From positions 558,001 to 622,000 of the forward strand of contig NC_020294.1 in NCBI RefSeq assembly GCF_000340795.1: a stretch of 64,000 nt of DNA. The letters are read 5' to 3'. A program made the translations under genes and the position numbers. Within the stretch, counting starts at the first letter, position 1. Every line of letters starts with the position of its first letter. This document shows positions 1 to 64,000 of this stretch, in pieces. The notes below the pieces were generated by a model, which did no database searches, had not been told where the DNA came from, and saw only the letters and a program-made list of their open reading frames with translations. Origin of the DNA: Candidatus Kinetoplastibacterium desouzaii TCC079E. Lineage in GTDB: Bacteria > Pseudomonadota > Gammaproteobacteria > Burkholderiales > Burkholderiaceae_B.

Positions 1-210
1 ATATTCACCACTAATTATTTGGTAGAAGACCCATAAAGACCCAATAAAAGATATAAAAATGCTAGATATTGTAATAGTATGAGATGCACTTTTATTAAAA
101 ATAGGCTTTCCCAAAAAACTAGTTCCAAATAATCCAGACAATATAGATCCTAACAAAGGAGTAAAAGCTATAATAAAAAAAATATTAGGATTTGACAAAA
201 AAATATTCAT
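1..210 (-). CDS. nuoL: NADH-quinone oxidoreductase subunit L, N-terminal part (truncated by window edge)
   Basis: The frame starts with ATG (reverse complement of 208-210) and reads without a stop through the left edge, giving about 70 residues. The start MNIFLSNPNIFFIIAFTPLL followed by a glycine-rich turn (GSILSGLFGTSFLGK) and a second hydrophobic stretch is the usual NuoL N-terminus. NuoL is one of the antiporter-like proton-pumping subunits of complex I in the inner membrane. It begins 13 bases after the nuoK stop on the same strand, so it is the next gene of the nuo operon. The catalytic part and the C-terminus lie outside the window. Confidence 0.9.
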   Translation of the reverse strand, partial: MNIFLSNPNIFFIIAFTPLLGSILSGLFGTSFLGKPIFNKSASHTITISSIFISFIGSLWVFYQIISGEY

Positions 211-223
211 TCTTTACTCTCTA

Positions 224-532
224 TCATCCTTTAAGACTACTAATTTTATCTGAACTTATAGCACCTAAACTTCTAAATAATAGAACTAATAATGCTAACC
301 CTATAGCCACTTCAGCAGCTGCTACTGTCATAATAAAGAACACAAAAACTTGACCTGAAATATCATTAGAAAATCTAGAAAATGATACTAGATTAAAATT
401 CACAGATAAAAGCATTAATTCAATAGACATTAATAGTACTATAAGATTATTCCTATTTATAAAAATACCTACCATTCCAATAGAAAAAATAATAGAACTA
501 AGAATAAGACAATGAGCTAAAGTTAACATCAT
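224..532 (-). CDS. nuoK: NADH-quinone oxidoreductase subunit K
   Basis: This 102-residue, three-helix membrane subunit of complex I has the normal family length and ends in SLKG. The two conserved membrane glutamates of the proton path are visible at E38 (in SIELM) and E74 (in [10 protein letters not shown]). The start codon overlaps the nuoJ stop (ATGA arrangement), pointing to translational coupling. A GAGGAG ribosome binding site lies just upstream inside the last codons of nuoJ. A second ATG follows directly; the first is kept because it gives the family length. Confidence 0.96.
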
Positions 533-1167
533 TTCTCCTCTTCTTTAGAGGAAACTAAATCTTTTTTAATAATGTAATAATTATTCATATTCTTAGGAAA
601 TTTAATCATAAGCACTCTATTATTAGGATCAGCCTTTAAAGCCATATTCAAATCATTTGTTTTATTATCTTTTCTAGATCGCAAGGCTAAAACAATAGCA
701 GACATCATTCCTACTAATAGTATAACTGCTCCTAATTCCACAGCCATAATATAATTAGAGTACATAGCTGAACCTATTAAAAAAGAATTAGAAACATCAC
801 TATTAATAATAGAGCTATAATTATCACCTTTCCAAGTGGTCCATAATACCATAAATGATTCTGAAACTATAACTAACGCTAAAATAAAAGCAAGAGTAAT
901 ATTTTTTCCAAGAAATTCATTAGTATATTTAACGTCAATCATCATCACCACAAACAAAAACAATACCATCACTGCGCCAACATAAACTAGAACTAATAAT
1001 AAAGATAAAAATTCAGCACCTAACAACATCCATATCATGGAAACATTTAGAAAAACAGAAATTAATTGCAAAACAGCCATTACCGGATTATTAGCTGTAA
1101 TAACAGAAATAGCAGATAAAACGGAAATCACAGACAAAAAGAAGAAAATAAAATCAACGAAACTCAT
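529..1167 (-). CDS. nuoJ: NADH-quinone oxidoreductase subunit J
   Basis: This 212-residue membrane subunit of complex I has about five hydrophobic segments in residues 1-165, including the conserved [17 protein letters not shown] stretch. A charged C-terminal tail of about 45 residues follows ([19 protein letters not shown] onward) and ends SSKEEEK. Such a tail is usual in betaproteobacterial NuoJ as far as I recall. It sits between nuoI and nuoK in the standard order and overlaps the nuoK start by four bases. Confidence 0.95.
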
Positions 1168-1185
1168 TTCATAACCCTGAAATAT

Positions 1186-1674
1186 TCAACGATAAAAGGA
1201 ATCTTTAGTTTTTCTATACGAAATATCTGACTCATATTTATCACCAATTGCTAAAAGCATCTCTTTTGTAAAATAAAGATCACCTCTTTTTTCCCCATGG
1301 TATTCATAAAAATGAGTTTCAACTATAGAATCTACAGGACAACTTTCCTCACAAAAACCACAAAAAATACATTTTGTTAAATCAATATCATATCTTGTTG
1401 TACGACGTGAACCATCATCTCTCTCGTCAGATTCTATACTAATAGCCATTGATGGGCAAATTGCCTCACACAATTTACAAGCTATACAACGTTCTTCTCC
1501 ATTTGGGTATCTTCTTAAAGCATGCAAACCTCTAAACCTTGGAGATGTAGGTGTTTTTTCATAAGGATAAATCAATGTTGTTTTACTTTTAAAAAAATAT
1601 TTACCTGTTAAACACATGCCTTTAAAAAACTCAACAAGCATAAGGCTATCTAAAAATATTTTTATAGATTTCAT
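1186..1674 (-). CDS. nuoI: NADH-quinone oxidoreductase subunit I (two 4Fe-4S clusters)
   Basis: This 162-residue ferredoxin-like subunit passes electrons through clusters N6a and N6b towards the quinone site. Two CxxCxxCxxxCP motifs are complete: C63, C66, C69, C73 and C102, C105, C108, C112. The N-terminal 30 residues form the amphipathic membrane-docking helix. Length and order between nuoH and nuoJ are standard. All eight cluster ligands are intact, so the subunit looks functional. Confidence 0.97.
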
Positions 1675-1696
1675 CTTATTCCTCTAATTTCAGAAA

Positions 1697-2773
1697 CTAA
1701 TACCATATATTCCAAGGACTTTTTACCCAAAAAGCTACTAGTAATAACCAAAAACCAGTTATAGGAATAAATATTTTCCAACCAAGTCTCATTATTTGAT
1801 CATATCTATATCTTGGGAAAGATGCTCTAAACCAAATAAACAAAGAAACAATAAAAAAAGTTTTTATACCAAGCCAAATCCATCCTGGTACAAGATTGAA
1901 AGGAGCAAATCCTAATGGAGAAATCCAACCACCTAAGAAAATTACAGAAGCCATACAAGACAAAAGAATCATATTTGCATATTCAGCAAGAAAAAAAGCG
2001 GCAAAGGCAACTCCAGAATATTCAACCATATGACCTGCTACAATCTCAGACTCACCTTCCACAACATCAAATGGATGTCTATTAGTTTCAGCTACAGCTG
2101 AAATTATGTAAATAATAAACAAAGGTAATAAAGGCAACCAGTTCCAAGATAAGAATGCAATACCCTTATTAGCAAAAAAACCATTATTCTGAATATTTAT
2201 AATATCACCAATATTCAAACTTTTAGAAACTAGAACAATTGTTACTAAAATAAAACCAATAGCCAATTCGTAAGATATCATTTGTGCAGATGCTCTTAAT
2301 GCACCTAACAATGCATATTTTGAGTTAGATGCCCAACCAGCAATAATAGTTCCGTATACACCTACTGATGTTATAGACATAAAATATAAAAGACCAGCAT
2401 TAATATCTGCAAGAACCATCTCTGGACCAAAAGGAATAACAGCCCAAGCAGCTAAAGCAGGCATAAGAGTAATTACAGGAGCAATTAAAAATAATATCTT
2501 GTTAGACTCACTAGGTAATACTATTTCTTTGGTAAGTAACTTTATAACATCAGCAAATGGCTGCAACAAACCATTATAACCAACTCTACTTGGTCCAAGT
2601 CTTACATGAAGTGCAGCAATCATTTTTCTTTCCCAATATGTTAGATATGCAACACATAATATTACAGGGAAAACAATAATTAATATTTTTAAAAAAGTAT
2701 AGAAAATCATTACAAGATTAGCTCCCATAAGATTTGCTAAGTAATTATTCATGGATGAAATTAATTTCAACAT
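1697..2773 (-). CDS. nuoH: NADH-quinone oxidoreductase subunit H
   Basis: This 358-residue inner-membrane subunit of complex I forms much of the quinone chamber. Typical motifs are [38 protein letters not shown] (residues about 46-83) and the acidic loop [20 protein letters not shown]. Eight hydrophobic segments can be seen. Its first codons overlap the end of nuoG by seven bases, so translation is probably coupled. Nothing is missing. Confidence 0.97.
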
Positions 2774-5121
2774 TCTAACTTCTCCACATTTAGAAACTCA
2801 AAAGAACCGCCCAAAGCAGAGGTACTATCAAAAGTTGCTGATATATACAAACCATTGTCTGGAACTAATTCATCATGGATAGCAGTTAATTTAACACTAC
2901 CATAATTACTAGAAACCTTAACAACATCACCAGATAATAAGTTTAATTTATTTAAAGTAAATGTATTTAGTCTTAAAGAAGGCAATTCTGAAGCTTTTGT
3001 TCTCTGGAGAGAGCAAGAAGCTCTTAATATAGCATCAGAACGATATATAGGGACATCCGCAATTCTTTCAAATAAATTCACATTATCTTCGATTCCTATA
3101 AAAGAAATATTGATTCTATTAGAAAGTTTAGTTTTAAAATTAGGAGGTAATGAAACCTCTTTTATTAAATCAGAAGAAGTATAATCAAAACCAGGAAAAT
3201 TTAATAATCTACCTAATGAACAAAAAATTTTCCAAGCAGGTCTACTAAATCCCAAAGGTTTTACCACACCTTTAAAACTTTGAGACATACCTTGAGAATT
3301 TATATATGTTCCCGATGTTTCACTAAAAGGAGATACTGGAAGAATAATATTAGCCCAATTTTTGGCGGTAGAAAAATACGAAGAAAAAGAAACAGAAAAT
3401 TCAGATTTTTGTATATTTTCTAGAATCTTAGCTCCATTATCCACATCCAAATAAGGATCAGAATGAAGAATCAAATAAGATTTTAATGGTTTATCAAATA
3501 TTGAGGATTTACATTCCTTCTTTTTAGGGAAAAAACCAGAAATATATCCACCAATACAATTAGCACCGTAAGTCAAAAAACCTAAATCTGATTTAACAAT
3601 ATCAGCAAAATAACCAGCATTAGCTATTAACTTAGAAGAGTTTGGAAGAGATACGGCCATATTTCCTATTAATATAGCTGTTTTTTTATTTTTAACTAAA
3701 AATTCTTTAGCAATAACACTTAATAAAGGTTCAAATTCATCCAAATCTAAAAATTCAAATTCCTTTGGAATAGGTTTATTTTCTAATTTTAATAAAATAA
3801 CAGATAATTTTGCTAAAACTCTATGTATTTTTGAAGGAACAACAGTTAATTGTCCAGCAATATCAATATACTCATCACTTCGATAACTATTAATTAAAAA
3901 CACCTTGGCTCCAGATTTAGCTGCTTTACGTAATCTATGAGCTAATAATGGATGATCATTTCTAAGTCTTGATCCTACTACCAAGACAACATCTAATTTT
4001 TCTATATCTTCAAAAGACATGCCAAGCCAAGGATAACCTTCTATAACATTATCCAGGTTACAATCATTTTTTCTTGTTCTAAAATCTAAATTATCTGAAC
4101 CCAAATTAGATAATAGCTTAGATAATAAATAGAATTCCTCAACTGTAGAATATTCAGAAGCTATAGCACCTATCTCTTCTGGCCCATATTTATTGCTTAT
4201 GTTTAATAAATTACTAACAACCTTATCTAAAGCATCATTCCACGATATTTCAACCCAATTGCCATTAACATCCTTAAACAAAGGATGAGACAATCTATCC
4301 GAACTATTTAATCCTTCATATGAAAAACGATCTCTATCGCTAATCCAACATTCATTAATAGACTCATTCTCAAAAGGAACAACTCTAGCAACATAATCAT
4401 CTTTAATTTGCATTGTTAAATTTGTGCCTGTACTATCATGAGGACTTATTGACTTCCTTCTAGATAACTCCCAAGTACGAGCCTTGAATCTAAAAGGTTT
4501 TGATGTTAAAGCTCCTACAGGGCACAAATCTATCATATTACCAGAAAGCTCTGATTCTACGTAATTACCTAAAAATGTTGAAATCTCTGATTTTTCACCG
4601 CGCCCAAGCATCCCTAATTCCATTACACCTGCAATTTCCTGCCCAAAACGTATACAACGAGTACAATGAATACATCTACTCATTTCCTCAGCAGATATTA
4701 AAGGACCTAAGTTTTTATGAAAAACAATTCTTTTTTCCTTCTCTGTGTAACGAGATTTAGTTTTACCATAACCAACAGATAAATCTTGTAATTGACATTC
4801 ACCACCTTGATCACAAACTGGACAATCCAAAGGATGGTTAATAAGTAAAAATTCTATTACTGAATTTTGTGCCTCTTTAACTTTTTTAGAGTCAGTATAT
4901 ACAACCATACCCTCATTAACTATAGTAGAACAAGCAGGCAAAACCTTAGGAGATTTTTCTACCTCTACTAAACACATACGACAGTTTGCAGCGACTGACA
5001 ACTTTTTGTGATAACAAAAATGAGGTATAAAACAACCTGTTTGTTTAGTAGCCTGTATAAGATTACTTCCTTTGGGTACTTTTACTTTATTACCATTCAC
5101 GGTGATTTCAATCATTTGCAT
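2767..5121 (-). CDS. nuoG: NADH-quinone oxidoreductase subunit G (iron-sulfur, molybdopterin-fold)
   Basis: This 784-residue peripheral subunit has an N-terminal 2Fe-2S domain with C36, C47, C50 and C64. A second cluster set follows with H96, C100, C103 and C109, and a third with C150, C153, C156 and C200. The rest is the molybdopterin-oxidoreductase-like fold without a cofactor site. The extra N7 cluster cysteines found in E. coli NuoG are not present. The start at M1 ([10 protein letters not shown]) or M3 cannot be decided; M3 matches relatives better. It lies between nuoF (9 bases away) and nuoH (overlap). Confidence 0.96.
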
Positions 5122-5130
5122 TTTCAGACT

Positions 5131-6498
5131 CTACAAATATTTTTTTACTAAACATGATTTGTTTTCTATATGATAAGAAAACTCATTTTGAAAATGTTTT
5201 AAAAAACTTATAACAGGCATTGCTGCTGCATCTCCCAATGCACAAATTGTACGACCCATAATGTTATTGGCTATTGAATTTAATAACTCTAAATCACCAG
5301 CATTACCAGAACCATTTTCTATTCTATTTAAAACTCGATAAATCCAACCTGTACCCTCTCTGCAAGGAGTACATTGACCACAACTTTCTTCATAATAAAA
5401 ATAAGATAATCTTAGTAAAGATTTAACCATACATCTAGTTTCATCAATAACAATAACAGCTCCAGAACCTAACATAGAACCAGCTTTAAATATGGAATCA
5501 TAATCCATTGTACAATTCATTATAATATCAGCTGGCAAAACAGGTGAACTAGACCCACCTGGAATTACGGCTTTTAACTTATTATTATTACGCATTCCGC
5601 CAACCAAATCTAAAATAACACTAAATGGTGTACCTAAAGGCACTTCATAATTACCAGGAAATTTTATATCTCCGCTAATAGAAAAAATTTTTGTCCCACC
5701 ATTATTGGGTTTTCCTAACTTTAAATATTTATCAGAACCATTTAATATTATCCAAGGAACAGAAGCAAAAGTTTCAGTGTTGTTAATCGTAGTAGGTTTA
5801 TCATATAGACCAACACTAGCAGGGAAAGGAGGTTTAAATCTAGGTTGACCTTTCTTACCTTCCAATGATTCCAACAATGCAGTTTCTTCACCACATATAT
5901 AAGCTCCATAACCATGCACTGCATGCAAATCAAAATTAAAATTAGAACCCAATATATTTGATCCTAAAAAACCAGCTAATCTTGCTTCATTTATTGCTTC
6001 TTCGAATCGACTATAAACCTCAAAAATTTCACCATGAATATAATTATAACCAATAGTAATATTCATAGCATAAGCAGCTATTATCATGCCCTCTATTACC
6101 AAATGAGGATTAAATCTTAATATATCACGATCTTTGAATGTTCCAGGTTCACCTTCATCTGAATTACAAACTAAATATTTCTGACCTTCATATCCACGTG
6201 GCATAAAAGTCCATTTCAAACCAGTTGGAAAACCAGCTCCACCTCTACCCCGTAAACATGACATCTTAATTTCTTCTATAACTGCTTCAGGAGTCATATT
6301 AGATTCAAGGATTTTTTTTATAGCTTTGTAACCATTTCTTTTTAAATAATCCTCTATTCTCCAATTATTACCATTAATACCGTCAAAAATTAACGGAGAA
6401 ATATGTCTACCATGGAAACACATGGAATTATTCAAAGTTCCATCTGGCGATGGCTCTAGAGCATTAAATAAAGTATTTTCAGAAAACTCAAATTCCAT
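5131..6498 (-). CDS. nuoF: NADH-quinone oxidoreductase subunit F (NADH and FMN site)
   Basis: This 455-residue subunit oxidises NADH through FMN and hands electrons to a 4Fe-4S cluster. The glycine-rich NADH-binding motif [10 protein letters not shown] is at residues 84-93 and the FMN region [18 protein letters not shown] at 108-125. The cluster ligands are C373, C376 and C379 ([13 protein letters not shown]) plus C419. It begins 3 bases after nuoE ends. The N-terminal 40 residues are slightly longer than in some relatives and carry no recognised motif. Confidence 0.97.
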
Positions 6499-6501
6499 AG
6501 T

Positions 6502-6993
6502 CTATTCTCCCTTTTCATTTGAGAGAAACTTAATCAAAAAATCTATTTTTTCCTCAGTCATCCTTACACACATTTTATTATTATTAACTAATAAAACAGG
6601 AGCATCACCACAAGCACCTAAACACTCACTCTCAACTAAAGTAAATTTCTTGTCCTGAGTAGTCTCATGAAAATCAATACCTAATTTTCTTTTTAAACAC
6701 AAAGATATTTCAACGCTTCCTCTTAAAGCACAAGAGAGATTAGTGCAAATAGAAATTTTGTTTTTACCAATAGGTTTCGTATTAAACATACTATAAAATG
6801 TTGCAACTTCTTGTGCTGCTATAAAAGGCACTCCTATATAATTAGCTACTTCTTTTATAATATCTAAAGATAACCAAGATTTTTCTTCTTGAGCAATAGC
6901 CAACGCTGATATTAAAGCGGATCGACGTTCATCCTTAGGAAACTTATCCAGTTCCGAATCTATTCTCTGATATGATTTTTTAGAAAGCAACAT
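6502..6993 (-). CDS. nuoE: NADH-quinone oxidoreductase subunit E (2Fe-2S)
   Basis: This 163-residue thioredoxin-fold subunit forms the NADH-dehydrogenase tip together with NuoF. The N1a cluster ligands are visible as C83, C88, C124 and C128 (CTNLSC and ECLGACGDAP). The N-terminal helical part (residues 1-60) with QEVATFYSMF is standard. It lies between nuoD and nuoF, as in other betaproteobacterial nuo operons. Confidence 0.97.
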   Translation of the reverse strand: MLLSKKSYQRIDSELDKFPKDERRSALISALAIAQEEKSWLSLDIIKEVANYIGVPFIAAQEVATFYSMFNTKPIGKNKISICTNLSCALRGSVEISLCLKRKLGIDFHETTQDKKFTLVESECLGACGDAPVLLVNNNKMCVRMTEEKIDFLIKFLSNEKGE

Positions 6994-7047
6994 ATTTTAT
7001 CTGTCTTCAGTTTAAATAAATTTAAATTTAGATCCTAATACAAATAA

Positions 7048-8304
7048 TTAGCGATCTATTTCTCCAAACACAATATCTTGTGTTCCTATAATAGTAACCA
7101 CATCAGAAATCATATGGCCTGTTGACATTTCTTCTAAAGACTGCAAATGAGCAAATCCAGGAGCACGAATTTTAACTCTATAAGGTTTATTAGCACCATC
7201 TGATAACAAATAAATACCAAACTCACCCTTAGGATGTTCTATTGATGAATAAACTTCACCAACAGGAGCACTAAAACCTTCACTAAAAAACTTAAAGTGA
7301 TGTATAAGATCCTCCATTCCTGTTTTCATATTTACCCTTTTGGGAGGAGTATACTTACAATTTTCAGTAATAACAACTCCTGGATTTTCACGTAACCATT
7401 TCACACATTGACGTATAATCTTATTACTTTCTCTCATTTCAGCTATACGAACCAAATATCTATCGTAGCAATCTCCATTAACACCAACAGGAATATCAAA
7501 ATCTAAATCTTGGTATATTTCATAAGGTTGATTCTTTCGTAAGTCCCAAACAACACCAGAACCACGCAACATAGGACCAGTAAAACCCAACGCTTTAGCC
7601 CTTTCAGGAGAAACTACTCCGACTCCAACTAACCTTTGTTTCCAAATTCTGTTGTTTGTTAAAAGATTTTCATACTCATCTATACACCCAGGAAATCTTT
7701 CAGTAAAATCATAAATAAAATCCAACAAAGACCCTGAACGTGCAGCATTCATTCTCTCAAAATCTTTTTTACCATGTATATTTTCAGAAACACTACTATA
7801 TTGTGGCATAGAGTCAGGCAAGTCTCTATAAACACCTCCAGGTCTATAATAAGCAGCATGCATTCTAGCCCCAGAAACAGCCTCATAACAATCCATTAAA
7901 TCTTCACGTTCCCGAAAAGCATATAAGAAAACAGCCATCGCACCTACATCTAATGCGTGAGAACCTAATGACATCAAATGATTTAATACCCGTGTAATCT
8001 CATCAAACATAACTCTTATATATTGGGCTCTTATAGGAACATCTATTCCTAATAATTTTTCAATTGCCATAACATACGCATGTTCATTACACATCATAGA
8101 AACATAATCTAAACGATCCATATAAGGTAAAGCTTGTATATAAGTTTTACTCTCTATTAACTTTTCTGTTGCTCTATGTAACAAACCTATATGAGGATCG
8201 GCTCTTTGTACAACCTCTCCATCCAACTCCAAAACCAATCTTAAAACACCATGAGCTGCTGGATGTTGTGGACCGAAATTTAAGGTATAAGTTTTAATAT
8301 CCAT
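7048..8304 (-). CDS. nuoD: NADH-quinone oxidoreductase subunit D
   Basis: This 418-residue subunit of the hydrogenase-derived module lines the quinone-reduction site together with NuoB. It starts [20 protein letters not shown], which holds the loop histidines near the quinone head group. It ends in the expected [29 protein letters not shown] region. NuoC and NuoD are separate genes here, as in betaproteobacteria, and not fused as in E. coli. The 54-base gap to nuoE is one of the wider ones in the operon. Confidence 0.97.
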
Positions 8305-8318
8305 AATAACTATTATAA

Positions 8319-8933
8319 TTATAATCCATATGAACTTTCACGAATAATTCTTGGGGTGATTTCTCTTGTATCAATACTAACATTCTTATATACAACCTTT
8401 TTAAGATCTTCATCATAAGTCATCTCTACATGCCCTGACAATGGAAAATCTTTGCGAAATGGATGGCCAACAAACCCATAGTCAGTTATTATTCGCCTTA
8501 GATCTGGGTTGTTATTAAATACCACCCCAAATAAATCAAAGGCCTCTCTTTCAAACCATCCAACTCCTGGCCAACATTTTACCAAAGAGTCAATAGCTGG
8601 ATAATCATTGCTACTTGCCCATGTTCTAACTCGTAGTCTCCAGTTTTTTACGATTGACAATAGATGTATAACAACCGCAAAACGCTTTCCAGAAAAAACT
8701 TCATCAACCTCACTAAGACTTGTCTTGCCCCAAGACAAATAATCTACAGCACACAAATCAATACAAGACTCAAAACATAATCTATTATCTGACTTTAAAA
8801 CATCACAAACATCCAACCAATCATCAGGCATAACTTCTAGTGTCAATTCATTAAAAGCAATATCTAATAAATTCACCTGATAATTTCCTAAAGTCTGACA
8901 TAGAGTATTTTTTAAAATTTCCAATTGATTCAT
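8319..8933 (-). CDS. nuoC: NADH-quinone oxidoreductase subunit C
   Basis: This 204-residue subunit belongs to the 30 kDa complex I family. The family signature [40 protein letters not shown] is complete at about residues 126-165. It ends in [10 protein letters not shown]. It binds NuoD in the peripheral arm and carries no cofactor. It lies 14 bases upstream of nuoD on the same strand. Confidence 0.96.
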
Positions 8934-8989
8934 CTAAATTTAAATCCTTATTTAATAAAGAATATTTACTTTTTCAAAATTTTTTAAAA

Positions 8990-9466
8990 CTACCTTGTAA
9001 TATTATTATTCGCAGTAATTTTCTTTTGCATTTGAAAAAGACCATAAATCAAAGCTTCAGCAGTAGGAGGACAACCAGGCACATAAACATCAACTGGAAC
9101 TATACGATCACAACCTCTCACTACTGAATAAGAGTAGTGATAATAACCACCTCCATTAGCACATGACCCCATAGATAAAACCCACCTAGGCTCTGGCATC
9201 TGATCATATACTTTTCTTAAAGCTGGAGCCATTTTATTACATAAAGTACCAGCAACGATCATCAAATCAGACTGACGTGGACTTGGTCTAAAAATAATAC
9301 CAAACTGATCAAGGTCATAACGAGCTGCTCCAGCATGCATCATTTCAACAGCACAACAAGCCAACCCAAAAGTCATTGGCCATATAGAACCAGACTGAGC
9401 CCATTTCAGAACCTTATCAGCACTAGTAGTTATAAAACCTTGTTTAAGAATACCTTCTGTAGACAT
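8990..9466 (-). CDS. nuoB: NADH-quinone oxidoreductase subunit B (cluster N2)
   Basis: This 158-residue subunit holds the terminal 4Fe-4S cluster N2, which reduces quinone. The adjacent cysteines C37 and C38 (LACCAVEMM), C102 ([12 protein letters not shown]) and C132 (VPGCPP) are all present. Length is normal for the family. The gaps to nuoA (42 bases) and nuoC (56 bases) hold no visible gene. Confidence 0.97.
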
Positions 9467-9508
9467 AAATTCAATCTCTGAAAAAAAAACAATATTTTTT
9501 ATAAGAAA

Positions 9509-9868
9509 CTATTCCCACTCTATAGCACCCTTCTTCCATTCATACACAAAACCAATAACTAAAATAGCTAAAAACACCAAAACAGCAAAAAAACTACTAA
9601 TACCTAATGAGTCTTGTGCCATAGCCCATGGAAACAAAAACGCAATTTCAAGATCGAATAATATGAACAATATTGCTACCAAATAATAACGTATATCAAA
9701 CTGCATACGAGCATCACCAAATGATTCAAACCCACATTCATAAGGAGATGTTTTTTCTTGATAAGGAGATCTTTTCCCTAACAAATACCCTAATAGCAAT
9801 AAAATAAAACCAAGAACTATCGATACCAATATAAAAAAGAACACAGGAAAGTATTGCTCTAAAATCAT
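9509..9868 (-). CDS. nuoA: NADH-quinone oxidoreductase subunit A
   Basis: This 119-residue protein is the first gene of the complex I operon. It has three transmembrane helices and the conserved loop [22 protein letters not shown] between helices 1 and 2. The start is supported by an AGGA site about 10 bases upstream. A probable promoter lies 40-50 bases upstream, so the operon transcript starts close to this gene. Confidence 0.96.
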
Positions 9869-9909
9869 AACAGTTAATTCCTAATGAAGAAATCTGAAAA
9901 TAATTTAAT

Positions 9910-9918
9910 ATTATAACA
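9910..9918 (-). promoter_or_regulatory. Probable nuo operon promoter (extended -10)
   Basis: On the minus strand the sequence TGTTATAAT is a perfect -10 hexamer with the upstream TG of extended -10 promoters. No good -35 element is seen at the usual distance. It sits between the porin terminator and nuoA, the only place for an operon promoter in this gap. Confidence 0.5.
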
Positions 9919-9956
9919 CTTAGAATAAACTATTACTCTTAAAGAAATATTCTTTT

Positions 9957-10000
9957 AAAAAATTGAAAGCCACCCTCTACTAAAGACAGGTGGCTTTCAA
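9957..10000 (-). terminator. Rho-independent terminator of the porin gene
   Basis: A 12-bp perfect stem with core GAAAGCCACC / GGTGGCTTTC and a 14-base loop is followed on the minus strand by six T. It lies 67 bases downstream of the porin stop and upstream of the nuo promoter, so it separates the two units. Confidence 0.85.
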
Positions 10001-10067
10001 TATTGGAATACACCCAATAAAGCTAAGTATAGTTACGTAACATACCTAAACTACTTGATTATTAGAT

Positions 10068-11252
10068 TTAGAATGAATGACGAACACCAAATCCAACAAC
10101 CTTACTCTTTGCACTATACAAGAAAGCATAGTCAGAAGCATAAGAACCATAAGCATATAAATTAGTACGCTTAGATAAATTATGTGTATAACCAACACTA
10201 TAAACATTCATAGCGTCATTATCACCAGTAAGTCTAGCTCCTTTAGGTTTTGCATTTACAGAAACACGTTGCCATGATCCAAAAACGTTATCAGAGTCAG
10301 ATAATGGAGCACTAACACCAAGAACATAAGAAGTTGAACGGAATCCATCTGCGTATTCTGTAATTAAACGGCTCAATCCTATAAGATCTTTATAACCATC
10401 TACATTAAGAGCACCAATCCATCCATCTAAAGTTTTAGCATAAGCTACAGACACCTTTGCAACTTCAAAATCATAAGAACCACCAATTGCATATGATCTT
10501 GGACTTACATCAAAATAAGCATCACGCTCTACACGTCTTTTAGAACCATTGATACAATCAAAAGATGCAGCTGCGGTTACTGGACCATTAGAATAACGAA
10601 TTCCAGTTGTAAAGGCACGATCGTTCTCGTTAGTTCTCCAGTTGGCTGCTTCTTCAGCTGAAAATGCATTGTTTACTGTAATACGTTCAGATTTAGCTGA
10701 CTTTGTATCCACACTAAAAGAATAACCAACACCAATATCAACACCATTAAAAGAAGGGGTTTGATACATAACCATGTTATCATAGCGAACATTAGCAGTA
10801 CCAATACTCATTCCCATAGATGATTGTTCAAATCCACCTTTAAATGGATCAATATTATTAAAATACTTACCAGCTATATTAGTTTGACGACCAATATCTA
10901 CACGACCCCAGGTGTCATTTGCCAAGCCAATAGTAGCCTGTCTTCCAAAGGCTCGGTTTGTCTGCGCAGAATCACCATTTCCTGAATTAAAACCACCCTC
11001 TAATACAAACTCGGCGCGCAAACCACTGCCTAATTCCTCAGTACCCTTTAACCCCCAGCGAGAACCACTTTGGGCTCCAGCAACAGGACCAATTCGACTA
11101 ATCTTATGTTTTACTCGACGAAAATCGCGAACCTCTACAGTGTTTGCACAAACACCTGTATCAACTAATCCATATAAAGTAACAGCCGTTTCTGCCTGGG
11201 CAATACCAGCAAAACTGGTAACCAAAGCAGCTGCAAGCAGAGTTTTTTTCAT
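10068..11252 (-). CDS. General outer-membrane porin (16-strand, Gram-negative porin family)
   Basis: This 394-residue precursor has a signal peptide MKKTLLAAALVTSFAGIAQA cleaved before ETAVTLYG. The start LYGLVDTG, the motif SGSRWGLKGTEELGSGLRAEFVLEGGF (residues 62-88) and the terminal FGVRHSF with last-residue Phe are those of betaproteobacterial trimeric porins. It would let small solutes cross the outer membrane. Base and codon use are visibly less AT-rich than in the neighbours, as expected for a highly expressed gene. The mature protein has only two cysteines, C35 and C233. A GGAG site lies 9 bases before the ATG. The gene stands between nuoA and tRNA-Leu with its own terminator. Confidence 0.93.
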   Translation of the reverse strand: MKKTLLAAALVTSFAGIAQAETAVTLYGLVDTGVCANTVEVRDFRRVKHKISRIGPVAGAQSGSRWGLKGTEELGSGLRAEFVLEGGFNSGNGDSAQTNRAFGRQATIGLANDTWGRVDIGRQTNIAGKYFNNIDPFKGGFEQSSMGMSIGTANVRYDNMVMYQTPSFNGVDIGVGYSFSVDTKSAKSERITVNNAFSAEEAANWRTNENDRAFTTGIRYSNGPVTAAASFDCINGSKRRVERDAYFDVSPRSYAIGGSYDFEVAKVSVAYAKTLDGWIGALNVDGYKDLIGLSRLITEYADGFRSTSYVLGVSAPLSDSDNVFGSWQRVSVNAKPKGARLTGDNDAMNVYSVGYTHNLSKRTNLYAYGSYASDYAFLYSAKSKVVGFGVRHSF

Positions 11253-11686
11253 TTAAGAAATCTCCAATAATTTGAGTGACAAGAGCAAAACATACTCAAT
11301 GCAAAGCCTCTTAACTCCGCAAATGGAAGTTGGAGATATTGCATCAAAATTTAGCTAGACTGACACCAATGACGCACAAAATAAAAGTAAAGTAAGCGTT
11401 GTAACAATCATCTTACCATTAATTATTTAACCATTAATCTGCACTATCAATATTTCACTATATTAACAATCAGTCTTTTACTAAATTACTTAACCAGAGA
11501 ATATTATAATACTCCCATGGTAAAACCCCAATAAAAAACAACAAAAACATAAAAGTGTTACAAACTTACAATAACACAATAAACAAAAAGAAAAAACATT
11601 AATAATTAAAAATTAATTACACAAACATTTTATTTAATTAACTTAAAACAATAAAGGTTTAAATTACATTTTTTAAATCAAGCAAA
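11253..11686 (-). promoter_or_regulatory. 434-base gene-free region upstream of the porin
   Basis: No coding frame with family features is seen on either strand. On the minus strand a perfect TATAAT is at 11503-11508 with a weak TTGGGG 17 bases upstream, which would give a leader of about 245 bases before the porin. The leader contains short G/C-richer patches near 11300-11340 that could fold. The part nearer the tRNA is A-rich on the plus strand and shows nothing recognisable. Confidence 0.35.
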
Positions 11687-11773
11687 TGGTGCCGATGGCG
11701 AGACTCGAACTCGCACAGTAATAAAACCACTACCCCCTCAAGATAGCGTGTCTACCAATTCCACCACATCGGC
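11687..11773 (-). tRNA. tRNA-Leu (anticodon GAG)
   Basis: This 87-base gene has a 7-bp acceptor stem GCCGATG/CATCGGC, an encoded CCA end and a long class II variable arm. The anticodon loop TTGAGGG reads GAG. The T-arm GAGTTCGAGTCTC is complete. It lies downstream of secG on the same strand. Confidence 0.95.
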
Positions 11774-11873
11774 CTTGAACATAAATAACGATGGTAATTG
11801 TAACACACAAAAATTAAAACTATATATAGTAAAAATTTTATTATACCATCTTGGTTATTTTGCTAATTATTAG

Positions 11874-12212
11874 CTATTTAACAGCTATATCAGTTTCAAC
11901 ATTGTTAGGAATAGACGCATCAACACTTTTAACTTCTATATCCATAACACTGGAAACAGGTTGCTGAATAAACATTTTGTTGTTTAAATATGACAATCCA
12001 ATTGTACTAACAAAGAAAATAATCGCAAACCATTTAGTAGTTCTAGAAAGAAAATTAGCCACTCCAGAAGCTCCAAAAACACTAAAAGCAGAACCACTGG
12101 TGCTAAATGAAGAAATATCAGACCCTTTTCCATCTTGCAAAAGAATTAACATAATAATAAAAAAGGCTGAAATAACTTGAATAATTACTACTAATGAATA
12201 AAAAGAAATCAT
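11874..12212 (-). CDS. secG: Protein translocase subunit SecG
   Basis: This 112-residue small inner-membrane protein of the SecYEG channel aids protein export. It has two hydrophobic helices (about residues 5-24 and 58-78). The conserved segment LQDGKGSDISSFSTSGSAFSVFGASGVANFLSRTT lies between them. The tail after residue 85 is poorly conserved. It begins 17 bases after tpiA ends, matching the tpiA-secG order of betaproteobacteria. Confidence 0.95.
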   Translation of the reverse strand: MISFYSLVVIIQVISAFFIIMLILLQDGKGSDISSFSTSGSAFSVFGASGVANFLSRTTKWFAIIFFVSTIGLSYLNNKMFIQQPVSSVMDIEVKSVDASIPNNVETDIAVK

Positions 12213-12229
12213 TTTTTAAAACCTTAAAA

Positions 12230-12979
12230 TCAACACTTTATAGAAGCAATTGCTAAAAAATCCTCTAGATCCAAGGATGACCTTCCAACTAAAGCTCCAT
12301 CTATATCAGGCATAGCAAAAAAATCAAATGCATTATCTGGTTTCACACTACCACCATATAATATTTTAATATTATTTACACCTTTACCAATGAATATTTC
12401 TCTAATCATAGAATGAATTTTCTGAGCATAATCTGGATTGGCTGGACACCCAGACCCAATAGCCCATATCGGCTCATAAGAAACAATAGCTTTAGAAACT
12501 ATAGAAGAATCTAACTCTAGAATAGAATTTACCTGTTTTTCAATTATTTGCAATGACTCATTAGATTCGTACTGCTCAAGAGTCTCACCGACACATACTA
12601 CCGGCACAATATTATTAGATACAGCTGCCTCTATTTTTTTAGACACATCCAAATCTGTCTCTCCATGAAACAGACGCCTTTCAGAGTGACCAACTATTAC
12701 CCATTTGCAACCAAATTCTCTTAACATTGCACCAGAAACTTCTCCAGTATAAGGACCAGAAGTTCTAAAACTTATATCTTGAGCCCCCCAAGAACATTTA
12801 CTGTTTTGTAAAAATAACGAAGCCTGGAACAAATATGGATATGGCACACAAACACCCATATCACAATAAAAAGAATCATCTACAGATTTCAAGCCATTGA
12901 GCAAATATGCATTATCAAAAAAACTCCCAAACATTTTCCAATTGCCTAAAATAAGACGAGTAGATTTTTTTTTAATCAT
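12230..12979 (-). CDS. tpiA: Triose-phosphate isomerase
   Basis: This 249-residue TIM-barrel enzyme interconverts dihydroxyacetone phosphate and glyceraldehyde 3-phosphate. Active-site residues N13 and K15 (GNWKM), H98 (VGHSERR) and E169 (SYEPIWAIGSG) are all visible, as is the phosphate loop YGGSVKPDNA near the C-terminus. It is part of a minus-strand run qor-tpiA-secG. Its presence indicates that at least the triose part of glycolysis/gluconeogenesis is kept. Confidence 0.97.
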   Translation of the reverse strand: MIKKKSTRLILGNWKMFGSFFDNAYLLNGLKSVDDSFYCDMGVCVPYPYLFQASLFLQNSKCSWGAQDISFRTSGPYTGEVSGAMLREFGCKWVIVGHSERRLFHGETDLDVSKKIEAAVSNNIVPVVCVGETLEQYESNESLQIIEKQVNSILELDSSIVSKAIVSYEPIWAIGSGCPANPDYAQKIHSMIREIFIGKGVNNIKILYGGSVKPDNAFDFFAMPDIDGALVGRSSLDLEDFLAIASIKC

Positions 12980-13029
12980 AAAAATTAACAGCTTCCATAA
13001 TGTTAAAAATATAAGAACAAGATATTAAT

Positions 13030-14007
13030 CTAGATCTTTAAAATTATTTTACCTATATGCTCTCCAGATTCCATCATCTTATGAGCAGATGAAACCTGAT
13101 CAAGTGGGAAATAAGCATATGTCACAGGTTTTACAAGTTTTTTTTCTATGAGCGGCCAAACATATTTAATAAGTGATTTGGCTAAATTTGCCTTAAAAGC
13201 AACAGATTGAGAACGTAACATTGAACCAGAAATACGTAATCTTTTTTTTAAAATATCAGCACAATTAATAAAACTACGAGACCCACCAAGTAATGCAATT
13301 ATGGATATAATACCATTCTCTGATAGTATTTTGATATTTCTTTGCAAATAACTACCAGAAACCATATCTAATACCAAATTAACACCATTCATATTTGTCA
13401 ACTCTAGTATTTTATCTACAAAATCTTCATTTTTATAATTTATACACTTCACGGCACCTAAAGATTCGACAGCAATAACTTTTCTATCAGTCCCTGCAGT
13501 AGCATAAACATAATATCCTAGGGCTTTAGCAATTTGAACTGCCATAACACCGATTCCGCTAGATCCACCATGAACTAATAATGAATCACCTACAGATAAA
13601 TGACCTATACCAAAAACATTACTCCAAACTGTAAAAAGAGATTCTGGCAAACCTGCTGCATCTTCAATGCTAACACTATCAGGAATGATCAAACAATGAG
13701 AAATATGAGCTAAGCAATACTCTGAATAACCTCCACCATTAACCAATGCGCAGACTTTATCACCTATATTAAATTCACCAGACGACAGGTCACCATCAAT
13801 AATCTCTCCGGAAACCTCCAATCCCAATAGGTCTGAAGCTCCATTAGGTGGGTTATATAATCCTTGACGCTGAAAAATATCAGGTCTATTGACACCAGAT
13901 GCTATTACTTTAATTAAAACCTCTTCTTTTTTAGGTCTTGGGATCGGTCTATTAGCTATACGTAAAACATCAGCTGCACCATAACCATTTATTTCTACAA
14001 CTTTCAC
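13030..14007 (-). CDS. NAD(P)H quinone oxidoreductase, zinc-free MDR family (PIG3-like)
   Basis: This 325-residue medium-chain reductase has a GroES-like N-terminal half (residues 1-120). A Rossmann fold follows with the nucleotide motif VHGGSSGIGVMAVQIAKALG. No catalytic-zinc cysteine/histidine set is seen, which places it with the quinone oxidoreductases and not the alcohol dehydrogenases. It shares the qor-tpiA-secG order with Bordetella-type genomes. The real substrate cannot be told from sequence. Confidence 0.88.
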   Translation of the reverse strand: MKVVEINGYGAADVLRIANRPIPRPKKEEVLIKVIASGVNRPDIFQRQGLYNPPNGASDLLGLEVSGEIIDGDLSSGEFNIGDKVCALVNGGGYSEYCLAHISHCLIIPDSVSIEDAAGLPESLFTVWSNVFGIGHLSVGDSLLVHGGSSGIGVMAVQIAKALGYYVYATAGTDRKVIAVESLGAVKCINYKNEDFVDKILELTNMNGVNLVLDMVSGSYLQRNIKILSENGIISIIALLGGSRSFINCADILKKRLRISGSMLRSQSVAFKANLAKSLIKYVWPLIEKKLVKPVTYAYFPLDQVSSAHKMMESGEHIGKIILKI

Positions 14008-14171
14008 TTGAAAACCTTAAGATAAATAATAAGAAATCCAAAATAAACTTACAGTAAAACTAGCTTACATATTATAAATATATAAGATGTAGTTAAGAAA
14101 GCTTGAAAACATAACACCTAAAATAGGTTTATAGTACCTAGAAATTCCAATAAAGAGCACATTAACTTAGT

Positions 14172-14259
14172 TGGCGGAAGCTCAGGGATTCGAACCCTGG
14201 GATCCTCTCGGATCTCTGGTTTTCAAGACCAGTGCAATCGACCACTCTGCCAAACTTCC
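14172..14259 (-). tRNA. tRNA-Ser (anticodon UGA)
   Basis: This 88-base class II tRNA starts GGAAGTTTGGC and ends GCTTCCGCCA with encoded CCA. The anticodon stem CTGGT/ACCAG encloses the loop CTTGAAA, giving anticodon TGA. The long variable arm is present. Confidence 0.95.
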
Positions 14260-14414
14260 GTTTTAATTTAATAATAGTTATATACTATTACTATATGTAA
14301 ATGTTGTAAAGTGTATTTTATATATCTATATCCACACAATAAAAGAAGAAATTTCTTTAGTATAGTAAAAATAAATGATATAATTTACTATTATTGGCAA
14401 ACAATATATCTACC

Positions 14415-14499
14415 GCACCTGTGGCGAAATTGGTAGACGCAAGGGACTTAAAATCCCTCGCCGAAAGGCATGCCGGTTCGACTCCGGCCAGGTGCACCA
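14415..14499 (+). tRNA. tRNA-Leu (anticodon UAA)
   Basis: This 85-base class II tRNA has the acceptor stem GCACCTG/CAGGTGC with CCA encoded. The anticodon stem AGGGA/TCCCT encloses the loop CTTAAAA, giving TAA, which serves the leucine codons TTA/TTG favoured in this AT-rich DNA. It ends 16 bases before the convergent pnp stop. A TATAAT lies upstream in the AT-rich stretch near 14370. Confidence 0.96.
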
Positions 14500-14515
14500 T
14501 TACACCATATTTGAC

Positions 14516-16615
14516 TTAAGTTTCTTTTAAAACTTTAGCTGATAATCTAAGTCTTCCTTTATCATCAGACTCTATAACTTTAACTTTTATTTTTTGCCCT
14601 ATTGAAAGAACATCATTAATATTTTGAATTCTAGTACTAGATATTTCTGAAATATGAAGCAGACCATCTCTACCTGGAAATAACTGCACAATAGCACCAA
14701 AATCTAAAATACGTAATATTTTTCCCTCATAAACACCACCAACCTCAACATCAGTAGTAAGCTCTACTACCTTTCTTTGAGCTTCTTGCACATTGTCTTT
14801 ATCAACACCAGAGATTACAACAGTTCCATCTTCTGATATATCTATTTGAGTAGCTGTTTCTTCTGTAATTGAACGTATTGTAGCTCCACCCTTACCAATC
14901 ACATCTCTAATTTTGTCAGGATTAATTTTTAATGTTAACATTTTTGGAGAATACGAAGACATTTCCAAGCGAGATGAATCTATAGAATTTTGCATTTTAT
15001 CAAGAATGTATAAACGTCCTTCTTTTGCTTGAGATAAAGCAACATCCATAATATCTTTTGTAATCCCCTGGATTTTAATATCCATTTGCAAAGCAGTGAT
15101 CCCATCAACTGTTCCTGCAACCTTAAAATCCATATCTCCAAGATGATCTTCATCTCCTAGAATATCAGTTAAAATAGAAAACTTATCATCCTCTAGAATT
15201 AATCCCATAGCAACACCTGCAACATGCTTGCCTATAGGAACACCTGCATCCATCATTGCTAATGAACCACCACAAACAGAAGCCATAGACGAAGAACCAT
15301 TAGATTCTGTTATTTCAGAAACAAGCCTCATTGTATATTGAAAATCTTTGGAATCAGGTAGCATCGGAGTTAATGACCTTCTAGCCAAATAACCATGACC
15401 TATTTCTCTTCTTTTAGGAACACCAATACGTCCAACTTCCCCTGTTGCAAAAGGCGGCATATTATAATGAAAAATAAACTTATCTCTATACTCACCAGAT
15501 AATGAATCTATTATTTGCTCATCATGTTTTGTTCCTAACGTAACAACAACTAAAGCTTGTGTTTCACCCCTAGTAAATAAAGCACTACCATGAGCTCTTG
15601 GTAAAACACCAAGACGAATACTAATAGGACGTACAGTTCTTGTATTACGACCATCTATTCTTGGCTCTCCAGATAGAATTTTCCCTCTAACTACCTTAGA
15701 TTCTATATTAAAAATAATATCATCAAGTACACAATCTGAAATAATTTCATTGTTCTCTATCACCTTACTGCAAACAAACTCCTTAATTCTTATTTTTATT
15801 TCTTTCAGTTTTGTTGAGCGCTTTTGTTTCTCTTTAATATTATAAGCTGAAGATATCTCAGAGTAGTAATTATCTGATATTAAATTTACCAAATTACTAT
15901 CATGACAATTAGGCTCCCAATCCCATTCTGGTTTACCTGCTTCTTTAACTAACTCACAAATATTATCAACAACAACTTGCATCTGATCGTGCCCAAACGC
16001 AATAGCTTCTAGCATTAAAGATTCTGATAGTTCTTTAGCAGTAGATTCAACCATTAAAACAGCATCTGATGTTCCTGCTAATACAAGATCTAAATCAGAA
16101 TGAGATAATTGATTTTTTGTAGGATTTACTATGAATTCCTCTTCTAAATAACCTACTCTTATTGCTCCAATTGGGCCTTTAAAAGGTATTCCTGAAATAG
16201 CTAAAGCCGCCGAAGATCCTATCATAGAAATAATATCAGGATCAATTTCAGGATCTACTGATAACACATGAACGACTATCTGAACTTCATTATAAAAACC
16301 TTCTGGGAAAAGAGGTCTTAAAGGTCTATCTATTAATCTAGAAGTTAATATTTCTTTTTCAGAAGATTTTCCTTCTCTTTTAAAAAATCCTCCTGGAATC
16401 CTTCCAGCTGAATAAGTTTTTTCAATATAATCTACAGTTAAAGGGAAAAAACCTTGGCCACTCTTAGTTTCTTTATTTCCTACAACTGTAGCCAAAACAA
16501 CTGTATCACCCATAGAAGCAAGAACTGCTCCCGATGCCTGACGAGCAATCTCGCCTGTCTCTAAAACTACATCATGCAAACCATATTTAAATGATTTAAT
16601 TACTTTCTTAAACAC
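14516..16615 (-). CDS. pnp: Polyribonucleotide nucleotidyltransferase (PNPase)
   Basis: This 699-residue 3'-5' exoribonuclease/polymerase degrades RNA phosphorolytically as a trimer. Two RNase PH-type domains occupy about residues 1-220 and 310-530. A KH domain with [25 protein letters not shown] follows. The S1 domain [35 protein letters not shown] is near the C-terminus. Length is normal. It lies downstream of rpsO with a strong hairpin in between, the usual rpsO-pnp arrangement. Confidence 0.97.
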
Positions 16616-16626
16616 AAAAATATCCT

Positions 16627-16676
16627 TAAAAAAAAACCGTGGTTATTATGCGAAATAAATTGCGCCAACCACGGTT
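16627..16676 (-). terminator. Terminator/processing hairpin between rpsO and pnp
   Basis: The arms AACCGTGGTT and AACCACGGTT pair around a 22-base loop, and on the minus strand at least eight T follow. It ends rpsO transcription, at least partly; the equivalent intercistronic hairpin in E. coli is also an RNase III site. Confidence 0.85.
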
Positions 16677-16710
16677 ACAATAACTAACATATAAAAAAAT
16701 GATAGAACTA

Positions 16711-16980
16711 CTACTTACGCAAATTCAATTTCTCTATTAAACTCTTATAAGAATTAATGTTTCTACTTTTTAAATAATCTAAGAGCTTTCTACGCCTACT
16801 AACTAATTTCAAAAGACCTCTACGAGAATGATGATCTTTTAAATGCTTTTTAAAATGACCGGTAAGATCATTAATTCTAGCAGTTAAAATAGCTACTTGC
16901 ACTTCTGGAGATCCAGTGTCCTTGCCAGAACGTTGGAATTTAGAAACAATACTACCCTTATCTATATCAACAACAGACAT
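16711..16980 (-). CDS. rpsO: 30S ribosomal protein S15
   Basis: This 89-residue primary-binding ribosomal protein is recognised by [37 protein letters not shown] and the end [13 protein letters not shown] use the ATG giving MSVVDIDKG, which has an AGAGGA site upstream and matches family length. A TTG two codons earlier is in frame but unlikely. S15 binds 16S rRNA helices 20-22. The leader holds a hairpin, described separately, that could be its autoregulatory site. Confidence 0.97.
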
Positions 16981-17002
16981 ATTCAACTTCCTCTAAAACT
17001 TG

Positions 17003-17026
17003 CTTTAAAACTGAGGTGTTTTAAAG
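17003..17026 (-). promoter_or_regulatory. rpsO leader hairpin, possible S15 autoregulation site
   Basis: A perfect 9-bp stem, CTTTAAAAC / GTTTTAAAG, with a six-base loop lies about 15 bases before the rpsO ribosome binding site. No T-run follows, so it is not a terminator. S15 represses its own mRNA through leader structures in several bacteria, so this is a natural candidate. Confidence 0.45.
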
Positions 17027-17056
17027 TGAAAATAATAAATATAAAAACCAATTATG

Positions 17057-17084
17057 ATTATATACAATTTAATAAGTAAAACAA
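17057..17084 (-). promoter_or_regulatory. Probable rpsO promoter
   Basis: On the minus strand TTGTTT (17079-17084) is followed after 16 bases by a perfect TATAAT (17057-17062). It precedes the leader hairpin and rpsO by about 75 bases. Confidence 0.5.
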
Positions 17085-17103
17085 ATATTACTATAATCTA
17101 TAA

Positions 17104-17859
17104 TTATAAATTCTTATATCGATATTTCTTAATACTAGAAGCTTTACGCCACCTGTACAAAAGAAATCCCCATCCAGACAAACCATATATTACAAACAAA
17201 CAAAAAAGAACTAACGGAGGATTGCTAGAAATAAAAACAAATACAGCAACTATAAGTAAAATACTCCAAAATGGAACACTTTTACCTAAAGAAATATTTT
17301 TACCGCTGTAAAATGGAACATTTATAACCATTGCAATACCAGAATACATTGTAAGAGAGAAAGCAACCCAAGCGACATATCCATCATGAATTGAGATCTT
17401 ATTATCAACGATCAACCAAACAAAACCTGCAACTAAAGCAGCAGCTGAAGGAGTAGGCAAACCTTGAAAAAACATTTTATCAATATAGTTTATATTAGCA
17501 TTAAAACGAGCTAATCTTAAAGCAGCTCCAGCCACATAAACAAAAGCAGCAAGCCAACCCCAACGACCAATTTCATGAAGTACAAATTCATAAATCACCA
17601 ATGCCGGAGCAACTCCAAAAGATGTCATATCAGACAGAGAATCATACTGCTCACCAAAGGAAGATTGAGTATTAGTAATACGAGCTACCCTACCATCCAT
17701 TCCATCTAAAACCATAGCAACAAAAATAGCAATTGCGGAAATCTCAAAACAATCACTCATTGCTTGGACTATTGCATAGAAACCAGCAAATAAAGATGCT
17801 GTAGTAAAAATATTAGGCAACAAATAAATACTACGATGACGATTTTCAAAATCTCGCAT
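17104..17859 (-). CDS. pssA: CDP-diacylglycerol--serine O-phosphatidyltransferase
   Basis: This 251-residue inner-membrane enzyme makes phosphatidylserine from CDP-diacylglycerol and serine, the first step to phosphatidylethanolamine. The CDP-alcohol phosphotransferase signature is complete in DGMDGRVARITNTQSSFG followed by EQYDSLSD. Several hydrophobic helices follow. I place the start at the ATG giving MRDFENRHRS. The longer frame needs a TTG and adds only a T-tract-encoded FFFDFF. No clear ribosome binding site precedes either. The order pssA-ilvC-ilvH-ilvI matches Bordetella-type genomes. Confidence 0.93.
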   Translation of the reverse strand: MRDFENRHRSIYLLPNIFTTASLFAGFYAIVQAMSDCFEISAIAIFVAMVLDGMDGRVARITNTQSSFGEQYDSLSDMTSFGVAPALVIYEFVLHEIGRWGWLAAFVYVAGAALRLARFNANINYIDKMFFQGLPTPSAAALVAGFVWLIVDNKISIHDGYVAWVAFSLTMYSGIAMVINVPFYSGKNISLGKSVPFWSILLIVAVFVFISSNPPLVLFCLFVIYGLSGWGFLLYRWRKASSIKKYRYKNL

Positions 17860-17942
17860 AAAAAAATCAAAAAAAAATAATAACAATCTTAAAACAATTA
17901 ATTTAATAAAATACAGCTCAATATTAAAAGATTGTTCTCAAA

Positions 17943-17980
17943 CAAAAAAACGGTATACGTTTTTAGAAAGTATACCGTTT
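17943..17980 (-). terminator. Terminator of the ilvI-ilvH-ilvC operon
   Basis: The perfect stem AAACGGTATAC / GTATACCGTTT with an 11-base loop is followed by T residues on the minus strand. It lies just downstream of ilvC and upstream of pssA. Confidence 0.88.
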
Positions 17981-18009
17981 AATAATGCCTAACTAACAAT
18001 TAATTAATA

Positions 18010-19026
<1,017 letters not shown>

Positions 19027-19098
19027 TCAAAACTCCATTAAATTAAATAAAAATTAGAAGACTACAAAGGCAAAAAACATAAAACAATATAACAATAA

Positions 19099-19590
19099 TT
19101 AAACTTTTAATATTCTTTCGCCTCTACCTATACCAGAAACACCAGTACGTACAGTTTCTAAAATGGAACTACGGTCCAACCCATCTATAAAGGCTTGTAT
19201 TTTACATTGAGTCCCAGTTAATTCAATTGTATACGATTTATAGGTAACATCAATAATATGACCACGAAAAATATCTGCCATACGTTTTATTTCTTCACGT
19301 TCCTTACCTGTAGCTCTAACTTTAATCAACAAAAGCTCTCTTTCAATATGAGCCCCATCATCAAAATTTACTAATTTTACAACATCTATTAATCTATTTA
19401 AGTGTTTCGTTATCTGCTCTACAATATCATCAGAGCCAATAGTAACTACAGTAAGTCTAGACAAAGTAGGATCTTCTGTAGGAGCTACTGTCAATGACTC
19501 AATATTATATCCACGAGCAGAAAATAGTCCAACCACTCTGGAAAGAGCACCTGGCTCATTTTCCATCAAGACAGAAATCACATGTTTCAT
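19099..19590 (-). CDS. ilvH: Acetolactate synthase small (regulatory) subunit
   Basis: This 163-residue subunit has an ACT domain (MKHVISVLMENEPGALSRVVGLFSARGYNIESLTV) and a C-terminal regulatory domain ending GRGERILKV. It activates the IlvI catalytic subunit and gives valine feedback. I start at the ATG giving MKHVISVL, with an AGGA site 8 bases upstream; the frame is open 10 codons further into ilvI but that extension has no family support. The real start is 11 bases after the ilvI stop. Confidence 0.96.
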   Translation of the reverse strand: MKHVISVLMENEPGALSRVVGLFSARGYNIESLTVAPTEDPTLSRLTVVTIGSDDIVEQITKHLNRLIDVVKLVNFDDGAHIERELLLIKVRATGKEREEIKRMADIFRGHIIDVTYKSYTIELTGTQCKIQAFIDGLDRSSILETVRTGVSGIGRGERILKV

Positions 19591-19600
19591 AGCGATGATC

Positions 19601-21319
19601 CTATAAGTCCTCAGAACCAAGTAACATTTCAGTTAAACCACGACCAGCTTTTACCATTGGCCAAACATTCTCAGTACGATCAGTAATAAAATCCATAAAT
19701 ACCAAACGATTTTTATGTTTAGAAAAAGCTTCTTTAAGAGCTGGTTCCACATCAGATGGTTTTTCTATACGAATACCAACATGGCCATAAGACTCAGACA
19801 ATTTAACAAAATCTGGCAAAGATTCCATATAAGATTGAGAATACCTTGATCCATAATCAATTTGCTGCCATTGACGAACCATACCAAGAAAACGATTATT
19901 CAAACAAATGATTTTTGGTGTTAAATTATATTGAAAACAAGTCGATAATTCTTGAATATTCATCTGAATTGATGCTTCTCCTGTAACAACAGCAATATCT
20001 GCTTTAGGGTTAGCTTTTTGAACACCCATGGCATATGGCAAACCAACACCCATAGTTCCAAGACCCCCAGAATTAATCCATCTTCTTGGCTCACTAAAAC
20101 CATAGTATTGTGCTGTCCACATTTGATGCTGCCCAACATCTGAAGTTATAAAAGCATTACCATTAGTTATCTTCCACAAAGACTCTATAACATATTGTGG
20201 TTTTATGACCTCTTCAGAATTCAGATATCTTTTACAATTTTTTTCTTTCCAAATACCAATTTGATCCCACCATTTTTTCAATGAAGCTTGTTTCACACCA
20301 CTTAACTTCAACTGTTCTATATTGTCCATTAAATCAACTAAAGAATCATTAACATCACCAACAATAGGAACATCAACTCTTACACGTTTAGAAATTGAGG
20401 AAGGATCTATATCTATATGAATTATCTTTCTAGCATTCTGAGAAAAATGCTTTATATTACCTATAACCCTATCATCAAAACGGGTGCCAATAGCTAACAT
20501 TACATCACAGTGATGCATAGCAAAATTAGCTTCATATGTCCCATGCATTCCTGGCATACCAAGATACTGTTGATCATCAAAAGCGACAGAACCCAATCCC
20601 ATCAGTGTATTTACACAAGGAGCACCTATAGATCGCAAAAGATCCCTAAGTTTATCTGAAGAATTAGATAAAACTATCCCCCCTCCAGTATAAATTATAG
20701 GACGCTCAGCAGCTAACAACATCTGAGCTGCTTTTTTTATTTGACCTTGATGACCCTTAACAACAGGGGAGTAAGATCTCATTACAACTTCGCTTTTAGC
20801 TGGAGAATACTTGTGCTTAGCAGCAGAAACATTTTTAGGAATATCAATCAATACTGGACCAGGACGACCTGTTTGAGCTATATAAAAAGCTTTTCTTACT
20901 GTTTCAGCTAAATTTTTTACATCTCGAACTAAAAAGTTATGTTTCACACAAGGACGCGTTATTCCAATGGTATCACATTCTTGAAATGCATCCTCGCCAA
21001 TTGCCTCAGTGGAAACTTGTCCACTTATTATGACCATTGGAATAGAATCCATATAAGCAGTTGCTATACCAGTAACAGCATTTGTAGCACCTGGCCCACT
21101 AGTTACTATACAAACACCAATTTTCTTTGAGGATCTAGAATATGCATCAGCAGCATGAACAGCTGCCTGTTCATGTCTAACAAGGATATGTTCAAATTTA
21201 TCTTGTTTAAAAATTGCATCATATATATATAAAACAGCACCACCTGGGTAACCAAAAACATGTTCCACTCCTTGTTCAGCTAAACAATGAACAAGTATAT
21301 CTGCACCATTCATTTCCAT
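19601..21319 (-). CDS. ilvI: Acetolactate synthase large (catalytic) subunit
   Basis: This 572-residue thiamine-diphosphate enzyme makes acetolactate from pyruvate, the first step to valine and leucine. The N-terminal part has the catalytic glutamate in VRHEQAAVHAADAYSR and the C-terminal part has GTMGVGLPYAMG and LNNRFLGMVRQWQQIDYGSRY. The thiamine-diphosphate motif, usually GDG or GEG, reads GEA here (E448, A449), which is odd. An AAAGGA site precedes the ATG. It is the first gene of the ilv operon, with a 400-base structured leader upstream. Confidence 0.96.
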   Translation of the reverse strand: MEMNGADILVHCLAEQGVEHVFGYPGGAVLYIYDAIFKQDKFEHILVRHEQAAVHAADAYSRSSKKIGVCIVTSGPGATNAVTGIATAYMDSIPMVIISGQVSTEAIGEDAFQECDTIGITRPCVKHNFLVRDVKNLAETVRKAFYIAQTGRPGPVLIDIPKNVSAAKHKYSPAKSEVVMRSYSPVVKGHQGQIKKAAQMLLAAERPIIYTGGGIVLSNSSDKLRDLLRSIGAPCVNTLMGLGSVAFDDQQYLGMPGMHGTYEANFAMHHCDVMLAIGTRFDDRVIGNIKHFSQNARKIIHIDIDPSSISKRVRVDVPIVGDVNDSLVDLMDNIEQLKLSGVKQASLKKWWDQIGIWKEKNCKRYLNSEEVIKPQYVIESLWKITNGNAFITSDVGQHQMWTAQYYGFSEPRRWINSGGLGTMGVGLPYAMGVQKANPKADIAVVTGEASIQMNIQELSTCFQYNLTPKIICLNNRFLGMVRQWQQIDYGSRYSQSYMESLPDFVKLSESYGHVGIRIEKPSDVEPALKEAFSKHKNRLVFMDFITDRTENVWPMVKAGRGLTEMLLGSEDL

Positions 21320-21715
21320 TATTTTTTTCCTTTCAATTCAAGCCCTTTTTCTCATGATCGCAATAAATTTAAATATAGCAGAATCAGAATAGTTTTAACT
21401 CAAAATGATAATGCTTTTAAACTCAAAGAGTTAATCCACAATATCACTATGAAAAACAAAATCCTCTTTCACCATGAGCACAGAACAAACGCCAAAAAGA
21501 CGAATAAGATCGAAACGAAAGCCTTGGCAACTCACACTTTTGGTGTGGCCAAAAGCAACCATTATATTACCTCATGTAGATGATACAATTGTAGTCATAA
21601 AATCTAAAAATTAACATGTTCAATTAAGATAAAAAGCATGCTATGAGAAATTTCACTCTTTACTACGTTTATCATGCCTTTCATTATAAACTACTTATTA
21701 AAAATAAGTATTATA
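21320..21715 (-). promoter_or_regulatory. Long ilv operon leader with alternative hairpins
   Basis: No conventional gene fills this stretch between yaaA and ilvI. On the minus strand two TATAAT hexamers (21710-21715 and 21683-21688) could start transcription. A short ORF with a good ribosome binding site follows. Within its first codons (21524-21552) the RNA can form a nested stem TTGGC-CACAC / GTGTG-GCCAA. An alternative stem TTTTGG / CCAAAA uses overlapping bases. This part is clearly less AT-rich than the surroundings, suggesting selection. A betaproteobacterial cis-regulatory RNA upstream of acetolactate synthase genes (the ilvH motif) has been described; identity with it is inference. 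Confidence 0.55.
21431..21562 (-). CDS. Possible 43-residue leader peptide upstream of ilvI
   Basis: The ATG is preceded by GAGG at 7 bases. The frame reads MVAFGHTKSV, then SCQGFRFDLIRLFGVCSVLM, then a short acidic tail ending SDIVD. Codons such as GGC, CGT and CTC are unlike the A/T-ending codons of the neighbours. The peptide has several Leu, Ile and Val residues in its middle but no run of them as in classical ilv attenuators. It ends 111 bases before the ilvI start. It may be a translated leader, or the base bias may reflect RNA structure only. Confidence 0.4.
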   Translation of the reverse strand: MVAFGHTKSVSCQGFRFDLIRLFGVCSVLMVKEDFVFHSDIVD

Positions 21716-21734
21716 AATTTAAAAAAAACAATAA

Positions 21735-22511
21735 CTAATTTGTCTTTTTACTAAAATTCCTGAAAACTAAATTATTATCCGTTGATACCGAGTCATCAAA
21801 AATATAGCCATCTAAATTAAATTTCTTTAACATATCTATATTGTCTATTTTGTTTTGTATAACATATCTAGACATAAAACCACGAGCTCGTTTAGCATTA
21901 ACTCCAATAATTTTCCATTTCTCTTTGACCAAATTCTCAAAAGCACAATGTATAACATTAAATTGCAATAACTTACTATCTATAACCTTAAAATACTCAT
22001 TTGAAGCTAGGTTTACTATCGAACAAAAAGTATTTTCCTTTTTATAAGAGTTTAAATAATTAACAATATCATTACGCCAGAAATCATATAAATTTCTGTC
22101 AGAGTTAACTTCAATTCCAACGCCCATTTCCAATCTATAAGGACTTATCAAATCTAAAGGTCTTAATATGCCATATAAACCACTTAGGATAAAAAAATGT
22201 TTTTGTGCCCATTCCAAATCTTCAAGCTCTAATGAGTCAACATCTAAACAATTATAAACACTGCCATTAAACGAGAAAAAAGCTTCTGTTAAATAATTAT
22301 TGTTTTTAATATCCCAATCTCTATAACGAACATAATTTAACTCTGCTAAATTATTGCTTATCTTCATAAGATGAGATATCTCTCTTATACTTTTTTTCTG
22401 CATTTCTTTTATTAAAACCAATGATTTATCTAAGAAGAAAGGCATGGTTGAGTTAACATTTATCTGTTTTTTTGAAACAATTTTTTTTGATGGGGATAAT
22501 AAAAACAACAT
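21735..22511 (-). CDS. yaaA: Peroxide stress protein YaaA (DUF328 family)
   Basis: This 258-residue cytoplasmic protein starts MLFLLSPSKKI as the family does. It carries QKHFFILSGLYGILRPLDLISPYRLEMG in the middle and the usual C-terminal NAKRARGFMSRYVIQNKI. In E. coli YaaA limits DNA damage by lowering free iron under peroxide stress and its fold binds DNA. Length is standard. It lies upstream of the ilv leader on the same strand with no clear terminator in between. Confidence 0.92.
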   Translation of the reverse strand: MLFLLSPSKKIVSKKQINVNSTMPFFLDKSLVLIKEMQKKSIREISHLMKISNNLAELNYVRYRDWDIKNNNYLTEAFFSFNGSVYNCLDVDSLELEDLEWAQKHFFILSGLYGILRPLDLISPYRLEMGVGIEVNSDRNLYDFWRNDIVNYLNSYKKENTFCSIVNLASNEYFKVIDSKLLQFNVIHCAFENLVKEKWKIIGVNAKRARGFMSRYVIQNKIDNIDMLKKFNLDGYIFDDSVSTDNNLVFRNFSKKTN

Positions 22512-22649
22512 ATTGTGTAAATTCCATAACTTATAAAACAGTTATAAAAAACTATAAAATTATATTTTATAGATATCAAACATAACAATTAGGTGTATTA
22601 TATAATTTAAGATATAAGTTTATTATTTAACCTAAAATACTCATCTTAC

Positions 22650-22740
22650 GGAGAGATGACAGAGAGGCCTAATGTACCTGACTCGAAATCAGGAGTACGA
22701 TTTTGTTGTACCGTGGGTTCGAATCCCACTCTCTCCGCCA
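22650..22740 (+). tRNA. tRNA-Ser (anticodon CGA)
   Basis: This 91-base class II tRNA starts GGAGAGATGAC and ends CTCTCCGCCA. The anticodon stem CCTGA/TCAGG encloses CTCGAAA, giving CGA. The long variable arm GTACGATTTTGTTGTAC is complete. It reads UCG, a rare codon in such AT-rich DNA. Confidence 0.95.
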
Positions 22741-22757
22741 AAAATATAACAATATTA

Positions 22758-24098
22758 CTATGGTGTTAGTATACTTTCACCACCCATATAGGCACGCAAA
22801 ACAACTGGCACAGTAATGCTTCCATCAGAATTCTGATAATTCTCCAAAACAGCAACTAGAGATCTTCCAACAGCCAAACCAGAACCATTAATTGTATGCA
22901 AATATTCTACAGAACCATTAGAATTACGAAAACGAGCCTTCATCCTTCTAGCTTGAAAAGACTCACAATTGGATACTGATGATATTTCTCGCCAATTCTG
23001 TTGAGATGGCAACCAAACTTCTAAATCATAAGTTTTCGCTGCACAAAAACCCATATCTCCAGAGGATAATAAAACAACTCTATAAGGCAACTCCAATAAT
23101 TGCAAAACCCTTTCAGCGTGAGATAAAACATCCTCAAGAACATCATAAGAACGCTTAGGTTCCACTATTTGAACCAATTCAACTTTATCAAACTGATGCT
23201 GTCTTATAATACCTTTAATATCTCTACCTCCACTACCAGCCTCAGATCTAAAACATGGAGTATGAGCTGTTAACTTAATTGGCAATTCCTCTAATGACAC
23301 TATACTATCTGAAACACTTCCAATTAAAGTAATTTCTGATGTAGAAATCAAATACTGATCCTCATAATCATCTCCAACAATGGAAGAATCTTGATTACAA
23401 TGATTAGTATATTTTCTTACAGAAAACATATCTTCCTTAAATTTTGGCAATTGTCCAGTTCCAATTAAAGTAGAACTATTTACTATATAAGGAGTATAAC
23501 ACTCAGTGTAACCATGTTGAGTTACATGTAAATCCAACATAAATTGAGATAAAGCTCTATGTAATCTAGCTACCTTCCCTCTCATAAATGAAAATCTAGA
23601 ACCTGACATCTTAACACCAGTAGTAAGATCTAGGCCCAATCTTTCCCCCAAAGAAATATGATCTTTATAATCAAAATCCTTTTTAGTAAATTTATTTTCA
23701 GGAAAAACATTCTCTGGGTACCAACGCCTAATTTCTATATTTTCCTTATCAGTAAGACCCAAAGGAACAGTAGAATGAGGTAAATTTGGCAAAGACAATA
23801 AAATATCATTTATCAGAATTTGATAATTAGAGAGTTCCTTTTCTAGATCTTTGAGTTGACCAGGAATAGACTGAGACTCCAAAATCAATTCATCTGCATC
23901 TAAATTTTGCGATTTCAAAAAACCTATTTGCTTAGCTAAAACATTACGTCTAGCTTGTAAAGACTCTGTTTCTTGTTGAATTTTTTTTCGATTGAACTCA
24001 ACTCTTTCAAATTCATTTACATTAAAATCAAAACCACGAGAAAGTAAACTTTTTGCTACTTTTTGTGGATCACTACGTAAAAAACCAATATCTAACAT
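22758..24098 (-). CDS. serS: Seryl-tRNA synthetase
   Basis: This 446-residue class II synthetase has the N-terminal coiled-coil arm (about residues 30-105) that grips the long variable arm of tRNA-Ser. Motif 2 is seen in [30 protein letters not shown]. Motif 3 is near the end in [23 protein letters not shown]. The enzyme charges both serine tRNAs of this window. It converges on tRNA-Ser(CGA). Confidence 0.97.
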
Positions 24099-24142
24099 TG
24101 CTTTAATAATAAATAAGTTATAAGTGAATAAATAAATAAAAA

Positions 24143-25450
24143 TTAACTTTTATTTTTTTCCTGTTTATCTAAATTTTTCAAAAAAACCAGCTTTTGTTTT
24201 ATTTTTGCCTCCAGCCCAAATTCAGTAGGTTTATAAAAAACAGCATCTAATCCATCTGGAAAATATTGTTCTAAAGGAACATACCCCAATGGTTCATTGT
24301 GAACATATCTATAATCACGCCCATACCCTAATTTTTTTTCAAACATTGTCGATGCGTTACGTAAGTGTAATGGAACTGGATTACTACCATGTTTTTTCAC
24401 ATATTGCATTGATGACTTATAAGCATTATAAACAGAATTTGACTTTGCCGCACAAGACATATAAACAATAGCATTAGCCAATGCCAACTCACCCTCAGGA
24501 GAGCCCAAACGTTCGTATGTATCTGCACAACTCATACTCAAAGCAATAGCACGAGGATCTGCTAATCCTATATCCTCTGTAGCAAATCTTAATAATCTTC
24601 TTATTAAATAAGATGGATCGACACCACCATCAATCATTCGTTGAAACCAATATAAAGCAGCATCTGGATTTGAACCTCTCATAGATTTATGTAAAGCACT
24701 CATTTGATCATAAAAAGCATCACCTCGCTTATCAAAAACATTTAAGTCTTTTGAAAAATTATTTACAAACCAATTATGATCAATCTCATATACATTAGAA
24801 GCAAGAGCATGTTCAAATAAAATATCTAAATAATTGATTAACTTTCTACCATCCCCATCAGAAAAACTTATTAAATTAACACAGACATCTTGGCTTAAAT
24901 TAATACTCTTTGGCGATAAATCTTTATTCAGGAAATCTAACGCCCTCAGTAATATTTTTTGCAAATCATCAAAATTCAGTGGTTTCATAACATATACTTT
25001 AAGCCTTGAAAGCAACGCTGAATTAATTTCAAAAGCAGGATTTTCCGTGGTAGCTCCTACAAAATAAAACAATCCTTCCTCTATATATGGTAAAAAAACA
25101 TCTTGTTGAGACTTATTAAAACGATGAACTTCATCAACAAATAATACTGTATCTATTCCTTTATTTTTTGATTTTTCAGCATTATAAATAATATCTCTTA
25201 TCTCTTTTATTCCACTTAACACAGCCGACATAGATACAAATTCAAAACTAGATGAGTCAGATAACAGACGAGCTAATGTGGTTTTTCCAACTCCTGGAGG
25301 TCCCCATAAAATCATTGAATGCATTTTATTCTTTTCTATAGCAAGTCTTAAAGGCCTTCCATCGCTAAGCAAATGGTCCTGTCCAACAAAATCCTTTATT
25401 TCTTTAGGCCGCAAAAGCTCTGCAAGTGGAACACTCATATTATTCACCAT
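24143..25450 (-). CDS. rarA: Replication-associated recombination protein A (RarA/MgsA AAA+ ATPase)
   Basis: This 435-residue clamp-loader-like ATPase acts at stalled replication forks. Walker A GPPGVGKT is at residues 50-57, Walker [16 protein letters not shown] follows, and sensor 1 is in [20 protein letters not shown]. The C-terminal tetramerisation part has [23 protein letters not shown]. The start may be M1 or M5 ([11 protein letters not shown]); GGTG upstream of M5 would be a weak site. It lies 18 bases after lolA. Confidence 0.94.
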
Positions 25451-25468
25451 ATAAAATATAAAAACACT

Positions 25469-26077
25469 CTACATGTTTATAATTTCTACATCATCAGGAA
25501 GAATTAACTCAAAAAAACTATCTGATAACAAACCATCAAACTCAACATTTAAAAAATCTATTGAAATAACTCTATCAAAAACATCTACCATTGAAATTCT
25601 ATGAATAAAAGTATCTAAGAGAACTAAATTAATCTCTCTAAAACCCATATCAAAATTTAAAAAATCAGCCGACACTAAGACGCAATTATCCCGTTCTTCA
25701 TATTTGTTAACTTTCAATATCTTATTTAAATTATGATCAAGAAAAATAAAAGAAAAATAACAACCATCAATTCTTTTGATTATTAATTGATTCAAAGAAA
25801 TATCGTATTGATTAATACATTCGCCATCATAAACTACAATCTGATCATTTCCAGAAAATAACTCTAGCCTAATCTTATTAGGCCTTTTAATATAAAATTT
25901 ACCTTTTTGAATAAACTCACTATTATCATTATATTGAGTAGTTTGTATAAAATCACCATGTATACATTTATGATTCTTATATAAATCTATAACTAAAGAA
26001 TTATTATCTATAGACAAAACATGAAAACTAAAAAAATAGAAAAATATAACTAACCATAAATTTATCTTCTTAAACAT
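25469..26077 (-). CDS. lolA: Outer-membrane lipoprotein carrier protein LolA
   Basis: This 202-residue periplasmic protein carries lipoproteins from the LolCDE complex to the outer membrane. Residues 1-22 form a signal peptide with a long phenylalanine-rich core. The motif [34 protein letters not shown] matches the LolA beta-sheet half-barrel. The start overlaps the ftsK stop by eight bases. The ftsK-lolA-rarA-serS order is common in proteobacteria. BamE at 40531 is one possible lipoprotein client. Confidence 0.9.
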
Positions 26078-28619
26078 CGTCGTTATTCAAAGCAATAAGT
26101 ATTTCACGATTTCCATTAGAAGACATTTTTGAAACCATACCTTCTTTTTCCATTTGCTCTAACAATCTTGCTGCTCGATTATAACCAATTCTCAAGTGAC
26201 GCTGGACTAAAGAAATAGAAGCCCTCTTATGTTTTATAACAATTTCACATGCTTTATCATACATTGGATCATCATCATGAGTCTCAATCCCTGTTATGCT
26301 ATTTATATTTTCAGAACTATCTGAAGATTCACTATCCAATATACCTTCAATATAATTTGCTTCACCTTGTGATTTAAAATGGTCAACAACCCTATGTACC
26401 TCATCATCACTAACAAAAGCACCATGTACCCTGACAGGAAAACCAACTCCTGGAGGTAAATATAACATATCACCTTGACCTAATAAATTCTCCGCACCAG
26501 ATTGATCCAGTATAGTACGAGAATCTATTTTTGATGATACCTGAAAAGCAATTCTTGTCGGAATATTTGCTTTAATTAAACCAGTAATAACATCAACACT
26601 TGGACGTTGTGTCGCCAATATCAAATGAATGCCAGCAGCTCTAGCTTTTTGTGCTAAACGAGCTATTAATTCTTCTATCTTTTTTCCAACCACCATCATT
26701 AAATCAGCCAATTCATCAATAACCACAACGATTGCTGGCATTCTCTGTAGAAACTCAGGATTATCATCACTAATTGAAAATGGATTTTTAATCATATTAT
26801 GAGATATAGATGCTTCTATTATTTTTTCATTATAACCTGCCAAGTTACGTACACCCAATTTGCTCATAATCTTATATCTCCTTTCCATTTCACCTACACA
26901 CCACCTAAGTGCGTTAGAAGCTTTTTTCATATCAGTAACCACATTAGTTAATAAATGTGGTATTCCTTCGTAAATGCTCATCTCAAGCATCTTAGGATCT
27001 ATTAAAATTAGCCTTATTTGAGAAGGATCAGACTTATATAACAGTGATATAATCATTGCATTAATTCCAACAGATTTACCAGATCCAGTAGTTCCAGCCA
27101 CCAACAAATGAGGCATCTTAGCTAAATCTGCAATAATTGGATTGCCTGCAATATCTTTACCCAAAGCCATAGTTAGCACAGAACTGCTATTAAGATAAAC
27201 TTCAGAATTTAAAATCTCAGACAAGTTAACAGATTGACGTTTTTTATTTGGCAGTTCCAAGCCCATAAGATTTTTACCAGGAATTGTCTCTACAACTCGA
27301 ATACTCGCAACACTAAGGGCACGAGCTAGATCTCTAGCCAAGTTAACAATTTGACTGCCCTTTACACCAATGTCAGGTTCTATTTCATATCTTGTTACAA
27401 CTGGGCCAGATTCAGCCAAAACAACCTTTACGACAACACCAAAATCAGAAAGTTTTCTTTCTATTAATCTAGATGTTGACTCTATTATTTCTGGAGTCAC
27501 ATAAAATTGATTTTCTTTTGGAGGGTCAAGCAAAGACAAATCTGGATTAATAGTAGTAATTTGATTATCATGTGCTATTGATTCTTTATTATTCTTATCA
27601 TAGAAACCAATATTATCTTCTTTATTGTCTATTATCTCATCATTAAGATCTGAGTCATTGTCATTAAGATCTGAGTCATTGTCAGAATTTAAATAAAAAT
27701 TCTCACTGCTAGAATATGAATTATTATCAACATCATTATTACGATTAGAAATATTCATTAATTTTTTTTTATCGAAAGAAGAATCTTTCTTGATAAAAGA
27801 AGTCCTATTTGAAGTGTTATCTTTTTTATCTAAAACCTTGCTCTTTATGAAACCATTAATCAAATTTTTAATAACCCTAACAACAAAATTAATCACACTA
27901 AAAACCAAACGTCTAATGTAATTACAAAAATTTAACATACAACTAAATAATCTATTCAGCAATGAACCAAAATACTCAAAAAAAGATAGCCAAGAAAAAG
28001 AAAAGAATAAACCAACGCCTATAAAAAGCATTGCCAAAAAAATCAGATTAGTAACAATATACCCAAGATAGAAATATAAAAAATCTACCATCATACTGCC
28101 AATCAAACAATTTAATGAACAGATGTTAGAAAACCTTATAGGGAGATATTGATAGAAAAAACCTATGTATAATGACTCTATACCTGATGATCCTAACAAC
28201 ACAAAAATAAAACCAATAATTCTTTCTAAATAAATAGAATTCCATATAGAAATATTTTTACTATCATAATTATTTAATCTAGAATCTAAATATCTATAAA
28301 AAACAAACACCCAAGAAAACATTAAAAAAATGAACCACCAAGATGAAAATCCTAGAAAAGTTATAAAAAAATCAGATATGTAAAAACCTAACACTCCACC
28401 TTTGTTTTGCAATTTAGCATCCAATGAATACCCTTGAAAGTTTAGTCTATCATCAAAATTCCAAGTAACTAAACTTACTGTTACCCATATAGAAATAAGA
28501 ATAAATAAAATAAAAATAGCTTCACAAGATATAGTAGAAAGCTTTATTGATTGAAAAATATTTTTCAGTTTGTTTCTGAACTTTAAGATATTTTGAAAAA
28601 TTTTATATTGTTGAGACAT
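26070..28619 (-). CDS. ftsK: DNA translocase FtsK
   Basis: This 849-residue protein couples septum formation with chromosome segregation. About four transmembrane helices lie in residues 30-210. A hydrophilic linker rich in Asn, Asp and Ser spans about 265-360. The RecA-like motor has Walker A GTTGSGKS at 509-516 and [17 protein letters not shown] as Walker B. The C-terminal gamma winged helix ([30 protein letters not shown]) would read KOPS sites. Length is near the betaproteobacterial norm. The gene is divergent from trxB with only 45 bases between the start codons. Confidence 0.96.
27640..27681 (-). repeat. Perfect 21-bp tandem duplication in the ftsK linker
   Basis: Two adjacent identical copies of a 21-bp unit encode the acidic run (NDNDSDL)x2 in the FtsK linker. 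The frame is kept. Such duplications in linkers often vary in copy number between strains. Confidence 0.9.
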
Positions 28620-28664
28620 ACAGAAAATGATAATTTAGTTATTTTAACTTATATAGGTAAAACA

Positions 28665-29621
28665 ATGTCTAAAACTAAACATGTTAAAGTTTTAATAATA
28701 GGTTCCGGACCAGCAGGATATACAGCGGCAATATATGCTGCTAGAGCAAATCTTAATCCTTTAATTATTACAGGATTAGATAAAGGCGGTCAATTAATGA
28801 ATACTCTAGAAGTAGAAAACTGGCCAACAATGTCAAACGGAATTGATGGTCCTAGTCTTATGGATCTATTCTTAAAGCACGCCATTAAGTTTAATGTTAA
28901 AGTAATTTCTGACATTATGATAGATGTAGATTTTTCAAAAAGACCTTTTATTGTAAAAACAGAAAGTGGAATTGATTATATTTGCCAAACAGTAATTATA
29001 GCAACTGGAGCAACAGCAAAGAAACTAAATATTCCATCTGAGGAAAAATATTCAGGAATTGGCGTGTCATATTGTGCAACATGCGACGGTCCATTTTATA
29101 AAAATAAAAATGTATTAATCATTGGCGGAGGAAATACAGCTGTAGAAGATGCTTTATATTTATCTGGATTATGCAAAAAAGTAACACTTATACATCGTCA
29201 TGATAAATTTAAAGCAGAACCAATTTTAATGGATAAACTTACAAAAAAAATAAACTTGGGATTAATAGAATTAAAAACTTTTTACAAATTAGAGGAAATA
29301 TTAGGAGATGATGAAAGCATTACATCAGCAAAAATAATAAATATAAAATCAAAAACAAAAGAAATAATAAATATCGAAGGAGTATTCATAGCCATAGGAC
29401 ACGACCCAAACACATCAATTTTTAAAAACAAACTTGCCATGTCTGATGGTTACATCTTAACCAACAAAGTAAATGAGAATTACCAAACAATGACATCAAT
29501 ACCAGGAATATTTGCCGCAGGAGATGTTCAAGATAAAATATACAAACAGGCAATTACAAGCGCTGGAACAGGATGCATGGCTGCATTAGATGCTCAAAGA
29601 TGGCTAGAAAACAATGAATAA
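28665..29621 (+). CDS. trxB: Thioredoxin-disulfide reductase
   Basis: This 318-residue FAD enzyme uses NADPH to reduce thioredoxin. The FAD motif GSGPAGYTAAIYAAR is at 13-27, the redox pair C137/C140 is in CATCDG, and the NADPH motif GGGNTAVEDALYLS follows. The C-terminal FAD motif reads GIFAAGDVQDKIYKQAITSAGTGCMAALDA. I start at the ATG giving MSKTKHVKVL, with an AGG site upstream; the frame is open further upstream but would run into ftsK. Thioredoxin itself is not certain in this window, though a CGIC protein lies at 44346. Confidence 0.96.
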   Translation: MSKTKHVKVLIIGSGPAGYTAAIYAARANLNPLIITGLDKGGQLMNTLEVENWPTMSNGIDGPSLMDLFLKHAIKFNVKVISDIMIDVDFSKRPFIVKTESGIDYICQTVIIATGATAKKLNIPSEEKYSGIGVSYCATCDGPFYKNKNVLIIGGGNTAVEDALYLSGLCKKVTLIHRHDKFKAEPILMDKLTKKINLGLIELKTFYKLEEILGDDESITSAKIINIKSKTKEIINIEGVFIAIGHDPNTSIFKNKLAMSDGYILTNKVNENYQTMTSIPGIFAAGDVQDKIYKQAITSAGTGCMAALDAQRWLENNE

Positions 29622-30141
29622 GTTCATTTTTACAAAATTTGAGGATTTTAAAAATAGTTACCACAATAAAAAAAAAGACATTAAAACCACAAGAAATAAA
29701 AACTGTAAACAACAAATAAAAAATAATAATTATGATATAATAGAAAACTATATATCTGATGAATTGGACGTATCCACACTACTCTCTGAAGACGGTACGT
29801 CTTATATTAACAAAAATTCAGATCCAAACACTGCCAAAAATTTAAAAAACGGCAAATGGCAAGTAAAGGCAAAGCTAGATTTACATGGATTAAGAGTAGA
29901 CAGCGCAAGAAAAGCATTAAATGACTTTATTCAAGAATGCTACCAACTTGATATGAGATGCGTAATCATAATACATGGGAAAGGTTACGGATCACCCAAT
30001 GAAATTGGACCAATTCTAAAGAAAAAAGTAAGATCATGGTTAGTACAACTTAAGAATGTCCAAGCTTTTTCAGAACCTACTGAGAAAGATGGGGGCTCAG
30101 GGGCGGTAATAATCTTATTAAGACGAAAATTTAAACTATAA
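29614..30141 (+). CDS. Smr-domain protein (possible endonuclease)
   Basis: This 175-residue protein has a low-complexity lysine/asparagine-rich N-terminal half. A C-terminal Smr domain starts near residue 85 with KLDLHGLRVDSARKALNDFI (LDxHG motif). The IIHGKGYGSPNEIGPILKKKV segment (HGKG motif) follows, and the tail is GGSGAVIILLRRKF. Standalone Smr proteins can nick DNA or RNA; which applies here is not known. The start overlaps the trxB end by eight bases and its stop directly abuts the next ATG, so the three genes form a tight unit. Confidence 0.88.
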   Translation: MNKFIFTKFEDFKNSYHNKKKDIKTTRNKNCKQQIKNNNYDIIENYISDELDVSTLLSEDGTSYINKNSDPNTAKNLKNGKWQVKAKLDLHGLRVDSARKALNDFIQECYQLDMRCVIIIHGKGYGSPNEIGPILKKKVRSWLVQLKNVQAFSEPTEKDGGSGAVIILLRRKFKL

Positions 30142-30471
30142 ATGAAATTTATATATCTATCAATTGCAATCATTACTGAGCTATTAGCAACAATAGCATT
30201 AAAAAACTCAATTGGCTTTACTAAACTATGGCCTTCATTATTCACATGCACATTGTATGTCATTTCAACTTATTTCTTATCACTAACTCTACAAGATATA
30301 CCTGTAGGAATAGCTTATGCAATATGGTGTGGAGTTGGTATAGTTCTAGTATCTATAATAGGATATTTCTACTTTGGACAAGAATTAGATACAGCAGCTA
30401 TAATAGGAATATCTATGATAGTCCTGGGAGTAATAGTCATGAATGTATTCTCGAAAGTCAGCATGGACTAG
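30142..30471 (+). CDS. Small multidrug resistance (SMR) family transporter, EmrE/QacE type
   Basis: This 109-residue protein has four transmembrane helices, typical of proton-coupled exporters of cationic compounds. The essential glutamate is E13 in IIITELLATIALK and the signature AIWCGVGIVLVSIIGYFYFGQELD is in helix 3 and the following loop. It begins directly at the stop of the Smr-domain gene, so translation is probably coupled. Substrates cannot be inferred; guanidinium-type export is also possible in the wider family. Confidence 0.88.
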   Translation: MKFIYLSIAIITELLATIALKNSIGFTKLWPSLFTCTLYVISTYFLSLTLQDIPVGIAYAIWCGVGIVLVSIIGYFYFGQELDTAAIIGISMIVLGVIVMNVFSKVSMD

Positions 30472-30514
30472 ATAATTACGTATCAATAACATCATAATTA
30501 TCTAGTTCCACTTT
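30467..30514. terminator. Probable bidirectional terminator between convergent genes
   Basis: A perfect 12-bp stem (ACTAGATAATTA / TAATTATCTAGT) with a 16-base loop starts inside the stop codon of the SMR gene. TCCACTTTT follows on the plus strand. It lies between the SMR gene and the convergent antiporter, 14 bases from the latter's stop. Confidence 0.65.
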
Positions 30515-30528
30515 TATACCTGGATTAT

Positions 30529-31965
30529 TTATATAATAATATCTCCAGATAACAAACTTTGCACAGCTATAAAACAACCTATCATAGCAATTATGAATAT
30601 GATTAACTCTGAAAATGAGAAAATACTATTGTTATCCTGCTCTCTTCTAGTCATTATAAAAAATACTGTTCCAGGACCATATAAAACAGCTGATAAAAGA
30701 AGATATTTAAGACCTCCAGCATATATTAACCAAGAGGCAAATATAGTAGCTAAGAAACCACAAAATAAATCAAAAATTCTTTGTTTCTTCTCTTTGGAGG
30801 AATATGACTCACCAGTACAAGCCAATTTCAGACCATATGCCGCTACCAATAAATAAGGTATTAAATTCATAGAACTAGTCAACTCTCTAGCTAAAGTAAA
30901 GGCCTCTTTAGCTAACACAGTAACAATAAGAAAGATTTGTATAGTAATATTAGTCATCCATAAGGCGCTAGCAGGGACCTTGTTCTTATTTTCAATACTT
31001 AGAAATTTAGGCATTGTTCCAGAAACAGCAGCTGTATATAAAACTTCTGCTGCTAATAAAGACCAAGAAAGGTAAGCACCTAGAACTGCAATCAAAAGAC
31101 CTATCCCAATAAGAACAGCACCCCAGTCTCCAACAACTGCTTGTAAAACACCAGACATTGATGGATTTCTTAGCATAGCTAATTCAGAACGATCCATAAT
31201 TCCATAAGAGAGAATTGTTATTAAAACCAACATCAATAAAACACCCAGGAAACCAAGTATTGTAGCTACACCAACATCTTTTCTATTTTTCGCATAACGA
31301 GAATAAACACTAGCTCCTTCTATTCCTAGAAACACAAAAACTGTTACTAACATTGTACCCCTAACTTGTTCAAATATACTGTTCCAACTAAATTCGCCAC
31401 CACCCCAAAAATTATTTGCAAATATATCTGAATTAAATCCAAAAGCAACTAAAACAATAAAAATTAATATTGGGATCATTTTAGAAACAGTAACTATATT
31501 ATTTATATAATCTGCTTCCTTAATACCACGAAGAATCAAAAAATGGAAAGCCCATAAAACAAGCGAAGACAATAATACAGCTAATAATGTAGTTCCATCT
31601 CCTAAAGACGGAAATATAGCTCCCATTGTAGAATTTATTATTATTAAATAAGTAACATTACCCAAACATGTTCCTGCCCAATATCCTAAAGCAGAAGAAA
31701 AACCTAAATAATTTCCAAATCCAGCTTGAGCATAAGCATGAACACCAGAATCAAGATTAGGTTTTCTACATGACAAACTCTGAAATACAAATGCTAACAT
31801 TAACATTCCAAATCCAGATATAGACCAAGCAATTAAAGCTCCGAATGGTCCTGTGACTTGACCAAAATGCTGAGGTAAAGAAAATATACCAGCACCAACC
31901 ATAGAGCCTACAACCATAGCGGTCAAAGTCATAACAGAAAGTTTCTGATTACCAGAATCACTCAT
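30529..31965 (-). CDS. arcD: APC-family amino acid antiporter, arginine/ornithine type
   Basis: This 478-residue inner-membrane protein has about 12-13 hydrophobic helices. The N-terminal signature VGSMVGAGIFSLPQHFGQVTGPFGALIAWSISGFGMLMLA is that of the basic amino acid antiporters (ArcD/YdgI group). FVFLGIEGASVYSRYAKNRKDVG lies in the middle. It probably exchanges arginine for ornithine; lysine/cadaverine-type exchange is an alternative. No arginine deiminase genes are in the window. It stands alone, divergent from the DUF1841 gene. Confidence 0.78.
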   Translation of the reverse strand: MSDSGNQKLSVMTLTAMVVGSMVGAGIFSLPQHFGQVTGPFGALIAWSISGFGMLMLAFVFQSLSCRKPNLDSGVHAYAQAGFGNYLGFSSALGYWAGTCLGNVTYLIIINSTMGAIFPSLGDGTTLLAVLLSSLVLWAFHFLILRGIKEADYINNIVTVSKMIPILIFIVLVAFGFNSDIFANNFWGGGEFSWNSIFEQVRGTMLVTVFVFLGIEGASVYSRYAKNRKDVGVATILGFLGVLLMLVLITILSYGIMDRSELAMLRNPSMSGVLQAVVGDWGAVLIGIGLLIAVLGAYLSWSLLAAEVLYTAAVSGTMPKFLSIENKNKVPASALWMTNITIQIFLIVTVLAKEAFTLARELTSSMNLIPYLLVAAYGLKLACTGESYSSKEKKQRIFDLFCGFLATIFASWLIYAGGLKYLLLSAVLYGPGTVFFIMTRREQDNNSIFSFSELIIFIIAMIGCFIAVQSLLSGDIII

Positions 31966-32295
31966 ATATACAGCTCCTCTTTTAAATTGTATTTATTATA
32001 AATTTTAAAAAAACATTTGTACATATTATGATGAAGATTCTATTAACATACGAGTAGAAAATCTAATTTTTTACTATAATAGATTTATTATGAATAAAAA
32101 TGATACAATTGCAAAAATGTTTTGGTAATTACCACAATAGCTGTAAAATTCAAAATGACTTAACTATTTGTTTAAAATAAGCTATTTAATTAGACTTTAG
32201 TATACAATTTTGTTTTTTATCATAAACATTAATTTTAATATAAAAACTAATAAGTGCTGTGAAATTTTGTTATTATCAAACTAAAAAACAATTTT
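31966..32295. promoter_or_regulatory. 330-base divergent intergenic region
   Basis: This very AT-rich stretch lies between the antiporter (minus) and the DUF1841 gene (plus). A TTTTTTACTATAAT stretch near 32070 could hold a promoter. Only short ORFs with no recognisable features occur. I see no hairpin or repeat. Confidence 0.3.
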
Positions 32296-32727
32296 ATGTT
32301 TAATCCATCACTAGAACAAGTAAGATTATTCTTTATTGAATCGTGGGAGAAATTTAATAATTCTAGCATCATCTCACCTCTAGAGAATTTAGCTGTCAAA
32401 ACTATAATAAAACATCCTGAATATCATGAAATATTAAAGAACAAAGAATCAGCAAATATAAATTACAAATTTAAAAATTTTAATCATAACCCATTTCTTC
32501 ATCTATCTATGCATTTAGCTGTAGCTGAACAAATTAATATAGACCAACCATACGGAATTAAATTGGTCTATATTAAACTAGCAAGCAGAACTAATGAACA
32601 TCAAGCAATCCATGAAATAATAGAATGCCTAGAAACGGTACTATATGAAAGCCAAATAACAAAAACAGAAATAAACAATTCAAAATATATGGAACTTCTT
32701 AAAATAAAATCATCCAATCCAATATAA
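32296..32727 (+). CDS. DUF1841 family protein
   Basis: This 143-residue cytoplasmic protein has the family start MFNPSLEQVRLFFIESW and the signature HNPFLHLSMHLAVAEQINIDQPYGIK (about residues 67-92). It ends in HEIIECLETVLYES. The role is unknown; the family occurs mainly in beta- and gammaproteobacteria. It ends 11 bases before the convergent dnaJ stop. Retention in a reduced genome suggests usefulness. Confidence 0.85.
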   Translation: MFNPSLEQVRLFFIESWEKFNNSSIISPLENLAVKTIIKHPEYHEILKNKESANINYKFKNFNHNPFLHLSMHLAVAEQINIDQPYGIKLVYIKLASRTNEHQAIHEIIECLETVLYESQITKTEINNSKYMELLKIKSSNPI

Positions 32728-32738
32728 TTGATTCCTTA

Positions 32739-33869
32739 TTAATTAAAAGAACTAAAAAACTCTTTCAATCTGTCAGTCCAAGACTTACTTTTAGGGGAAT
32801 GGCGATCTCCACTATCTTTTAAAGTTTTCTCAAAATCTCTAAGAAAATTTTTCTGAGGCTCAGTAAGATTCACTGGAGTTTCAACAGTTACATGACAATA
32901 TAAATCACCATTATAACCTCCTCTCATACTACGCATTCCTTTACCTTTTAACCTAAATGTTTTACCTGATTGTGTTCCCTCAGGAATTACTATTTCAGCC
33001 TTGCCATTTAAAGTAGGAACCTGTATCGAACCACCTAAAGCCGCTGTTGTAAAAGGAATGGTTAATTCACAATGTAAGTTATCTGAATCCCTTTGAAAGA
33101 TTTTGTGTTTCTTTATATGTACCTCTACATATAAATCACCAGACTGACCTCCATTCACACCTGGTTCTCCATTACCATTTAAACGAATTCTCATTCCGTC
33201 ATCAATGCCAACCGGAATACTTACCTGTAAGGTTTTATTAACACTGACCTTCCCTACACCATTACATGTAGCACAAGGGTTAGGTATTTCTTCACCACTA
33301 CCATGACAAACATGACATGTTTGTTGAATACTAAAAAAACCTTGTTGAATTCTCAAAGAACCTTTGCCATTGCAGGTAGAGCATTTTTTGGTACTTGATC
33401 CAGGTTTAGATTTGCTACCTTTGCATTCTTTACAAGTGTCCCAACCAGGAACATTAATATCAGTCGTAAAACCACTTGCCGCTTGCTCTAGTGTAATATC
33501 TAAATTATATTTCAGATCAGACCCGCGAAAACGACTTCTATCACCTCCACCACTAGCAGAGCCACCAAATATCTCACCAAAAATATCACCAAAAGCATCT
33601 GCAAAACCACTATTCATACCTTGAGATGAAGAAAAACCTTGCTGGCTTGACCAATCATGACCAAAACGATCATATGAAGATCTTTTCTGAGGATCCCCAA
33701 GAACCTCATAAGCCTCTTTTGCTTCTTTAAACTTATCTTCAGATTTCTTATCATCTGGATTTCTATCTGGATGATATTTCATAGCCAATTTACGATAAGC
33801 TTTTTTTATTTCATCATCAGAAGCATTTTTTTTTAAACCTAATACTTCATAAAAATCACGTTTTGCCAT
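32739..33869 (-). CDS. dnaJ: Chaperone protein DnaJ
   Basis: This 376-residue co-chaperone stimulates the DnaK ATPase. The J domain has HPD at residues 33-35, followed by a Gly/Phe region (about 75-115). Four zinc motifs follow ([36 protein letters not shown]). The C-terminal substrate-binding and dimerisation domains are complete. It lies 75 bases after dnaK with a strong hairpin in the gap, so its expression probably depends on read-through or its own promoter. Confidence 0.97.
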
Positions 33870-33895
33870 ATTACTACTTTATTAAAAAATATCAT

Positions 33896-33933
33896 TTAAA
33901 AACAGCGAACCCATAAATTAGAATGGGTTCGCT
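33896..33933 (-). terminator. Terminator downstream of dnaK
   Basis: An 11-bp perfect stem (AGCGAACCCAT / ATGGGTTCGCT) with an 8-base loop is followed on the minus strand by GTTTTT. It lies 12 bases after the dnaK stop and before dnaJ. Confidence 0.82.
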
Positions 33934-33944
33934 TAATAAAGATA

Positions 33945-35864
33945 CTAATCCTTTTTAACTTCTTTGAACTCAGCATCAACAACATTATCATCAGATTGTT
34001 TTTCAGAAGAGTTATCATTACCAGATGAGTCATCAGTAGGCTTAGTATCAGCATAAATCTTTTCACCAAGCTTTTGAGAAGCAGCAGAAAGAGCTGTAAC
34101 TTTAGCATCTATATCTAATTTATCAGTCCCCTTTAATGCCTCTTCCAGATCAACAATTGCTTTTTCAATATTTTCTTTATCAGCAACATCCAATTTACTA
34201 CCATGCTCAGATAAAGATTTACGAGTAATATGAATCAAACTATCAGCTTGATTTCTAGATATAGCCAACTCTGCAATACGATGATCCTCTTCTGCATTAG
34301 CTTCTGCATCTTTAATCATATTCTGAATCTCTTGCTCCGATAACCCAGAATTAGCTTTTATAGTAATTTTCTTTTCTTTACCTGTGCCTTTATCTTTTGC
34401 TGAAACATGCAAAATACCATTGGCATCAATATCAAATGTAACCTCTATCTGAGGGATACCACGTGGAGCAGCAGGAATACCTTCTAAATTAAATTCTCCC
34501 AAAACTTTATTATGAACAGCTATTTCTCGTTCTCCTTGATACACCTTTATTGTAACAGATGGTTGATTATCATCTGCGGTAGAAAATACCTGAGAAAACC
34601 TAGTAGGAATAGTAGTATTCTTTTGAATCATCTTAGTCATAACACCACCAAGAGTTTCAATACCAAGAGAAAGTGGAGTTACATCTAAAAGCAGAACGTC
34701 TTTACGTTCACCTGATAGAACGGCTCCTTGTATAGCAGCACCAGCAGCTACAGCCTCATCTGGATTAATATCTTTTCTTGGGTCTTTACCAAAGAACTCC
34801 TTAACTTTTTCTTGTACTTTAGGCATACGAGTCATGCCACCCACTAAAATCACATCATCAATATCTGATGCTGATAAACCAGCATCTTTAATTGCAATCT
34901 TACATGGCTCAATAGTGCGCAATATCAAACTTTCTACCATGGACTCCAATTTAGATCTAGATATTTTTAGATTTAAATGTTTTGGCCCAGATGAATCAGC
35001 TGTAATATAAGGTAAATTTATTTCTGTTTGTTGCGACGAAGATAATTCTATTTTTGCTTTCTCTGCTGCCTCTTTTAAACGTTGCAAAGATAGAACATCT
35101 TTTGATAAATCAAGACCTTGTTCTTTTTTGAATTCTTGAATTATATATTCAATGATACATTGATCAAAGTCTTCTCCACCAAGAAAAGTATCTCCATTAG
35201 TAGATAAAACCTCAAATTGTTTTTCCCCATCTATCTCTGCAATTTCAATTATAGAAACATCAAATGTGCCTCCTCCAAGATCATATACAGCTATCTTCCT
35301 ATCACCTTTCTCGGATTTATCAAGACCAAAAGCCAAAGCAGCTGCAGTTGGTTCATTTATAATTCTTTTAACTTCTAAACCTGCTATTCTACCAGCATCT
35401 TTAGTAGCCTGCCTCTGACTGTCATTAAAATAAGCTGGAACTGTGATCACAGCATCAGTAACCTCTTCTCCCAAATAGTCTTCTGCTGTCTTTTTCATTT
35501 TTCTTAAAATTTCTGCAGACACTTGTGGGGGAGCAATTCTTTTTCCACGCACCTCTATCCATGCATCATTATTCTCTGCTTTAACAATAGAATATGGCAT
35601 AAGCTCTACATCTTTTTGTACAGCCTGTTCGTCAAATTTCCTACCAATCAAACGCTTGCTTGCATATATGGTATTTTTAGAATTTGTAACTGCCTGTCTT
35701 TTTGCAGGAGTTCCAACCAAAACCTCTCCGTCCTCCATATAAGCAACTATAGACGGAGTAGTACGAGCACCCTCTGAATTTTCTATTATTTTAACTTGAG
35801 CACCATCCATAATAGCAACACAGCTATTTGTAGTACCAAGATCAATACCAATAGTTTTTCCCAT
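33945..35864 (-). CDS. dnaK: Chaperone protein DnaK (Hsp70)
   Basis: This 639-residue chaperone has the N-terminal ATPase motif [16 protein letters not shown], the phosphate motif [14 protein letters not shown] and [12 protein letters not shown] substrate-binding domain and the helical lid end in [13 protein letters not shown]. Length and C-terminal EFKEV-type tail are normal. Together with DnaJ and GrpE it folds and protects proteins; endosymbionts often express it highly. A clear sigma-32 type promoter lies 60-90 bases upstream. Confidence 0.98.
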
Positions 35865-35923
35865 GGCGTCTTTACCTTAAAATAAATATCATTAATGTTA
35901 TAAACCAATTGTTCCTGAAGACT

Positions 35924-35951
35924 ATTTAGGGATAAAAAAATATTTTTCAAG
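35924..35951 (-). promoter_or_regulatory. Sigma-32 (heat-shock) promoter of dnaK
   Basis: On the minus strand CTTGAAA (35945-35951) is followed after 13 bases by CCCTAAAT (35924-35931). This matches the RpoH consensus CTTGAAA-N13/14-CCCCATNT closely. Transcription would begin about 55 bases before dnaK. No CIRCE inverted repeat is present. Confidence 0.75.
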
Positions 35952-35976
35952 GTCAATTTTATAAAAAAATATATTT

Positions 35977-36555
35977 CTAATTGTCATTGGTTTTGTTTGA
36001 AGAAGAAACAATAACTAATGCTGGACGCAAAACTCGCTCATAAATCACATAACCTTTTTGAAGTAATTCAGCAATAGTATTAGAAGGATAATCAGACTCT
36101 ATAGAAGAAATTGCCTGATGCATAGATGGATCAAACTTATCTCCTAAATTAGGATTTATTTCTTTAAGCATGTTATTTTTAAAAACTGAATCGAATTGCT
36201 TTAGAGTCATAATAAGACCTTCTGTTAAATGTTCTACAGTCTGATTCTCTTGATTGAGAGCAGCCTCTAAACTATCCTTAACAGGAACAAGACTTTCAGC
36301 AAAAGATTCTATTCCAAATTTACGTACTTTAGATATTTCTTCTTGAGATCTTTTTCTTGTGTTCTCCATTTCAGCAGAAATTCTTAGAATCTTATCATTT
36401 TGATCTTTTACAATAGTTTCTAATTTTCCTATCTGTCCTAACAAGGAAGTGATTTTTTCTTCTAAAGAAATAGTTGTTTCAGACAATGGAGACTCATTAT
36501 CAACCTCAGTTAATTCTATATCATTCTTATCTTCAATATTATTTTGTATATCCAT
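35977..36555 (-). CDS. grpE: Nucleotide exchange factor GrpE
   Basis: This 192-residue protein releases ADP from DnaK. It has an acidic N-terminus (residues 1-30), a long coiled coil (about 30-90) and the beta domain. The family signature HQAISSIESDYPSNTIAELLQKGYVIYERVLRPALVIVS is complete at the end. It lies between hemH and dnaK. A possible heat-shock promoter is in the 3' end of hemH. Confidence 0.95.
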   Translation of the reverse strand: MDIQNNIEDKNDIELTEVDNESPLSETTISLEEKITSLLGQIGKLETIVKDQNDKILRISAEMENTRKRSQEEISKVRKFGIESFAESLVPVKDSLEAALNQENQTVEHLTEGLIMTLKQFDSVFKNNMLKEINPNLGDKFDPSMHQAISSIESDYPSNTIAELLQKGYVIYERVLRPALVIVSSSNKTNDN

Positions 36556-36601
36556 ATCAATACCTATATCAAAATTATTTGTTAAATATCAGACTATTTA
36601 T

Positions 36602-37663
36602 TTAAATATCAGACCACTTATATATATGGGTTCTAATTATATTTTCTAGTCCATTCACCCATTCATCATCATCATTTAAAGATTCTATATAATGAAATTC
36701 TCTTCCACCTGATTTAAGAAATAAATCACGATAACCACTATCAACCTCATCCAAAGTCTCTAAACAATCAGAAATAAACCCAGGACAAACAACGTCCAAT
36801 CTGCCTAAAGATTCTTTCCCAAATTCTTCTATTAAATCTGACGTGCAAGGCTCTAACCATTTAGCATAACCAAATTTACTTTGAAAGCCTAAATGTATAT
36901 TCTTATTTTCAATATTTAATTTATCTGATAATAAATTAAATGTTTCTATACAATCTTGATAGTAAGGATCACCAAAATCGACAGAGTATTGTGGCAAACC
37001 ATGAAAACTAACAATTAATTTATCAGGAAATCCTTTTAAATCCCAATGAGAGTGAATTTTATTAACTAATGAGTCTAGATATCCACTAAAAAGATTAAAC
37101 CTCTTAACAAATCTAAACTCAGGAATATTTCTCATTTTGGATAAATAAGAAGTAGTATACTCAATAATACTTCCAGTAGTACTAGAAGAATATTGAGGAA
37201 ACAAAGGAAGTATTAAAATTTTCTCACAAGATAGAGCTATAAAATTATCTAAAACTTCTTTTATAGAAGGACTTCCATATCTCATGCAACTTCTTACCAT
37301 AACATTTATTTTATTTTTTAATAATGATTTTTCTAATTTAATAGCTTGTTTATTAGTATAAACAAATATAGGAGATCCTTCTTCCATCCATATTTTTTTA
37401 TATAAGCTTATAAGTTTCTTAGGTCTACTTTTTAAAATAAATAAATTTAATATAGGCTTCCAAATAAACGAAGGTAATTCCACTACGCGCCTGTCTGATA
37501 GAAAATCAGATAGGTATTTTTTAATATCTAATAATTTTGTAGAAGAAGGAGTACCTAAATTTATTAGCAATACGCCTATAAAGTCACTCGATAAACTTAT
37601 AGGAGTATCAGTAGCATTATTATCACTACTAATATCACTTATCTTTCTAGGATAGATTTCCAT
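36602..37663 (-). CDS. hemH: Ferrochelatase
   Basis: This 353-residue enzyme inserts ferrous iron into protoporphyrin IX, the last step of protoheme synthesis. The catalytic histidine H221 is in VSFHGLPQYSV and the acidic partner E302 in SDCLETLDEVD. GVLLINLGTPSS (residues 30-41) is the usual start of the fold. I begin at the ATG giving MEIYPRKISD; the longer frame needs a TTG. The enzyme is usually membrane-associated. Upstream heme genes are not in the window. Confidence 0.93.
   Translation of the reverse strand: MEIYPRKISDISSDNNATDTPISLSSDFIGVLLINLGTPSSTKLLDIKKYLSDFLSDRRVVELPSFIWKPILNLFILKSRPKKLISLYKKIWMEEGSPIFVYTNKQAIKLEKSLLKNKINVMVRSCMRYGSPSIKEVLDNFIALSCEKILILPLFPQYSSSTTGSIIEYTTSYLSKMRNIPEFRFVKRFNLFSGYLDSLVNKIHSHWDLKGFPDKLIVSFHGLPQYSVDFGDPYYQDCIETFNLLSDKLNIENKNIHLGFQSKFGYAKWLEPCTSDLIEEFGKESLGRLDVVCPGFISDCLETLDEVDSGYRDLFLKSGGREFHYIESLNDDDEWVNGLENIIRTHIYKWSDI
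36623..36649 (-). promoter_or_regulatory. Possible sigma-32 promoter of grpE inside hemH
   Basis: On the minus strand CTAGAAA (36643-36649) is followed after 12 bases by CCCATATA (36623-36630), one mismatch from the RpoH -35 core. It lies in the last codons of hemH, about 70 bases before grpE. Confidence 0.4.
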
Positions 37664-37910
37664 ATGTATGACAAGTCTCCAGAAATTATTAGAAAACACC
37701 AAAATGTAAACATTACAACAATTAAATATAATATAAAACCAAATTAGATAAAGAGTAATAATATACTAATGCTTCTTTCAATGTATAAAAGTATATATCT
37801 AAATAATTTGTTACAATATAAACAAAAGCATAAAATGCGATTTTATAAAAAATGTATTTTGCTATAAATCTACTTACCAATTCATGTTTTAACTAAAAAA
37901 AGAGATTTTT

Positions 37911-38813
37911 ATGAATTTTCCAACTATTGCTCTCATTGGAAGATATCAAGATGCAGGACTTGACACACCACTAAAAGCCATAGCTCAAGTTCTCAAGGAA
38001 ACAGGACGAGAAGTCCTAATAGAATCTATAACGGCATCCAATACAGGATTGCGCGCATATAATAACATCGCAAGCATAGAAGACATAGGAAGAAAAGCTA
38101 ATTTAGCTATCATAACAGGAGGAGATGGTACAGTATTAAGTGCCGCAAGACATCTAGCTCCTTATGGCGTACCTATACTTGGTATAAACCATGGAAGATT
38201 AGGATTTATAACATCTATACCAATGGATGAAACATTCAAAGCAATTATGAGCATAATGGATGGATCCTATATATCGGAAGAAAGAATTCTGCTTGAAGGT
38301 AAAGTTTGGCATAAAGGGAAACAAATATACTCAAATACAGCACTTAATGATGTAGTGCTAAATAGGTCTGGCGTAGGAGGAATGATAGAAGTAAAAGTTG
38401 AACTAAATGATGTATTTATGTACACACAAAGAGCTGATGGATTGATTATTGCCACACCAACAGGCTCAACAGCTTATGCTTTATCATCAAACGGACCAAT
38501 ATTACATCCAGAATTAAGCGCTATGGTGCTAGTAGCAGTTGCCCCTCAAACACTCTCCAATAGACCTGTAGTAATTCCTTACGATGGAATACTAAAAATG
38601 ACACTAATAACAGTAGGTAGAACAGAAATAGGCGCAAGTGTACATTTTGACATGCAAACTTTATCTGAGCTATATCCGGGAGATTATATCACAGTACAAA
38701 AATCAAAATATAAAGCTAAATTTATTCATCCAGAAGGGTATAGCTTCTTCTCTACATTACGACAAAAACTAAATTGGAACGTTATGCCTATATCATCAGA
38801 AATGATTGAATAA
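37911..38813 (+). CDS. nadK: NAD kinase
   Basis: This 300-residue enzyme phosphorylates NAD to NADP. The diagnostic GGDGT is at residues 70-74 (ITGGDGTVLSAARH), and NDVVLNRSG plus ATPTGSTAYALSSNGPI follow. An AGAGA site precedes the ATG. It is followed by recN after 6 bases, as in other betaproteobacteria. NADPH made here feeds ilvC, trxB and dapB. The hrcA gene that often precedes it is absent. Confidence 0.97.
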   Translation: MNFPTIALIGRYQDAGLDTPLKAIAQVLKETGREVLIESITASNTGLRAYNNIASIEDIGRKANLAIITGGDGTVLSAARHLAPYGVPILGINHGRLGFITSIPMDETFKAIMSIMDGSYISEERILLEGKVWHKGKQIYSNTALNDVVLNRSGVGGMIEVKVELNDVFMYTQRADGLIIATPTGSTAYALSSNGPILHPELSAMVLVAVAPQTLSNRPVVIPYDGILKMTLITVGRTEIGASVHFDMQTLSELYPGDYITVQKSKYKAKFIHPEGYSFFSTLRQKLNWNVMPISSEMIE

Positions 38814-38819
38814 CTCATC

Positions 38820-40469
38820 ATGTTAAGTAAATTACATATAAAAAACTTTATTATTGTAGAAGAAGCAGAAATTTATTTTTCTAATGGCTTTACAGTATTT
38901 TCCGGAGAAACCGGAGCAGGTAAATCAATTCTAATCGATGCGCTATCCTTAGTGCTAGGACATAGAATAAATAAAAATACTTTAATAAATATAAATTCAA
39001 ATATAGAAATAATAGCTACATTTGAAAACAACAAAGTAGCTTGTAATTGGCTTCATGAAAATCACTTCGATATAAAATCAGAAATCATATTAAAACGAAT
39101 TATAGATAAAAACTTTCGAAGTAAAACTTTTATTAATGATACTCCTTGTACTATTACCACCCTAAAAAAATTAGGATCAATGTTAATAAAAATTTATGGT
39201 CAACATACATATCAAGATCTTTTAAACACTGAATCTCAACGAAATCTTCTGGATAACTATGGAGAACTTAATAAATTACTACAAGAAACTAAAAATTACT
39301 GGCAGGAATGGCAATTAATCAAAAAAGAACTCACAAGAACTATAGAACTATCCCAAACACTACAAGAAGAATTAAATATATTGGAGAACCAAGCAAAAGA
39401 AATTCAAGCAATTAATTTTTCATTAGATGAGTGGAATAAAATTCAACATGAACATACAAAACTATCTAATATTGAATTTATAGTTAATACATGTAATGTG
39501 ATACTTAACCATTTAGATGGAGAAAAAATATCAATATATAAATTACTCAATAATTTAACACAGCACACAAAAAATATTATTGAAAAAGATCCTTATTTAA
39601 ATAACATACATAATGAATTAAATTCAGCACAAATAATCATAAAAGAAAGCATTTATGAATTAAATAATTATCTTAGCAAAATAGAAATTGACTCTCAAAA
39701 TATTAATTTAATTGAATCTAGACTAAAAGAAATACTAAATCTCTCTAAAAAACTAAAAATATCGCCTTGTGAACTAAACGAAATATATAATTCTATATTA
39801 AATAGAATAAGCACAATAAAAAAATCTACAAATTTAAAAGAAATAGAACAAAAAGAACAAGAAATAAGAGAAAAATACTTACAAACTATATGCCAACTAT
39901 CCATTGCCAGAAAACAAAAAGCCTATATCCTTGGCACTGAAGTTACAAAAATAATGAAAAATCTTTCTATGGAAAATACTAGATTTAATATAGAAATTAC
40001 CGACTCTAATAATACATCTCATGGAAAAGACCATATTGAATTTTTAATTTCTCACCAAGGATCTCCTTCTAAAGGAATTGCAAAAATAGCATCAGGAGGA
40101 GAATTGTCACGTATATACTTAGCAATATCTGTAGTTACTAATCATAATTCTAATATACCAACTCTAATATTTGACGAAGTAGACAATGGAGTAAGCGGAG
40201 CTGCAGCAGAGACAATAGGAAAATTATTACAACAATTAGGTAATAATAATCAAGTTCTATGTATCACTCATCTACCACAAGTAGCAATATATGGAAATTC
40301 ACATTTCCTAGTTAGTAAATATCAAAATAACCTATTAACTTTATCAAAAATTGAGTTTCTATCACATTCTCTTAGAGTAAAAGAAATAGCTAGAATGTTA
40401 GGAGGAATTAAAATTACAACAACAACACTTAACCATGCAAAAGAAATGCTTCATAACGCAAAATTATGA
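38820..40469 (+). CDS. recN: DNA repair protein RecN
   Basis: This 549-residue SMC-like ATPase acts in double-strand break repair. Walker A GETGAGKS is at residues 29-36. Coiled-coil arms span about 150-370. The signature ASGGELSRIYLAIS and Walker B LIFDEVDNGVSG follow near the C-terminus with CITHLPQVA. The arms are rich in Asn, Lys and Ile, typical of this genome's base bias. It follows nadK by 6 bases and is probably co-transcribed. Confidence 0.96.
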   Translation: MLSKLHIKNFIIVEEAEIYFSNGFTVFSGETGAGKSILIDALSLVLGHRINKNTLININSNIEIIATFENNKVACNWLHENHFDIKSEIILKRIIDKNFRSKTFINDTPCTITTLKKLGSMLIKIYGQHTYQDLLNTESQRNLLDNYGELNKLLQETKNYWQEWQLIKKELTRTIELSQTLQEELNILENQAKEIQAINFSLDEWNKIQHEHTKLSNIEFIVNTCNVILNHLDGEKISIYKLLNNLTQHTKNIIEKDPYLNNIHNELNSAQIIIKESIYELNNYLSKIEIDSQNINLIESRLKEILNLSKKLKISPCELNEIYNSILNRISTIKKSTNLKEIEQKEQEIREKYLQTICQLSIARKQKAYILGTEVTKIMKNLSMENTRFNIEITDSNNTSHGKDHIEFLISHQGSPSKGIAKIASGGELSRIYLAISVVTNHNSNIPTLIFDEVDNGVSGAAAETIGKLLQQLGNNNQVLCITHLPQVAIYGNSHFLVSKYQNNLLTLSKIEFLSHSLRVKEIARMLGGIKITTTTLNHAKEMLHNAKL

Positions 40470-40530
40470 AACAATATCTTCATAATTTATAAATTATTAC
40501 ACCTATATTAAACATAGTAAATTTCTAAAC

Positions 40531-40923
40531 ATGAAATACAATAATATAAAAAACATTATACTAGTAACAATTATTCTTACAGTTAATGGTTGCTGTTATA
40601 AAAACATAAATTTTCCATATGTTCCTGAAATAAATCAAGGAAATTGCATTAATCTTGAACAACAAAAAATGTTGAAAATAGGAATGAGCAAAAAACAAGC
40701 CTTACAAATATTAGGAACACCTGCTGTTAAAGATAACAACACTAACATTGATAAGTGGGAATATATTCATTATTCTAATTATTATAACAACAGGCAAGAA
40801 ACAAAAATATTTACTTTATGCTTTAAAGATGGGAAATTAATAAATTTTTCTGGCGATGATTTCCCCCAACAACAAGAATATACTGTAAACATAACAAAAA
40901 AGTTAGATGTAACTACAGAATAA
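40531..40923 (+). CDS. bamE: Outer-membrane assembly lipoprotein BamE (SmpA/OmlA)
   Basis: This 130-residue lipoprotein belongs to the BAM complex, which inserts beta-barrel proteins such as the porin. The signal sequence ends in a lipobox TVNGC with C21 as the lipidation site. The SmpA/OmlA fold is seen in QQKMLKIGMSKKQALQILGTPAVKD and the following DKWEYIHYSNYYNNRQETKIFTLCFKDGKL. It lies between recN and dapB. The fur gene that often sits beside it in relatives is missing. Confidence 0.9.
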   Translation: MKYNNIKNIILVTIILTVNGCCYKNINFPYVPEINQGNCINLEQQKMLKIGMSKKQALQILGTPAVKDNNTNIDKWEYIHYSNYYNNRQETKIFTLCFKDGKLINFSGDDFPQQQEYTVNITKKLDVTTE

Positions 40924-40967
40924 AACAACAAACAAATTAATTAACAACGATTATTTAAGGAGTGAAT

Positions 40968-41771
40968 ATGCGTATAGCTATAACTGGATCTAGCGGAAAA
41001 ATGGGTCAGGCTTTAATCAAAGCATCTATTCAAAACAAATCTATAGAGTTAGTTGCTGCCCTAGATAGAACAGACAGCGCCCTAATAGGACAAGATGCTG
41101 GTGCTTTCCTAGGATATAAAACTGGAATCATATTGACAGACAATTTAGATGAAATAAAAAAGGCAGACTGTTTAATAGATTTTACAAGACCAGAAGGAAC
41201 ATTGAAGCATTTACAATTCTGTCTAAAACATAATACCCATATTGTAATAGGATCAACTGGCTTTAATACAGATGAATTATCTATTATTAAAAAAGCCTCT
41301 GAAAACATAGCTATAGTACATTCTTCTAATATGAGCATAGGAGTTAATGTAACATTCAAACTAATAGAAATGGCAGCTAAAATGTTAAATAATGGCTATG
41401 ATGCGGAAATATTTGAAGCTCATCATAAAGATAAGATAGACAGCCCTTCAGGAACATCTATAACAATGGGAGAAACAATATCATCTGCATGGAATGTTTC
41501 TCTTTCTGAAGTAGCTACTTGGAACCGCCATGGAAACATAGGAGCTCGCAAACCAGGTACAATAGGATTCTCAGTTTTAAGAGGTGGCGATATAGTGGGC
41601 GATCATTCTGTATATTTCTGTGGAACTGGGGAACGTATAGAAATAACACACAGAGCCAGTAGTAGAGATGGTTATGCTAACGGAGCTATACACGCCTCAA
41701 TTTTTCTAAAAAACAAGAAAAATGGCTATTATAATATGAGAGACGTTCTTAATTTAAATCAACAAATCTAA
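40968..41771 (+). CDS. dapB: 4-hydroxy-tetrahydrodipicolinate reductase
   Basis: This 267-residue NAD(P)H enzyme of the diaminopimelate/lysine pathway supplies cell wall and lysine synthesis. The nucleotide motif ITGSSGKMG opens the protein and the catalytic EAHHKDKIDSPSGT is in the C-terminal half. I choose the ATG giving MRIAITG because AAGGAG lies 5 bases upstream; an in-frame GTG two codons earlier overlaps that site. It converges on murB with 13 bases between stops. Confidence 0.96.
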   Translation: MRIAITGSSGKMGQALIKASIQNKSIELVAALDRTDSALIGQDAGAFLGYKTGIILTDNLDEIKKADCLIDFTRPEGTLKHLQFCLKHNTHIVIGSTGFNTDELSIIKKASENIAIVHSSNMSIGVNVTFKLIEMAAKMLNNGYDAEIFEAHHKDKIDSPSGTSITMGETISSAWNVSLSEVATWNRHGNIGARKPGTIGFSVLRGGDIVGDHSVYFCGTGERIEITHRASSRDGYANGAIHASIFLKNKKNGYYNMRDVLNLNQQI

Positions 41772-41784
41772 AAATCACTATAAA

Positions 41785-42789
41785 TTATAATAACGAAGGC
41801 TCTATATCCAAATAAATACTTGTTTTATTAAACACATCATTCTGAATTGATTTGGCTAAATATAAAACATGTGATGAATTAGCATTGCTATTATTAACTA
41901 AAATCAATGCTTGATTCTTATGAACGGATACAGGGCCTATTGACTTACCTTTCCAGCCACAAACAGAAATTAACCAACCAGCTGAGATTTTATATTTATT
42001 ATCAGGAATATCCCAAAAAACAACATTTGAGAAATCTCTTTTTAAATTTTCTAGAATATCTAAGTTAACTATTGGGTTCTTAAAAAAACTACCAACATTC
42101 CCAATATTAGCTGGATCAGGAATTTTTTCTCTGCGAATCTCACAAATAACATTAAAAACATCTCTCGGAGTAACGTTATCAACATTAATTCTTTCTACTA
42201 AACCAGGGTAAGTTAATACTGGCTTCCATTTTTTTTCTAAAGAAAATCTCACAGAAACTATAAAATAATTATTTTTAGATTTGTTTTTAAAAATACTATT
42301 TCTATATGAAAATTCGCATTCATCCGAGTAAAGCTCAAGAAAAATATTATTTTTAGGATCCCAAACTACGACACTATAACAATATTTTGAAAACTCAACG
42401 CCATAAGCCCCTATATTCTGCACTGGAGCACCTCCAACTGTACCTGGGATTAAAGCTAAATTCTCAAGACCATACCATCCATTAACAAGACAAAAATCTA
42501 CTAATTCATGCCAAGATTCACCTGACCCAACTTCTATCAAAACACTATCATCACTATCATACAGAACAGATATTCCAAAAAAATTTAATTTCACTATCAA
42601 AGAATTAATAACATTATGAGATAAAATAACATTACTACCACCTCCTATAATAAAAACATTAGGATATTTATTATAATTATGAAAAACAAACTCTAAATCT
42701 TTAACTTTGCTTATTGTTAAAAAATTGTTTGTGTGTATGTCTATTCCAAAAGTATTAAAACTTTTAAGATTTTGATAACAAGGTTTCAA
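41785..42789 (-). CDS. murB: UDP-N-acetylenolpyruvoylglucosamine reductase
   Basis: This 334-residue flavoenzyme makes UDP-N-acetylmuramate for peptidoglycan. The FAD motif FIIGGGSNVILS is at residues 46-57. ALIPGTVGGAPVQNIGAYGVE and the catalytic serine region PANIGNVGSFFKNPIV are present. The C-terminus is of the type I (E. coli-like) kind. With dapB nearby it shows that at least part of the peptidoglycan pathway is kept. Confidence 0.96.
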   Translation of the reverse strand: MKPCYQNLKSFNTFGIDIHTNNFLTISKVKDLEFVFHNYNKYPNVFIIGGGSNVILSHNVINSLIVKLNFFGISVLYDSDDSVLIEVGSGESWHELVDFCLVNGWYGLENLALIPGTVGGAPVQNIGAYGVEFSKYCYSVVVWDPKNNIFLELYSDECEFSYRNSIFKNKSKNNYFIVSVRFSLEKKWKPVLTYPGLVERINVDNVTPRDVFNVICEIRREKIPDPANIGNVGSFFKNPIVNLDILENLKRDFSNVVFWDIPDNKYKISAGWLISVCGWKGKSIGPVSVHKNQALILVNNSNANSSHVLYLAKSIQNDVFNKTSIYLDIEPSLL

Positions 42790-42846
42790 TTAGAAAGACT
42801 CTAAAATATAAAATAACAGATAAAAAATAATAAATTATTATTTAAG

Positions 42847-42881
42847 TTAATTAACATGCTACATATTAGCATGTTAATTAA
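42847..42881. repeat. 15-bp perfect inverted repeat between murB and tRNA-Gly
   Basis: The arms (core TTAACATGCTA / TAGCATGTTAA) enclose a 5-base loop. It lies between divergent units, 58 bases from the murB start and 45 bases upstream of the tRNA promoter -10. No T-run follows on either strand. Confidence 0.7.
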
Positions 42882-42890
42882 ATATAATCT

Positions 42891-42918
42891 TTGCAAAAAA
42901 AAATATATTAGTTATAAT
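42891..42918 (+). promoter_or_regulatory. Probable promoter of the tRNA-Gly/tRNA-Cys unit
   Basis: TTGCAA (42891-42896) and a perfect TATAAT (42913-42918) are separated by 16 bases, about 90 bases before tRNA-Gly. A perfect TTGACA also occurs at 42977 but its -10 (TAGAAA) would place the start inside the tRNA. Confidence 0.55.
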
Positions 42919-43006
42919 AATTAACATTGTTACCTATTATTAAAAATAGATACATTAATGTTAAAGCCTAAGCCTTTTGACAACATTATGTACATTGCTA
43001 GAAAAT

Positions 43007-43082
43007 GCGGGAATAGCTCAGTTGGTAGAGCGCAACCTTGCCAAGGTTGAGGTCGCGAGTTCGAGACTCGTTTCCCGCTCCA
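43007..43082 (+). tRNA. tRNA-Gly (anticodon GCC)
   Basis: This 76-base tRNA has acceptor stem GCGGGAA/TTCCCGC with encoded CCA and D-arm GCTCAGTTGGTAGAGC. The anticodon stem CAACC/GGTTG encloses TTGCCAA, giving GCC. Confidence 0.97.
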
Positions 43083-43114
43083 TTTTACCTGTTAATTATT
43101 TTTTTGTTAGAACT

Positions 43115-43188
43115 GGCGCAATGGCAGAGTGGTCATGCAGCGGATTGCAAATCCGTTTACGGCGGTTCAATTCCGTCTTGCGCCTCCA
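43115..43188 (+). tRNA. tRNA-Cys (anticodon GCA)
   Basis: This 74-base tRNA starts GGCGCAATGGC and ends TTGCGCCTCCA. The anticodon stem GCGGA/TCCGT encloses TTGCAAA, giving GCA. It lies 32 bases after tRNA-Gly, so both are probably cut from one transcript. Confidence 0.97.
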
Positions 43189-43272
43189 ACATTTAGCAAA
43201 TAATTTTGTTTAGTTCTCTTGTTCTTTCTTTGCAAAATTTAAAATCTATTTATCCCCCCCCTTAAGCTTAAT

Positions 43273-44322
43273 ATGTCTATTATTTTTAATACATACCCTT
43301 TAGTAAAAAAAATATTATTCCAATTTAATCCTGAAACAGCTCATCATATAACTCTATTTTCCTTAAAACAGCTATATAAATATAGGTTTACTAGAAAGTT
43401 AACGCACTATTCAGCGTATCTTCCTACTAAAATAATGGGCCTGGATATTGCTAATCCTATAGGTTTAGCTGCAGGATTAGATAAAAATGGTATATGTATA
43501 GATCCACTAGGTAATCTTGGCTTTGGCTTCATTGAAATAGGAACAGTAACTCCTTATCCACAAGCAGGCAATAAAAAACCACGTCTTTTCAGAATTCCTG
43601 AAAAAGAAGCTTTAATAAACAGAATGGGTTTCAATAACCTAGGAATAAGCGAAGTAATAAAAAATATAGAAAAAAGCACATGGCAAAAAACAAATGGAGT
43701 TTTAGGAGTTAATATAGGAAAAAATTTAGATACATCTATAGATGACGCTATCAGTGATTATAACATCTGCCTTGAACATGTTTACAATTATGCTGACTAT
43801 ATAACTATAAATATCTCATCTCCTAATACCAAAAATCTTAGAAGTTTACAAAACAAAGAACACTTGGATTTATTTTTAAGAAAAATCAAAGAAAAACATC
43901 TTCAATTAGCAGATTTAAATGCCAAATATGTTCCTATAGCATTAAAAATCTCACCAGATCTTACAACAGAAGAAATAAATACCATTTGTGATTTTATTTT
44001 AAAAAATAAAATAGATGGGATCATAGCCACTAATACTACAATTTCAAGAGATATGATCAAAAATCTTAAAATTTCAAAAGAAAATGGTGGATTATCAGGA
44101 AGTCCATTGCACGAACTTTCTTTACAAGTTATAAAAAAACTAAAATCATTAGTAGGTAACGAAATAACAATTATAGGTTCTGGAGGAATAATAACGCCAG
44201 CACAAGCTAGAGAAACAATGTTAGCAGGAGCAAACGCATTACAATTATACACAGGACTTATATATAAAGGACCTAACATTATAAAAGAATGTATAAAAAC
44301 TATTAACTCAGTAACAAGTTAA
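43273..44322 (+). CDS. pyrD: Dihydroorotate dehydrogenase (quinone), class 2
   Basis: This 349-residue FMN enzyme is the fourth step of pyrimidine synthesis and passes electrons to quinone. The N-terminal amphipathic helix region (residues 1-40) is the membrane-binding part of class 2 enzymes. IANPIGLAAGLDKNG, the catalytic-serine motif ITINISSPNTKNLR and GSGGIITPAQARETMLAGA are present. The gene starts only 11 bases after a run of eight C and has no visible Shine-Dalgarno site. It may be read from the upstream tRNA promoter. Confidence 0.96.
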   Translation: MSIIFNTYPLVKKILFQFNPETAHHITLFSLKQLYKYRFTRKLTHYSAYLPTKIMGLDIANPIGLAAGLDKNGICIDPLGNLGFGFIEIGTVTPYPQAGNKKPRLFRIPEKEALINRMGFNNLGISEVIKNIEKSTWQKTNGVLGVNIGKNLDTSIDDAISDYNICLEHVYNYADYITINISSPNTKNLRSLQNKEHLDLFLRKIKEKHLQLADLNAKYVPIALKISPDLTTEEINTICDFILKNKIDGIIATNTTISRDMIKNLKISKENGGLSGSPLHELSLQVIKKLKSLVGNEITIIGSGGIITPAQARETMLAGANALQLYTGLIYKGPNIIKECIKTINSVTS

Positions 44323-44345
44323 TATATCAAACTTATGGCCTATGT

Positions 44346-44717
44346 ATGATACTAACACCTGATAAAAAAATTGAACTATTAAAAAATAACGACAATAGTT
44401 TTCTAATAGCATGTCTTTGTGCAGAATGGTGTGGTATTTGTCGTGAATACAAATCTAAATTTCATGAACTGTCTGAAAAAATGACCGAACATTATTTTTA
44501 TTGGATTGATGTAGAAGAAAACATAGACTTAATAAACGATGAAGATATAACAGACTTTCCAACTATTTTAATACAGAATAGAAGAAAAATATTTTTCCTA
44601 GGTCCAGTAAATACAAATATAAATCGCTTAATAAAGATTATCGGAAATATAAATTTGAATGACCAAAACATATCAACAAACATTCCCAATATATGGGAAA
44701 AATTAGAAAAAAATTAG
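44346..44717 (+). CDS. Thioredoxin-like protein
   Basis: This 123-residue protein has a thioredoxin fold with the redox pair C29/C32 in AEWCGICREYKSKF and the cis-proline segment DFPTILI. The CGIC sequence departs from the CGPC of true thioredoxin. No signal peptide is seen, so it is probably cytoplasmic. It could be a TrxB substrate or a specialised reductase. It follows pyrD by 23 bases. Confidence 0.8.
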   Translation: MILTPDKKIELLKNNDNSFLIACLCAEWCGICREYKSKFHELSEKMTEHYFYWIDVEENIDLINDEDITDFPTILIQNRRKIFFLGPVNTNINRLIKIIGNINLNDQNISTNIPNIWEKLEKN

Positions 44718-44731
44718 ATTGACAATCTAAT
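44707..44731 (-). terminator. Terminator of the RhlE-like helicase gene
   Basis: ATTAGATTG and CAATCTAAT pair around one base and are followed on the minus strand by six T. It overlaps the stop codons of both convergent genes. Confidence 0.75.
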
Positions 44732-46106
44732 CTCTTCCTGTACCACCTAATAAAATAGCTATTTTCTTTTCATTTCTTCTATTCTTATAATTTGCAGGTA
44801 ATACAACTCTATTTTTAGAAACTCTTTTAGGTTCTAATAATGGATCTATATCTAACAAAATTGAACTTTTAAGACTATTTTTATCAAAAGAATCATCATA
44901 ATTTGAGAAACTAGGCATGTTTAATTTTAAACGTGGAATCTTGCTTCCTGTAAATTTTTCTATATTTAATAAACATGTCTCTTCTTCATATGAACATAAT
45001 GATATTGCTGAACCTTTATTATTTGCCCTTCCGGTTCTACCAATTCTATGAACATAATCCTCAGGGTTGAAAGGAACATCAAAATTTATAACATATGAAA
45101 CGCCAACTACGTCAAGACCTCTTGCCGCAACATCTGTTGCTACTAAGACATTTAAACTACCGTTGCGAAAATTCTCTAAAGCTATTGTTCTATCAATTTG
45201 ATTTTTATCCCCATGTATCGAATCACATTTAATATTTTTTGAAAACAAAAAACTTGATAATTTTATAGTTGCTAGTTTGGTATTAGTAAAAATTATTACA
45301 GACTCCAATGGTTTCGATTGAAGAATAAACAGAATAGCTAATAACTTATTTTGATTAGGAACCATATAAGAAATTTGCTCAACAGTATCAGCAATAGAAT
45401 TAGGCACGGTAACATCTATCTCAACAGGATTATTCAAATAAGACAAACCTATCTTACGTATAGAATTACTAAATGTAGCTGAGAACAAAAGAATCTGTTT
45501 ATATTTAGGCAAAGCATTTACTATTTTATCAACGTCAGGCATAAAACCCATATCTAACATTCTATCAGCCTCATCAAGAACCAATATAGATATATTCTGA
45601 GTATGTAAACTACCTTGCTCCATATGAGCTATCAGTCTTCCAGGAGTAGCAACAAGAATCTCCGAACCTAATCTTAATTTATCTTCTTGAGAGTTATGAT
45701 CTGTACCTCCGAACAATACTAAACTACGTAAATTAGTATTCTTACTATATATTTTAATGCTTTCATACACTTGACTAGCTAACTCACGTGTGGGTACTAA
45801 TATTAAAGACCGCAATAAATGACGCGCAGGAGACGAGCTAGGATTAGCAAATGGTAGTAATCTATTGATAATAGGCACAACAAAAGCAGCTGTTTTACCA
45901 GTGCCTGTTTGCGCTGCTCCTATAACATCCCTTCCTTCTAGGATTAATGGTATAGATTTCTCTTGAATTGGTGTTGGTTTAGTATGCCCAATAGAAATTA
46001 TTGTATCCAATAAAATCTTGTTTAGACCAAAATCACTAAACGAGAAAGTAGAATCATCTTTCTCTATTTCTTTGCGCAAATTAAAATCATTTACATTATT
46101 CATCAA
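44727..46106 (-). CDS. rhlE: DEAD-box RNA helicase, RhlE type
   Basis: This 459-residue helicase unwinds RNA in ribosome assembly or decay. The Q motif is in FGLNKILLDTIISIGHTKPTPIQ, motif I AQTGTGKT at 65-72, DEAD at 178-181 and SAT at 209-211. Motif VI reads HRIGRTGRANN. The tail after residue 385 is short and basic with RNRVVLPANYKNRRNEKK. RhlE is the nearest group; assignment among DEAD-box paralogues is less sure. Confidence 0.88.
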   Translation of the reverse strand: MMNNVNDFNLRKEIEKDDSTFSFSDFGLNKILLDTIISIGHTKPTPIQEKSIPLILEGRDVIGAAQTGTGKTAAFVVPIINRLLPFANPSSSPARHLLRSLILVPTRELASQVYESIKIYSKNTNLRSLVLFGGTDHNSQEDKLRLGSEILVATPGRLIAHMEQGSLHTQNISILVLDEADRMLDMGFMPDVDKIVNALPKYKQILLFSATFSNSIRKIGLSYLNNPVEIDVTVPNSIADTVEQISYMVPNQNKLLAILFILQSKPLESVIIFTNTKLATIKLSSFLFSKNIKCDSIHGDKNQIDRTIALENFRNGSLNVLVATDVAARGLDVVGVSYVINFDVPFNPEDYVHRIGRTGRANNKGSAISLCSYEEETCLLNIEKFTGSKIPRLKLNMPSFSNYDDSFDKNSLKSSILLDIDPLLEPKRVSKNRVVLPANYKNRRNEKKIAILLGGTGRD

Positions 46107-46320
46107 AATAATTATTCATATTAAAAGTCACTATTGTTACATATTTATCATTTATAATAAAATGTAGCTTGATAAATAAAAACACTAGAACATAACTATT
46201 TTGCCTAAAAATATAATATTTATATTGCAATGAAGTTAATATATTCAAAGCGTAAGTTAGTTCTTATAACCAATATACATCCTAAAACATCAGTCGAATC
46301 ATAATACAAAAAATAGCAAA

Positions 46321-46506
46321 ATGAAAACGAAAATATTACAAAACAACACAGAAAACATAAATCACCACACTAAATCTACTATACATTGTCCATCTTATAA
46401 AGAAGAAATATGGAATATGCACCCAAGAATAATTCTAGATATAGGAAATCAAGAAACAGTCAAATGTCCTTATTGCGGTAAAAAATACACAAGAAACGAT
46501 ATTTAA
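46321..46506 (+). CDS. Zinc-finger (zf-CHCC / NDUFS6-like) protein
   Basis: This 61-residue protein has the CHCC zinc ligands C23, H34, C49 and C52 in the family frame HCPSYKEEIWNMHPRIILDI and KCPYCGKKYT. The mitochondrial homologue is complex I subunit NDUFS6; bacterial members are small proteins of uncertain role. This genome encodes complex I, so a link is possible. It stands alone between rhlE (divergent) and galU. Confidence 0.85.
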   Translation: MKTKILQNNTENINHHTKSTIHCPSYKEEIWNMHPRIILDIGNQETVKCPYCGKKYTRNDI

Positions 46507-46711
46507 TAACTTTATGTTAATGCAAAAAGGTGTATTTAAGAGATTATTTATACTTAACGCTGTTAAACAGTAAAAAATATTTTGCGGTCAAAAAAATATT
46601 TATTCGTATTAAAATATAAAAACAATAATCAAATCAATTTTATAAAGAATTTATAAAAAATATTATATGATTATATAAGAAACGATGTAATGATAAACAC
46701 AATTAACAACT

Positions 46712-46739
46712 GCAACATACTATTTTAATAGTATGTTGC
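46712..46739. repeat. Perfect 28-base inverted repeat upstream of galU
   Basis: The arms GCAACATACTATT / AATAGTATGTTGC are perfectly complementary with two bases between them. It lies 50 bases before galU. Neither strand has a T-run after it, so a terminator is unlikely; an operator or RNA hairpin is possible. Confidence 0.75.
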
Positions 46740-46789
46740 TAAGTAAATAATCACCATTTAATTATAAAAAACAACAAATTACAAAAAAC

Positions 46790-47647
46790 ATGAACCATGT
46801 TAAAAAAGCTATTTTCCCAGTAGGAGGAATGGGAAGTAGACTACTACCAGCAACAAAAACACTTCCTAAAGAAATACTTCCTATTATCAACAAACCTATA
46901 ATCCAATATGCTGTGGAAGAAGCTCTGAAATCTGACATAACAGAGTTAATATTTATAACTGGTAGACATAAAAGACCTATTGAAGATCATTTTGATACAG
47001 CTCCAGAGTTAGAGCTATATCTTTTAAACAAAAAAAAATTTGACCTGTTAAATGCAATAAAAAGCATTGTTCCAAAAAAAACTAGCTGTATATTCATCAG
47101 ACAACCAGGTCCTTTAGGACTTGGTCATGCAATTTTAAGTGCTGAACCAGTAATAAAAAACGAAAAATTTGCAGTAATATTACCAGATGATTTAATAGAT
47201 GCAGATACTCCAACAATAAAACAACTAATTAATATATCTAATAAAGTTGACTCTAGCGTAATAGCTGTTGAAGATGTTTTATTAGAAGATATACAAAAAT
47301 ATGGAATCATCACACAAGAAAATGAATATAAAAATCAGAAAATCTCAAAAATTATTAACATAATAGAAAAACCTTGTATAAAAACAGCTCCTTCTAATAC
47401 TGCTGTAGTTGGTAGATATATTTTAGAACCACATATATTTAAACATTTACAAAAAACACTTCCAGGATTAAACAACGAGATACAACTAACTGATGGAATT
47501 TCATCTCTCATGAAAGAGAAAAATATTTTTGCATATAGATATGATGGTATTAGATTTGATTGTGGTAACAAAACAGGAATGTTTAATGCAAACATATATT
47601 TTGGTAAAAAATATCACGGACTTGTTCCTATAAAGAACGAAAAATAA
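46790..47647 (+). CDS. galU: UTP--glucose-1-phosphate uridylyltransferase
   Basis: This 285-residue enzyme makes UDP-glucose for envelope sugars. The nucleotide-binding start GGMGSRLLPATKTLPKEILPI (residues 13-33) and the later FVLPDD-type motif (VILPDDLID) are present. DGIRFDCGNKTGMFNANIYFG completes the fold. No strong ribosome binding site is visible. The upstream region of 283 bases holds the 28-base inverted repeat and no recognised gene. Confidence 0.96.
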   Translation: MNHVKKAIFPVGGMGSRLLPATKTLPKEILPIINKPIIQYAVEEALKSDITELIFITGRHKRPIEDHFDTAPELELYLLNKKKFDLLNAIKSIVPKKTSCIFIRQPGPLGLGHAILSAEPVIKNEKFAVILPDDLIDADTPTIKQLINISNKVDSSVIAVEDVLLEDIQKYGIITQENEYKNQKISKIINIIEKPCIKTAPSNTAVVGRYILEPHIFKHLQKTLPGLNNEIQLTDGISSLMKEKNIFAYRYDGIRFDCGNKTGMFNANIYFGKKYHGLVPIKNEK

Positions 47648-47675
47648 TTCCTTAAACACAAATCAAAGAATTTTT

Positions 47676-49025
47676 ATGTTAAATAAAGACCTAATAAAAA
47701 CATCGCACTATATCAACAAATGCATACAACGTAGAAAAGAATTATTAAAAAAAGTTCAACAAATGGGTGGTGGAATTATAATTATTCCAACATCCCAGAA
47801 ATGCTATAGGAACGCTCATAATGAGCACCAATACAGACATAATAGTAATTTTTATTATTTAACAGGATTTATTGAATCTGATTCATGTTTAATATTAACA
47901 ACTGACAGAACAGGTAATTCATCCTCGCTGTTCTGCAAATCTAGGGATCCAAGAAAAGAAATGTGGGATGGAGAAATACTAGGACCTTCTAGGGCTAAAG
48001 AAATATTCAATTTTGAAACAACATACCCCATAGAAGAATTTGAAAAAATTATTCCTAGTTTAATAAAAGACCATGATTCTATATACATAGAAATTCCTAG
48101 ATACATAAAACTAGACCATGAAATATTTGAATTGTTAAACAAAGAATTAGCTAAAAATAATAATAAAATTAAACATATACATGATATTTCAAATTTCATA
48201 AATGAAATGAGATCCATAAAAGACAATACAGAAATACAAACCATGAAAATGGCAGCACAAATTTCCGCAAATGCTCATTTGGAAATTCTAAGAAGTTGTA
48301 AAGTTGGGATGTATGAATATGAATTAGAAGCTCAACTATTATATGAATTTAAAAAACATGGGGCTCACTCCCCTGCTTACAACAACATCGTAGCATCTGG
48401 AAAAAACTCTTGTATACTGCACTATACATCTAACAATAAAATAATAAACAACAGCGATCTTGTTTTAATAGACGCTGCATGTGAATTTAATAGTTACGCC
48501 TCTGATATAACTAGAACATTCCCTGCAAATGGCAAGTACTCCTCTACTCAATTAGCATTATATGAAATAGTACTCGCAGCACAAAAAGCAGCAATTAATT
48601 CTTGCAAAATAAAGAAAAATTTTAATGATCCACATAAAAAAGCAGTAGAAGTTTTAACTCAAGGATTATTAGATGAAAGAATTTTAATTGGCAATAAAGA
48701 TGAAATTATAGAAAAAAAGATATATACAAAATTCTATCCACACAGTACAAGCCATTGGATTGGATTGGATGTTCATGATGTTGGCTCTTATCATTCAGGT
48801 CAAAACAACGGTGATAACAAACAATGGAAAGAATTACAAGAAGGAATGTTATTAACGATAGAGCCTGGTCTATATATAAAACCATCAAGTGACGTTCCAG
48901 AACATTTTTGGAATATTGGTATCAGAATTGAAGATACTATACTTATTAAAGAAAAAAATTGTGAAATAATTACTAGAAATGTGCCTGTTGCAGCTGATAA
49001 AATAGAAGAAGTTATGCGTGGTTAG
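47676..49025 (+). CDS. pepP: Xaa-Pro aminopeptidase
   Basis: This 449-residue metallopeptidase removes N-terminal residues before proline. The C-terminal pita-bread domain shows the dimetal ligands: Asp pair in IDAACEFNSYASDITRTFP, histidine in HSTSHWIGLDVHDVG, glutamate in LLTIEPGLYI and the final glutamate in GIRIEDT. The N-terminal half (residues 1-180) with YRHNSNFYYLTGF is the usual PepP domain. It lies 28 bases after galU. Confidence 0.95.
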   Translation: MLNKDLIKTSHYINKCIQRRKELLKKVQQMGGGIIIIPTSQKCYRNAHNEHQYRHNSNFYYLTGFIESDSCLILTTDRTGNSSSLFCKSRDPRKEMWDGEILGPSRAKEIFNFETTYPIEEFEKIIPSLIKDHDSIYIEIPRYIKLDHEIFELLNKELAKNNNKIKHIHDISNFINEMRSIKDNTEIQTMKMAAQISANAHLEILRSCKVGMYEYELEAQLLYEFKKHGAHSPAYNNIVASGKNSCILHYTSNNKIINNSDLVLIDAACEFNSYASDITRTFPANGKYSSTQLALYEIVLAAQKAAINSCKIKKNFNDPHKKAVEVLTQGLLDERILIGNKDEIIEKKIYTKFYPHSTSHWIGLDVHDVGSYHSGQNNGDNKQWKELQEGMLLTIEPGLYIKPSSDVPEHFWNIGIRIEDTILIKEKNCEIITRNVPVAADKIEEVMRG

Positions 49026-49159
49026 AAAAACAACTTTAATTTTAATAATAAATCACTAATTACCATATCCATAACAAATTATATTAATTAATATGTTAAA
49101 AATGATATATGCTATATGATTAAATGTAAATCGATAAAAATTTAAAACTTTTATAAAAA

Positions 49160-49402
49160 ATGAATAAAGAAGATGTTTTTGAAGAATGTATAAGGGTAAG
49201 TCTATCAAGATATTTAAATGATTTAGGAGACTCTGAACCTCATGATATGCTAAAAATGGTTATGTTGTGCGTTGAAAAGCCTGTTATAGAAGTTGCTTTA
49301 GAGAAAACTGGAAATAATCAATCAAAAGCTTCTGAAATACTTGGTATAACTAGAAGCACTCTAAGAAAAAAACTTCTAGCTCACAATATATTACAAAATT
49401 AA
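49160..49402 (+). CDS. fis: DNA-binding protein Fis
   Basis: This 80-residue nucleoid protein has the N-terminal hairpin/dimer part and the C-terminal helix-turn-helix [22 protein letters not shown] (residues 52-73). Fis bends DNA and adjusts transcription of stable RNA and other genes. In most betaproteobacteria dusB precedes fis; here the 134 bases upstream hold no gene. purH follows at 25 bases. Confidence 0.95.
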
Positions 49403-49427
49403 TAACCTATTTATAATGATTACTATT

Positions 49428-51023
49428 ATGAAAATTGAAACTGCCTTACTTTCTGTGTCAAATAAAAATGGTATTGTTGAATTTGCTAAATCTTTAATTT
49501 TAAGAAATGTTCGACTGCTTTCCACCGGAGGCACAGCTAAACTTCTAAAAGAAGCAGGATTAGACGTAATAGAAGTTTCTGAATACACATCATTTCCAGA
49601 GATGCTTGATGGCAGAGTAAAGACTCTACATCCTAAAATTCATGCCGGAATACTTGCAAAAAGAGACAACCAACAACACCTTGATATCATCAAAAAACAT
49701 GGTATAAACACAATAGATTTACTTGTTGTGAATCTATATCCTTTCCATGAAACAATCTCAAAAGATAATTGTTCCTTTTCTGATGCAATTGAAAACATTG
49801 ACATAGGAGGACCTGCTATGTTGAGATCAGCCGCTAAGAATCACGGTAATGCAATAGGTGGTGTAACTGTAGTAACTGATCCTGAAGACTATTCTAGAGT
49901 ACTAGAAGAAATAGATCTCATAGGGAATACATCATACCAACTAAGGTTAGAACTAGCCAAAAAAGTATTTGCACATACAGCATTATATGATGGCATTATT
50001 AGCAACTACCTTAGCAGCATAATAGAAAAGGAACCTGATCCACAATCATCTCCTAAAATGCAAAAATGGCCAGATGTTATCAATATCCAAACAAAAAAAC
50101 ATCAAGCTTTAAGATATGGGGAAAATCCACATCAAACAGCTTCATTTTATGTAGATGAAATAAAAAATAATGGTTTATTAGGAAATTATAAGCAGATACA
50201 AGGAAAGGAATTATCTTTCAATAATATAGCAGATGCTGATGCAGCCTGGGAATGTGTACGTAGTTTTACAGACTGTACTGCTTGTGTAATAGTAAAACAT
50301 GCAAATCCTTGCGGTGTTGCTATAGGACAAGATACACTAGAAGCATATTCAAAGGCTTTTCAAACAGACCCTACTTCGGCTTTTGGTGGAATAATTGCCT
50401 TTAATAATCCTATTGATGGTAAAACTGCAAAAACAATAATAAACAATCAATTTTTAGAATTGTTAATAGCCCCCTCTTATGATGAAGAAGCTTTGAAATT
50501 TTTATCAGAAAAACCAAATATCAGAGTATTGGAAATACCAATTGGGGTAACTGATAATTCTTTTGATGTTAAAAGAATAGGTGGTGGGTGGCTCATGCAA
50601 TCAACAGATGATCTGATTGCTAATATGGATAAGATGCGCATTGTTACGAAAAGACAACCATCTGAACAAGAAATGAAAGACATGATGTTTGCATGGAAAG
50701 TTGCAAAATTTGTTAAATCAAATGCAATTGTTTTTGCTATAAATGGAATGACTTTAGGTGTTGGCGCAGGACAAATGAGCCGTATAGACTCAGCAAGAAT
50801 TGCATCAATAAAAGCAGATAACGCCGGTCTAAGCTTAAAAAACTCTGTTGCTGCATCTGATGCCTTCTTCCCTTTTAGAGATGGTTTAGATGTGATAGTA
50901 CAATCAGGCATATCTTGTGTAATTCAACCAGGAGGAAGCCTAAAGGACAATGATGTAATAGAAGCTGCAAACGAACATAATATAGTTATGGTAATGACAG
51001 GAATTAGACATTTCAGACATTAA
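49428..51023 (+). CDS. purH: Bifunctional AICAR formyltransferase / IMP cyclohydrolase
   Basis: This 531-residue enzyme carries out the last two steps of IMP synthesis. The N-terminal MGS-like cyclohydrolase domain has STGGTAKLL and [15 protein letters not shown]. The transformylase domain has the catalytic [11 protein letters not shown] and ends [33 protein letters not shown] start at the ATG giving [10 protein letters not shown], which matches family length; an ATG four codons earlier is in frame. ruvC follows at 4 bases. Confidence 0.97.
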
Positions 51024-51027
51024 AATA

Positions 51028-51576
51028 ATGAGGATATTAGGAATAGATCCAGGTTTAAGAAAAACTGGCTTCGGAGTTATTGAAACACAAGGTACTAATA
51101 TAGTTTATATTACTAGTGGAACAATAGTAGTACCTGTGAACATAGCAATGTCTGAGAGATTAAAAGTTATTTTTGATAATATTCATCAAGTTATAAATGA
51201 TACAAAGCCCTCTGTAGCATCAATAGAAATTATTTTTATGAATACTAATCCATCTACAACTTTATTGCTTGGTCAAGCAAGAGGTGCTGCTTTTTGCTCA
51301 ATAGCTCATAACAACTTACCAGCATATGAATATACTGCTCTTCAAATCAAAAAATCTATAGTTGGAACAGGAAGAGCTGTAAAAAAACAAATGCAAATTA
51401 TGGTACAACACTTATTATCATTAAATGGCATGCCGTCAGCAGACTCAGCAGATGCTCTTGCTTGCGCTATTTGTCATGCTCATGTTAATCCACTACAAAA
51501 TAAAATTTCTACATTAAAGAATTCTTTAACTCTTCCCAGCAATAGAAAACTTAAGAATGGCAGAATAATCATGTGA
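51028..51576 (+). CDS. ruvC: Crossover junction endodeoxyribonuclease RuvC
   Basis: This 182-residue Holliday junction resolvase has its four acidic catalytic residues at D7 (GIDPG), E67 (SIEIIF), D139 and D142 (SADSADALA). It cuts junctions moved by RuvAB, whose genes follow. The sequence around E67 reads EIIF where many relatives have EQVF, a mild change. The start is 4 bases after the purH stop. Confidence 0.96.
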
Positions 51577-51633
51577 AAATCTTTATAATAATAGTGAAAT
51601 TGATTTGGTTTACTTAACTTCTTTTATGTTTAT

Positions 51634-52209
51634 ATGATAGAAAGACTTTCTGGCATTATACTAGACAAATGGACTAATAGTATCTGTTTAGATGTAAATG
51701 GATTGGGTTATGAGGTAGAAGTTCCTACAAATATCATTCAGGATCTACCTGAGATTGGAGAAAAAATTGTATTGTATACACATCTTTTAATAAGAGAGGA
51801 TGCTCATATATTATTCGGATTTAATAACACTAAAGAAAGAACTTTCTTTAGGTTGCTCATGAAAATAAATGGTGTTGGAGCAAGAACATCTTTGTCAATA
51901 TTATCTAACATGACAATCGATGAATTAATATCAGTTATTACAAATCAGAATTCATCTGCCTTAACTAAAATTCCAGGAATTGGACAGAAAACAGCAGAAC
52001 GCTTAATATTGGAAATGAAAGACAAAATAAAATCTACCTGTACTGATAATATAAGCGTCTATGGTAAAAAATCAGATATAATAGAAGCTCTAGTGTCATT
52101 GGGTTATTCATCAAGAGAGGTTTTACCTATAATGAATCTTATCTCAAACAATTTAAATATTCAAGATGCTATAAAACAAGCTCTTAAACTTTTAAATGCT
52201 AGAAAATAA
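51634..52209 (+). CDS. ruvA: Holliday junction DNA helicase subunit RuvA
   Basis: This 191-residue protein binds four-way junctions as a tetramer and loads RuvB. The OB domain (residues 1-64) is followed by two helix-hairpin-helix motifs (LLMKINGVGARTSLSIL and LTKIPGIGQKTAERLILEMKDK). The C-terminal UBA-like domain ends NIQDAIKQALKLL. Spacing to ruvC is 57 bases and to ruvB 63 bases. Confidence 0.96.
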   Translation: MIERLSGIILDKWTNSICLDVNGLGYEVEVPTNIIQDLPEIGEKIVLYTHLLIREDAHILFGFNNTKERTFFRLLMKINGVGARTSLSILSNMTIDELISVITNQNSSALTKIPGIGQKTAERLILEMKDKIKSTCTDNISVYGKKSDIIEALVSLGYSSREVLPIMNLISNNLNIQDAIKQALKLLNARK

Positions 52210-52272
52210 AATTTACTAGAATCAATTAAGTATTCTTTAACGTAATACACTATAATCTGGAAAGACATAAAA

Positions 52273-53334
52273 ATGGCCATTAAATCTGACCATCTAGAAT
52301 CAAACTCTCATAGAAATATTCTTACACCAAAAAAATCTAATATAGAAGAAAAAGTAGAAAAAGCTCTAAGGCCTAAAACTTTACTAGAATATATCGGACA
52401 GAAAAATACTTGTGAGCAATTAAAAATTTTTATACAAGCAGCACGCCAAAGAAGTGAAGCTTTGGATCATGTGCTATTATTTGGCCCTCCTGGACTAGGT
52501 AAAACTACAATGGCTCACATAATAGCCCATGAAATGGGGGCTAATCTAAGACAAACTTCAGGACCAATATTAGAAAAACCTGGTGACTTAGCAGCAATAC
52601 TAACAAACATGGAAAAGAATGATGTTCTTTTTATAGATGAGATACATAGGCTATCTTCTGTAGTTGAAGAAATTCTATACCCTGCTTTAGAAGATTTTCA
52701 AATCGATATTTTAATAGGAGAAGGGCCTGCTGCTAGGAGTGTTAAATTAGATCTTCAACCATTTACATTAATAGGAGCAACTACTCGTGCAGGAATGCTT
52801 ACTAATCCTCTAAGAGATCGTTTCGGAATTGTTTCCCGTCTAGAGTTTTATAATCCTACAGAACTAGCTAAAATTATTTTACGAAGTTCAAAGTTACTAA
52901 AAACCAATATTACTTCTGAAGGAGCCAATGAAATAGCCAACAGATCACGTGGCACACCAAGAATAGCCAACAGATTATTACGAAGAGTTAGAGATTATGC
53001 TGAAGTGAAATCAACAGGAAATATAAATAACGAAATAGCTAATGAAGCATTAACTATGTTAGAAGTAGATCCACATGGCCTTGATTTAATGGATAGAAAA
53101 TTATTAGAAGCCATTGTATATAGATTTGACGGAGGACCAGTAGGAATAGATAGTATAGCAGCAGCCATAGGAGAAGAAAAAGATACTATAGAGGATGTGA
53201 TTGAACCATATCTAATTCAACATGGCTATATTCAAAGAACACCACGAGGAAGAGTAGCAACCTCTACCACAATTAATCATATTGGAGCAGACTGTATGAA
53301 TAACCGTCTTAATCAGAAAAATATACCTCTATAA
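52273..53334 (+). CDS. ruvB: Holliday junction DNA helicase subunit RuvB
   Basis: This 353-residue AAA+ motor drives branch migration. Walker A GPPGLGKT is at 71-78 and Walker B LFIDEIHR around D122-E123. Sensor 1 is in [22 protein letters not shown]. The C-terminal winged helix ends [17 protein letters not shown]. With ruvA and ruvC the complete resolvasome is kept. Confidence 0.97.
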
Positions 53335-53457
53335 GAAACTAACTCTCTGAATTAATATTTAAGAACAACTTAAAAATTAATATAAAAAATTTTCTGAATC
53401 AAATAAATATCAAATCATCTATAATTACTAATAATAAACAAATAATATATTAAAAAT

Positions 53458-55224
53458 ATGAATACCTCTTCAATTCATCTAAATCAACAAAACTTTCTCA
53501 CTCATATAATAGATGAAGATATTCAAAGTAAATGTCTAGAAAATAGATTATGGTCAGGAACACCAGGTGATGCTAAATTTCAAGAATTAAAAGGGAAAAT
53601 AGATTTGGCAAAAATCAGAACTAGGTTTCCTCCAGAACCAAATGGATATCTACATATAGGACATGCTAAAAGCATATGTATAAATTTTGGATTAGCAAAA
53701 AAATACAACGGCGTATGTCATCTTAGATTTGATGATACAAACCCAGAAAAAGAAGATCAAGAATATGTAGATTCCATTACACAAGCAATAAAATGGTTAG
53801 GATTTAACCTAGTTGAGAATAATAAAGAAAACCTGTACTTCGCTAGTGACTATTTTGAATATATGTATGAATTTGCAGAGTCTTTAATAATATCAGAGAA
53901 CGCTTATATCGATGAACAATCATCAGAAATGATAAAACAAAACAGAGGGACATTAACAGAACCAGGAATTGACTCTCCATACAGAGATCGACCTTCTGAA
54001 GAATCTCTTAAAATATTTAGAGAAATGAGAGACGGAAAATATCCAGATGGTCTTTTTGTATTAAGAGCAAAAATAAACATGAAATCTCCTAATATAAATA
54101 TGCGAGATCCAGTGATGTATAGAATCAAACATGTTTTTCATCATAGAACTGGAAATAAATGGTGCATTTACCCGATGTATAATTGGGCTCATCCCATAGA
54201 AGATGCCTTAGAAGGTATAACTCATAGTATTTGCACTTTAGAATTCGAAGATTTAAAACCTCTTTACGATTGGTTTCTTAATAAATTAAGAGACTTAGGA
54301 AAACTAAGAAATCCACTACCAAAACAATATGAATTCTCTAGATTAAATCTAAGTCATATAGTTACGAGCAAAAGAAAACTATTCAAACTCGTTAAAGAGA
54401 GTATTGTCGATGGATGGGATGATCCAAGAATGCCAACCTTACTTGGATTAAAACGAAGAGGATATACTCCCAACTCCATTCGTTTATTTTGTGATAGAAC
54501 ATCTATATCAAAGTCTGACTCCACTATAGATTATAGTCTTTTAGAACAATCATTACGCGATGACCTAGACCCTATTGCTCCAAGAGCTATAGGAATTTTA
54601 GACCCTATAAAATTGACAATAACAAACTATCCTGATGATAAAAAAGAAATATGTTATGCTCCAACAAACCCTCATAATAAAGAAATGGGAATGCGTGAAT
54701 TAATATTGGAAAAAGAAATATGGATAGAAAGAAGTGATTTTCAAGAAGAAGCAATCAAAAACTATTTTCGTCTATTCCCAGGAAATTTAGTTCGATTAAA
54801 ATATGCCTATATAATAAAATGTACAGGATATCTAAAAAATTCCAATGGTGATATTACTAACGTATACGCAGAATATATACCAGAAACAAAAAGTGGAACT
54901 CCAGGATCAAATAGCGTAAAAGTTAAAGGAACTATAACTTGGTTAGCAATAACACAAGCTGAGAAAGTACTTGTAAATTTATATGATCGTTTATTCACTG
55001 ATTCGTCTCCAGACTCAGGAAATAAAAATTTTCTAGATTACATAAACCCAGATTCAAAAAAAACAATTACTGCTTTTTTGGAACCTAATACCATCAAACA
55101 AAATAATACAAAATGGCAATTTGAAAGATTAGGATATTTTGCTTTAGATGATAAATTCAGCAATAAAAATAATAATGTTGTAATAAATAGAATCGTAACC
55201 TTAAAAAATTCATGGTCTTTATAA
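53458..55224 (+). CDS. glnS: Glutaminyl-tRNA synthetase
   Basis: This 588-residue class I synthetase has the HIGH motif at residues 66-69 (GYLHIGHAKS) and a KMSKS-type motif VTSKR at 302-306. The beta-barrel anticodon-binding domains follow. Its presence means glutamine is charged directly. It ends 4 bases before minC, so glnS and minC probably share a transcript. Confidence 0.97.
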   Translation: MNTSSIHLNQQNFLTHIIDEDIQSKCLENRLWSGTPGDAKFQELKGKIDLAKIRTRFPPEPNGYLHIGHAKSICINFGLAKKYNGVCHLRFDDTNPEKEDQEYVDSITQAIKWLGFNLVENNKENLYFASDYFEYMYEFAESLIISENAYIDEQSSEMIKQNRGTLTEPGIDSPYRDRPSEESLKIFREMRDGKYPDGLFVLRAKINMKSPNINMRDPVMYRIKHVFHHRTGNKWCIYPMYNWAHPIEDALEGITHSICTLEFEDLKPLYDWFLNKLRDLGKLRNPLPKQYEFSRLNLSHIVTSKRKLFKLVKESIVDGWDDPRMPTLLGLKRRGYTPNSIRLFCDRTSISKSDSTIDYSLLEQSLRDDLDPIAPRAIGILDPIKLTITNYPDDKKEICYAPTNPHNKEMGMRELILEKEIWIERSDFQEEAIKNYFRLFPGNLVRLKYAYIIKCTGYLKNSNGDITNVYAEYIPETKSGTPGSNSVKVKGTITWLAITQAEKVLVNLYDRLFTDSSPDSGNKNFLDYINPDSKKTITAFLEPNTIKQNNTKWQFERLGYFALDDKFSNKNNNVVINRIVTLKNSWSL

Positions 55225-55228
55225 CAAA

Positions 55229-55924
55229 ATGACAAGAACAACACCTTCAATTGATTTTAAAAGTACCACTATTAATTTTTATGCTCCAAAACTGGTGTTA
55301 CATACAGCCAATAAAAATGATATATGTTTCGATATAAATAAACATATGGAAATTTCTAGTCATTTCTTTAAAAATGATTATATTGTTATAGATGCTCAAC
55401 AAATAAATGAAAAAATAGATTGGAATTCAATAATAGAAATATTAGAAAAATATCACATAAAAATAATAGGTGTAACTACTAATATTAACAATCGTGAAAG
55501 TGCAATAGAATGTGGTTTGTTACCACTAGATACTCTAATAAACAAAAGTACAAAGAAAGATAATCACATTGAAAATAATTCTATTGAAAACAAATTACCA
55601 TCAATGTTAATTGATAAACCATTAAGATCTGGACAAAAAATATATGCAAATAAATCAGATCTAATTATTATTGGCATGGTTAGTCAAGGAGCAGAGATTA
55701 TAGCAGATGGTAATATCCATGTGTATGGACCATTACGCGGTAAAGCTATGGCTGGAGCGCAAGGAAATACAGAAGCTAGAATTTTTACAACACAACTAGA
55801 TGCACAATTATTAGCCATTGCTGGAGTATATAGAATTATAGATACAAACCTAAAAAATGATATATGTAATAAACCAGCTTTAGTAAAATTACTGAATGAT
55901 AAATTAATAATAGATAAAATATAA
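55229..55924 (+). CDS. minC: Septum site-determining protein MinC
   Basis: This 231-residue inhibitor of FtsZ assembly has an N-terminal domain (about residues 1-105), poorly conserved as usual. The C-terminal beta-helix domain has RSGQKIYANKSDLIIIGMVSQGAEIIADGNIHVYGPLRGKAMAG and ARIFTTQLDAQLLAIAGVYR. It is activated by MinD at the membrane. It lies 4 bases after glnS and 217 bases before minD, an unusual wide gap. Confidence 0.95.
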   Translation: MTRTTPSIDFKSTTINFYAPKLVLHTANKNDICFDINKHMEISSHFFKNDYIVIDAQQINEKIDWNSIIEILEKYHIKIIGVTTNINNRESAIECGLLPLDTLINKSTKKDNHIENNSIENKLPSMLIDKPLRSGQKIYANKSDLIIIGMVSQGAEIIADGNIHVYGPLRGKAMAGAQGNTEARIFTTQLDAQLLAIAGVYRIIDTNLKNDICNKPALVKLLNDKLIIDKI

Positions 55925-56141
55925 ATATTCACTATAATAAACTCAGAAGATTATTAACGTACTGTATAATCAAATTTAATTAAAGCATAAAAGTATTGAA
56001 GAAATCTATAATATGTTAATGTAATAACATTATAATTTATATAATAGGAATTGAATTTATTATTAACGATTTTTAAGTTTTTCTTTTATACAATAAAATA
56101 TATTAAGTGAATACTTTTAACATAATAAGGATATTTACGTC

Positions 56142-56957
56142 GTGACGCGAGTTGTTGTGGTAACTTCTGGAAAGGGAGGCGTGGGTAAAACCACTAGCAG
56201 TGCTAGTTTTTCTGCTGGCTTGGCTTTGCGCGGCTATAAAACAGTTGTAATAGACTTTGATGTTGGATTGCGTAATCTCGACTTAATCATGGGCTGCGAA
56301 AGAAGAGTTGTATATGATTTTATAAACGTTGTTCAAGGAGATGCTAATTTAAAACAAGCTCTTATAAAAGATAAAAATACAGATAATCTATTTGTACTTC
56401 CAGCATCTCAAACTCGTGATAAAGATGCACTAACCCTATCCGGTGTAGAAAAAGTACTTGAAGATTTAAAAGGAATGGGCTTCGAATATATTGTTTGTGA
56501 TTCCCCAGCAGGAATAGAAACAGGAGCGCTAATGGCTGCTTATTACGCAGATGATGCTATCGTTGTAACAAATCCAGAGATATCTTCAGTAAGAGACTCT
56601 GATAGGATTCTTGGGATTCTTGCATCAAAATCTAAACGCGCAATAGACGGAGTTGAGCCTATAAAAGAATATCTATTAATAACAAGATATAATCCTAAAA
56701 GAGTGCTAAATGGAGAAATGCTTTCTATATCAGATATAGAAGATATACTTCGTATCAATTTAATAGGAGTTGTCCCAGAATCAGAATCTGTATTACATGC
56801 ATCTAATCAAGGATTGCCTGCAATATATTTTAAAGATACAACGGTGTCTATAGCTTATACAGATATAGTTTCTAGGTATCTAGGTGAATCTATTCCCATG
56901 AAATTTACAGAGTATGAAAAACCAAGTTTAATTAAACGACTCTTTGGAGGTAAATAG
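56142..56957 (+). CDS. minD: Septum site-determining protein MinD (ATPase)
   Basis: This 271-residue membrane-cycling ATPase has the deviant Walker A GKGGVGKTT at residues 10-18, DFDVGLRNLDLIMG and DSPAGIETGA. A C-terminal amphipathic helix (SLIKRLFGGK) docks it to the membrane. It starts with GTG, preceded by AAGGA at about 10 bases. Codon use in the first 200 bases is clearly less AT-rich than nearby genes. It recruits MinC and is driven off by MinE. Confidence 0.97.
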   Translation: MTRVVVVTSGKGGVGKTTSSASFSAGLALRGYKTVVIDFDVGLRNLDLIMGCERRVVYDFINVVQGDANLKQALIKDKNTDNLFVLPASQTRDKDALTLSGVEKVLEDLKGMGFEYIVCDSPAGIETGALMAAYYADDAIVVTNPEISSVRDSDRILGILASKSKRAIDGVEPIKEYLLITRYNPKRVLNGEMLSISDIEDILRINLIGVVPESESVLHASNQGLPAIYFKDTTVSIAYTDIVSRYLGESIPMKFTEYEKPSLIKRLFGGK

Positions 56958-56960
56958 AAC

Positions 56961-57215
56961 ATGTCCTTTTTGTCGTTTTTCTTAGGAGAAAGAAAAAAAA
57001 CTGCATCTGTTGCTAAAGAAAGACTTCAAATAATTCTTGCACACGAACGCTCAAATAAAAACTCTCCAGATTATTTGCAAAAATTACAACGAGAATTACT
57101 AGATGTTTTATCAAAATATGTTGTAATTAATCCTGATGATATTAAAGTAAATATAGAAAGTCATGGATCATTAGATGTGCTTGAAGTAAAAATAGAAATG
57201 CAACAAAAAAATTAA
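56961..57215 (+). CDS. minE: Cell division topological specificity factor MinE
   Basis: This 84-residue protein stimulates the MinD ATPase and sets the Min oscillation. The N-terminal membrane-binding helix [30 protein letters not shown] and the topological domain with [14 protein letters not shown] are complete. It starts 3 bases after minD. Confidence 0.96.
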
Positions 57216-57233
57216 TAACTATTATTCTTATAA

Positions 57234-57282
57234 AGACTAAGGATTAGCTACCTTAACAATTCATAGCCAAATCCTTAGTCTT
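57234..57282. terminator. Terminator between convergent minE and ettA
   Basis: The arms AGACTAAGGATT / AATCCTTAGTCT pair over 12 bp around a longer loop. It fills the gap between the two convergent genes. The following T-tracts are weak on both sides. Confidence 0.6.
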
Positions 57283-57285
57283 GAC

Positions 57286-58953
57286 TTATCTTAAGGATTT
57301 AAATTTTAATCTTTTAGGAATCACATTTCCATCAATCATCTTCTTATTATGTTCATATTCACTATAATTACCATCAAAAAATACAACTTTTGAATCTCCT
57401 TCAAAAGATATAATATGAGTAGCTACTCTATCTAGAAACCATCTATCGTGACTAATAACTAATACACTACCAGCAAATTCCAACAAAGCATCTTCCAATG
57501 CTCTTAATGTTTCAACATCTAAATCATTTGAAGGCTCATCCAATAATAAAACATTTGAACCATTAATTAAAGTCTTAGCGAGATGTAATCTACCCCTTTC
57601 CCCTCCTGACAAATTACCAACAATCTTGTTTTGATCAGTCCCTTTAAAATTAAATCTACTTAAATAGGCTCTAGAAGACATAAGGAATTTACCAACATTA
57701 ATATGATCTGATCCGTTAGATATAAATTCAAAAACAGTCTTTTCCGAAGATAAAGACTCTCTAGTTTGATCAACATAAGCTATACTAACGGTTTTACCAA
57801 TTACGATGCTACCTTCATCATTCTTTTCCTTACCTACAATCATCCTAAATAATGTAGATTTACCGGCACCATTAGGACCTATTATTCCAACAATAGCTCC
57901 TTGTGGAACATTAAAACTAAGATTATCAATTAATAACCGTTCTCCATATGATTTGCTAACACCTCTAAATTCTATAACTTCATTACCAAGCCTATCTGAC
58001 ACAGGAATAAAAATCTCCTGTGTTTCATTTCTTTTTTGATATTCATAAGAAGATAATTCCTCAAAACGTTTTAATCGTGCTTTGGACTTACTCTGACGAG
58101 CTTTAGATCCTTGTGAAACCCATTCTAACTCTTTCTTTATTGTTCTTTGTCTAGCTGTTTCAGTACTTTCTTCACTAGCCAAACGGATCTCTTTTTGCTT
58201 AAGCCATGAACTATAATTACCTTCCCATGGAATGCCATATCCTCTATCTAACTCTAAAATCCAATCTGCAACATTATCTAAAAAATATCTATCATGGGTA
58301 ACAGCAACTACAGTCCCATTAAATTTATGAAGAAATTGCTCTAACCACTCAACACTTTCAGCATCTAAATGATTAGTAGGTTCATCTAATAGCAACATAT
58401 CAGGCTTAGATAACAACATTCTACATAAAGCAACCCGCCTTTTCTCTCCTCCAGATAAATCACACACCAAAGAATCCCAAGGAGGGATACGTAATGCATC
58501 AGCAGCGATATCGATTTGAATTTCTAAATCATCAAAACCACTAGAAGCAGATGCAGAAATAATAGACTCTAACTCTGCTTGCTTACTAGCCAATTTATCA
58601 AAATCAGCATCTGGCTCTGCATAAGCAGCATAAACTAGCTCTAATTGTTTTTTTGCCAAAAATATATCACCAAGACCATCTTCTATAACTTCTCTAACTG
58701 TCATATTTGAATCAAGAAGTGGCTCCTGTGAAAGATATCCTATCTTAAGTCCTGGCATTGGTACTGCTTCCCCATCTATATCTTTATCAATACCTGCCAT
58801 TATTTTTAATAAAGTAGATTTACCTGAACCATTTAATCCTAATACTCCTATTTTTGCTCCAGGAAAAAATGATAATGATATATCTCGAAGAATATACTTT
58901 TTAGATAAAACTAATTTACTAACTCGATTCATCGTATATACGTATTTAGCCAT
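57286..58953 (-). CDS. ettA: Energy-dependent translational throttle protein EttA (ABC-F)
   Basis: This 555-residue cytoplasmic ABC-F ATPase binds the ribosomal E site and gates elongation by energy state. Two nucleotide domains are visible: Walker [10 protein letters not shown] at 39-47 with [32 protein letters not shown], and GPNGAGKST with [32 protein letters not shown]. The arm/linker region with [20 protein letters not shown] is typical of EttA. No membrane domain is present. Confidence 0.95.
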
Positions 58954-59056
58954 GTATATTACTATTGGTTATATTGAAAACAATTCAAATAAAATATTAA
59001 TATGTATTGTATTTTAAGAATTAATTTCAATTAGAAATTTCTAAAAAATAAATTAT

Positions 59057-59091
59057 AAAATAAAAAGTACATGCTAAACAAAGCATGTACT
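59057..59091 (-). terminator. Terminator of the small basic ORF
   Basis: The stem AGTACATGCT / AGCATGTACT with a 6-base loop is followed on the minus strand by TTTTTATTTTA. It lies 51 bases after the stop of the 42-residue ORF and well before ettA. Confidence 0.82.
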
Positions 59092-59142
59092 AATACAAAA
59101 CAATTTACACTTAAAAGATAAAAATTATATATGCTCTAATAA

Positions 59143-59271
59143 CTAAGCACGTTTAATTTTTTCTAGCATTTTAAAAACGCTTTTTGGTAAATTTACAAAT
59201 AATCTCTTGTAAATCTTCCCAAGACAACGACGCTCTAAAGTATTACGTCTTACACGTTTACGTTCTGCCAT
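59143..59271 (-). CDS. 42-residue very basic protein of unknown function
   Basis: The frame begins with ATG six bases after an AGGGG site and ends TAG. It reads MAERKRVRRNTLERRCLGKI, then YKRLFVNLPKSVFKMLEKIK, then RA. Fifteen of 42 residues are Arg or Lys against three Glu, giving a strong positive charge. The first half uses CGT/CGC-type arginine codons unusual for this AT-rich DNA, and a good terminator follows. This looks like a real gene. The composition suggests RNA or ribosome binding, but I do not recognise the family; it does not match S21, L34 or L36. Confidence 0.65.
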   Translation of the reverse strand: MAERKRVRRNTLERRCLGKIYKRLFVNLPKSVFKMLEKIKRA

Positions 59272-59431
59272 AAAATACCCCTAAAAATAAGAATTAATTG
59301 CAATAACACACATTACATTATATCTAATTTATCATATAAATTATTTATTTAAGAATCATGCTAAATAAATTTGTTATTAATTGATACAATTGAACTAAAA
59401 CAATAATCATGAAAATATAAATGGGAAAAAC

Positions 59432-62400
59432 ATGATTTCTAAAATCAAAATTATTGGTGCAAATCAAAATAATCTTAAAAATATAGATCTTACAATTAAC
59501 ACAAATGAATTTTTAGTTATTACTGGAGTGTCTGGATCTGGTAAAAGTTCTTTAGCAATAGAAACATTATATTCTGAAGGACAGAATAAATATCTAGAAA
59601 CTTTCTCAACATACGCTAGGCAAATTATAAGTTCTATAGACAAACCATCAATAAATAAGATTGAAGGAATATTACCAGCAATATTGATTAACCAAAAAAA
59701 CCCAATAAGGAATCGTCATAGTACTGTTGGCACAATAACAGAAATAAATGATTATTTAAAATTAGTTTTTGCTAATTGTGCAGAACTATACTGTAATAAT
59801 TGTAAATCCATTGTAAAAAAGACTACTCCTGAATCTATTTTTCAAGATATTAAATATAAAACAAAAAAAATAGATAAACCAAGAATCATTATAGCATTTG
59901 ATTTTTTAACATCCACTAGTATAAAAGAAGATATTTTAAAATATTTAGCTAGTAAAGGATATTTAAATATTTATAAAGAAGAGTTAATAAATAAAAATGA
60001 TGAAAATAGCCCTATCTTGTTAAGAATAATACAAGATAGATTAATTTTATCTGATGACAATAAAAATAGATTTTTAGAAGCAGTTACTATGGCTCTAACA
60101 ATGGGAAATGGTTTTGCTAACGTTCAGCTAATCAATGACAACAATATAGATACAAATGTATGGAAGTATAGTAATTTGTTATATTGTACTAACTGTAATA
60201 TAAAATACAGTGAACTTAACACAGGAATCTTTTCTTTTACCTCTCCTCTGGGTGCATGTGACTCATGTAGTGGATTTGGAAATGAAATTATTATAGACAT
60301 GGATAAAGTTATCCCAGATGATAATAAATCAATATTGTCTGGAGCAATAAAGCCGTGGCAAACTGAATATTTTAAAATCTATCAAAAAGAACTAGAAAAA
60401 AATGCGATATTAAATTCGATCTCATTAACAACCCCTTGGAAAGATCTAAAAGATTCTGCAAAAGAGTTGATCATAAATGGAGATTGTCATTGGCCTGGTA
60501 TAAAAGGTTTCTTTCAGAATTTAGAAACTAAATCCTATAAAATGCATATCCGCATATTACTTTCAAAATATAGAAAATATGTAACATGCTCAAAATGTAA
60601 TGGAAGTAGATTTAAGAATAATTCTTTGCTATGGCATATAAATCCAAATAATTCTAATCCAAAAAACAACTACGATGACAATCTAAAACTAGATAATAAA
60701 AAAATTAACATCAAAGATGTCTTAGGAATGCCTCTAAGAGAACTATTAGTTTTATTAAAAAAAATCAAAGACAACTCTATCATTAATAAGAACTATTCTC
60801 CTTTAAAAGAAATTATTAACAGAGTCGAATTTCTAAATAATATTGGATTAGACTATCTAACTTTAGATCGATATAGCAAAACTTTATCTGGAGGTGAACT
60901 ACAAAGAATTAACCTGACTATAGCACTAGGATCATCATTAATAAATACTTTATTTGTAATAGATGAACCATCTAATGGACTACACGATAGTGAAATAAAT
61001 AAAGTAATAGAGTCAATAAAAAAACTACGTGATATGGGTAATTGTGTTCTAGTTATTGAACACAATCATAAAATGATTTTATCATCAGATAGAATCATAG
61101 AAATGGGACCAAAATCTGGATCAGATGGAGGTCAAATAATATTTGATGGTACTCCCCTTCAATTCATCTCAGCTAATACTATAACAAGCAATCACATAAA
61201 ACAAATAAATCAAAAAAGAACTATAAAAGAGTTTGATAATAATAAAATTAGCATTATAGACGGAATGGCTAACAATTTAAAAAAAATAAATTTAGAAATA
61301 CCTATAAATAAATTAATTTCTGTTACTGGCGTTTCTGGTTCAGGTAAAAGCTCTCTAGTTAGAGACATTATTTATAATTCACTAGTATCTAATAAAGAAA
61401 ACCCAGAAAAAAAACTAAAAAATGTCAAAGGAATTAATGGAGCCGAAAAAATAGAAAATGTTTTTTTCTTGGACAATGAAAACCCAATAAAAAGCTATCG
61501 CTCTATAATCGCAAGTTATATAGGAATATATGACAGAATAAGAAATATTTTTGCAAAGAATTCATTGTCAATAGAAAGAAATTACAAACCAAATTTCTTC
61601 AGTCTAAATAGTGGACAAGGTAGATGTCCTGAGTGCAATGGAAAAGGTTTTGAAAAAATAGATATGTTATTTATTCCAGATGTTTATATCAAATGTAAAG
61701 AATGTGATGGTAGATATTTTCGTGATGAAATATTAGATATAAAAGTTGGAGATAAAAATAACAAATACTCTATTGATCAAATTTTAAATCTTAATATACA
61801 AGAAGTAATAAAAGTATTTAGTGATTCAGAAATTTGTAATAGTCTAAAATCTCTTATTGAACTAGGATTAGATTACTTAAGATTAGGAAATCCTATAGCA
61901 ACCATGTCCAATGGAGAAATCAAAAGATTAAAATTAGCTAAATATCTAATAGAACTTAAATCAAAAAAAACCTTTGCTCAAAACTCGCTTATCATAATAG
62001 ACGAACCAACTAGCGGATTACATATAAATGAAATACAACTATTAATTGAGTCATTACAAAACTTAGTAAATCAAGGAAATACCGTAATAGCAGTAGAGCA
62101 TAATCTAGAATTTATTAGTGCGTCTGACTGGATATATGATCTAGGACCTAAAGGAGGAAAAAATGGTGGTAAGATAATAGGATACGGAACTCCAGAAGAT
62201 ATTAAAAAAAATAAAAGCTCATATACTGGGAAGTCATTAAACTTATATTTTGAAAATCCTATTGATTTTATAACTAAAGAACAAAATAACATAAATGAAG
62301 AATTTTCTTTAAAAGATCACAACTCAATAAAAATATTTAATGCATATGAAAACAACTTAAATAACATTGATCTAGAAATACCTTTAAATGAATTCGTTGT

Positions 62401-64000
62401 TATTACTGGAGTATCAGGGTCAGGTAAATCTACTCTTGCCTTCAATATATTATTTCATGAAGGACAACGTAGATATTTAATGACTATGAATAGTTATGCT
62501 AGATCCGTTACAAACACAATAAAAAAAGCAGATGTAAGTAAAATCATCAATTTACCACCAACAGCCTCCATATCTCAACACTTAAATAATGGAAATAATA
62601 AATCTACTGTCGGAACAATTTCAGAAGTACATAACTTTTTAAGATTGTTATACACAAAACTAGGAACTCAATATTGTTATAAATGCAACAATCATATATT
62701 TACAACAAACAAAAATCAAATTGTTGCTAGGATATTTAAAGAACTCAAAGGTCTAAATGCAATATTTATGATGCCAATAAGAGTACAAGAAAAATCTACT
62801 TTGCTAAATATAATTAGAGAACAAAATATACCTTACATAAATATAAAAAATAATTTAATAGCAACAAATAAAATTAATTTTGAAGAAATTAGTTTAGAAA
62901 AAATAATATATATTCCTGTAAAAGAAGAAAAAATAATAGAACACAATGAATTCAAAATACATAGTATTGTAGAAGAAATAGTAACTGATAGCGAAGGATT
63001 TATTAAAATTATAGAAAAACCTATAAACCCACAAAAAATCAAAGAACAGAATATTCTTAAAGAACTGTTTTTCTCAACTAAAAATTCATGTTTAAATTGT
63101 AAAATTAATTTTCCTCCCATAGACTCAAAATTGTTCTCATACAATTCTTCACAAGGATGGTGTGAATATTGCAATGGATCTGGCTTAATAAAAAATTTAA
63201 AAAAAGAGAAACAATATAAATCATCAGATGATTACATTACATGTAATCATTGTCTTGGCAAGAAACTGAATAAAACAACACTATCTATATTATGGGAAAA
63301 TCATAATATAGACGACTTAACATCTATGTCTATAGATGATTTAATATCATTTTTTAATAACATAAAATTAAACTCAAAAGAATTACAAATATCAAACAAT
63401 ATAATAAAAGAAATACTGAATAGATTAACTTTTATGCAAAGGGTTGGAATCGGTTATCTTAACCTCAATAGACCAGAAATAAGTTTATCAGGAGGAGAAT
63501 CACAAAGAGTTCATCTGGCATCGCAAATTGGATCAGAGTCCCAAGGAATATGCTATATATTAGATGAACCTACTATAGGACTTCATCCATATGATAATAA
63601 ATCATTGATTGAGTCTATATTAAAACTAAAAAACAACGGTAATACTGTAATAGTAGTTGAACACGATACAGAAATTATTAGAAATGCATCCCATATAATA
63701 GAAATTGGCCCAGGAGCAGGATCACGTGGTGGAAAAATTGTTGCTCAAGGAAATATAGAAGAATTACTAAGAAATACCAATTCTATAACTGCAAAATATT
63801 TAACAAATATAAAAAGAATACCATCAGAAAAAATAAAATTAGATAAAAATAAAATATTAGAAGTTAAAAATGCTAAATTACATAATTTAGATAATATTAA
63901 TGTACATTTTCAAATGGGTTTGTTAAATGTAGTTACTGGATTATCAGGATCAGGAAAATCAACTCTAGTACAAGATGTTTTATTAAAAAATCTTAAATCT
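59432..64000 (+). CDS. uvrA: Double-length UvrA-like excinuclease subunit (runs off the right edge)
   Basis: One frame is open for 1523 codons to the window edge and holds four ABC half-sites. Walker A motifs (GVSGSGKS or GLSGSGKS) start at residues 33, 633, 993 and 1503. The signatures are LSGGE at 485-489, MSNGE at 825-829 and LSGGE at 1352-1356. Zinc-type CxxC pairs of UvrA are seen in both units (for example CDSCSG, CPECNG, CKECDG and CEYCNG). It is thus two UvrA-like units in tandem. Large UvrA-type proteins of this kind occur in betaproteobacteria, as far as I recall. UvrA scans DNA for bulky lesions. Whether a normal uvrA exists elsewhere is not known. Confidence 0.9.
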   Translation, partial: MISKIKIIGANQNNLKNIDLTINTNEFLVITGVSGSGKSSLAIETLYSEGQNKYLETFSTYARQIISSIDKPSINKIEGILPAILINQKNPIRNRHSTVGTITEINDYLKLVFANCAELYCNNCKSIVKKTTPESIFQDIKYKTKKIDKPRIIIAFDFLTSTSIKEDILKYLASKGYLNIYKEELINKNDENSPILLRIIQDRLILSDDNKNRFLEAVTMALTMGNGFANVQLINDNNIDTNVWKYSNLLYCTNCNIKYSELNTGIFSFTSPLGACDSCSGFGNEIIIDMDKVIPDDNKSILSGAIKPWQTEYFKIYQKELEKNAILNSISLTTPWKDLKDSAKELIINGDCHWPGIKGFFQNLETKSYKMHIRILLSKYRKYVTCSKCNGSRFKNNSLLWHINPNNSNPKNNYDDNLKLDNKKINIKDVLGMPLRELLVLLKKIKDNSIINKNYSPLKEIINRVEFLNNIGLDYLTLDRYSKTLSGGELQRINLTIALGSSLINTLFVIDEPSNGLHDSEINKVIESIKKLRDMGNCVLVIEHNHKMILSSDRIIEMGPKSGSDGGQIIFDGTPLQFISANTITSNHIKQINQKRTIKEFDNNKISIIDGMANNLKKINLEIPINKLISVTGVSGSGKSSLVRDIIYNSLVSNKENPEKKLKNVKGINGAEKIENVFFLDNENPIKSYRSIIASYIGIYDRIRNIFAKNSLSIERNYKPNFFSLNSGQGRCPECNGKGFEKIDMLFIPDVYIKCKECDGRYFRDEILDIKVGDKNNKYSIDQILNLNIQEVIKVFSDSEICNSLKSLIELGLDYLRLGNPIATMSNGEIKRLKLAKYLIELKSKKTFAQNSLIIIDEPTSGLHINEIQLLIESLQNLVNQGNTVIAVEHNLEFISASDWIYDLGPKGGKNGGKIIGYGTPEDIKKNKSSYTGKSLNLYFENPIDFITKEQNNINEEFSLKDHNSIKIFNAYENNLNNIDLEIPLNEFVVITGVSGSGKSTLAFNILFHEGQRRYLMTMNSYARSVTNTIKKADVSKIINLPPTASISQHLNNGNNKSTVGTISEVHNFLRLLYTKLGTQYCYKCNNHIFTTNKNQIVARIFKELKGLNAIFMMPIRVQEKSTLLNIIREQNIPYINIKNNLIATNKINFEEISLEKIIYIPVKEEKIIEHNEFKIHSIVEEIVTDSEGFIKIIEKPINPQKIKEQNILKELFFSTKNSCLNCKINFPPIDSKLFSYNSSQGWCEYCNGSGLIKNLKKEKQYKSSDDYITCNHCLGKKLNKTTLSILWENHNIDDLTSMSIDDLISFFNNIKLNSKELQISNNIIKEILNRLTFMQRVGIGYLNLNRPEISLSGGESQRVHLASQIGSESQGICYILDEPTIGLHPYDNKSLIESILKLKNNGNTVIVVEHDTEIIRNASHIIEIGPGAGSRGGKIVAQGNIEELLRNTNSITAKYLTNIKRIPSEKIKLDKNKILEVKNAKLHNLDNINVHFQMGLLNVVTGLSGSGKSTLVQDVLLKNLKS

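Follow-up and report, generated by a model that had tools for sequence, protein, structure and literature searches.

The window, meaning the whole 64,000-base stretch analysed (bases 558001-622000 of a single-contig genome of 833,125 bases), carries on its minus strand a 42-codon open reading frame that is almost certainly a genuine gene, and the ribosome or some other RNA is the most likely binding partner of the small basic protein it encodes. We infer the step to the ribosome itself, to which we assign a probability of about 0.4. The protein, MAERKRVRRNTLERRCLGKIYKRLFVNLPKSVFKMLEKIKRA, is the translation of the minus-strand frame and contains 7 lysines and 8 arginines, the 15 basic residues of 42 that a preliminary description of this DNA had counted, together with three glutamates and no aspartate. 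Its computed pI is 11.6 and its charge about +11.5 at pH 7. The coordinates given in that description, 59143-59271, were correct, and the strand is minus.

Table 1 Features of the small basic protein gene and its surroundings in the window
Feature	Position	Strand	Details
Small basic protein gene	59143..59271	-	42 codons plus stop; ATG at 59271, stop ends at 59143; based on the ORF listing, homologues with the same start and near-equal length, and purifying selection
Intrinsic terminator	59066..59091	-	10-pair stem, 6-nt loop, T-rich tail just beyond
Ribosome binding site AGGGG	59278..59282	-	6 nt before the ATG; moderate strength; read from the sequence
Possible promoter -10 box TATAAT	59317..59322	-	tentative; no -35 box found
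ettA-type ABC-F gene (presumed)	57286..58953	-	downstream, same strand; context, outside the unit; from the ORF listing
uvrA-type gene (presumed)	59432..64000	+	divergent, open to the end of the window; context

We analyzed selection at 137 loci, some of which are the same genome fetched twice. At the DNA level they yielded 119 distinct gene copies. Across these 119 copies (7021 pairs), differences were mostly synonymous, with a mean pS of 0.63 and a mean pN of 0.13, whereas in the other two reading frames pN (0.27 and 0.28) exceeded pS (0.18 and 0.14). Differences at codon positions 1, 2 and 3 numbered 45,883, 29,657 and 125,740, respectively. The start codon and the length were nearly fixed across homologues, while the flanks diverged. 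The homologous loci were found by protein match, and an open frame alone is therefore not independent evidence; the ORF stands beyond chance because it is conserved. The frame is thus held in relatives and under coding selection, the two points on which the preliminary description had let its claim of an unrecognised yet useful coding gene depend, and that claim is strongly supported by them and by the presence of the gene in all 8 genomes examined from the reduced-genome genus of the window. A conserved RNA in which the frame is incidental is extremely unlikely, as the synonymous excess reverses outside the coding frame and start and length are held between diverging flanks. Rfam gave no match for 58900-59500 at E up to 1, and we found nothing favouring such an RNA.

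With only 42 codons to draw on, codon usage gives weak evidence, supportive rather than decisive. Six of the 8 arginine codons are CGT, compared with 151 of 624 in the 37 window ORFs of at least 200 amino acids (binomial P = 0.0035), which bears out the earlier remark that CGT-type arginine codons differ from the background. The whole-gene codon pattern leans to the translation-gene cluster of the genome, for which 25 ORFs, mostly ribosomal proteins, served as reference. As high a score was reached by 409 of 20,000 simulated back-translations, by 24 of 352 equal-length chunks from the window and by 26 of 91 from the translation cluster.

The gene stands as an autonomous unit that in most cases ends in its own terminator; many relatives also have a conserved promoter in front of it. 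Its own rho-independent terminator, already described, was recovered at 59091-59066 as the sole one in a 501-base region, where 50 shuffles gave a mean of 0.0. Among 118 distinct genes with enough sequence, 74 had a terminator-like hairpin within 160 nt downstream, compared with 0.5 in shuffles of the same bases. Of six loci listed for the window's genus (L001-L004, L007 and L008), only the window's own had the hairpin; the five sister loci L002-L004, L007 and L008 had none. The ribosome binding site, first described as strong, is present, but in the window it is a moderate AGGGG, whereas several sister genomes have AAGGAG.

Upstream, a promoter core of TAGAAT or TAAAAT followed by 3-5 nt and GTTA was found in 59 of 129 regions, compared with 4 occurrences in the remaining sequence of these loci, which amounts to 1.39 million bases over both strands; the pattern was picked after some of the regions had been viewed, so the contrast matters rather than the exact figure. 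All 59 cores were in L006-L030 or L058-L137 (for example L006, L010 and L101), and among the 129 regions the core was absent from the window's genus and from the loci of other families (L036-L057). The TATAAT box at 59317-59322 was not listed by a consensus promoter scan, and the promoter pattern of the relatives does not match there. In many genomes of the home family, the promoter core is constant although the adjoining genes differ.

The setting between ettA and uvrA, put forward earlier as the place to look for the gene, turned out not to be general, as the neighbours vary across loci. The downstream frame is presumably of ettA type, by features of the ABC-F family, and the divergent frame presumably of uvrA type. 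A motif test of neighbours covered 135 of the 137 loci, not made non-redundant, and a base-composition check of the neighbourhood covered 32 chosen loci of the 137. A glycosyltransferase-like gene lay downstream in 51 of the 135 loci.

We examined the distribution of the gene at several taxonomic depths. In a first search of 61 genomes, strong matches (E < 1e-11) were found in all 8 genomes of the window's own genus, whose genomes are of 0.7-0.8 Mb, in 28 of 29 from the rest of the family and in 2 of 24 from the rest of the order. By its size and kinship, the window's genome is probably that of a Kinetoplastibacterium-like symbiont of trypanosomatids. Across the family holding Bordetella and Achromobacter, the gene occurs in 184 of 200 genomes, which represent 41 of the 43 genera, with one match per genome in every carrier but G1106. 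The 16 misses are the whole of genus g55 (9 genomes) and of g12 (2 genomes), plus 5 single genomes whose genera have other carriers. One of the 16, G018, was without a good EF-G match too, which may reflect gaps in its assembly. A scan of named genomes confirmed 228 stretches, the best 80 of the 228 being mostly from Achromobacter and Bordetella. A second family has the gene in 25 of 28 genomes. Order-wide, 46 of 399 genomes matched a 28-position N-terminal motif at E <= 1e-12, the next match being at 2.8e-4. These 46 span seven families (f1, f3, f9, f20, f22, f38 and f43), and the gene is patchy in the six families of Burkholderiales other than the home family. Additional to the 46 is a match in G088 (E 0.003), a genuine copy that a contig end truncates. 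Searches of the class (369 genomes) and the phylum (299) gave a convincing match in the window's own genome only.

Several weaker matches were dropped on inspection: one in G061 (E 8e-4) runs antisense within a coding region of Hpt-like appearance, those in G158 and G238 are missing the rest of the motif, and one in G534 seems to cross another reading frame where a riboflavin synthase gene presumably starts. Inspection covered these and G088; further rows are the second match of G1106 and weak ones such as G142 (E 2.8e-4) and G234. Plasmids and phages gave no match at E up to 0.01 and showed no sign of a mobile origin there. An EF-G tree was built from 27 chosen genomes, of which 14 have the gene and 13 lack it. 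It requires 6 changes of presence, and 12 of 500 shuffles were as low; G018, G132 and G1154 had been excluded from an initial 30, their best matches being poor, paralogous or broken. Presence is clustered on this tree, yet with several losses or transfers. Genus g55 (for example G061) lies within the home family and lacks the gene in all genomes examined, and comparing its ribosomes or rRNA with those of its neighbours could point to the function.

The conservation of the protein was compared with that of ribosomal proteins from the S10-spc region. The small protein of G003 is 86% identical to the window copy, that of G012 90%, that of G008 80% and that of G057 76%; the corresponding medians for the ribosomal proteins were 81%, 82%, 74% and 66% (n = 21, 16, 10 and 21, fewer where the compared stretch fell short; the upper median is given where n is even). 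The small protein thus exceeded the median in all four genomes, with 10-21 proteins compared in each, a level of conservation that is a trait of lineage-specific ribosomal proteins. Ribosomal proteins equal to or above it numbered 8 of 21, 3 of 16, 3 of 10 and 3 of 21, respectively. By partial alignments, the neighbouring UvrA was 49% identical in G003 and 45% in G008, and the neighbouring EttA 75% in the sister genome G003. Identity with the other 7 genomes of the window's genus was 73-88%, lowest in G004, and reached up to 90% in the family.

The conserved part is a near-invariant motif, RRxTLERRCLxKxxKRLF, which follows an arginine-rich N-terminal tail and precedes a short amphipathic helix. 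In 36 diverse members, R6, R8, R9, T11, E13, R14, C16, K19, K22 and R23 were invariant; T11 was no longer so once two more f20-type members had been added. The version in family f20 (L057, L152 and L153) is longer, at 50-53 amino acids, with the same N-terminal motif and a different C-terminal end, which separates the likely core from the variable part. We utilized AlphaFold2 to predict the structure. The model, of moderate confidence (mean pLDDT 69.6, pTM 0.36), has short helices at residues 12-15 and 19-25 and a longer helix at 30-41. Few shuffles of the second helix match its amphipathicity (23 of 5000 as high), and the first is no more amphipathic than its own shuffles (1283 of 5000 as high).

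Known families offered no home for the protein. Pfam and NCBIfam returned nothing for the single protein at E up to 10 and only weak, inconsistent matches (best 0.1) for the 36 members at E up to 1, and Pfam had no match for three f20-type members. A Foldseek search with the model, a query of moderate confidence only, gave no match at E up to 10. Among PHROGs, searched with 4 proteins, phrog_18276 (E 0.041, window protein) and phrog_17906 (E 0.26, L054), both of unknown function, were judged to be chance matches. The matches among PDB sequences were all weak, with a proteasome beta-2 subunit at E 0.49 at best, and we rejected them. The literature does not name the protein in the titles and abstract openings that were covered. 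A table in PMC3098052 counts 80 missing Bordetella genes, and none named in the passages covered could be equated with the small basic protein. Within the libraries searched (Pfam, NCBIfam and the bS21 comparison below), these results agree with the earlier statement that it matches no known small ribosomal protein. Covered by no family model searched, we read it, on its sequence, as undescribed and lineage-specific.

Since its conservation across the family of Bordetella is on a par with that of ribosomal proteins and reduced genomes of about 0.7-0.9 Mb retain it, the protein should have some basic function. We favour an RNA-bound, probably ribosome-bound protein because of its arginine-rich tail and small helical body, its ribosomal-protein-level conservation, its retention in reduced genomes and its translation-like codon pattern. 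The tail and the first helix would dock on structured RNA, for which rRNA would be the best candidate, and the protein may act on the ribosome as an accessory component or associated factor, much as bS22 and bL37 do in Actinobacteria. The preliminary description had suggested a role perhaps in the ribosome; conservation, charge and codon pattern fit that suggestion, while ribosome binding itself remains inferred.

Several observations speak against a ribosomal role. Most of the order is without the gene, as is g55, and this patchy presence indicates that the protein is not a core ribosomal part. The gene lies apart from translation genes, several ribosomal proteins surpass it in conservation, and identity falls to 73% even within the genus. 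The structure model is of moderate confidence, and its first helix is not amphipathic beyond shuffles. As for solved ribosomes, the best PDB match to the uL2 of G012 was 7unr at 460 bits, presumably from Pseudomonas aeruginosa, compared with 525 bits between the window and G012 uL2 in another search. Judged by this best PDB row, probably no ribosome of the family holding Bordetella and Achromobacter has been solved, and such a protein could therefore have escaped notice. That Bordetella, Achromobacter, their relatives and the symbiont-like window genome carry an additional, undescribed ribosomal protein, which other Burkholderiales lost or never had, seems to us rather unlikely. If the protein is on the ribosome, it would add a lineage-specific ribosomal protein in a family for which no solved ribosome came to light.

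A nucleic-acid-binding regulator outside the ribosome, such as an RNA chaperone, an RNA-polymerase-binding peptide or a nucleoid protein, is a possible alternative. Charge, tail and helix are equally compatible with it, and the autonomy of the gene among variable neighbours, its conserved promoter in the home family and its patchiness across the order, often seen with regulators, argue in its favour. Regulators are usually lost from genomes of 0.7-0.8 Mb, however, and this gene is in every examined genome of such a genus, with sequence constraint at the ribosomal-protein level. The invariance of Cys16, Thr11 and Glu13 in the 36 members suggests a specific interface, and with the amphipathic second helix it would suit a partner peptide of one protein complex (a subunit, inhibitor or protease adaptor) that lays its basic face on an acidic surface; no constant neighbour names a partner, and we regard such a role as distinctly improbable. 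Cooperation with the neighbouring uvrA gene in DNA repair is very unlikely. A motif test that can miss some UvrA starts placed a divergent UvrA-like start no more than 1.5 kb upstream of the gene in at least 54 of 135 loci, but gave none for the remaining 81; loci of other families have different neighbours, among them presumed metK and caspase-like genes.

Returning to the ribosomal reading, we compared the protein with named small proteins. It shares with bS22, an AURKAIP1/COX24-type accessory 30S protein of Actinobacteria and Bacteroidetes, a very short, highly basic, lineage-limited and helical character. According to PMC10085706, bS22 was recognised from cryo-EM density, and a basic share of 55-65% is quoted for bS22 and eL41. 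The small protein, in contrast, has 42 residues, 36% of them basic, compared with 33 residues in bS22, and its 36 members lack the COX24-type Pfam domain at E up to 1. The lower basic share counts against a bS22-like part. The accessory 50S protein bL37 of Actinobacteria is likewise short, lineage-specific and initially annotated as hypothetical, and was seen with bS22 in Actinobacterial ribosomes by cryo-EM (PMC10085706), whereas the small protein is without a credible match to any solved chain, the best being the proteasome subunit above. The likeness to bS22 and bL37 would be one of kind, not kinship.

By eye, the protein also resembles bS21 (RpsU), which is small and basic with ERKR and KR runs. 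This kinship was rejected, as hhalign against the genome's own bS21 gave 4 aligned columns at a probability of 0.6%; the bS21 profile PF01165 matched none of the 36 members at E up to 1. A separate bS21 scores above the Pfam cut-off at G000:C1:427521-427679, so the small protein is not the genome's only bS21 candidate. Small DUF1127 proteins are arginine-rich. They are often below 50 amino acids (PMC12501420, abstract), but no DUF1127 Pfam match was found in any of the 36 members.

The divergent uvrA-type frame has no stop in 1523 codons and contains two copies of GVSGSGKSSL and, near its end, a third Walker-A-like motif, GLSGSGKSTL. These three motifs suggest that a double-length UvrA has been kept in a genome of 0.83 Mb, with an N-terminal part only 49% identical to that of G003 (partial alignment).
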